Shown: positions 1-36,529 of the stretch, one piece after another
How positions within the stretch are numbered: position 1 is the first letter of the stretch
Layout of the letters: each line of letters starts with the position of its first letter
Source: Acidobacteriota bacterium
Lineage (GTDB): Bacteria; Acidobacteriota; Polarisedimenticolia; J045
Direction: 5' to 3'
Length of the DNA: 36,529 nt
NCBI GenBank assembly: GCA_003696075.1
Contig: RFHH01000069.1
Coordinates: 1-36,529 of the forward strand
The notes under the pieces: model-generated
Database searches by the model: none
Seen by the model: only the letters and a program-made list of their open reading frames with translations
Told to the model about the DNA's origin: nothing
Made by a program: the position numbers and the translations under genes

Positions 1-971
1 CCACCCGCGGCGACAGCCGTGGCGAGAGCGTCGGCAGCAGCGGCCGTTCTCGCCAGCACGCTGAACGAGGCCCGACCGCGGGTCGGCCTCCCGTTCCGCG
101 GGTCGAGCACGTGGCCAGCGAACCGGCCTGCGCGGATCGCGCCGCGTTCGCCGTTCCCGGACGTGGCGAGACTCCCGTCGCGCAACCGGACGACGAGCGC
201 GGGGATGTCGCGCGCGAGTGGATGCGCGACCGCGACGCACCATCCGCCCGGTGGTGGCTCTCCTACCGCCAGGAGCTGGCCGCCAAAGTCGAGCAACGCG
301 CGCCGGACACCGTGTCTCCGAAGCACGCGCCCCGCCGCGTCGAGTGCTATCCCCTTGCCGATACCGTCGAGATCGAGCTGCACTCCGGGTCGGCGAGCGA
401 TCAGCCGGAAGGCACCGGTCGGCGTTCTCTCGAGCCGGACCAGGCGGTGACCCGCGGCGGCGCGTGCCGCGGCCAGAGGCAGCGCAGTTCCGGCTCGCGG
501 AGGACGCGCAACTCCCCAGGCGTCGAGCAGCGCCCCGAGCGCCGGATCGAAGAGCCCGCCGGTCCGCCGTGCCCAGGCGAGCCCCCGGCGGAGCGCCCGC
601 CCGAGAGGCCGGCCGACCGGGATCCCCGCTCCGGGCGTCGACCGCGAAAGGATTTCGTTGAGGCGCCGAAGCTCGCCCGCATCGTTCCAGTTCGAGAGCG
701 TTCGATCGAGCGATTCCACCCGCGCGAAAGCCGCCTCGACAGCCGGATCGAGGGCCGAGGCCGGTTTCCCTTCCGCCTGGATCCGCAGCGGTGCGCCCAT
801 CAGGTAGCGGCTGCGGTCGATCGACGCCGTCTCCTCCGACTCCGCCCGCGGCACGGTCGCAAAGAAGAAAAGCAGGACGAGGATGGCGACCCCCCTGGCG
901 GCCGAGACGGCACCGTCCCGCCGTGCAGCCGACGCGCCCCGGGGTAGCGGTCGCTCGCCGAAAAAGCACAC
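1..971 (-). CDS. apbE: FAD:protein FMN transferase ApbE, C-terminus cut by window edge
   Basis: Translating the minus strand from a GTG at 971 gives an ApbE-family protein that attaches FMN covalently to Thr or Ser of flavoproteins in the periplasm. Visible family marks, in order: a hydrophobic signal segment (VAILVLLFFATVPRA), the early RYLMGAPLRI motif, the central D-GIGKGIALD motif, GGQLLAVGG, and the late HVLDPRNGRP and ADALATAV motifs. About 323 codons are present, so only a few dozen C-terminal residues should lie beyond base 1. The frame is closed upstream by a stop at 990-992, and GTG 971 is the only ATG or GTG start before the signal sequence. No lipobox Cys is seen. No FMN-binding-domain or Nqr/Rnf-type target is encoded in this window, so the substrate is unknown. 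The family call is firm; the exact start is less so. Confidence 0.85.
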   Translation of the reverse strand, partial: MCFFGERPLPRGASAARRDGAVSAARGVAILVLLFFFATVPRAESEETASIDRSRYLMGAPLRIQAEGKPASALDPAVEAAFARVESLDRTLSNWNDAGELRRLNEILSRSTPGAGIPVGRPLGRALRRGLAWARRTGGLFDPALGALLDAWGVARPPRAGTALPLAAARAAAGHRLVRLERTPTGAFRLIARRPGVQLDLDGIGKGIALDAAGRVLRRHGVRRALLDFGGQLLAVGEPPPGGWCVAVAHPLARDIPALVVRLRDGSLATSGNGERGAIRAGRFAGHVLDPRNGRPTRGRASFSVLARTAAAADALATAVAAG

Positions 972-991
972 ACGGGCCCCCGCCCGCCGTC

Positions 992-1155
992 AGTCGCCGG
1001 CGGCGCTGGCCGGGCCATACCCGGCTTCCGTGCCGATCTGGTGACGTTCCCGGCGTTCCGCCGCCCCCGGCGGATCGCCTCACGGACCGCCCCTGCCTGG
1101 CTCGCAGGAAGGCAAATCTTGAATCAAGTAGACTAGATTTGCAAGCAACTGCAAG
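992..1155 (-). promoter_or_regulatory. Intergenic region ahead of apbE with two small inverted repeats
   Basis: This gap lies between the end of the trehalose gene and apbE, both on the minus strand. Its half next to the trehalose gene is much more AT-rich than its surroundings. It holds two short inverted repeats: CTTGA-A-TCAAG at 1118-1128 and TTGCA-N6-TGCAA at 1139-1154. They could be an operator for apbE or a weak transcript end for the trehalose gene. There is no clear T-run and no convincing -35/-10 pair. Confidence 0.3.
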
Positions 1156-3408
1156 TCAGGGAGTTCGACCTCGTTCGCGCGGAGACGATGTTCCGCTCGG
1201 GAGCCGGCCGGTCGGATCGGCGACGCGTTCCATCGAGGCGACGAAGCTCTCGAGCTGGTCGAGCAGTCGGCCGGGGGACTCCACGAAGAACTGCGCGATC
1301 GTCTGGCGCCGGCCGACGCAGCAGGTCATCACCGGCTCGTGGGGACCGCGCTGTGCAGCCTCGAACATCTCCTCGTCGGTCCGGTCGTTCCCCGCGCAGA
1401 AGAGCAGTCCGGTTCCCGGATGGCGCTCCAGGGCTTCGCCGACGACGCGGGCCTTCGACGCCAGGGCGTGTCGGACCTCGATCACCCGGGATCCGGGGAG
1501 AACGCTGAACTCCCTCCCCCGGAGCCGCTCCTCGAGCACGGCGAGCAGCTCCGTCGCTCTCCAAGCACCGAGTCTCGGATCGGCGGCCCGGTAGTGCCAG
1601 GCGATCGAAGCCTCCTTCGTCTCGATCTTGCTTCCCGGAGTCCGCTCGACGAAATCCTCGAACACCGGCCGGACCAGCTCGTCGATCACGGTGTGGTCGA
1701 TGGTGGGCCGGTCCGGCCAGGTCCCGCCGGGGGGGCGCGTCCGGAGGCCGTGTTCGCTCACGAGGCCGATCGGGAGGTCGCCCAGCCATCCCTCGAGCAC
1801 CGGCGCAGGCCGGCCGCTGACGACGTAGACGGTGGCCACCTCGGCGAGTCGCCGCAGCAGCCGCAGCAGCCGCTCTCCCGGGGCCGCCTGCGCCGGGAGC
1901 ATGGCGTGGGGCTCCAGCGTTCCGTCGTAGTCGAGAAGGAACAGGGGCCGGCCTCGCCCCGCAGCGGCCTCGACGATCAGGTCGGGCTGCAGGTACCGCG
2001 GCCCCTGGTTGAGCTCGACGTGCGACGTCTCCATGCGGGCGAGGAACCGCTCCGCCCAACGCGCCGCCGTGTTCCGGCGCACGAAGTCCGCCATCTGGCC
2101 GAAGGTCTCCTCGTCCGGGTCGGAGGCGAGCGCATCGGCGAGAACCTCGGCCATGCCCACCACGTTGTGGGGGTTGACCAGGCGAGCGCCGGCGAGGCAG
2201 GAGGCGGCGCCCGCGAACTCGCTCAGAACGAGCTGCCCCGGACGGCCCTCCCGGGCCGCGATGTACTCGAGGCAAACCAGGTTCATCCCGTCACGCAGGG
2301 GCGTGACGAAGGCCACGTCGGCGGCGCGGAACAATGCCGCGATCCGGGCGCGGGACACGTTGCGGTTCACGTAGACGAGAGGCGTCCACTGCACGGTCCC
2401 GTGCTCGCCGTTGATCGACCCGACGAGCTCGTCGACTTCGCGTTTCAGATCCTGGTATTCCTGGACTCCGGTTCGTGACGGCGCCGCAACCTGAACGAGA
2501 ACAGCCCTCCCTTTCCACTCGGGGCGCGTCCGGAGCAGCTCGTCGTACGCCCGCAGCTTCTCCGGAATGCCCTTGGTGTAGTCCAACCGGTCGACCCCGA
2601 CGATCAGCTTCTTCCCCGCGAACCGCCGCCGGAGAGAGTCGTACTCGCGCCGGCCCTCGTCGGTTCCCGCGAGCCGAACCACTTCGGCAGGATCGATCCC
2701 GATCGGGAGCACGCCCAGGCGGGTCGAGTGCGTGGGCATGTGCACCGTCTCCGGGTCGGACTCGAGGCCGAGCACGCGAAGGCACGCGTTCCGGAAGTGG
2801 CTGATGTACTCGTAGGTGTGAAAGCCGACCAGATCGGCCCCGAGCATGCCCCGGAGGATCGGTTCGCGGACCGGAAGCCTCCGGTAGATCTCCGCCGAGG
2901 GGAACGGGATGTGCAGGAAGAAGCCGATGGGACCCGTGTGTCTCCGCTCGCGGAGCATCTGCGGGAGCAGGGCGAGCTGGTAGTCGTGGATCCAGATGGC
3001 GTCACCGGGCCGTGCGATCTCCGCGACGACATCCGCAAACGCTTCGTTGACCTCACGGTACTCGTGCCACGCCCGGCGGTCGTAGCGGGCCCGATCGGTC
3101 ATCCCATGGAACAGCGGCCACAGCAGCCGGTTCGAGAACTCCTCGTAGAACCCGTGCAGGAGCCGCTCGTCGATGAACACCGGCACGGTCCGCCCGCTGC
3201 GGGCGAGCCGGTCGGCGATCTTCCCGCGGTCCTCCGGGGGGACGGGAGCACCCGGCCAGCCGACCCACGTGAAACCACGCCGGTCCGCCAGGGCGCGCAG
3301 GGCCGTGGCCAGACCGCCCGGACTCTGCTGCACGCGCCAGCCCCGCTCGGTGCGCGTCAGGCTGACCGGCAGACGGGTCGAGACGACGATCAGGCGGCGA
3401 TCCGGCAT
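1156..3408 (-). CDS. otsA-otsB fusion: Bifunctional trehalose-6-phosphate synthase / trehalose-phosphatase
   Basis: The protein (about 750 residues) makes trehalose in two steps: UDP- or ADP-glucose plus glucose-6-phosphate to trehalose-6-phosphate, then dephosphorylation. Residues 1-470 are a GT20 synthase with the expected SPGGLATAL loop, [30 protein letters not shown] and [10 protein letters not shown] motifs. Residues from about 485 to 725 are a HAD phosphatase with LLDYDGTL (nucleophile DxD), VVSGR and [12 protein letters not shown]. All key motifs are intact in both halves, so both activities are expected. The ATG at 3408 is chosen; a GTG two codons upstream (3414) would also work. The gene diverges from the GH15 gene across a short AT-rich spacer, which suggests joint control of trehalose level. 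The role is likely osmotic or desiccation protection. Confidence 0.93.
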
Positions 3409-3467
3409 CGACACGCCCGTATTTATGGCATATTTTCTGCTTTCATTTCAAACGGCGGAACATCAAG
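3409..3467. promoter_or_regulatory. Divergent promoter region, trehalose synthase / GH15
   Basis: This 59-bp spacer separates two divergent genes and contains an unusually AT-rich stretch (3420-3450, including tatttatggcatatttt) in otherwise about 70% GC DNA. It must hold the promoters for both genes unless they lie inside coding sequence. A specific -35/-10 pair cannot be assigned with confidence. The short spacing implies overlapping promoters and therefore linked control. Confidence 0.5.
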
Positions 3468-5234
3468 ATGAAGTTGGCTCTCATCGGAAACTGCGCCTAC
3501 CAGGCGCTGATCGACGACCGCGCCCGCGTGCGGTGGCTGTGCTGGCCGCGGTTCGACTCCAGCTTCGTCTTCGGAAACCTGCTGGACGAAGAAAAGGGCG
3601 GGATCTTCTCGGTCGAGCCGGCCGCCCCGCCTTCGCAGATCCAGCAGGAATATCTGGCGAACACCAACATCCTCCGCACGGTGTTCCGGACCGGCGAGGA
3701 TCTCTTCGAGGTGCTCGACTTCGCCCCGCGGTTCGCCCAGTACGAGCGTTTCTACAAGCCGACCATGCTCATACGCCGGATCCGCCCCCTCGCCGGCGGA
3801 CCGGTCGTGAGGGTGCGCTGCCGCCCCGTGTATGACTACGGCCGGCTGCAGCTCGAGCCGACGATGGCGAGCAACCACATCTACTGGAAGCCGCCCGGAA
3901 GCGAGCTCCGCTTGACGACGAACGTTCCGTTGACCTTCGTCCTCGAGGAGCGGCCGTTCCTCCTGGAAGCGGATGCCTACTTGGTGCTGACATGGGGCCG
4001 GCCGCTGGAAGCGCCGCTGGAGGAGACCTGCGACAAGTTCCTCCGGAGGACGCGGCGCTACTGGGAGACCTGGGTCCGCCACGGCGTGGTTCCCGACCGG
4101 TTCCAGAGGCCGGTCATCCGCTCGGCGCTGGCCCTCAAGTTGCACCAGTACGAGGACACGGGCGCCATCACGGCGGCGACGACCACGAGCCTGCCGGAAT
4201 ACCCGGGCTCGGGCCGCAATTGGGACTACCGCTTCTGCTGGCTGCGGGACGCTTGCTTCACCCTCGGCGCCCTGCGGCGGATCGGCCAGTTCGAGGAGAT
4301 GGAGCGCTTCGTCACCTATCTGCTCAACATCGCCGAGCAAAGCCCGGAGCGCCTGCAGCCGGTCTACGGAATCTCGGGAGAAAGCCGCCTCGACGAGCGG
4401 ATCCTCGACCACCTCGCCGGCTACGAGGGCAACCGGCCGGTGCGCATCGGCAACGACGCGTACCGGCAGCTCCAGAACGACGTCTATGGCGAGATGATCG
4501 CCGCCCTCGCGCCGCTCTTCCTCGACGTTCGGTTCCAGGACCTGGCGAGCACGCACTCGACCTCGCTCCTCGAGCGGCTCCTCGCGCGGATCGAACAGAC
4601 CATGGAGGTCCCGGACTCCGGCCCTTGGGAAAAGCGCGGTCCGTCCCGCATCCACACCTTCTCTCTCCTGATGCACTGGACCGGAGCTTGTGCGGCCGCG
4701 CGAATCGGTGAGCGGTGCGGCAACCGGCGCCTGGCCGAGTGGGGCCGGCGGCTGGGGGCCCGGGCCCGCGACCTGATCGAGAAGCGCTGCTGGAGGCCGG
4801 ACCGGGGCCACTACGCCGATTCGGTGGAGACCGACGATGCGGACGCTGCTCTGCTGATGATGGTCAATCTCGGCTACCTGGACCCTTCCCATCCCCACGC
4901 GGAGACGCACGTGCGGGCGCTCGGGGAGAGGCTTCGGGCCGATCACCACCTCCTCTATCGCTATCTCCAGGACGACGGGCTCGGCGAAACGAAGGCCAGC
5001 TTCACCGTGTGCGGCTTCTGGTACGCCGAAGCGCTCGCGCGCCTCGGCCGGGTCGACGAAGCGGAGGAGGTGTTCCGCAAGCTGTGCGGCCACGCGAACC
5101 ATGTCGGCCTGCTGAGCGAGGACATCGACCCCGAGACGGGTCGGCTGTGGGGCAACTTTCCCCAGGCCTACTCCCACGTCGGCCTCATCAACGCCGCGTT
5201 CGCCATCAGCCCGGTCGCGGGTCCGATCGTCTGA
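3468..5234 (+). CDS. Glycoside hydrolase family 15 protein (trehalase or glucoamylase type)
   Basis: This 588-residue protein has the layout of bacterial GH15 enzymes: an N-terminal beta-sandwich (from LIGNCAYQALID, RVRWLCWPRFDS) and a C-terminal (alpha/alpha)6 barrel. Barrel hallmarks are GSGRNWDYRFCWLRDA at about residues 245-260, the region around NRPVRIGNDAYRQLQNDVYGE, and GLLSEDIDPETG near residue 545, whose Glu fits the catalytic base. No signal peptide is seen, so it is probably cytoplasmic. Family members cleave alpha-1,4-glucans or, in some bacteria and archaea, trehalose. The divergent trehalose synthase makes trehalase the favoured inference, but substrate cannot be read from sequence. 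The ATG at 3468 follows a GGCGGA ribosome-binding-like stretch. Confidence 0.88.
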   Translation: MKLALIGNCAYQALIDDRARVRWLCWPRFDSSFVFGNLLDEEKGGIFSVEPAAPPSQIQQEYLANTNILRTVFRTGEDLFEVLDFAPRFAQYERFYKPTMLIRRIRPLAGGPVVRVRCRPVYDYGRLQLEPTMASNHIYWKPPGSELRLTTNVPLTFVLEERPFLLEADAYLVLTWGRPLEAPLEETCDKFLRRTRRYWETWVRHGVVPDRFQRPVIRSALALKLHQYEDTGAITAATTTSLPEYPGSGRNWDYRFCWLRDACFTLGALRRIGQFEEMERFVTYLLNIAEQSPERLQPVYGISGESRLDERILDHLAGYEGNRPVRIGNDAYRQLQNDVYGEMIAALAPLFLDVRFQDLASTHSTSLLERLLARIEQTMEVPDSGPWEKRGPSRIHTFSLLMHWTGACAAARIGERCGNRRLAEWGRRLGARARDLIEKRCWRPDRGHYADSVETDDADAALLMMVNLGYLDPSHPHAETHVRALGERLRADHHLLYRYLQDDGLGETKASFTVCGFWYAEALARLGRVDEAEEVFRKLCGHANHVGLLSEDIDPETGRLWGNFPQAYSHVGLINAAFAISPVAGPIV

Positions 5235-5237
5235 GAC

Positions 5238-5253
5238 GGCCGGGGGGCCGGCC
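5238..5253. terminator. Hairpin between convergent genes
   Basis: GGCCGG-GGGG-CCGGCC forms a perfect 6-bp stem with a 4-base loop, just after the GH15 stop and before the stop of the convergent MATE gene. There is no T-run on either strand, so it may act only as a weak or Rho-assisted end. Confidence 0.35.
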
Positions 5254-5300
5254 CCGCCGGGAGAGGATGCCCCGCTCGAGCCGGGGGAAGGGCGCCGCCG

Positions 5301-6614
5301 TCAGAACGAGAGCCGGGAGACGCCGAATCCGGCCCGGATCGCGATCCACCCGGCGGTCGCGAGCCAGACGAGGAGGAGAGCCCGGGGCGACGTCTCCGGA
5401 ATCAGAGCGAGGAGCAGCACGCCGGACGCTGTCGCGAAGAGCATCACGTTGCGCAGGAACGCGTAGCGCCCCGCGCCCCAGTGAATGCCGTCGGTCACGA
5501 ACGAAAGAGCGTTGACCGGTTGCATGAGCGTACAGACCTTCCAAGCCGCTCCGAACGGCGCTCGCGCTTCCTCCGGAACGAGCAGCGCCGCGACGGCCGG
5601 CTCCACGAGCCACAGGACCACGCTGAGCACGAAGCCGGTGCCGAGCCCCCACGCGCAGCTCACCGCCGCGACCCGGAGCGCCCGCCGCCGGTCACCCGCG
5701 CCGAGGAAGAAGCCGACCAGCGACTGCGCCGCGGTGGCGTAGGCATCGAGCAGGAAAGCGAGCAGGATCCAGACCTGACGCACCGCCTGGTGTGCGGCTC
5801 CCGCCGCGACCCCGGCCCGGATGGCCGCGCGCGTCGCCAGCAGCAGGAATGCCAGCGCCGCCCCTGTCCGGATCACCATGTCGCGGCCCACGACGACGAG
5901 CCGCCGCGCCTCCGCCCCGTCGAGGCGCAGCACCAGGCCGATCCGCCGCCGCACGAGCATCACCGCGGCGACCGCGCCGAAGAGCTGACTGCCGGCGGTC
6001 GCGAGCGCCGCACCGGCAACACCGAGTCGCGGGAAGGGACCGGGTCCGAAGATCAGCAGCGGGTCGAGGAGCACGTTCAGTGCGCTCACGGCCGCGGCGA
6101 CCGCGAGCGGCGCCCGCATCTCCTGCGTGCCCCGGAGCACTCCGAACGCGGCGAGCGTCACCAGGCCGGCCGGGGCGCCGACGAGCCGAATCGCGAGATA
6201 GACGACGGTGGCGTGCCGCACTTCCGGCACGTCGCTCATCCATGCGGCCGCGGGATGCAGGAGGGCAGCGAGCGCCAGCGCGAGCGCCACCCCGGAGAGC
6301 CCCGCGAGGATCAGGGCCGTCGAGGCGGCCCGGCGGGCGCGCGGCCGGTCGCCCCGTCCCTCCGCCTGCGCCACCTCCGTCTGGCTGCCGATCGCCAGGA
6401 AGTTGAACACCCACAAGACGCTGGACAAGAGCGCCGTCGCCGCCCCGAGCGCCGCCAGCGGCGCCGCACCGAGCCGCTCGACGAACGCGGTGTCGACGAG
6501 ACCGGCGAGCGGCTCGACGATCAAAGACAACATCACCGGCGCCGACAGCGCCAGCAGGGTGCGATGGGGCCGCCTCTCGAAGGCCAGGGCCCGCGCGTCC
6601 GCGGTGGTCGCCAT
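5301..6614 (-). CDS. MATE family multidrug/metabolite exporter
   Basis: The protein (about 437 residues) is a twelve-helix inner-membrane transporter of the MATE (DinF-like) branch, which exports cationic compounds using a Na+ or H+ gradient. The first helices read LLALSAPVMLSLIVEPLAGLVDTAFVERLGAAPLAALG, the typical MATE N-terminus with D in helix 1 (quoted here as two motifs: SAPVMLSLIVEPLAGLVDT and AFVERLGAAPLAALG). A second related half begins around residue 230. The ATG at 6614 is preferred because upstream codons would run into the divergent TonB-receptor start and encode a polar arginine-rich extension; there is no strong ribosome site. The substrate is unknown. Gene placement opposite a TonB receptor may be chance. 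Confidence 0.88.
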   Translation of the reverse strand: MATTADARALAFERRPHRTLLALSAPVMLSLIVEPLAGLVDTAFVERLGAAPLAALGAATALLSSVLWVFNFLAIGSQTEVAQAEGRGDRPRARRAASTALILAGLSGVALALALAALLHPAAAWMSDVPEVRHATVVYLAIRLVGAPAGLVTLAAFGVLRGTQEMRAPLAVAAAVSALNVLLDPLLIFGPGPFPRLGVAGAALATAGSQLFGAVAAVMLVRRRIGLVLRLDGAEARRLVVVGRDMVIRTGAALAFLLLATRAAIRAGVAAGAAHQAVRQVWILLAFLLDAYATAAQSLVGFFLGAGDRRRALRVAAVSCAWGLGTGFVLSVVLWLVEPAVAALLVPEEARAPFGAAWKVCTLMQPVNALSFVTDGIHWGAGRYAFLRNVMLFATASGVLLLALIPETSPRALLLVWLATAGWIAIRAGFGVSRLSF

Positions 6615-6688
6615 GGGGAGATTATCGATGGGCACCCGAATGCGGGCGACGAGGACCCCCTCGCCAGGCGGGCCGCGGCCGCGATAGG

Positions 6689-9094
6689 ATGCCGCCCGCG
6701 ATGGGAGCCGAACGCCCTTACGCAACCCTTCTCCTGGCCCTGCTCCTGGCAGCCGTCTCTCCCGGGGGCGCTGCCGAGAAGAGCGGGCCGGGCGGGGACG
6801 AGGCCGAAGAAGCGGGTGCCAACGGCGTCGAAGAGGAGGTGACCGTCTCCGCGTCGGCCACCTCGGACGATCCGCTCGACGCCCCCGCGGCCGTGGACGT
6901 CCTCACCGGGGACGACCTCGAGCAGCGGCCGGCGGATACCGTCGTCGACCAGCTCCGCCGCGTCCCCGGCATCAACGTCATCCAGTTCTCCGCCCGCGAC
7001 ATCGAACTGGCCTCGCGGGCTTCCACCGGACAGGCGAACAACAGCACGCTGGCGCTCGTCGACGGAAGGACGCTCTATCAGGACTTTCTTGGCTTCGTGA
7101 TGTGGGAGTTCGCGCCCACCGATCCGTCGCTGATCGACAGGATCGAGATCGTCCGGGGCCCCGCCTCGTCGCTCTGGGGCGCCAACGCGGTCGGGGGACT
7201 GGTCCACGTGATCACGAAGAGCCCGCAGGAAACGCTCGGCACGACCGTCGAGATCGGCGGCGGAGCGTACGGGACGCGCTCCGTGCATGTCACGCACAGC
7301 GTCGCGGCTCGGGGATGGGCGGTGCGCGTCGGGGCGGGACTCTTCGAAAGCGATCCCTTCCCCCGTCCCCAGACGATCACGAACATGTTCGGGGAGACGA
7401 TCGACCCGGATCTCGGGGTGAACGAGGCCGGCGCACACGACGCGGGAACGCGGCAGCCCAGGTTCGATTTCCGGGCGGACCGTACCGACGGGCTGAGGGG
7501 AGTCTGGTCCTTCCAGGGGGGCTGGGCGCGGACGCGCGGGCGGCTCGCCACCGGGCTCGGACCGTTCGACATCGATCCCTCGACCTCGATGAGCTACCTT
7601 CAGGGGCGGTACCGGTCCGGCGCCTACGAGGCGCAGGTCTACCTCAACTACACGGACGGCGACGCCACGAATCTCATCAACGGCGTGCCGCTCTCGTTCA
7701 AGGCGGCGGCAACGAATCTCTCCCTGCGCTCGCGGCGTGTGATCGGCTCGCGCCTGGTGCTCGGCTACGGCGCCGAGGCGCGCCTTTCGAGCTACGCGCT
7801 GTCGATCGCTCCCCGCGGGCGCCGGCGGGCGCAGGCGGCGCTCTTCGGCGAGGCGGAGTGGTCGCTCACACCGCACTGGAGTCTCGCCGGCGGCCTTCGG
7901 GTGGATCACGTCGTCGAGACGATCGGCACCATCGCTTCCCCGCGAATCGGTCTGATGTTCCGGCCCGGCGAGAACCAGACGCTCCGTGTCGCGTGGGGAC
8001 GCGCGTTCCGGTCGCCCTCGGTGATCGAATCGGACCTGTGGGTCCCGTCGATACCGGTCGCGATCCTCGACTGGAACGAGATCGACCGAGAGGTCGTCGG
8101 CTTCCCGTTCTTCGCTCTGGTGGCGGAATGGGTCTGCTCCCAGCGCCCGGACAACTGCGGCGCGCCCCCCGGGGAGATCCCCACCTACACCGCCGTCACG
8201 GCGGCGAGAGGCTCCCGCGAGCTGGACGCGGAGAGAACCTCGTCGGTGGAGCTCGGCTACGCGGCCCGCCTGGGCCGCCTCCGCCTGTCGGCCACCGTCT
8301 ACCGGACCCGCTCGTCGAACGGGATCGACTTCCCCGTTCTGGCCTACTACGGCAACGGGCCCGACGGCGTTCCCGGCACCGCCGACGACATCGTGCTCCC
8401 GCCGGATCCGGACGGGGACGGCACTCTCGAAGCACCCCCGCTCGACGTCTGCCCGGGCGTCTCCCAGCTCCATCCGTTCGACGAGATGTGCGCCGCCGGA
8501 CCGGTCGGCTACAACCACTTCCTCTCCGTGCTCCTGGACGGCCAGATCCCCGCCCTCTTCGGCTACCGCAACCGGGGCCGATCGGAGAACAGGGGATTCG
8601 AGCTCGGCCTCGACTGGTCGACCCGGAGCGGCCTCTCCCTGTTCGCTTCCTATTCGTGGCAGGACGATGCCCGCGCGGACGGCGTGCCGATGCCCGAGAG
8701 GATCGCTCAGGTGCTCGCCGAGCGGGAGGCGGGTGCGGATCTCGACGGCGACGGCCGGATCGCCGACACGACGCCGTTCATCAACAACCCGCCCGCGCAC
8801 CGGCTGAGCGCGGGCGTGACGCTGGATCGGGGACGGTGGTTCGGAGGGGTGACCGCGGACTACGTCTCCCGGGCCTTCTGGCAGGACGTGATGACCGCGG
8901 ACTTCTGGGGCTGGACCAGCGGCTACACGGTGCTCGGGATCCAGGGCGGCTGGCGGCACCCCGGCGGCCACCTCGAGCTGGTCTGGCAGGTCACCAATCT
9001 GCTGGACCGCAAGGTGCAGCAGCACATCTTCGGGGACGTGATCGGCCGCCGGGCCTCGGCCCGGATCCGGTGGAGGCTCGGCCCGGCGCGCTGA
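6689..9094 (+). CDS. TonB-dependent outer-membrane receptor
   Basis: This 801-residue protein imports a scarce ligand across the outer membrane. A signal peptide (YATLLLALLLAAVSPGGAAE) precedes a charged stretch and a likely TonB box, EEEVTVSAS at about residues 50-58. The plug domain follows with LRRVPGINV, ALVDGRTLYQD and IEIVRGPASSLWGANAVGG, then a long beta-barrel ending in an aromatic-poor strand RASARIRWRL. Extracellular loops carry four Cys (VCSQRPDNC; VCPGVSQL...EMC) and calcium-type Asp-rich stretches (PDPDGDGTLE, DLDGDGRIAD). The ligand is not evident; siderophore, cobalamin and glycan receptors share this fold. A second ATG four codons in (6701) could be the true start. The next gene on the strand encodes a secreted protein. 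Confidence 0.92.
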   Translation: MPPAMGAERPYATLLLALLLAAVSPGGAAEKSGPGGDEAEEAGANGVEEEVTVSASATSDDPLDAPAAVDVLTGDDLEQRPADTVVDQLRRVPGINVIQFSARDIELASRASTGQANNSTLALVDGRTLYQDFLGFVMWEFAPTDPSLIDRIEIVRGPASSLWGANAVGGLVHVITKSPQETLGTTVEIGGGAYGTRSVHVTHSVAARGWAVRVGAGLFESDPFPRPQTITNMFGETIDPDLGVNEAGAHDAGTRQPRFDFRADRTDGLRGVWSFQGGWARTRGRLATGLGPFDIDPSTSMSYLQGRYRSGAYEAQVYLNYTDGDATNLINGVPLSFKAAATNLSLRSRRVIGSRLVLGYGAEARLSSYALSIAPRGRRRAQAALFGEAEWSLTPHWSLAGGLRVDHVVETIGTIASPRIGLMFRPGENQTLRVAWGRAFRSPSVIESDLWVPSIPVAILDWNEIDREVVGFPFFALVAEWVCSQRPDNCGAPPGEIPTYTAVTAARGSRELDAERTSSVELGYAARLGRLRLSATVYRTRSSNGIDFPVLAYYGNGPDGVPGTADDIVLPPDPDGDGTLEAPPLDVCPGVSQLHPFDEMCAAGPVGYNHFLSVLLDGQIPALFGYRNRGRSENRGFELGLDWSTRSGLSLFASYSWQDDARADGVPMPERIAQVLAEREAGADLDGDGRIADTTPFINNPPAHRLSAGVTLDRGRWFGGVTADYVSRAFWQDVMTADFWGWTSGYTVLGIQGGWRHPGGHLELVWQVTNLLDRKVQQHIFGDVIGRRASARIRWRLGPAR

Positions 9095-9372
9095 GGCGCC
9101 TACCCGAGGGAGGAGTACCGGCGTAAAACTCCGGCGGCGCCCGCCCGGGCCGGTTGCCGCCGCGCCGCCGGACTGGGGGCGGCACCGAGGTGCGCGAAGC
9201 CGTGGGAGACCGGTCGTCGCGCCCCGTCGTGCGGCCGCTGGGGAGCGGCCCGGCAGTCGGCCACGCCACGCCGGGCGCGGGCGAGGGGGAGCGCCGGGCG
9301 GCCCTGCGCGCGGCTTCCCGGGAGCGGGAGCGCGGGGGCCGGCGGCCGCCCTTCGCGGGGAGGAGGTAGGCC
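9095..9372 (+). other. Structured leader ahead of the secreted orphan; weak cobalamin-riboswitch-like elements
   Basis: This gap contains no convincing gene. Elements vaguely like a cobalamin riboswitch occur in the right order: AGGGA at about 9107, a GGAGT...ACTCC stem enclosing CGTAAAA (9111-9132), a GGCGGCGCCCGCC block after it, and GAAGCC...GGGAGACCGG at about 9196-9213. A perfect hairpin GGCCGCT-GGGG-AGCGGCC follows at 9233-9250. The 5' partner that should pair with the terminal ACC box is not visible, so this is only a suggestion. The gap ends with a strong AGGAGG ribosome site. Confidence 0.25.
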
Positions 9373-11814
9373 ATGCGTGCTCTGTCGGGCTGGATCGCTT
9401 TGGGAATCGGGCTGTGCGCCGCGCCGGCGCTCGCCGGAGCGCTCGAGGCGCGACCTCCGGCCCCGGCGGAGGGGCAGCGATTCGCGCTGCTCCGGGTGGA
9501 GGGGAAGGCGCTCGGGGAGCTTCCGCGCGCGTTCGAGCGCCGCACCTTCTGGGACCTCAGGCCGCTGGCGGCGCGCGGAACGCTCTTCTCGGGGCGGTTC
9601 CTTTCCGCCCGCGAGGCGGGACTCGGCGAGACGGCGGCGGCTGTGGGAGCCGACGGCGCCCTCTGCTTCTTCCGGCGCGGCCCGAAGGGGGACGAGCGCC
9701 GCGTTGGGTGCCTGCTGTTCGACCGGTCCGGAACGGCACCCGAGGGTCCGCGGTGGCTGTGGTCCGATCTGCCCGAGCCGGCTCCCCTCGGCCTGCTCCC
9801 CGCTTCGCCCGGGATGACCGCTCCGGCCGCGACGGCCGTCGGCGCTCGCGAACTGTGGGAGGCCGGCGGGCAGCGGTTCGTCCGCTCGGGGGTCGCGGAG
9901 GGCGTCGTTGTCGTACCGGGCGGACCCGCCGAGGCCGTCCTCGTCCGCGAGGAGGTTCGGGGGGCCGAAGAGGGGCCCCGGCTCCGGCTGCGTTTCGTCG
10001 ACCGGCGGGGCGGCACGGTCGCCCTGCTGGAAGGGCCGCTCCCGGCCGCCGGGGAACCGTTCCGGCCGCGGCTCGCCGACATGCTGGCGGGAGGCGGCAC
10101 CGACTCGAACGACGGCATCGAGATCGGCTACGAGTCCCTGAGCGGAGCCCTCCGGCCGAAGACGGTCGGCGTCTTCCAGCGCGCCGTGGTCAGCGACACG
10201 CCCCTCACTTCCCTGAATCCGGCCTGGACCAGCGCGGGCGAGATGATTTCGATCGACCAGTTCGGGGTCGACTATCAGCCCGATCCCGGCGATCCGGGAA
10301 GCGCCACCACGCTACCCGAGGTCTGGGATTTCACCGGACTGGTGGAGGCGAACCTCACGCACCGCCGGTTCCTCACGACGCGCGACGACATCGACGGTCC
10401 CGCTCCCGACTGCCCCGAAACCTGCGCGGTACGCGATCTGGGCCCCAACCCTCCCGACGGGACGTGGCAGGCCTACCTCAAGGCGGACTACTACACGCCC
10501 ACCGGCGGCTACCTCACGCGCGACATCTTCACGCTCAACGACAACGACACCGGCGCCAATCCTTCGATCGATATCCCGTACCTGTCGCAAGACGAGATGA
10601 ACACGGAGGACTGGACGCAGGTGTGCTACGAGCAGAGTGCCGGAGGGCCCGACCGGCTCTTCCGGTTCCTGCGGTTCAGCGGTCCCGATCCGGCGACGGC
10701 GACGATGAAGGTGGGCGACACGTGGACCTCGGGGAACTGGACCGAGTGCGACGACGCGCACGGCCTCAAGCTCACCACCGCTTCCCAGTGCGATCCGCTG
10801 TGCTGGCCCGGATGCAACGGCAACGATCCCCGCGCCCGCGGTCTCCTGCCGGGGAACGCCGGTTTCCGCATGACGGTGGTCGAGGACGGATGGGTGCACG
10901 TGCCGCAGGGCAACTATGTCCCGTCGCTCCTGATGCGGCAGGATACCGAGCTGGAGGCGGGGATCGACTTTCTCTTCGGCGTTTGCAACCTCGGCACGAG
11001 CCGGCAGCACTCGTACGACTACTACTGGCTCCACGAGCGCTACGGGCTGCTCGCGCGCGTTTCGGCCCCCACGGATCCGGACGCGATGATCACCCCTGAC
11101 GATTGGTCCCACACGGGGAACGTGGCCGACAATGCCGAGTTCACCTGGGGCCCGTTTCCGCCGAAGCAGACCGAGGCGCTGGCCTGCCTGTCGGGGACGC
11201 TGGTGCGGTGGTCGCTCCCCGACAACGGCGCGAATCTCACCGGCGAGCCCGGGGTGACCGACTACGGCTATGTCGTGTCTTGGGGAACCGATCCCGATCC
11301 GGAGCGGCTGGCCGACTGGAACACGAACCCCAACCACACTCCTCTCCCGGGAGAGCCGGGATACCTCGCCGCGCCTCCGGGGAACGAGCCGACCGAACAC
11401 GTGATCACCGGCTGGCCGGGAGGACCGATCCACGTCACCGTGACCACCGCGTTGCGGTACACCGATCCCGACTACGGGGACACCACGGCCTACCGGAGCG
11501 CGGCGTTCTACAAAGTGGTCGAGGACCCGGCGACGCTCGATCCCGCGACCTTCCGGGTGGGGCCGGACGTGGCGCCCTTCGTCAGCCGAAGTGGGCCCGA
11601 CATCGTGCTCGACTGGCCACCGGTGGCCGGAGCGGATCATTACCTGGTGCGCGTGTGGGACCTCTCGACGCGGTCGGAGATTCCTTGCCCCGCCGGTATG
11701 GACTGCAATCCACCCACCCCGCACACCGTCCATCCCGGAGCCGCCGAGGACGGCAAGCACTACGGATACCGGGCGTACGCGGTCGATCCGTGCGGGGAGG
11801 TCTCCGCGGACTGA
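9373..11814 (+). CDS. Large secreted protein of unknown function
   Basis: The 813-residue product has a clean signal peptide (ALSGWIALGIGLCAAPALAGA) and a strong ribosome site, GGGAGGAGG, seven bases before the ATG. I recognise no family for residues 30-250 or the central part. The middle (about 330-560) has several Cys, including a cluster in TECDD, QCDPLCWPGCNGND, and many aromatic and Asp/Asn residues, as in extracellular beta-rich or carbohydrate-binding proteins. The last 90 residues (from PDIVLDWPPVAGADHYLVRVWD to the end) resemble a fibronectin type III module. No membrane anchor, sorting tail or lipobox is visible. It follows the TonB receptor on the same strand after a 278-bp leader, so a shared ligand is possible but unproved. 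Confidence 0.7.
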   Translation: MRALSGWIALGIGLCAAPALAGALEARPPAPAEGQRFALLRVEGKALGELPRAFERRTFWDLRPLAARGTLFSGRFLSAREAGLGETAAAVGADGALCFFRRGPKGDERRVGCLLFDRSGTAPEGPRWLWSDLPEPAPLGLLPASPGMTAPAATAVGARELWEAGGQRFVRSGVAEGVVVVPGGPAEAVLVREEVRGAEEGPRLRLRFVDRRGGTVALLEGPLPAAGEPFRPRLADMLAGGGTDSNDGIEIGYESLSGALRPKTVGVFQRAVVSDTPLTSLNPAWTSAGEMISIDQFGVDYQPDPGDPGSATTLPEVWDFTGLVEANLTHRRFLTTRDDIDGPAPDCPETCAVRDLGPNPPDGTWQAYLKADYYTPTGGYLTRDIFTLNDNDTGANPSIDIPYLSQDEMNTEDWTQVCYEQSAGGPDRLFRFLRFSGPDPATATMKVGDTWTSGNWTECDDAHGLKLTTASQCDPLCWPGCNGNDPRARGLLPGNAGFRMTVVEDGWVHVPQGNYVPSLLMRQDTELEAGIDFLFGVCNLGTSRQHSYDYYWLHERYGLLARVSAPTDPDAMITPDDWSHTGNVADNAEFTWGPFPPKQTEALACLSGTLVRWSLPDNGANLTGEPGVTDYGYVVSWGTDPDPERLADWNTNPNHTPLPGEPGYLAAPPGNEPTEHVITGWPGGPIHVTVTTALRYTDPDYGDTTAYRSAAFYKVVEDPATLDPATFRVGPDVAPFVSRSGPDIVLDWPPVAGADHYLVRVWDLSTRSEIPCPAGMDCNPPTPHTVHPGAAEDGKHYGYRAYAVDPCGEVSAD

Positions 11815-11828
11815 AGCGGGCGCCCGCT
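11815..11828. repeat. 14-bp perfect palindrome just after a stop codon
   Basis: AGCGGGCGCCCGCT begins immediately after the stop of the secreted orphan. It may be part of a transcript end, but it has no loop or T-run. The remaining bases to 11997, where ligA ends on the other strand, show nothing else I can name. Confidence 0.25.
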
Positions 11829-11997
11829 CCCACCCACCTCGGGCGGCGCCTTCCCGGCAGGCGTGCCCCGCGGAGGAGCACGACTGCGACGAGCGGACCG
11901 GGGGAAATCCCCTCGGCTGCCGCTGCTTCGAGATCGCCGCGCCCCGCGCAGGGGGATGCTGCGATTCCGCAGCCGCGCCGGTCGCGAGCGCAGTGCA

Positions 11998-15397
<3,400 letters not shown>

Positions 15398-15432
15398 TCG
15401 AGTCGCATCCGTTCGCGAACACGTGCGAAACG

Positions 15433-15456
15433 CGAGGGACACCGGCTCATCCCTCG
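15433..15456. repeat. Inverted repeat between the membrane protein and the pilin genes
   Basis: CGAGGGA and TCCCTCG pair perfectly across a 10-base loop. It lies two bases upstream of a TTGACA box, so it may be a transcript end for the preceding gene or an operator for the pilin genes. Confidence 0.35.
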
Positions 15457-15458
15457 TG

Positions 15459-15487
15459 TTGACAGGCCCCTGCGCGGGAACGAACTT
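15459..15487 (+). promoter_or_regulatory. Candidate sigma-70 promoter for the minor pilin pair
   Basis: TTGACA at 15459-15464 is a perfect -35 hexamer. At 17-bp spacing the -10 position reads GAACTT, a poor match, so the promoter is tentative. It sits 64 bp before the predicted pilin start. Confidence 0.3.
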
Positions 15488-15527
15488 CCCAGTGGAGAGG
15501 GGTTCGCCGCCGGAAACGAGGTACCGG

Positions 15528-16169
15528 GTGATCGTGCTCGGCACACGGGCCGGAGCGGCCCCGACCGCGTCTGCGAGATCCGCCTGCAGCGGCGAGCGCG
15601 GGTTCACGCTCGTCGAGATGCTGATCGGGCTGACACTGGTGTTGTTGCTCATGAGCTCCGTCTCGCTGCTGGTCATCGAGGGATCCCGCCTCAACCGGTC
15701 CACGCAGATGGCGATCGCGGCCCAGGCGACCGCCCGGAACTGCTCGTCGGTGATCGTGCAGACGCTGAGGACGGCCGGCTGGGACCCCCTCGGCGTGGGG
15801 ATTCCGTCGGTCCTACCGGATCCGGACCCCACCGATGACGTGGAGCAGATCGAGGTCTTCGCCGACCTGGACGAGGACGGATCCACGGTCAGCGAGGGTG
15901 AGCGAGTGACGATCCGCCACTCGGGAGACCGTCTCGAGTGGCGCCGTAGCGCCGACCCGGACGCTCCGTTCGAAACCCTCGGAGTGAACATCACCAACGA
16001 CTCCGACGGCGACGGCACGTCGGAACCGATGTTCGTCTTGAATCCGCCGTCGAATCCCGAAACGATCACGGTCACGATCACGGCCCGCTCCCCGAGCCCC
16101 GATCCGCGGACGGGGCGCTACGAGAGGTACACCGTGTCGACCGAGGTCGTGCTGAGAAACAGCTTGTGA
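15528..16169 (+). CDS. PilW-like type IV pilus minor pilin
   Basis: The 213-residue product has a class III/type IV prepilin signal: a short basic leader ending in GERG, then FTLVEMLIGLTLVLLLMSSVSL with Phe at +1 and Glu at +5 of the mature protein, the features cut and methylated by PilD. The next segment (QMAIAAQATARNCSSVIVQTLRTAGWDP) matches PilW-like minor pilins that help start pilus assembly. The body holds Asp-rich stretches, LDEDGSTVSEGE and NDSDGDGTSEP, like calcium-binding repeats. GTG 15528 is chosen because GAGG lies a few bases upstream and the leader is then of normal length; GTG 15534 is an alternative. The PilX-like gene follows after 10 bases. Confidence 0.82.
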   Translation: MIVLGTRAGAAPTASARSACSGERGFTLVEMLIGLTLVLLLMSSVSLLVIEGSRLNRSTQMAIAAQATARNCSSVIVQTLRTAGWDPLGVGIPSVLPDPDPTDDVEQIEVFADLDEDGSTVSEGERVTIRHSGDRLEWRRSADPDAPFETLGVNITNDSDGDGTSEPMFVLNPPSNPETITVTITARSPSPDPRTGRYERYTVSTEVVLRNSL

Positions 16170-16179
16170 GGGCGCAGCC

Positions 16180-17517
16180 ATGAGATGCTCGGGCCACCGC
16201 GATGCGAAGTCGGATCACCGCAACCAGGGAGAGCACGGGTCGGGTCTTCTGTTGACCGTGTTCGCGCTCGCGCTCGTGGCCACGATCGGGGCGGCGCTGC
16301 TCTTCGTCTCCCAGATCGAGCTGCGGAGCGGGAAGACCGACCTGCGGTCGAAGCGGGCCTTCTACGTCGCCGAGGCGGGACTCGAGCACGGACGGGAATC
16401 GCTGCGGCTGCTGAACATCGCCTCGGGGGACGCGTCCCTGGACGACGAACTCGACTATGCGGCCGGCGAGAACGGCCAGATCGACTTCGATCCCGCCGCT
16501 GTGCGCCCTGTTTTCGACGCCAACGGCGGCTTCGTCGGGCTGACCGGATACGGCGACGACGTCCCGATCCAGCCGATCACCAGCTTCGGAGGCGGCTGGT
16601 ACGCGACGTTCCTCACCAACGACCCCGCCGAGGGCCGGACGACGCTCACCGACGGGAACGACCGGGTGATGCTGACCTCGGTCGCGGTTCTCCCCGAAGG
16701 CTCGATGGAGATCGTCGAGGGCGTGGTGCTCAGCGGCAACGCCGTCCTGCCTCCCCTCCCCGCCGCGATCACGATCCTCGGGCCCAGCCCGACCTTCTCC
16801 GGTGGCGACAGCAGCGCGAAGAAGCTCACCGGCGACGACTGTGACGGCTTCGGGATCCCCGGGCTGCACGTGCCGGTGGTGGGCGTGCTCGGAAGCTCGT
16901 CCGAGGCGATGGCCGAAGCCGGGGTGCATCACGCGTCGACGTTCGTCGAGGGTACCCAGATCGGCGTGGACACCGTGGACGACATCAGCGGCATCATCGA
17001 TCCGAGCTGGACCGACTGCGACTTCCTCGTCCAGTTGGCCGCCAGCGTGCGGCAGGCCGCCGACATCGTGGCCGACTCGAAGCATCCGCCGGCCAGCTAC
17101 GGATCCGTGGGAGACGAGAAGATCATCTTCGTCGACGGGGACCTCAAGCTGAACGGCTCGATCGAAGGGGCCGGCCTCCTGTGGGTCACGGGCAAGCTGA
17201 CCCTCGACGGAAGCCCCAAGTGGCACGGGCCGATCCTCGTCGTCGGCCGCGGGGAGGTCCACCGCAAGGGCGGCGGGGACATCCTGATCTCGGGAGGGAA
17301 CCTGGTGGCCAACGTCGCCGGGCCCGACCATCGGCTGTGGACCGCCGACGACTGCGCGGGGCCGGACGGGGTCAAGAACACCGCCGACGACGGGATCGCC
17401 CCGGGAAGCTGGACCGTCTCGGGAGGCGGCCAGGGCGTCACCGAGTACTGCACCAGCGATCTCGAATCGGGGACGGTGCGGCTGCCCTACCCCCTCGAGG
17501 GGTTCCGGCAGCGCTGA
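16180..17517 (+). CDS. PilX-like pilus assembly protein
   Basis: The 445-residue product starts with a short polar leader and then GSGLLLTVFALALVATIGAALLFVS, followed by QIELRSGKTDLRSKRAFYVAEAGLEHG, the characteristic PilX N-terminus in which an AEAG motif ends the long helix. The remainder is beta-rich and includes FVDGDLKLNGSIEG and LLWVTGKLTLDGS, resembling the repeat-rich C-terminal parts of large PilX proteins. Near the end are paired calcium-type motifs GPDHRLWTADD and GPDGVKNTADD. It forms a two-gene unit with the PilW-like gene. No pilV, fimT, pilE or pilY1 is visible nearby, so the rest of the pilus must be encoded elsewhere. Confidence 0.8.
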   Translation: MRCSGHRDAKSDHRNQGEHGSGLLLTVFALALVATIGAALLFVSQIELRSGKTDLRSKRAFYVAEAGLEHGRESLRLLNIASGDASLDDELDYAAGENGQIDFDPAAVRPVFDANGGFVGLTGYGDDVPIQPITSFGGGWYATFLTNDPAEGRTTLTDGNDRVMLTSVAVLPEGSMEIVEGVVLSGNAVLPPLPAAITILGPSPTFSGGDSSAKKLTGDDCDGFGIPGLHVPVVGVLGSSSEAMAEAGVHHASTFVEGTQIGVDTVDDISGIIDPSWTDCDFLVQLAASVRQAADIVADSKHPPASYGSVGDEKIIFVDGDLKLNGSIEGAGLLWVTGKLTLDGSPKWHGPILVVGRGEVHRKGGGDILISGGNLVANVAGPDHRLWTADDCAGPDGVKNTADDGIAPGSWTVSGGGQGVTEYCTSDLESGTVRLPYPLEGFRQR

Positions 17518-17588
17518 GAGAACGCGCCGCCGCGCGGCGTGCTTGTCCTGCGACGAGAGGGCATGATGCTCTCCTCGAGGAGAGCACC

Positions 17589-17876
17589 ATGCCGGAAATC
17601 GTGATCTACACCAAGACGGGATGCCCGTACTGCCGCCGCGCCAAGGATCTGCTGGCCTCGAAAGGGGTCACCTGGACGGAGATCGACGTCATAGCGGAGC
17701 CCGAGCGGTTCAGCGAGATGGTGCAGCGCGCGGGCGGGCGCACGACCGCGCCGCAGATCTTCATCGGCGGTCGCCACGTGGGGGGCTCCGACGACCTCGC
17801 CGCGCTCGAAGCCCGCGGTGAGCTCGACACGCTGCTCGGCGAAACGAAGGGCCGCCAGGCGTCCGGACGGGAATGA
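17589..17876 (+). CDS. grxC: Glutaredoxin (GrxC type)
   Basis: This 95-residue protein is a dithiol glutaredoxin, reducing disulfides with glutathione or a similar thiol. It starts MPEIVIYTKTGCPYC with the active site C12-P-Y-C15, followed by RRAKDLLASKGV, the conserved TAPQIFIGG turn (cis-Pro and glutathione-binding region) and HVGGSDDLAALEA. The ATG at 17589 follows a GAGGAGAG ribosome site. Its stop overlaps the start of the next gene (ATGA at 17873), so the two are translationally coupled. Length is normal for the family. Confidence 0.95.
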   Translation: MPEIVIYTKTGCPYCRRAKDLLASKGVTWTEIDVIAEPERFSEMVQRAGGRTTAPQIFIGGRHVGGSDDLAALEARGELDTLLGETKGRQASGRE

Positions 17877-18355
17877 CGGCAGGCTCTGGCCGGTCCGGGC
17901 CGCTCTACAGGCACACGCAGTTCGGTGCGGCGACCGCGGGTCCGGCGCTGGCGGCGGCGGTGGTGCTCGCCGCCGCCGGCCTTCGCGCCGGAGCGCCGCG
18001 GATCCTGCTGGCGGCCGCCGCCGCGGCCGCGCTCGCCGCCTGGCTCTTCGGGTCGCTCACGGTGGAGATCGACGAGGAGCGCCTGTCGGTCCGCTTCGGC
18101 CCGGGAATCGTCCGGCGCCGGATTCCGCTCAGCTCGATCCGGGCGGCACGCCCCGTTCGCAATCGCTGGTACTACGGGTGGGGAATCCGGCTGACCCCCC
18201 ACGGCTGGCTTTTCAACGTCTCCGGCCTCCGGGCGGTCGAGCTGGAGTTCCACAGCGGCCGGCGGTTCCGCATCGGCACCGACGAGCCGGAACGGCTCGT
18301 GGCGGCCCTGGAGAGCGCGACGGGACGATCGATGGCGGGCGACGCGCCGTCCTGA
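17873..18355 (+). CDS. Small membrane protein with bacterial PH-like domain
   Basis: The 160-residue product has two adjacent hydrophobic segments ([38 protein letters not shown]) and then a soluble part with the pattern VEIDEERLSVRFGPGIVRRRIPLSSI and GWGIRLTPHGWLF ... VELEFHSGRRFRIGTDEPERLVAAL, split here to show its motifs. This matches small bacterial membrane PH-like proteins of unknown role. It overlaps the glutaredoxin stop by four bases, so the pair is co-translated. A link to thiol redox is inference only. Confidence 0.7.
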   Translation: MTAGSGRSGPLYRHTQFGAATAGPALAAAVVLAAAGLRAGAPRILLAAAAAAALAAWLFGSLTVEIDEERLSVRFGPGIVRRRIPLSSIRAARPVRNRWYYGWGIRLTPHGWLFNVSGLRAVELEFHSGRRFRIGTDEPERLVAALESATGRSMAGDAPS

Positions 18356-18367
18356 CGCTGCCGCCGG

Positions 18368-19194
18368 TTACGGGCGGGCCGGCCGGGCCAGGACGTTCGC
18401 GCTGTGGGTGAAGTTGCCCGCCTCGAGGAGCAGAGCCCGGCGGGAGGGGAAAGGCCGGCCCGTTCGCTCGTCGCAGAGCGTGTAGCCGAGGTCCTCCAGC
18501 GCATCGGCGAGATCCCACGCGGTCGAACCGGCGGCGAAGAGGTTGTCCTGGCTGAACTCGATGAGAAGCAGCGGGCGGTGCCGCCTCAGGGTCTCGGCAG
18601 CGCCGGCGAGGAACCGGGGTTCGTGACCGTCGATGTCCACCTTGATCACGTCGAGGCGGTCCTCCCCGCCCCCCGACGTCCACCGCCTCCACCAGCCATC
18701 CAACGTCGTGGTGCGCACCCGCTCCCGGCCGCCGGGAGCTTTCGCTCCGGTCCAGTGCATCGTGGCGGAGGCCTCGCCCTGGAGCAGCTCCGCCTCGCCG
18801 TCACGGTCCGAAAGCGCGACGCGCTCCATCACCACGTTCGCCGCGCCGTTCGCCTCGATGTGCCAGGCCAGCCGTTCGGCGAACCGCCGCGACGGCTCGA
18901 AGGCGATCACCCGCCCTTCCGGACCGACCAGCCGCGACAGGTGCAGCGTGAAGTAGCCGAAATTCGCGCCCACGTCGACGGCCACCATGCCCGGACGGAC
19001 CTCCCGCTCGAGCAACCGCACCGCGTGCGGCTCCCACGGCTCGCCCGCGGCGAGCTGCCGGTCGACGTAGGAGGACAGGTCGAGCCGGAAGCGAAAGCCG
19101 AACCGCCGGACCTCGAGCTCTCCGCCCCGCGGGAGTCGCCGCTGGCGCCATCTCCGCCAGTGCGCCCGAGCCCGGACGGCGATCCTCCTCGGCG

Positions 19195-19198
<4 letters not shown>
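18368..19198 (-). CDS. FkbM family SAM-dependent methyltransferase
   Basis: The 276-residue enzyme has the FkbM arrangement: an N-terminal helix region, the SAM-binding VDVGANFGYFTLHLS motif at about residues 72-86, VIAFEPSRRFAERL, NVVMERVALSDRDGEAEL, then DVIKVDIDGHEPRFLAGA and PLLLIEFSQDN. FkbM enzymes O-methylate hydroxyls, often on sugars or polyketides. The start (ATG 19198) overlaps the stop of the ABC ATPase by four bases, so it is the third gene of a Wzm-Wzt-FkbM operon. In related systems a terminal methyl group caps the glycan and is recognised by the Wzt C-terminal domain; this is a likely role here. It converges with the PH-like gene with a 12-bp gap. Confidence 0.88.
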
Positions 19199-20476
<1,278 letters not shown>

Positions 20477-20487
<11 letters not shown>

Positions 20488-21343
20488 CGGCGAAGGTCCT
20501 CTCCACGCGCTGGAAGTAGAGGACGCCCGACAGCAGCAGCGCCGTCCCGGCGGCGGCCGAGATGACCGCGAGCGAGCCAGGAGCGGGGGTGCCGGGGATC
20601 AGGCACCACCGGAACCCTTCCACCACCCCGACCATCGGATTGAGGGCGTACAGCGCGCGCCAGGCGGGCGGGACCAGGCTGGCCGGATAGACCACCGGCG
20701 TCGCGAACATCCAGAGCTGCGCCAGGAACGGGATCGTGTAGCGCACGTCGCGGTAGCGCACGTTCAGCGCGGCGAGCCACACGCCGGCCGCCGCGGCCGC
20801 CAGCGCCGCCAGCGCCACGAACAGCGGCAATGCGGCGATCCGCACGCCCGGGACGCGTCCGTGCCAGAGGAGGAGCGGCGGCAGCAGGAGCGAGGCGACC
20901 AGCAGGTCCACGAGTCCCGCGGCCGTCGAGGCGAGCGGCACGAGCAGCCGCGGGAACCAGACCTTCTCCACCAACTGGCGGTTCGTCACCAGGCTGTTGC
21001 CCGCCTGGTGGAGGGCTCCGGCGAAGTAGGTCCACGGAACCAGCCCGGCGTAGGCGAAAAGGGCATAGGGAGCCCCGTCGCTGGGAAGCCGGGCGAGGCG
21101 GCCGAAGAGGGCCGTGAACAGCAGCATTTGCGCCGCCGGCTGGATCACCGCCCAGGCCGCCCCCAAGGCGGTCTGCTTGTAGCGCACCTTGACGTCGCGC
21201 CAGGCGAGGAAGTAGAGCAGTTCGCGGTACCGCCACAGCTCGGCCGGATCCGGCCATGCGAAGCCACGCGAGGGCTGGATGACCGTGACCTCCGGCCGGC
21301 CCGCCGCCGTCCCGCCTCCCGCATGCCGCAACGATTCAGCCAC
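20477..21343 (-). CDS. wzm: Polysaccharide export ABC transporter permease (Wzm)
   Basis: The 288-residue protein is an ABC-2 type inner-membrane permease. The soluble N-terminus carries RELLYFLAWRDVKVRYKQT and ALGAAWAVIQPAAQMLLFT, typical for O-antigen and teichoic acid export permeases. About six membrane helices follow, with WFPRLLVPLAS, LNVRYRDVRYTIPFLAQLW and YALNPMVGVVEGFRW as family marks. It forms the channel with the overlapping Wzt gene. No glycosyltransferases are in the window, so the glycan itself must be made from genes elsewhere. Confidence 0.92.
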
Positions 21344-21463
21344 GTCCGTCGCCCCGGGAAAGCCAGCGGCCGCCCGCGCCGGCCCCAGCTAGTTGTAGTC
21401 GCTTGCCCCGGAGAAGTCCACGGAGCGGCTGTCGCGCGGGAGGGCTGGTAACCTGGGCGTCCC

Positions 21464-23293
21464 ATGGCCCACCGACTGCGGACCGCAGCCGCCGGTCTTC
21501 TCATCGCCGCGGCATTCGCGGCGGCCGGGTGCCGGGGCGCGCCGGTGCGCCTCGCCTCGCACGGGGCGGCGCTGGCACCCGTGGTGCTCGCGCGGGACGC
21601 CATCCCTCCGGAACGTCACGCGGCCATCGAGCTGGCCCACTTTCTCGAGCGGGTGACCCGAGCGCGTTTCGAGGTCGTCACGCCCGAGTCGGCACCGGAG
21701 CCCCCGAGGATCCTGGTCGGTCCCGGCGCCGCGGCGGCCACAGGCCGGCCGGTGAGGCTCGAGGGTCTCGGGGAGGACGGCATCGTGGTCCGGACCGCGG
21801 GAGGGGATCTCGTCCTCGCCGGCGGACGGCCGCGGGGCACACTCAATGCGGTCTACACCTTCCTCCAGGAGACGGTCGGGTGCCGCTTCTGGACGAAGGA
21901 CGTCTCGACGATCCCGCAGCGCCCGGAGCTCGCGGTGGGTCCGCTGGACCTTCGCTACGTCCCCCCTTTCAGCTACCGGGACGACTACTGGTATGGCGCG
22001 TTCGATCCCGACTGGGCGGCTCGCAACCGACTTTTCGGCACGAGGGTGCCGGGGGACGAGGCTCGCGGAGGGCGTCTCGTCTACGCCGGGTTCGTTCACA
22101 CCTTCGACCGGCTGATCCCGCCCGAGACCTATTTCCCGGCCCACCCCGAGTGGTTCAGCGAGATCGAAGGCGTCCGGACCGCGAAGGGAGCCCAGCTCTG
22201 CCTGACCAACGAGTCTCTGCGGCACGAGGTGGCGCGCCGAGTGATCGCGGAGATCCGGCGCCAGCCGGGCGCGCGCATCGCCTCGGTGTCCCAGAACGAC
22301 CGCGACGGCCGCTGCACGTGCGCGCGGTGCCGGGCGTCGGACGAGCGGGAGGGGTCGCCGGCGGGCACGTTGATCCGTTTCGTCAACGGGGTCGCGGCCG
22401 AGGTCGCCCGGGTCTATCCCGACGTGCTGATCGACACGCTCGCCTACCAGTACACGCGCCGGCCGCCCCGCCGCGCACGACCCGCCCGGAACGTCGTCGT
22501 CCGGTTGTGCAGCATCGAGTGCTCGTTCGGTGTCCCGTTGAACCACCGCCGGAACGCCTCCTTCCGGGAGGATCTCGTCGGCTGGCAGCGGATTGCCCCC
22601 CGCCTGTTCGTGTGGGACTACACGACGAACTTCAGGCACTACCTGATGCCGCATCCGAACCTCGGCGTGCTGGCTCCCAATCTGCGCTTCCTGGCTGACC
22701 ACGGCGTGACGGGGGTCTTCGAGGAGGGCAACTACCAGTGCCCCGGGACCGAGATGGCGCCGTTACGCACCTGGCTCCTGGCCCAGCTCCTGTGGAACCC
22801 GTGGCAGGATCCCGAACGCCTGATCGACGAATTCCTCGCGGGCTACTACGGCGCGGCGGCCCCGCACGTCCGGGAGCTGGTCGACCGGCTCCACCGCGCA
22901 GCGCGGGAACGGGAAGCGTGGCTGGGGTTCTACGACGATGCCGAAAAATACGACTTCCTGAGCCTCCGCGTGCTCACCGCCGCGCTGGGGGACGTCGACG
23001 CCGCGCGGCGCGCGGCCGGGGGCGACTCCGCGCTGGTCCGGCGGGTCGAGGCTCTCCGGCTGCCGCTGCTGTACGCCTTCCTCCTGCGGTGGCGGGAACT
23101 TGCGGCGGAACACCGGCCCGGCGAACCGTGGCCGGTCCCGCGCGATCCGGCCGTCTTGCTCGCGGAGGTGCGGCGCCGGATCGCGGAAGCCGGCGTCACC
23201 GTCCTCGGCGAGGGGCAGCCGCTCGAGCGGCTCGAAGAGTACGCCTCGGGACTCCAACCGATCGAGGATGAGGGGGAGCCGGGCGCGCCGTAG
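21464..23293 (+). CDS. DUF4838-family lipoprotein
   Basis: This 609-residue protein has a lipoprotein signal with lipobox AAAGC (Cys23), so it is membrane-anchored and faces the periplasm or surface. Residues 45-150 look like the GH20/alpha-glucuronidase N-terminal-like domain (AIELAHFLERVTRARFEV, LAGGRPRGTLNAVYTFLQE). From about 160 it matches DUF4838: VGCRFWTKD, HPEWFSEIEG, a QNDRDGRCTCARCRASD motif with CxCxxC, FVWDYTTNFRHYLMPHPNL and VTGVFEEGNYQCPGTEM. The fold suggests action on a complex carbohydrate, though catalysis is unproved for the family. It diverges from the glycan export operon and converges, with an 8-bp gap, on the sulfatase-fold gene. Confidence 0.85.
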   Translation: MAHRLRTAAAGLLIAAAFAAAGCRGAPVRLASHGAALAPVVLARDAIPPERHAAIELAHFLERVTRARFEVVTPESAPEPPRILVGPGAAAATGRPVRLEGLGEDGIVVRTAGGDLVLAGGRPRGTLNAVYTFLQETVGCRFWTKDVSTIPQRPELAVGPLDLRYVPPFSYRDDYWYGAFDPDWAARNRLFGTRVPGDEARGGRLVYAGFVHTFDRLIPPETYFPAHPEWFSEIEGVRTAKGAQLCLTNESLRHEVARRVIAEIRRQPGARIASVSQNDRDGRCTCARCRASDEREGSPAGTLIRFVNGVAAEVARVYPDVLIDTLAYQYTRRPPRRARPARNVVVRLCSIECSFGVPLNHRRNASFREDLVGWQRIAPRLFVWDYTTNFRHYLMPHPNLGVLAPNLRFLADHGVTGVFEEGNYQCPGTEMAPLRTWLLAQLLWNPWQDPERLIDEFLAGYYGAAAPHVRELVDRLHRAAREREAWLGFYDDAEKYDFLSLRVLTAALGDVDAARRAAGGDSALVRRVEALRLPLLYAFLLRWRELAAEHRPGEPWPVPRDPAVLLAEVRRRIAEAGVTVLGEGQPLERLEEYASGLQPIEDEGEPGAP

Positions 23294-23301
23294 TCTCTCC
23301 G

Positions 23302-25494
23302 TCAGTCGGCGTAACCCAGGGTCCGCAGCCGCTCGAGCGCCTCGCTGTCCAGCGGGCGCCCGGCTCGCGCGGGATGGGCCTTCTCGAAAGCCTCGCGACG
23401 CCGCCTCTGGGCTTCGAGCCACGCCCGGATCCGCCGCGACGGCTCCTCGGTCCCCTGCTCGAGGGCGCGGAGTTCCCCCGGATCGCGGGCGATGTCGAAC
23501 ACCTGCGCCGGTCGCCCTTCCTCGAGGACCACCTTCCGGAGATCACCGAACAAGAGGGCGTGCCGTTCCGGTTCGTCGCCGGCGAGAAAGAAGTGCAGGA
23601 GCGAACTGGGGACCGGAACGGGAGCCGCCCTCCGGCCGGCGAGAAACGGGAGGAGGGAGCGGCCCTGCCCCTCCGGGAGCGGGGGAAGGCCGAGGAGATC
23701 GAGGAGGGTGGCCGGCACGTCGGCGAGGCCCACCGGCGTGTCCACGTCCCGCGCCGGGAGCTGACCCGGCGCGTAAAACACCAGCGGCACGGCCACCTCC
23801 GTCTGGTAGACGCTCTGGCCGTGACCGCGGGCGCCGTGCTCGCCGAACGACTCGCCGTGGTCGGAAAGGAAGACGAGCAGCAGCGGCCGGCGCCGCGCGC
23901 GCCGCTCCAGCGCCTCGAGAAGCGCGCCGAACTGCACGTCGGCGTCGGCCACCGCGCGCGCATAGGCGGCGCGCGGACCGCCCTGGTCGAGGCGATACCG
24001 TCCGAGCTGGTACTCGTGGGCCTCGAGCGTGTGCACGTAGGCGAACGCGGGGCAGTCCGGCTCCTCCTTCAGCCAGCCGAGAAGCGCCTCGTGGAGCTGG
24101 GAGGCCGACGGGTGCAGCCCGAGGGCGACGCGGCCCCGCCAGTGCCGCGGCGCGTAGGCGGCGTCGAAGCCCCGCTCGAGCCCTGTCAGCGTCGATGCGA
24201 GCGGGTTGGCGACGAAAGAACCGGTGCACCAGCCGGCATCGCGGAACCGCTCCTGGAGGAGCGGCAGGTCCGGGGGAATTCTGTCGGTGTACGCGCGGGC
24301 CCCCACGCGGTGAACGGGCGGGAGGATGCCGGTGAAGAGCGTCGTCACCGCGGGCTTCGTCCAGGAGGCGTTGCTCTGCGCGTGCCGGAACCGCACACCC
24401 CCGCGCGCCAGCCGGTCGAAGGCCGGGGTGCGGGCCCGTTCGGCCCCCCACGCGCCGAGCGCGTCGGAGCGGAGGGTGTCGACGAGGTAGATCAGGACGT
24501 CCGGAGTGGCCTGCGGTAGGCCGTTCCCGTCGAAAACGCGCGGGTCGCCGAAAAGCGCCAACCCGACCCGGCCGCCCTGCGGCGTCTCCGGCGCCGAGGC
24601 CGAGAGTTCCAGCGTCACGCGCCGGCCAGCCCAACGGCCGAGCGGCGCCTCGCGTGCCGCCCACACGGGTCCGTCGTCGGCGCTCGAGATCACCTGCCGC
24701 CGGCCCTCCGAGACGACCGCGACCGATCCGCGGACCGGCCCGCCGACCCCCGCCTCGTGCCAGCGCAGCCGGGCGTTCGCACCGGGCACGCGGATCCGGA
24801 AGCGCACGCGGGCTCCCGGGGCGACGTACCAGCTCGGCCGGAAGACGCCGCCCGCCTCGGCGACGCGGCGGCCCGCCGGGCCGCGGAACGCGGCGAGCGC
24901 ATCGAGCAACGTCACCGACTCGAGGCGGGCACCAGGACCGGCACCGGGGAGGACGACGCGGATCGCACGCAGGCGGCCCTCGGTGCCGGCGTCGAGCCAG
25001 TTCCCTTCCAGTGTCTCCCTTATGTCCAGCCGAACCGAGACGAGCCCGCCCGGGGCCGCGGGAGCGGGAAGCGGTACGTCGACCTCGCGGTGCCGCAGCG
25101 CCACGACGTCCTTGAAAACCCTCTGCGGAACGTCGAGGAGGAGCCTCAGGGACGAGGCCCCCGCCGGTGCGAGGACGATCTCGATCGTGCCGGGATCGAA
25201 ACCGAGGCCGGTCAGATCGGGGCTGTCGAAGACGACCCCCTGCGGGGCCTCGGAACGGTGCCACGCCTTCGCCAGCCGCTCGCCGCGCCACTCGGCCCGG
25301 TGCCAGGATCGCTCCGCGCCTTTGCCGGACACCTCTCCGGACAGCTCCGCCAGCCGGATCGGAGCGGACGGCGGCGGCCGCCAGTCCGGCAAGGGCCGGT
25401 CCCTCTCCGCGGGAGGGGCCGCGCCCAGCATCGTCAGGGCAACACAAGCTGCGACGAAGCCGACCCGCGAGGCGGGCGCCGGGGAACTTCTCAT
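23302..25494 (-). CDS. Sulfatase-fold hydrolase/transferase with Thr nucleophile, secreted
   Basis: The 730-residue protein has a signal peptide (VGFVAACVALTMLGAAPP), a beta-rich N-terminal region to about residue 325 with no family I can name, and a C-terminal alkaline-phosphatase/sulfatase domain. Metal and core motifs are VLIYLVDTLRSDALGAWG (Asp339), FVANPLASTLTGLERGFD, LLVFLSDHGESFGEHG and GHGQSVYQTEVAVPLVFY. At the nucleophile site the sequence is NASWTKPAVTTLFTG, placing Thr379 where canonical sulfatases have the Cys or Ser of C/S-x-P-x-R that becomes formylglycine; the following Ser and Arg are also missing. A classical sulfatase is therefore unlikely. Phosphodiesterase or phosphotransferase chemistry, as in Thr-dependent relatives, fits better. 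Confidence 0.85.
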   Translation of the reverse strand: MRSSPAPASRVGFVAACVALTMLGAAPPAERDRPLPDWRPPPSAPIRLAELSGEVSGKGAERSWHRAEWRGERLAKAWHRSEAPQGVVFDSPDLTGLGFDPGTIEIVLAPAGASSLRLLLDVPQRVFKDVVALRHREVDVPLPAPAAPGGLVSVRLDIRETLEGNWLDAGTEGRLRAIRVVLPGAGPGARLESVTLLDALAAFRGPAGRRVAEAGGVFRPSWYVAPGARVRFRIRVPGANARLRWHEAGVGGPVRGSVAVVSEGRRQVISSADDGPVWAAREAPLGRWAGRRVTLELSASAPETPQGGRVGLALFGDPRVFDGNGLPQATPDVLIYLVDTLRSDALGAWGAERARTPAFDRLARGGVRFRHAQSNASWTKPAVTTLFTGILPPVHRVGARAYTDRIPPDLPLLQERFRDAGWCTGSFVANPLASTLTGLERGFDAAYAPRHWRGRVALGLHPSASQLHEALLGWLKEEPDCPAFAYVHTLEAHEYQLGRYRLDQGGPRAAYARAVADADVQFGALLEALERRARRRPLLLVFLSDHGESFGEHGARGHGQSVYQTEVAVPLVFYAPGQLPARDVDTPVGLADVPATLLDLLGLPPLPEGQGRSLLPFLAGRRAAPVPVPSSLLHFFLAGDEPERHALLFGDLRKVVLEEGRPAQVFDIARDPGELRALEQGTEEPSRRIRAWLEAQRRRREAFEKAHPARAGRPLDSEALERLRTLGYAD

Positions 25495-26320
25495 GATGTG
25501 AGTATAGCGGTCGCGGTGTCACCGCTCCCTGCCGGCTCCGGCCCGATCTCCATAGAGGCCGAGATCAACGCATTCGGCACGCCGCGCTCACCGCCCGCCG
25601 CGCTGCGCGACGAGCCGACCCGGGCCGGGCGCGAATCGTTCCGCGACCCCGAAAATGGGCGGCGGCAGTGTTGCCGCCGCCTGGGCCGCGCGCCAACCGC
25701 CTAAAGTCCCGCAAGGGCGCAGTCGACGATTCTCTGGCGTTCGCCGATCCTCGCGACGAAGGGACTGACCGCGACGGCCGCACTCCGTGCGTCACGTCAC
25801 CCGGAGCGGAGTCGGCAAGCCTCCCGGAACGGCGGGGACTGGCCGACTGCCATCTCGCGTTCGCAGGCCCGTGGCGGGTTCCGGAGCCGCCTCGGGCGGC
25901 ATCCGGAATTCGCGCACGGGGTGTTGCCCGCCTGCACGGCCGGGCGGCTCGCCGGCCGGCTCGCCGCCGAACGGCACCCGAACGGTCGTTCCGATGCGCC
26001 GCTTCACCCCCTCGCCACCGGCATGACGACACGCCTGCCGTTCGAGGATTCGGTTCTGCCGGCGATCGAGCAGCCGTTCGCGGCGGCGGGCCCGGAGGTC
26101 GGCATGGGTTTCGTCGATGCAGGAGTCCTGAAGGACGCGCGATCCTCGCGGCGCGCGGGATCCACGAGCACCTGTCGGTCGTGATGTTCCTCGACAGCCG
26201 GAGGCGCTCGGCCCTCCGCGGCCGGGCGGTGGAGCTGCGCGGTTTCCCCGCCGTGAGTTCTGTGGGGATCGATCCCGCGCAGCTCCTTCGCGAACCCGTC
26301 CGGCGCCGCAGCGGCCGCGA
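25495..26320. other. 826-bp gap without an intact gene
   Basis: No complete gene can be supported here on either strand. The interval holds a strong hairpin (25658-25681) and, in its second half, a coding-like stretch that changes frame (described separately). Bases 25495-25650 should include the promoter of the minus-strand sulfatase-fold gene, but no clear hexamers are seen. Several open frames on both strands are arginine- and proline-rich and look like noise of high GC content. Confidence 0.5.
25658..25681 (-). terminator. Strong hairpin with T-run on the minus strand
   Basis: GGCGGCGGCA and TGCCGCCGCC pair perfectly over 10 bp around a 4-base loop. Read on the minus strand the stem is followed by CATTTTCG, a short T-run, giving an intrinsic-terminator form. 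It would shield the sulfatase-fold gene from read-through of the cytochrome operon. Confidence 0.5.
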
Positions 26321-26366
26321 TCAGGGCGACCCCTCCAGCAGCCGCTCGAGCGGGTCGCCCGGGTAA
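25891..26366 (+). pseudogene. Probable frameshifted gene remnant, unrecognised family
   Basis: From about 25891 one plus frame reads sensibly with nearly all codons ending in G or C: HPEFAHGVLPACTAGRLAGRLAAE, later LPFEDSVLPAIEQPFAAAG and EVGMGFVDAGVLKD. Near 26135 that frame loses its character and a second frame takes over with RAILAARGIHEHLSVVMFLDS and LRGRAVELRGFPAVSSVG, again with third-position G or C almost throughout, to a stop at 26364-26366. Neither part has a good start site, and the 3' end overlaps the convergent cytochrome gene by 46 bases. This is best explained by a decayed gene or an assembly frameshift. I do not recognise the family. Confidence 0.35.
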
Positions 26367-27748
26367 CCCAGCGCCTTCCAGTCGAGCCGCCCGTTCGGGC
26401 TGTGGCAGTCGAGGCAGCCAAGCGCCTGATCGGCCGGGACCACCTCATGGAACAGGCCCATGTAGCGGACCGTCTCGACCCACCGGAAGCGGATGTCATG
26501 CAGGCCGTAGAACTTTTCGGCCGCCTCCTGCACGAAGGGCGTGATGTCCCCGTCGGCGCTCGCGTAGTACTCCTCCGTCACGATCGGAACCAGCCAGTTG
26601 CGCTCCTCGAGCAGCGGCAGCTTCGCGCGATGCACCTTGAACGGATAGATCTTCGCCCGCGGCTCGTCGCGGGAGCCGACCGGTACCGCAATCGGGATCT
26701 CGCCGCTCGGCAACGGCGAGACCGGCCGTCCGGCCAAGGTCATCCGCGTCCGCCCGTCGAACCAGGCATAGACTGGAATCACGTGCTCGCGCAGCTCCAT
26801 CTTCATGTACCAGCGGCCGCGATCCTCCTGCCAGACCGGCGTCGACCAGTCCCGATAGACATCGGTCGGGTCATCCTTGGCGAATTCGGGAATGTGACAC
26901 GCCGTGCAGTGCACGCGCGCGGTGTGGCGGTCGAGAACCTTGACGTCGTGCGGCTCTTCGCCGTGACAGTCCGCGCAATCGAGCGGCGCTTCCGGCATCT
27001 CGCGATCCGCGAGATCGGCGCCGCGCCCGCGCACCCGATGATCCTCCCCCATGTGGCAGTCGATGCACTCGAAGCCGGCGCCGTCCCGGCCCATGTGAAC
27101 GTCGAAGGATCGGTCGCAGTCGTGCAGGCGGTACTCGAGGTCGCCACGTTTGTAGTTGGGTCCGCCCCCGGACCCCGCGTGGCACCGCAGGCACATCACT
27201 TTCTTTGGTAGCGAGATGCGCTGCGAGACGATGTCGAGTCCCTCCTGGTTCTGCCACAGGATCGGTTTCCATTCCCAGCTACCGTCTGCGTTCCGGTACA
27301 GATCGCGGCGGTAGCCGCTCGCGTGGCAGATCAAGCAGTCGATGTTGAGGAGCTGCTCTTCCGTCATCTCCTCCGACGGCATCCGGCCGCGGCCGGCGTG
27401 GCACTTGGAACAGCCTTTCGCCAGCACCCGGCCGTCGGCCGCGCGCACCTCGCCGATCCAGTTGATTCTCGGATTCGTACAGAAGTCGTTGATGACGTTG
27501 ATCTTGCCGAGCTTGCCGCCGGGTGCCCCCTGGAGGTCCGGAGTCGGACCCTTCCACTGGTAATGGACGGAACGAAAGAAAGTCTCCGCTTGTTCGCGGT
27601 GGCAGCGCAGGCAGGTTTTCGTCCCCTCGTAGTGCTCCCACAGTCCCTCGTGACCGCGGAAGGGCGAATCCGCTCCCACCCCGAGCGTGGGCGACGGCAC
27701 TACCGCCGCTGCGATGGCGATGGGAGCGAGAAGGCTCCGGATCGGCAT
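26321..27748 (-). CDS. Octaheme c-type cytochrome, tetrathionate-reductase-family type
   Basis: The 475-residue secreted protein (signal SLLAPIAIAAAVVPSP) has eight CxxCH heme motifs at residues 46, 113, 138, 186, 228, 258, 281 and 445, with 160 residues between the last two. The arrangement around NDFC90, GCSKCHAGRG and NIDCLICHASGY, and the tail CLDCHSPNGRLDWKALGYPGDP (split: CLDCHSPNGRLDW, KALGYPGDP), resemble octaheme tetrathionate reductase family cytochromes. Those proteins reduce tetrathionate, nitrite or hydroxylamine in vitro, and their physiological substrates are mostly unknown. No CxxCK site is present. Two non-heme Cys (90, 211) remain. The ATG at 27748 follows AAGGAG. It is the last gene of a sigma-54 operon, 14 bp after the porin stop. 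Confidence 0.88.
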   Translation of the reverse strand: MPIRSLLAPIAIAAAVVPSPTLGVGADSPFRGHEGLWEHYEGTKTCLRCHREQAETFFRSVHYQWKGPTPDLQGAPGGKLGKINVINDFCTNPRINWIGEVRAADGRVLAKGCSKCHAGRGRMPSEEMTEEQLLNIDCLICHASGYRRDLYRNADGSWEWKPILWQNQEGLDIVSQRISLPKKVMCLRCHAGSGGGPNYKRGDLEYRLHDCDRSFDVHMGRDGAGFECIDCHMGEDHRVRGRGADLADREMPEAPLDCADCHGEEPHDVKVLDRHTARVHCTACHIPEFAKDDPTDVYRDWSTPVWQEDRGRWYMKMELREHVIPVYAWFDGRTRMTLAGRPVSPLPSGEIPIAVPVGSRDEPRAKIYPFKVHRAKLPLLEERNWLVPIVTEEYYASADGDITPFVQEAAEKFYGLHDIRFRWVETVRYMGLFHEVVPADQALGCLDCHSPNGRLDWKALGYPGDPLERLLEGSP

Positions 27749-27762
27749 GATGCGCTCCTTTC

Positions 27763-29511
27763 TCACCACCTCGCCATGAGGCTCAGGGCGAACTTTCTGG
27801 CGCTGTCGTACGTCGGGAAACCGAGAACGGGCTGCGTTTCGAGGTCTTTTGGCGTCCCGAGCAGCCATCCCGATCCCGAGTAGTCGTAGCTGTAATCGAT
27901 GTAGTCCAGCTTGACGAGAAATCGGTTCTCGATGCGGTGCGTCAGATAGACCTCCCAGACGTCGCCTCGTGTCTGTGTCTTCGGCGCGATGATCTCGTCC
28001 TCGGCCGCCGCGAAGTTGAACCAGTACCGTGATCCGTGGTTGTACTCGACCCCGATCTTCGTGCGGTCGTCGTTGAAGCGAAGACGCACGCCGCCGTAGA
28101 ACATCGAGCCGCTGCGATCCTGCGGTGCTTCGAACGGGTCGGAGAAGAGGCCACCGAAGGGGGTCGTCACGCCGTTGGGGCTCGATTCCACATAGTTGGC
28201 GCTCACAAACCAGTCGACCGGTCCATCGCTCCGCTGGAAAACGACGCTAGCGAGATCGAGGTCGCCGAGATGGGCCGACGGGGTGTAGCGCAGGATGACG
28301 GGAGCGGGTATGGCCTGACCCGTCACCGGGTCGGCCGGAAGAACGACGAGCCCGTTGAACCCGTCGGTGACGTCGAACGCCTTCGCGACCGTCAGTTGAA
28401 CGAACATGTCGTCGGTGTCCCACACGTCCCAGTTGATGCCTAGCAGCTGCACGTCGTCGAGGCGGTCGGCCGGGTTCTTCAGCACCTGGCCGTTTCCGAA
28501 GCCGGACTCGTACCCTACGCCGTAGCACAGCCGGAGGGTGGAAAAGTCATTGATATGCCAGCCGAACGTCAGGCCGTCGAACTGGAAGTCGATCACCGAG
28601 CCGGCAGGGGTTCCGCCGCGCGGTTCGTCATGCCGGAAGTTCAGCGGCACGCCGCCGGTCGAGGGACGGCGGCCGATCGAGAGGTAGACCGGCAACCCGC
28701 CGATGTCGTTCCAGGAGAAGTAGGCCCGCTCGACGCGCAGGATATCGGAGTTCGGGACGTTGGCCGTCGTGCCGTCGATGTTGATCGTCGTCGGCTGCCC
28801 GTTGAACACCCGTACGCCGGTCGAGTCGCCCCAGACTTTGTACATCGAAAGGCGCCCGTCGAAGGTGACGTTGTCGCCGACCCGCGCGCGGATCCGCAGC
28901 CGCAACCGGTTGGTGTAGAGGATGTCGTTGTCGGCGTTCGCTCCGGGCACGAAGGCAGCGGGCAGGTACATCGCGAACAGTTGCTGCTGCAACGCCGGAT
29001 CGAAACCGGCCATTGCCTCCTTGAGCTGGCCGAACGTCAATTTCGAAGTGAACAGCAGCCAGTCGGCATAATGGGATTCGATCTGCGCATCGAGATCGGC
29101 GATCGATTCGGGCGGTGCCCCGACCTGCTGGAAGTAGAACAGCGTCTTCACGATCAGATTCTGCAGCACCATTCCGTCGAAGTGGTCCGGGATCTTCGCT
29201 TGAATCGTGTGAGCTTCGAACCGGAAGTCCCCCTGGAAGAGCAACCGATCGAGGGCAGCGTGGCGCTCCGGCTCGTTCAGACGTCGCTCCAGGTCCTCGA
29301 TCCGCTGCTCGAGATCCTCGACCGCATCCCGCGTGGCGTCCGCGCTCACGTCGCCGTCCTTGTCGGCCGCCGCCGCGGTGCCGGTCCGTTGTTCGGTCGT
29401 TGCCGGCGCGGTCTTCGCGGCTGTAGCCGCGTGCGTCGTGGCCGCCGGGACGCCGGCCGCCAGCAGTACGATCGACGCGGCCACGATTGAGAACACCCTT
29501 CGCTCGCTCAT
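27763..29511 (-). CDS. DUF3373-type outer-membrane porin
   Basis: The 582-residue protein has a signal peptide (VFSIVAASIVLLAAGVPAATTHA), a short alanine-rich linker, a coiled coil at about residues 60-85 (AVEDLEQRIEDLERRLNEPE) and then a long beta-barrel that begins LLFQGDFRFEAHTIQAK and ends in an aromatic-terminal strand, FALSLMARW. This layout matches DUF3373-type channel proteins often found beside multiheme cytochromes in metal- and sulfur-respiring bacteria. Placed between two cytochrome genes, it may carry or host electron transfer across the outer membrane, or simply admit an anionic substrate. The start is supported by GGGAGGAAAG. It has 16 bp to the gene before and 14 bp to the gene after. 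Confidence 0.82.
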   Translation of the reverse strand: MSERRVFSIVAASIVLLAAGVPAATTHAATAAKTAPATTEQRTGTAAAADKDGDVSADATRDAVEDLEQRIEDLERRLNEPERHAALDRLLFQGDFRFEAHTIQAKIPDHFDGMVLQNLIVKTLFYFQQVGAPPESIADLDAQIESHYADWLLFTSKLTFGQLKEAMAGFDPALQQQLFAMYLPAAFVPGANADNDILYTNRLRLRIRARVGDNVTFDGRLSMYKVWGDSTGVRVFNGQPTTINIDGTTANVPNSDILRVERAYFSWNDIGGLPVYLSIGRRPSTGGVPLNFRHDEPRGGTPAGSVIDFQFDGLTFGWHINDFSTLRLCYGVGYESGFGNGQVLKNPADRLDDVQLLGINWDVWDTDDMFVQLTVAKAFDVTDGFNGLVVLPADPVTGQAIPAPVILRYTPSAHLGDLDLASVVFQRSDGPVDWFVSANYVESSPNGVTTPFGGLFSDPFEAPQDRSGSMFYGGVRLRFNDDRTKIGVEYNHGSRYWFNFAAAEDEIIAPKTQTRGDVWEVYLTHRIENRFLVKLDYIDYSYDYSGSGWLLGTPKDLETQPVLGFPTYDSARKFALSLMARW

Positions 29512-29527
29512 CGTCTTTCCTCCCGGC

Positions 29528-29899
29528 TCAGCGCCCGCAGGTCATCGGCTGCTCCGAGTCGGCCGCGTGGTCGACTAGGAACTTCTCGAGCTGCTTACGG
29601 ATCTCGGGTGTGAGGATCTCGCCCAGCGCCCGCTTCTTCTCCGGATGCGTCAGCCTGGCGTGGGTCCGGGCGAACTGCTTGGCGAAGAAGCGCTGCCACT
29701 GCATGCCGATCAGCGACGAAGGCGAGAGCGGCTTCGCGCTCCCTTTCGGCTGGTGGCAGACGCGGCAGCTCGCTTTCCACAGCTCGACCTGCGCTTTGGT
29801 TCCACTCGCGGCGAGGGCCGTGCCCAGGCCGCCTGCCGCCAGCAGCGCGGCGGCCGCGAGGGCCAGCGCTCGCACCGCGATCGCTTTTCCGGTGCTCAT
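29528..29899 (-). CDS. Small monoheme c-type cytochrome
   Basis: The 123-residue secreted protein starts with a signal (VRALALAAAALLAAGGLGTALA) and has a single CRVCH heme site near mature residue 15. Further features are PLSPSSLIGMQWQRFFAKQF, an ILTPEIRKQLEKFL helix and a C-terminal DHAADSEQPMTCG with a lone Cys, which could be an axial or disulfide partner. It probably shuttles electrons between the inner membrane and the octaheme cytochrome. The ATG at 29899 is preceded by GAAGGAGA. It is the first gene of the operon, about 39 bp after the predicted sigma-54 start site. Confidence 0.85.
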   Translation of the reverse strand: MSTGKAIAVRALALAAAALLAAGGLGTALAASGTKAQVELWKASCRVCHQPKGSAKPLSPSSLIGMQWQRFFAKQFARTHARLTHPEKKRALGEILTPEIRKQLEKFLVDHAADSEQPMTCGR

Positions 29900-29948
29900 C
29901 GTCCTGTCTCCTTCCGCGTCTTTCCCGAGACGCGACACCGGTTAGTAA

Positions 29949-29964
29949 GGCAAAGGGCATGCCA
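29949..29964 (-). promoter_or_regulatory. Sigma-54 (-24/-12) promoter of the cytochrome operon
   Basis: The minus strand reads TGGCATGCCCTTTGCC, matching the TGGCAY-N5-TTGC consensus with correct GG-to-GC spacing. The predicted transcription start is near 29938, leaving a leader of about 39 bases to the monoheme cytochrome. The neighbouring regulator carries GAFTGA, the sigma-54 contact motif, which supports this site. Confidence 0.8.
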
Positions 29965-30042
29965 GCATCAGAGACGCCCGTCGTCGCAAGTCATTGAGAA
30001 AAAAGGCCTTCGGAACCCACGCTGAGAGCAGCGGGTGCGAGC

Positions 30043-30097
30043 GAAACAGATTGTTTCAGGTGAGAGAAACGGTGCGTTTCGTGCGACGGATCGTTTC
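30043..30097. promoter_or_regulatory. Enhancer (UAS) cluster for the sigma-54 activator
   Basis: Two perfect inverted repeats, GAAAC-N5-GTTTC, lie at 30043-30057 and 30066-30080. Their centres are 23 bp apart, about two helical turns. A third copy at 30083-30097 keeps GTTTC but has a degenerate left half (GCGAC); GTTTCAGGTGA recurs at 30053 and 30093. The cluster lies about 105-160 bp upstream of the predicted start site, the usual distance for such activators, and ends just past the regulator stop. Confidence 0.75.
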
Positions 30098-30108
30098 AGG
30101 TGACGGGG

Positions 30109-31857
30109 TCAGCGGATCAAGTCGTATCGCTTCATTCGCCGCCAGAGAGTCGTGCGGCTGATGCCGAGTTCGCGCGCGGAACGCGTGACGTGCCAGCGAT
30201 TCCGCCGCAGCACCTCGAGGATGCGTCGCTGCTCTTCCTGCTCCGGTCCGGTGGGGACCGCTTCGTCCGGGGGAACGGTCTCCGGCGCGACGGCGCGGCG
30301 GATCGCCGGGGGCAGGAACGCGCGCTCGATGCGACCGGTCGTCGTCGTCACCATCGCGACCTCGATCGCGTGCTCCAGCTCCCGCACATTGCCTGGCCAG
30401 TCGTAGGCGAGCAGCATCGCCATCGCCCGGTTCGAGATTCCCCGGAATTCCTCCTCGCGGCCCGCGTAGTACTTCGCCCGGAATTTCTCCATGAAATGCT
30501 CGACGAGCGGCGGGATGTCGGCACGGCGCTCTCGCAGCGGTGGGAGGTGAATCTCGAGCACCGCCAGCCGGTAATAGAGGTCCTCGCGGAACCGCCCGGC
30601 GGCGACCTCCGCGGCGAGATCGCGGTTGGTCGCCGCGATGATGCGGACGTCGACCCGGCGCGAGTCGGTTCCGCCCACACGCTCGAACTGTTTGTCCTGG
30701 AGCACCCGCAGCAGCTTGGCCTGAAGCGCCGGCGAGGTGTCGGCGATCTCGTCCAGGAGGATCGTGCCGCCGTCGGCCAGCTCGAAGCGGCCGGGCTTGT
30801 CGCGCACCGCACCGGTGAAGGCGCCTCGGACGTGGCCGAAAAGCTCGCTCTCAAGGAGGGTCTCGGTGAGCGCAGCACAATTGACGACGACGAACGGCCG
30901 GTCGCGGCGAGGCCCCGTTTGGTGGATGGTGCGGGCCACCACGTCCTTACCCGTTCCCGAGGCGCCGGTGATCAGGACGGTTACGTCGGTCTCGGCCGCT
31001 ACACGAACCTGCTGGAGGACCTTCCGCATCGCCGGACTGAGCGCAACGATCCCGGGGACGGCGCTGATCCGGGCCAGCTCCCGCCGCAGGGCGACGACCT
31101 CCGTGCGGTCATAGACGAAGGCCGTCACGCCGGCGACCTCATCGTCCTCGTCGAGCAGTTGCGCCGTCGTTACCTCCACGACACGCTCGTTCCCGCCCGG
31201 CACGATTCGCTCGCGGCAGCCGTCGACCGGCTTGCCGTGTTCGAGCGTCCACAGGAGCGGGCAGTCTGTCGAGCACTTCTCGCCCCGGAGGACATCGTCG
31301 CAACGGCGACCCACCGCCTCCGCGGCGCTGACCCCGGTGATCCGCTCGAGTCGGCGAGAGAACGACCGGATCACCCGCTCCCGGTCGACGGTGAAAACGC
31401 CGTCTCCGACGGCGTCGAGGATTCGCTCCGTTCGCTCCTTCTCCCGCCGGATGACCCGATTCACTTCCTCCAGTTCCAGGATGGTGTCGCGGAGCGCATC
31501 CATGTTGCGGAAGTTCTCGATGAGCCCGACGCAGCGGTTCGCCTCGTCCAGGAAAGGGTACGCGGTGAAGCAATACGAGCAGCGAGCGCTGGGCCCGCCG
31601 AGCTGAACGTTGAAGTGCACGTGCACCTGCCCGCGAGGCACCTCGAGCCGCTTCGGCGAGATGGCCGCCAGCGTCTCGGCCGGGACGAGCTGGGACAGTT
31701 TCCGGCCGCGCAGGTCCTGTCCCTCCCGGCCGACGATGCGAGCGAACGCATCGTTGGCATAGAGCACGGTCTCGTCGTGCCCGACGATGAGGATCCCGTC
31801 GGTGATGTGATCGAGGATGCGCTCCGGCGCCAGGCACCCGTTGGAGGCTTCGGCCAT
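30109..31857 (-). CDS. Sigma-54-dependent activator, PAS-PAS-AAA+-Fis
   Basis: The 582-residue protein has two PAS regions (about 10-120 and 140-255), a AAA+ domain (about 268-500) and a Fis-type helix-turn-helix (WHVTRSARELGISRTTLWRRMKRY, about 553-576, shown as two parts: WHVTRSARELGIS and RTTLWRRMKRY). Walker A is GASGTGKD (298-305), the sigma-54 contact is GAFTGA (345-350), and Walker B is GGTILLDE (363-370). Cys residues sit at 8, 93, 96, 109, 186, 195, 199 and 214, mostly in or beside PAS cores, suggesting a redox, metal or cofactor sensor; this is inference. There is no receiver domain, so a ligand or redox state, not phosphorylation, should be the signal. It probably controls the cytochrome operon downstream on the same strand. 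Confidence 0.93.
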   Translation of the reverse strand: MAEASNGCLAPERILDHITDGILIVGHDETVLYANDAFARIVGREGQDLRGRKLSQLVPAETLAAISPKRLEVPRGQVHVHFNVQLGGPSARCSYCFTAYPFLDEANRCVGLIENFRNMDALRDTILELEEVNRVIRREKERTERILDAVGDGVFTVDRERVIRSFSRRLERITGVSAAEAVGRRCDDVLRGEKCSTDCPLLWTLEHGKPVDGCRERIVPGGNERVVEVTTAQLLDEDDEVAGVTAFVYDRTEVVALRRELARISAVPGIVALSPAMRKVLQQVRVAAETDVTVLITGASGTGKDVVARTIHQTGPRRDRPFVVVNCAALTETLLESELFGHVRGAFTGAVRDKPGRFELADGGTILLDEIADTSPALQAKLLRVLQDKQFERVGGTDSRRVDVRIIAATNRDLAAEVAAGRFREDLYYRLAVLEIHLPPLRERRADIPPLVEHFMEKFRAKYYAGREEEFRGISNRAMAMLLAYDWPGNVRELEHAIEVAMVTTTTGRIERAFLPPAIRRAVAPETVPPDEAVPTGPEQEEQRRILEVLRRNRWHVTRSARELGISRTTLWRRMKRYDLIR

Positions 31858-31878
31858 CGTCCACCCGTTGGCTGAGCA

Positions 31879-31909
31879 GGGATACTAACTTACGAATATG
31901 TTATATCCC
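31879..31909. promoter_or_regulatory. AT-rich inverted repeat ahead of the regulator gene
   Basis: GGGATA-c-TAAC and GTTA-TATCCC pair around the centre TTACGAATAT, with one bulged base. The element lies about 22 bp upstream of the regulator start in the only AT-rich spot of a 112-bp gap, and overlaps where a promoter would be expected. It could be an operator or a leader hairpin. Confidence 0.45.
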
Positions 31910-31969
31910 CAACGCGGCCCCAGCCACCCGCGCATCCAACCGTTTCCAGACAGTGGGAATCGGCCGTGA

Positions 31970-33004
31970 TCAGGTCCGGCCGAGGCGGCGGGCCACTTCC
32001 GCGTCGTGGGGATCCTCCGCGTAGAGCCGCTCGAGATCCGCCCGCGCCTGCCGCGTCCGCCCGAGCGCCTCGTAGACCAGGGCGCGCTCGAAGCGCAAGG
32101 CGCGCAGCAGCTCGGGAGGGCGACCCTTGCGCCGGCGCAGCCCCGCGGTGAGTGCCTCGCGTGCGGCGTCGAGCAGGCCGAGGCGGCGCAGGGCGCGCCC
32201 CTTGTACAGGAGCATCGCGGCATGAGCCGGACTTTCGTTGCCCAGCCCTTCGGCGAGCTCCACGACGCGTTCCGCCGCCCGGCGGCCTTCCGCTCCGGCG
32301 TCCGGATCCGCCTCGAGGAGAAGCTCGGCCAGTGACACCTTGACGACCACGTCGCCGGGGCGCATCCGGAGAAGCCTCTCGAGCGCGGCGATCGCTTCCT
32401 TGCGTCGGCCGAGACGCTGCTTCGCCTCGACCAGCCCGAGCAGCGCGCCGGCGAGGCCGGGCCGGACGTGAGCGGTGATCTCCGGCGTCACCGGCAGCTC
32501 GAGGTCGAGATCGAGGCCGTAGCGGCGGAACGTGCGGCCCAGCTCCTCCCCCCGCTCGGCCGCCGATGCGAGGAAAGCGGCGGCCTCCGACGGCCGGTCC
32601 AGGGCGAGGGCCAGGTACCCGGCGAGGAAGGCGCCGTCGGCGAGGTGCAGCGCCTCGCGCAGCCGCTCGAGCGCCGCCACCTCGTCTCCGCGCACGAACT
32701 CCCGGCACCCGGCGATGAACGCCCGCTCGTGCGCGGGGGTGAACAGCCGCTCGAAGAAACCGGGCGTCAGCCGGCGCTCGAGCGCCTCGGCGCGCCGTGA
32801 CGCAGAGCTTGCGGCGCCGCGCGACGGCAGTGCGTGCGTGTAGAAGAGTCCGGTTCCCGGAATACCAAAGGTCACGCGACGGCCGCGGGGGCCGGCGGTG
32901 AACTTCGCCCCTCGCGGGCCGATCGACGCGGAAACACCCGAGCGGCTGAAGTTCAGCGTCACGCCGGGAGCGATGCGGACGCGGCGCCAGAATCGGAACG
33001 CCAT
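31970..33004 (-). CDS. DUF4236-domain TPR protein
   Basis: The 344-residue product opens with a DUF4236-like segment (FRFWRRVRIAPGVTLNFSRSG, GPRGAKFTAGPRGRRVTFGIPGTGLFY, given as motifs), a short glycine-rich beta module of unknown role. The rest is helical with tetratricopeptide-like repeats (RRKEAIAALERLLRMRPGDVV, GRALRRLGLLDAAREALTAG, RALRFERALVYEALGRTRQA). No signal or membrane segment is seen, so it is likely cytoplasmic. The ATG at 33004 has a GGAGGAG ribosome site. It follows the CHAT gene by 23 bp on the same strand, so the two are probably co-transcribed. TPR arrays usually hold partner proteins; the partner is unknown. Confidence 0.75.
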   Translation of the reverse strand: MAFRFWRRVRIAPGVTLNFSRSGVSASIGPRGAKFTAGPRGRRVTFGIPGTGLFYTHALPSRGAASSASRRAEALERRLTPGFFERLFTPAHERAFIAGCREFVRGDEVAALERLREALHLADGAFLAGYLALALDRPSEAAAFLASAAERGEELGRTFRRYGLDLDLELPVTPEITAHVRPGLAGALLGLVEAKQRLGRRKEAIAALERLLRMRPGDVVVKVSLAELLLEADPDAGAEGRRAAERVVELAEGLGNESPAHAAMLLYKGRALRRLGLLDAAREALTAGLRRRKGRPPELLRALRFERALVYEALGRTRQARADLERLYAEDPHDAEVARRLGRT

Positions 33005-33027
33005 CTCTCCTCCGCTGCCGCCAGCGG

Positions 33028-36000
33028 CTAACGCCAGTCACCCGCCGCGACGAACGCCCCCCAGTAGAACGGGTGGACCGGGCGGTGCGAGGCCCGGCGC
33101 ACCGCGATCACCTCCCGCGTCGCCGCCGCCACGGCCTCGGCGGTGGGCCGCTGTTCCTCCAGGCGCGCGCGATAGAGGGCCGCCATCCACTCACGCGTCG
33201 CGGAATCGTCCGCCGGCCACAGGCTCACGATCGCCGTGCGCGCGCCCGCCTCGAAGAAGGCACGCTGCAGGCCGAGAACGCCTTCAGCCGTGCGGACCTC
33301 GCCGAGTCCGGAGTCGCAAGCGGAGAGAACCACCCACTCCACGCCCGTCAGGTCGAGCGCGGCGATCTCGGCGGCGGTCAGCAGGCCGTCGTCCGCGGCG
33401 CTGTCCCGCCCGGAGCCCTGAGGCCCGGCGCCGATCGGTGCGCGATTGGCGCCGGCCAAGGCGAGTCCGGTTCGGAACAGCGGGTCGATCGGCACCGGCA
33501 GCACCGGCCCCGGCGCGAACGGCGCTTCGCCGCGTGCGCCGGCGGGGACCGTCCGGGGGCAGTCGCTTTCGATCCGGAAACTGTGCGTCGCGAGATGCAG
33601 GATCCGGCGCCCTGGGGCTTCCCGGCGGAACGTCGCTTCGTCCGCGGCGGCGCCGGTGACGATCCGGACCGCCGCGGGGGCCCCGCGTCGAGCGGCCGAA
33701 GCGCGCCACCGTTCGGCCAGATCGGTGACCTCCCGCTCCGTTCCCGGAAGCGGCGCGAAGCGCGCGGGAACGAGCCGCCAGCAGCCGTCCCGGCTCCGGG
33801 CGGAATCCCGCTCGGACGGCGGCATGGCGCTTTCCACGTCCTCAGGTGCGCCCGCCCGCGCACCCGCATCGAAGTCGATCCCCCCGACCGCCAGCAGACC
33901 TCGCCCGCGGCGAACCGGCGCGCCGCGCAGCAGATCGCGCTCGGAGGTGAGCCGGTGGACCGGAGCGCCGGTCTCGGCCCAGAAGCGGCCGCCGGCCGCC
34001 GGAAAGGTGGCGGGATTGACGGCGTGCAGCGCCCCGTCGGGAACGACGAACAGCACCCGGGCGCCTCCGGCCTTCGCGACCACCGGATCCCAGACCGCCC
34101 GGCGCAGCGACTCCGCCGCCTCTCGGTAGCGCGCGTCCGCCTCGTGACGATCGCGGCCAGCGGCGAGCGGAGGTGCCGAGATTTCCTCGCGCCACCGCCG
34201 GACCAGCTCTTCGATCCGACCGGCATCGCCCAGAGGCACGGCGATGGGATCGGCTTTTCCCGGGGGGAGGACGAACGCGACGTACGCCCCCCGAACCTCC
34301 CCGGTCCTCCCGGCCTCGTCGAAGCGCGCCCATGCGATCAGCGCCGCATCCGGCGGCAGCGCCGCGCGCACGGCATCGATCGTGATGCCCTCCACCGGCG
34401 CCGGCTCGGGCCCTCCGGCGCGCGCCAGCTCGCGTTCCGCCCTTTCCGCCTCCGCGCGGGCGCGCCGGATGGCGTCGCGGTAGGCCGCGGCCGGCGTCGA
34501 TCCCGGTCCGCGCACGATCAGCCCGGCGAGGTTCCGGCGGGCGCGCAGGAGCGCGAGCCGCGCGTCGCGGCTGCCCCGGGCTTCCGCGAGCCGCCTGTGG
34601 ATCAGGCTGTCGAGCACGAGCGCCCGGGAGGCGATCAGCGCCTCCCACACCCGCGCGATCTGCGCCGGAGCGAGGCGGCCTCCGGCGGCAAGGCCGAGGG
34701 CGACGTCCCGCCCCGAGCGGCCTCTCATGGACAAGGCGATCTGCAGCGCCTGTCGCTCCGGCAGGCCGCCCAGTTGCGCCCGCAAGCCCTCGCGGCTCGA
34801 CCTCCACGCGCGCAACGCGAGCTCCAGGGCGCCCGCCGCGTCCCCCCGCGCCGCCAGGAAGGCGGCGTGCTGGTGGAGAGTGCCGGCAGCGGCCGGATGG
34901 TCGAGTCCGACGGTGCGGCGGAGGACCTCCTCCGCTCGCTCGAACTCCCGCGCCGCCGACGCGTCGTCCCCCAGCTCGAACGAGAGGACGGCCAGCATCT
35001 CGTGATCGCGCGCCGCCTCCACCGAGGGGGCATCCTTCTCGTAGCGCGATTCGATCGCCGTGGCGCGCTCGATCAGCCGCCGCGCCTCTCGCCGCCGGCC
35101 CATCGAACGGGCCGCCAGCCCCTGGTCGTACAGAGCCTGCGCCAGCGACCGGTGATCCGGCCCGAGGGCCGCTTCGAGTCGCCGCGCCGCCTCGCCGTAC
35201 CGCCGGAAGGCGCTTTCCAGATCGCCTTCGAACCAGTGGGTGTGCCCGAGCGCGATCATCGACTCGGCGATCGCCGGATCGTCCGGATGCAGGCTCCGCC
35301 GCCGGATCGCCAGGGCCTGCTCGATGCGGCGCCGTCCCTCGGAAGTGTCGCCGAGCCGCGCCAGGAGCAGCCCGGAGTTGTTGAGCGCCTGCGCCCGCGC
35401 CAGAGGCTCGTGATCCGGGTGGGCAGCGAAGTAGGCCAGCGCGCGCTCGAACAGATCCTGAGCGTCGGCGAGGCGGCCGAGCTGCATCAGGATCGTCGCC
35501 AGGTTGCCGCGAGCCACGGCCGCGGCGAGGCCGTCGCCGGCCGCCTCGGCGATGTCGATCCCGCGCCGCGAGGCCTCGATCGCCTCGTCGAATCGTCCCG
35601 CCTGGAGCAGCGCCGCCGACAGGGCGTCGTAAGCCGAGGCCGTCCGCGGGTGCCGGTCGCCGAAGGCCGCGCGCACGATGCGAAGGGCTTCCTGCTGATG
35701 GCTCACCGCCTCCTCGGTGCGGCCGAGCTCCATCTGCAGGAGGCCGATGTTCCGGTGGATCGTGGCCAGTCTGGGGTCACCGGGTTGCAGCCGGCGCTCC
35801 CGGATCGCCAGGCAGCGCTCGTAGACGCCCAGCGCCGCCTCGCGCTCGCCGAGATCGACCAGCAGGCCCCCGAGGTTCACCAGCGTGGGCGTGATTTCGA
35901 GCGCCTCGGTGCCGAACAGCCGCTCGCGGATCCCCAGCGCGGTCTCGTACGCGCGGCGCGCCTGCTCGAGCTGCCGGCGCCGGTGGAGCACCGTGCCGTA

Positions 36001-36387
36001 CTGATGCCAGCTCAGCGCCGTGCCCGCGTCTTCGCGCCCGAGTTCGCGCTCCTTGATCGCGATCGCCCGGCGGGCCAGGCGCTCGTCCTCCTCGCTCGGG
36101 ACGGCCGGCGCGCGGCGCGCGGCGTCGACCGCCAGGTCGAGCACCTCCGCCGCCGCGAGCGTGTCGCCGAGCCCGTGCTCCTCGAGTTCGCGGAGCTTCT
36201 CGAGGGCCCGCTCCCGCGCCTCGGCGAAACGGCGCTGGTCGATCAGCGCGCGGATCGCGGCGAAGCCGTCCTCCCCCGCGCCGCTCTCCGGCGGCGCGGT
36301 CCAGCAGACGGGCGCTCCCGAAACGAGCGCGAGCAGCGCGAGCGCCGCGCGCAAAACCCCACGCGGGCCGCTGGCGGACCGATCCAC
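33028..36387 (-). CDS. TPR-CHAT protein, predicted caspase-like cysteine protease
   Basis: The protein (about 1119 residues from GTG 36387) has a signal-like segment (VLRAALALLALVSGAPV), about ten tetratricopeptide repeats to residue 480 (for example AVSHQQEALRIVRAAFGDRHP, RRIEQALAIRRRSLHPDDP), and a CHAT domain in the C-terminal 330 residues. The predicted dyad is His935 in HLATHS and Cys1024 in VVLSACDSG, both intact, followed by GVLGLQRAFFEAGARTAIVSLW and the final HPFYWGAFVAAGD. CHAT proteins are clan CD peptidases related to caspases and separase; some work in phage defence. The apparent export signal argues for an envelope role. GTG 36387 was chosen for the basic signal start and a nearby GAGGGGAGG; TTG 36441 is an alternative. 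Confidence 0.87.
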   Translation of the reverse strand: MDRSASGPRGVLRAALALLALVSGAPVCWTAPPESGAGEDGFAAIRALIDQRRFAEARERALEKLRELEEHGLGDTLAAAEVLDLAVDAARRAPAVPSEEDERLARRAIAIKERELGREDAGTALSWHQYGTVLHRRRQLEQARRAYETALGIRERLFGTEALEITPTLVNLGGLLVDLGEREAALGVYERCLAIRERRLQPGDPRLATIHRNIGLLQMELGRTEEAVSHQQEALRIVRAAFGDRHPRTASAYDALSAALLQAGRFDEAIEASRRGIDIAEAAGDGLAAAVARGNLATILMQLGRLADAQDLFERALAYFAAHPDHEPLARAQALNNSGLLLARLGDTSEGRRRIEQALAIRRRSLHPDDPAIAESMIALGHTHWFEGDLESAFRRYGEAARRLEAALGPDHRSLAQALYDQGLAARSMGRRREARRLIERATAIESRYEKDAPSVEAARDHEMLAVLSFELGDDASAAREFERAEEVLRRTVGLDHPAAAGTLHQHAAFLAARGDAAGALELALRAWRSSREGLRAQLGGLPERQALQIALSMRGRSGRDVALGLAAGGRLAPAQIARVWEALIASRALVLDSLIHRRLAEARGSRDARLALLRARRNLAGLIVRGPGSTPAAAYRDAIRRARAEAERAERELARAGGPEPAPVEGITIDAVRAALPPDAALIAWARFDEAGRTGEVRGAYVAFVLPPGKADPIAVPLGDAGRIEELVRRWREEISAPPLAAGRDRHEADARYREAAESLRRAVWDPVVAKAGGARVLFVVPDGALHAVNPATFPAAGGRFWAETGAPVHRLTSERDLLRGAPVRRGRGLLAVGGIDFDAGARAGAPEDVESAMPPSERDSARSRDGCWRLVPARFAPLPGTEREVTDLAERWRASAARRGAPAAVRIVTGAAADEATFRREAPGRRILHLATHSFRIESDCPRTVPAGARGEAPFAPGPVLPVPIDPLFRTGLALAGANRAPIGAGPQGSGRDSAADDGLLTAAEIAALDLTGVEWVVLSACDSGLGEVRTAEGVLGLQRAFFEAGARTAIVSLWPADDSATREWMAALYRARLEEQRPTAEAVAAATREVIAVRRASHRPVHPFYWGAFVAAGDWR

Positions 36388-36529
36388 GCCTCCCCTCGCC
36401 TTCCGGCCGGCGCGACGGCTCCGGTGCGCCGGCCCCCGCAAGATACCAAAAACGCGGCGCCGTGCGGCCCGCGCCCGCGCGGCGGGCTCAGGCCGGCAGG
36501 GCCGGCGTCCGGGGCCGGAAGGCTCCCGG
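36388..36529. other. Upstream region at the window edge
   Basis: These 142 bases precede the CHAT gene and should carry its promoter. Apart from a short AT-rich spot at 36441-36452 (agataccaaaaa) nothing recognisable is present. Confidence 0.3.

Follow-up and report, generated by a model that had tools for sequence, protein, structure and literature searches.

Prediction of a sigma-54 control region upstream of a cytochrome operon

How could the short stretch of DNA between a regulator gene and a respiratory cytochrome operon control that operon? The question arises in the window analyzed here, a 36,529-nucleotide stretch of Acidobacteriota DNA, for which the original prediction held that promoter, enhancer and regulator of a sigma-54 system are all readable within and beside some 150 bases. 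Our analysis indicates that this 150-base region is very probably a dedicated on-switch for the respiratory cytochrome operon, and that the circuit probably also includes an IHF-like site (Table 1). In sense-strand order the region consists of GAAACGATCCGTCGC-N2-GAAACGCACCGTTTC-N8-GAAACAATCTGTTTC, followed by 78 bases and then by TGGCATGCCCTTTGCC. Sequence alone shows the promoter and the activator as well as the array of repeats, and it also shows that these are conserved together and that helix and motif are correlated (see below); the designation of a complete circuit represents a strong prediction. Circuits of this type are well known in general; new in the present case are the details of which motif is assigned to the activator, of a probable IHF site and of a swap of reductases. 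A literature search for sigma-54 activators in Acidobacteriota gave nothing in the collection of papers searched.

Table 1. Predicted features of the control region and of the genes on either side of it (window coordinates)
Feature	Position	Strand	Remarks
Third gene, octahaem c-type cytochrome, octahaem tetrathionate reductase-related	26321..27868	(-)	8 CXXCH
Second gene, DUF3373 protein, probable outer-membrane beta-barrel	27763..29511	(-)	PF11853, E 2.1e-103
First gene, small monohaem c-type cytochrome	29528..29899	(-)	one CXXCH; ATG behind AAGGAG
Sigma-54 -24/-12 promoter TGGCATGCCCTTTGCC	29949..29964	(-)	GG-N10-GC spacing; predicted transcription start near 29938
IHF-like site TCTCAATGACTTG	29987..29999	(-)	8/9 of WATCARNNNNTTR; between enhancer and promoter
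Enhancer site 3 GAAACAATCTGTTTC	30043..30057	(-)	perfect GAAAC-N5-GTTTC inverted repeat
Enhancer site 2 GAAACGCACCGTTTC	30066..30080	(-)	perfect GAAAC-N5-GTTTC inverted repeat; 23 bp from site 3
Enhancer site 1 GAAACGATCCGTCGC	30083..30097	(-)	degenerate, 8/10; 17 bp from site 2
One-component enhancer-binding protein, PAS_4-PAS-Sigma54_activat-HTH_8	30109..31857	(-)	582 aa; helix GISRTTLWRRM

The most likely start codon of the first gene is the ATG at 29899, behind the AAGGAG, and not the GTG at 29938, which would give a leader of about 39 nt. Regarding the wider surroundings, the neighbor of the activator gene (31890-33041) showed no Pfam match, a TPR protein with a C-terminal CHAT (caspase-like) domain is encoded upstream of the activator (33028-36441, minus strand), and a sulfatase/phosphodiesterase-type protein is encoded downstream of the operon (23302-25494, minus strand).

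The activator and the repeat array

The gene next to the repeats had been predicted to encode a GAFTGA activator with a Fis-type helix-turn-helix, and its product agrees with this description, since it contains an AAA+ domain (Sigma54_activat, E 1.5e-70) with the GAFTGA loop, two PAS domains and a C-terminal Fis-type HTH (HTH_8, E 2.1e-14). These features are those of NtrC-type proteins, a class that is further defined by binding to inverted repeats 80-250 bp upstream of the promoter. None of the 25 named activator families listed in NCBIfam (NifA, NorR, AtoC, PrdR, NtrC and others) scored over its cut-off, and the best named-family score was 363.8 bits against a NifA cut-off of 528.85. Additionally, the second PAS domain (window 31857-31300, P0001) carries cysteines at positions 186, 195 and 199 (CX8CX3C), which the orthologs and several other activators share and which possibly serve in redox or metal sensing.

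Two perfect GAAAC-N5-GTTTC repeats and a degenerate third, proposed to lie about 105-160 bp upstream, were all located where they had been placed, the three copies being 105 to 159 bp from the start predicted at 29938. The perfect repeat was absent from all 100 shuffles of the window, which itself contains two copies, and the genome of 3,293,798 bases has no other perfect copy. The genome also contains 30 one-mismatch sites, and none of the 13 examined had a -24/-12 site at enhancer distance; one such site (C53:16954) lies behind another activator gene, without a promoter match.

Inverted repeats that come directly after the stop codon of the activator gene could instead act as RNA, forming hairpins or a terminator behind that gene, and the 81-nt stretch does fold somewhat better than its shuffles (z -1.92). 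However, no terminator-like site was found there, the stems of the repeats have only 5 pairs and are AT-rich, and in the predicted fold site 2 is paired with site 3, which is expected for any two such palindromes. Moreover, in G043 and G083 the repeat precedes the activator gene and stands at a divergent promoter. The hairpin or terminator reading was rejected as very improbable.

Conservation of promoter and enhancer in orthologous loci

The near-consensus -24/-12 promoter that had been proposed was found on the minus strand with the GG-N10-GC spacing. The window contains nine sites with two mismatches or fewer, against 6.85 expected, so that TGGCATGCCCTTTGCC is unremarkable by mismatch count, and it ranks first of all window positions on both strands when scored with position weights set by hand. 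As the mismatch count alone is not significant, conservation was used instead, and a -24/-12 site was kept in all five activator-linked orthologous loci (TGGCATGCGGCTTGCC, TGGCATGGACATTGCC, TGGCATGGCCCTTGCT and TGGTACGGACCTTGCT in the orthologs). The genome has one rpoN gene (PF04552, E 1.4e-64).

These five loci, namely the window (G000), G006 (= L169), G011 (= L034), G004 and G396 (= L035), share the order of orthologous activator, repeats, -24/-12 site and cytochrome c gene, with activator identities to the window of 75% (G011), 72% (G006), 57% (G004) and 54% (G396). The expectation that the repeats are kept upstream of orthologous operons thus held, beside orthologous activators and with matching spacing. 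The two closest relatives, G006 and G011, have the repeats between the orthologous activator gene and the conserved -24/-12 site, and both perfect copies of each genome are at this locus (2/2), while in the more distant G004 and G396 the layout is kept and the array is more degenerate. G396 has one of its three perfect copies at the locus, and the G004 array has degenerate copies (9/10 and 8/10), the three perfect copies lying elsewhere in that genome. The spacing between sites is 17/23 bp in the window and in G011, 17/24 in G006, 18/23 in G396 and 23 in G004, so that an equivalent of site 1 is found at 17-18 bp in G006, G011 and G396.

The exact 23-bp tandem pair occurs in two of 396 phylum genomes, the window's own and G011, in both cases at this operon; a match with two mismatches in G285 falls at a stringency at which reversed-pattern controls gave similar rates. 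The contig of G006 ends within the cytochrome gene, and its DUF3373 and octahaem genes are on another contig. The three nearest orthologs represent one family, and their conservation is therefore not fully independent.

Two further versions of the operon show other arrangements. In G048 (L118, 11113, minus strand) the same operon has a -24/-12 site, TGGTATGCCCGTTGCC, without an adjacent activator and without a GAAAC repeat, which indicates that promoter and enhancer are separable and that enhancer and activator go together; another activator must serve this operon. In G112 (L117, about 1250-1420) the orthologous cytochrome c, DUF3373 and octahaem operon has a sigma-70-like TTGACA-N17-CATATC, seen by eye, and no neighboring activator, indicating a rewiring of the operon between lineages. 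The G112 arrangement, together with the nine window sites of equal mismatch count, would be compatible with a -24/-12 match that is due to chance, the operon being transcribed either from a sigma-70-type promoter or by read-through transcription that comes from the activator gene. This explanation is very improbable given that the sequence and position of the -24/-12 site are kept in the five activator-linked loci and in G048, and that a search of the control region for a sigma-70 promoter or a terminator gave no match.

Correlation between recognition helix and repeat

Assignment of the repeat to the neighboring activator is supported by its correlation with the recognition helix. Loci were first gathered by similarity of the whole activator protein, and a separate search with the HTH alone was performed in 119 phylum genomes. 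In the whole-protein set the perfect repeat was found downstream of activators with the helix GISRTTLWR[RK]M, and a Planctomycetota locus (L047, 42% identity) has the repeat TGGCACCATCTTTGC downstream of its activator. The HTH-alone search added new cases of repeat plus -24/-12 site in G004, G043, G069 and G083.

Among 131 activator loci the repeat was present at 9 of 15 with R[TS]TLW (and thus absent at six), at 2 of 13 with other RxTLW helices and at 3 of 103 others, one of these three being the G011 ortholog, whose HTH lies outside the frame read; the helix classes were already known when the counts were made and the loci share ancestry, and these numbers are therefore descriptive. Scrambled palindromes, used as a control, scored 2-5% at activator loci. 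A helix-to-motif rule of this kind could guide the annotation of further activators in this class. Activators with a related helix were also observed in Acidobacteriota at L206, L208 and L209, divergent to genes resembling orp-type NifX-like proteins and with GAAACAAAATGTTTC-like sites.

The motif alone is not diagnostic, since PsrA of Pseudomonas fluorescens has been reported to bind the identical GAAACN5GTTTC pattern in the phlA promoter region (PMC3510223). That paper was the only text match for the exact pattern in the literature searched, and the motif was absent from the main text of two sigma-54 regulome papers. The repeats might consequently be operators of an unrelated dimeric regulator, such as a TetR-type protein like PsrA, with the neighboring activator binding elsewhere. 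We consider this improbable, because in five genomes the repeats form a fixed three-site array at the usual enhancer distance directly behind the activator gene, because their presence follows the recognition helix of the activator across families and in one other phylum, and because the genome holds so few perfect copies. Binding of the repeats by the neighboring activator remains the preferred reading, and it provides a concrete and cheaply testable activator-to-site assignment in Acidobacteriota.

The IHF-like site and the proposed mechanism

The spacer between enhancer and promoter contains a candidate IHF site. A match of at least 8/9 to WATCARNNNNTTR was present in four of the five orthologous enhancer-promoter spacers, against a summed chance expectation of about 0.19, after the consensus had been relaxed from WATCAA to WATCAR (the form in PMC3897727) following a first count of three of five. 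The genome has an IHF-beta gene that scores over its cut-off, and a search of the genome for IHF-alpha found none over the cut-off. The block around the IHF-like site (29980-30005, minus strand; TGACTTGCGAC beside a T tract) is common to the window and G006, in opposite orientation relative to the promoter.

Overall, it is highly probable that the region serves as control head for a sigma-54-dependent respiratory operon, which would comprise an adjacent activator, a three-repeat enhancer, looping, an IHF bend and promoter opening. In this mechanism the dimeric PAS-PAS-AAA+-HTH protein would bind the three inverted repeats (consensus TGAAAC-N5-GTTTCA) upstream of the start and, once its sensor domains are triggered, would assemble into an ATP-driven ring. 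The ring would touch the sigma-54 polymerase at the promoter through a DNA loop, probably aided by an IHF bend at the candidate site, and would open the promoter of the cytochrome c, DUF3373 and octahaem cytochrome operon. We infer activator binding, DNA looping, the use of IHF and a regulon with a single target.

The target operon and its possible signal

The octahaem cytochrome matched the structure PDB 1SP3 with an E-value of 5.4e-57, and it has the eight CXXCH motifs that are expected of octahaem tetrathionate reductases. In place of the octahaem gene, G004 and G396 carry a gene for a PhsA-like molybdoenzyme, which is closest to the thiosulfate reductase PhsA (571.6 and 569.5 bits, respectively, with a cut-off of 694). 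PhsA-like enzymes were also found in L047 and L210, both with the motif, and L210 additionally has 4Fe-4S and NrfD partners. In the DUF3373 tree the two PhsA-linked rows group together, but most of the inner forks are unresolved, so that the tree gives no direction for the reductase swap.

Sulfur oxyanions are substrates of octahaem tetrathionate reductase as well as of PhsA, and a common regulatory head consequently points to such a signal. An inducing signal in the form of a sulfur oxyanion (thiosulfate, tetrathionate) or of a matching redox state is therefore a tentative proposal, and it represents the weakest step of the argument. The Shewanella octahaem enzyme also reduces nitrogen compounds in vitro. 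It is likewise conceivable, albeit speculative, that PAS-type activators with the helix SRTTLWR read TGAAAC-N5-GTTTCA in more than one phylum and constitute a portable regulatory head. One set of activator, enhancer, promoter, cytochrome c gene and DUF3373 gene would then be combined with either an octahaem cytochrome or a PhsA-like molybdoenzyme, and would couple one sulfur-oxyanion signal to two unrelated terminal reductases. The exchange of an octahaem cytochrome for a PhsA-like enzyme under one head hints at a class of substrate both for a cytochrome and for the outer-membrane family DUF3373.

Comparison with known systems

Among the systems described so far, DVU3142 and ohcBAC of Desulfovibrio vulgaris resemble the present locus in that the gene of a one-component sigma-54 activator adjoins an octahaem cytochrome operon, for which a -24/-12 site is present and activator sites were predicted, whereas the arrangement there is divergent and OhcBAC is a different complex, for which no DUF3373 partner was reported (PMC4641369). 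The orp operons of the same species, with the activator DVU2106, likewise combine a sigma-54 activator, two palindromic sites and sigma-54 promoters, and experiments demonstrated that IHF is required, its sites being located between the activator sites and the promoter (PMC3897727). Nevertheless, the target in that system is the orange-protein complex and not respiration, and the role of IHF at the present locus is a predicted one. The octahaem tetrathionate reductase of Shewanella (PDB 1SP3) has eight haem motifs and is homologous over residues 81-509, while the cytochrome described here is encoded in an operon with a DUF3373 protein and its NCBIfam subfamily score (TIGR04315, 295.9 bits) is under the cut-off of 375. 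Finally, the activator regulons reconstructed in Clostridiales concern other targets, and GAAAC-N5-GTTTC does not appear in the main text of that study, but they resemble our locus in that the activator is encoded next to its target, that several upstream sites lie at 100-250 bp from the promoter, and that the similarity of motifs follows the similarity of the HTH (PMC6615313).
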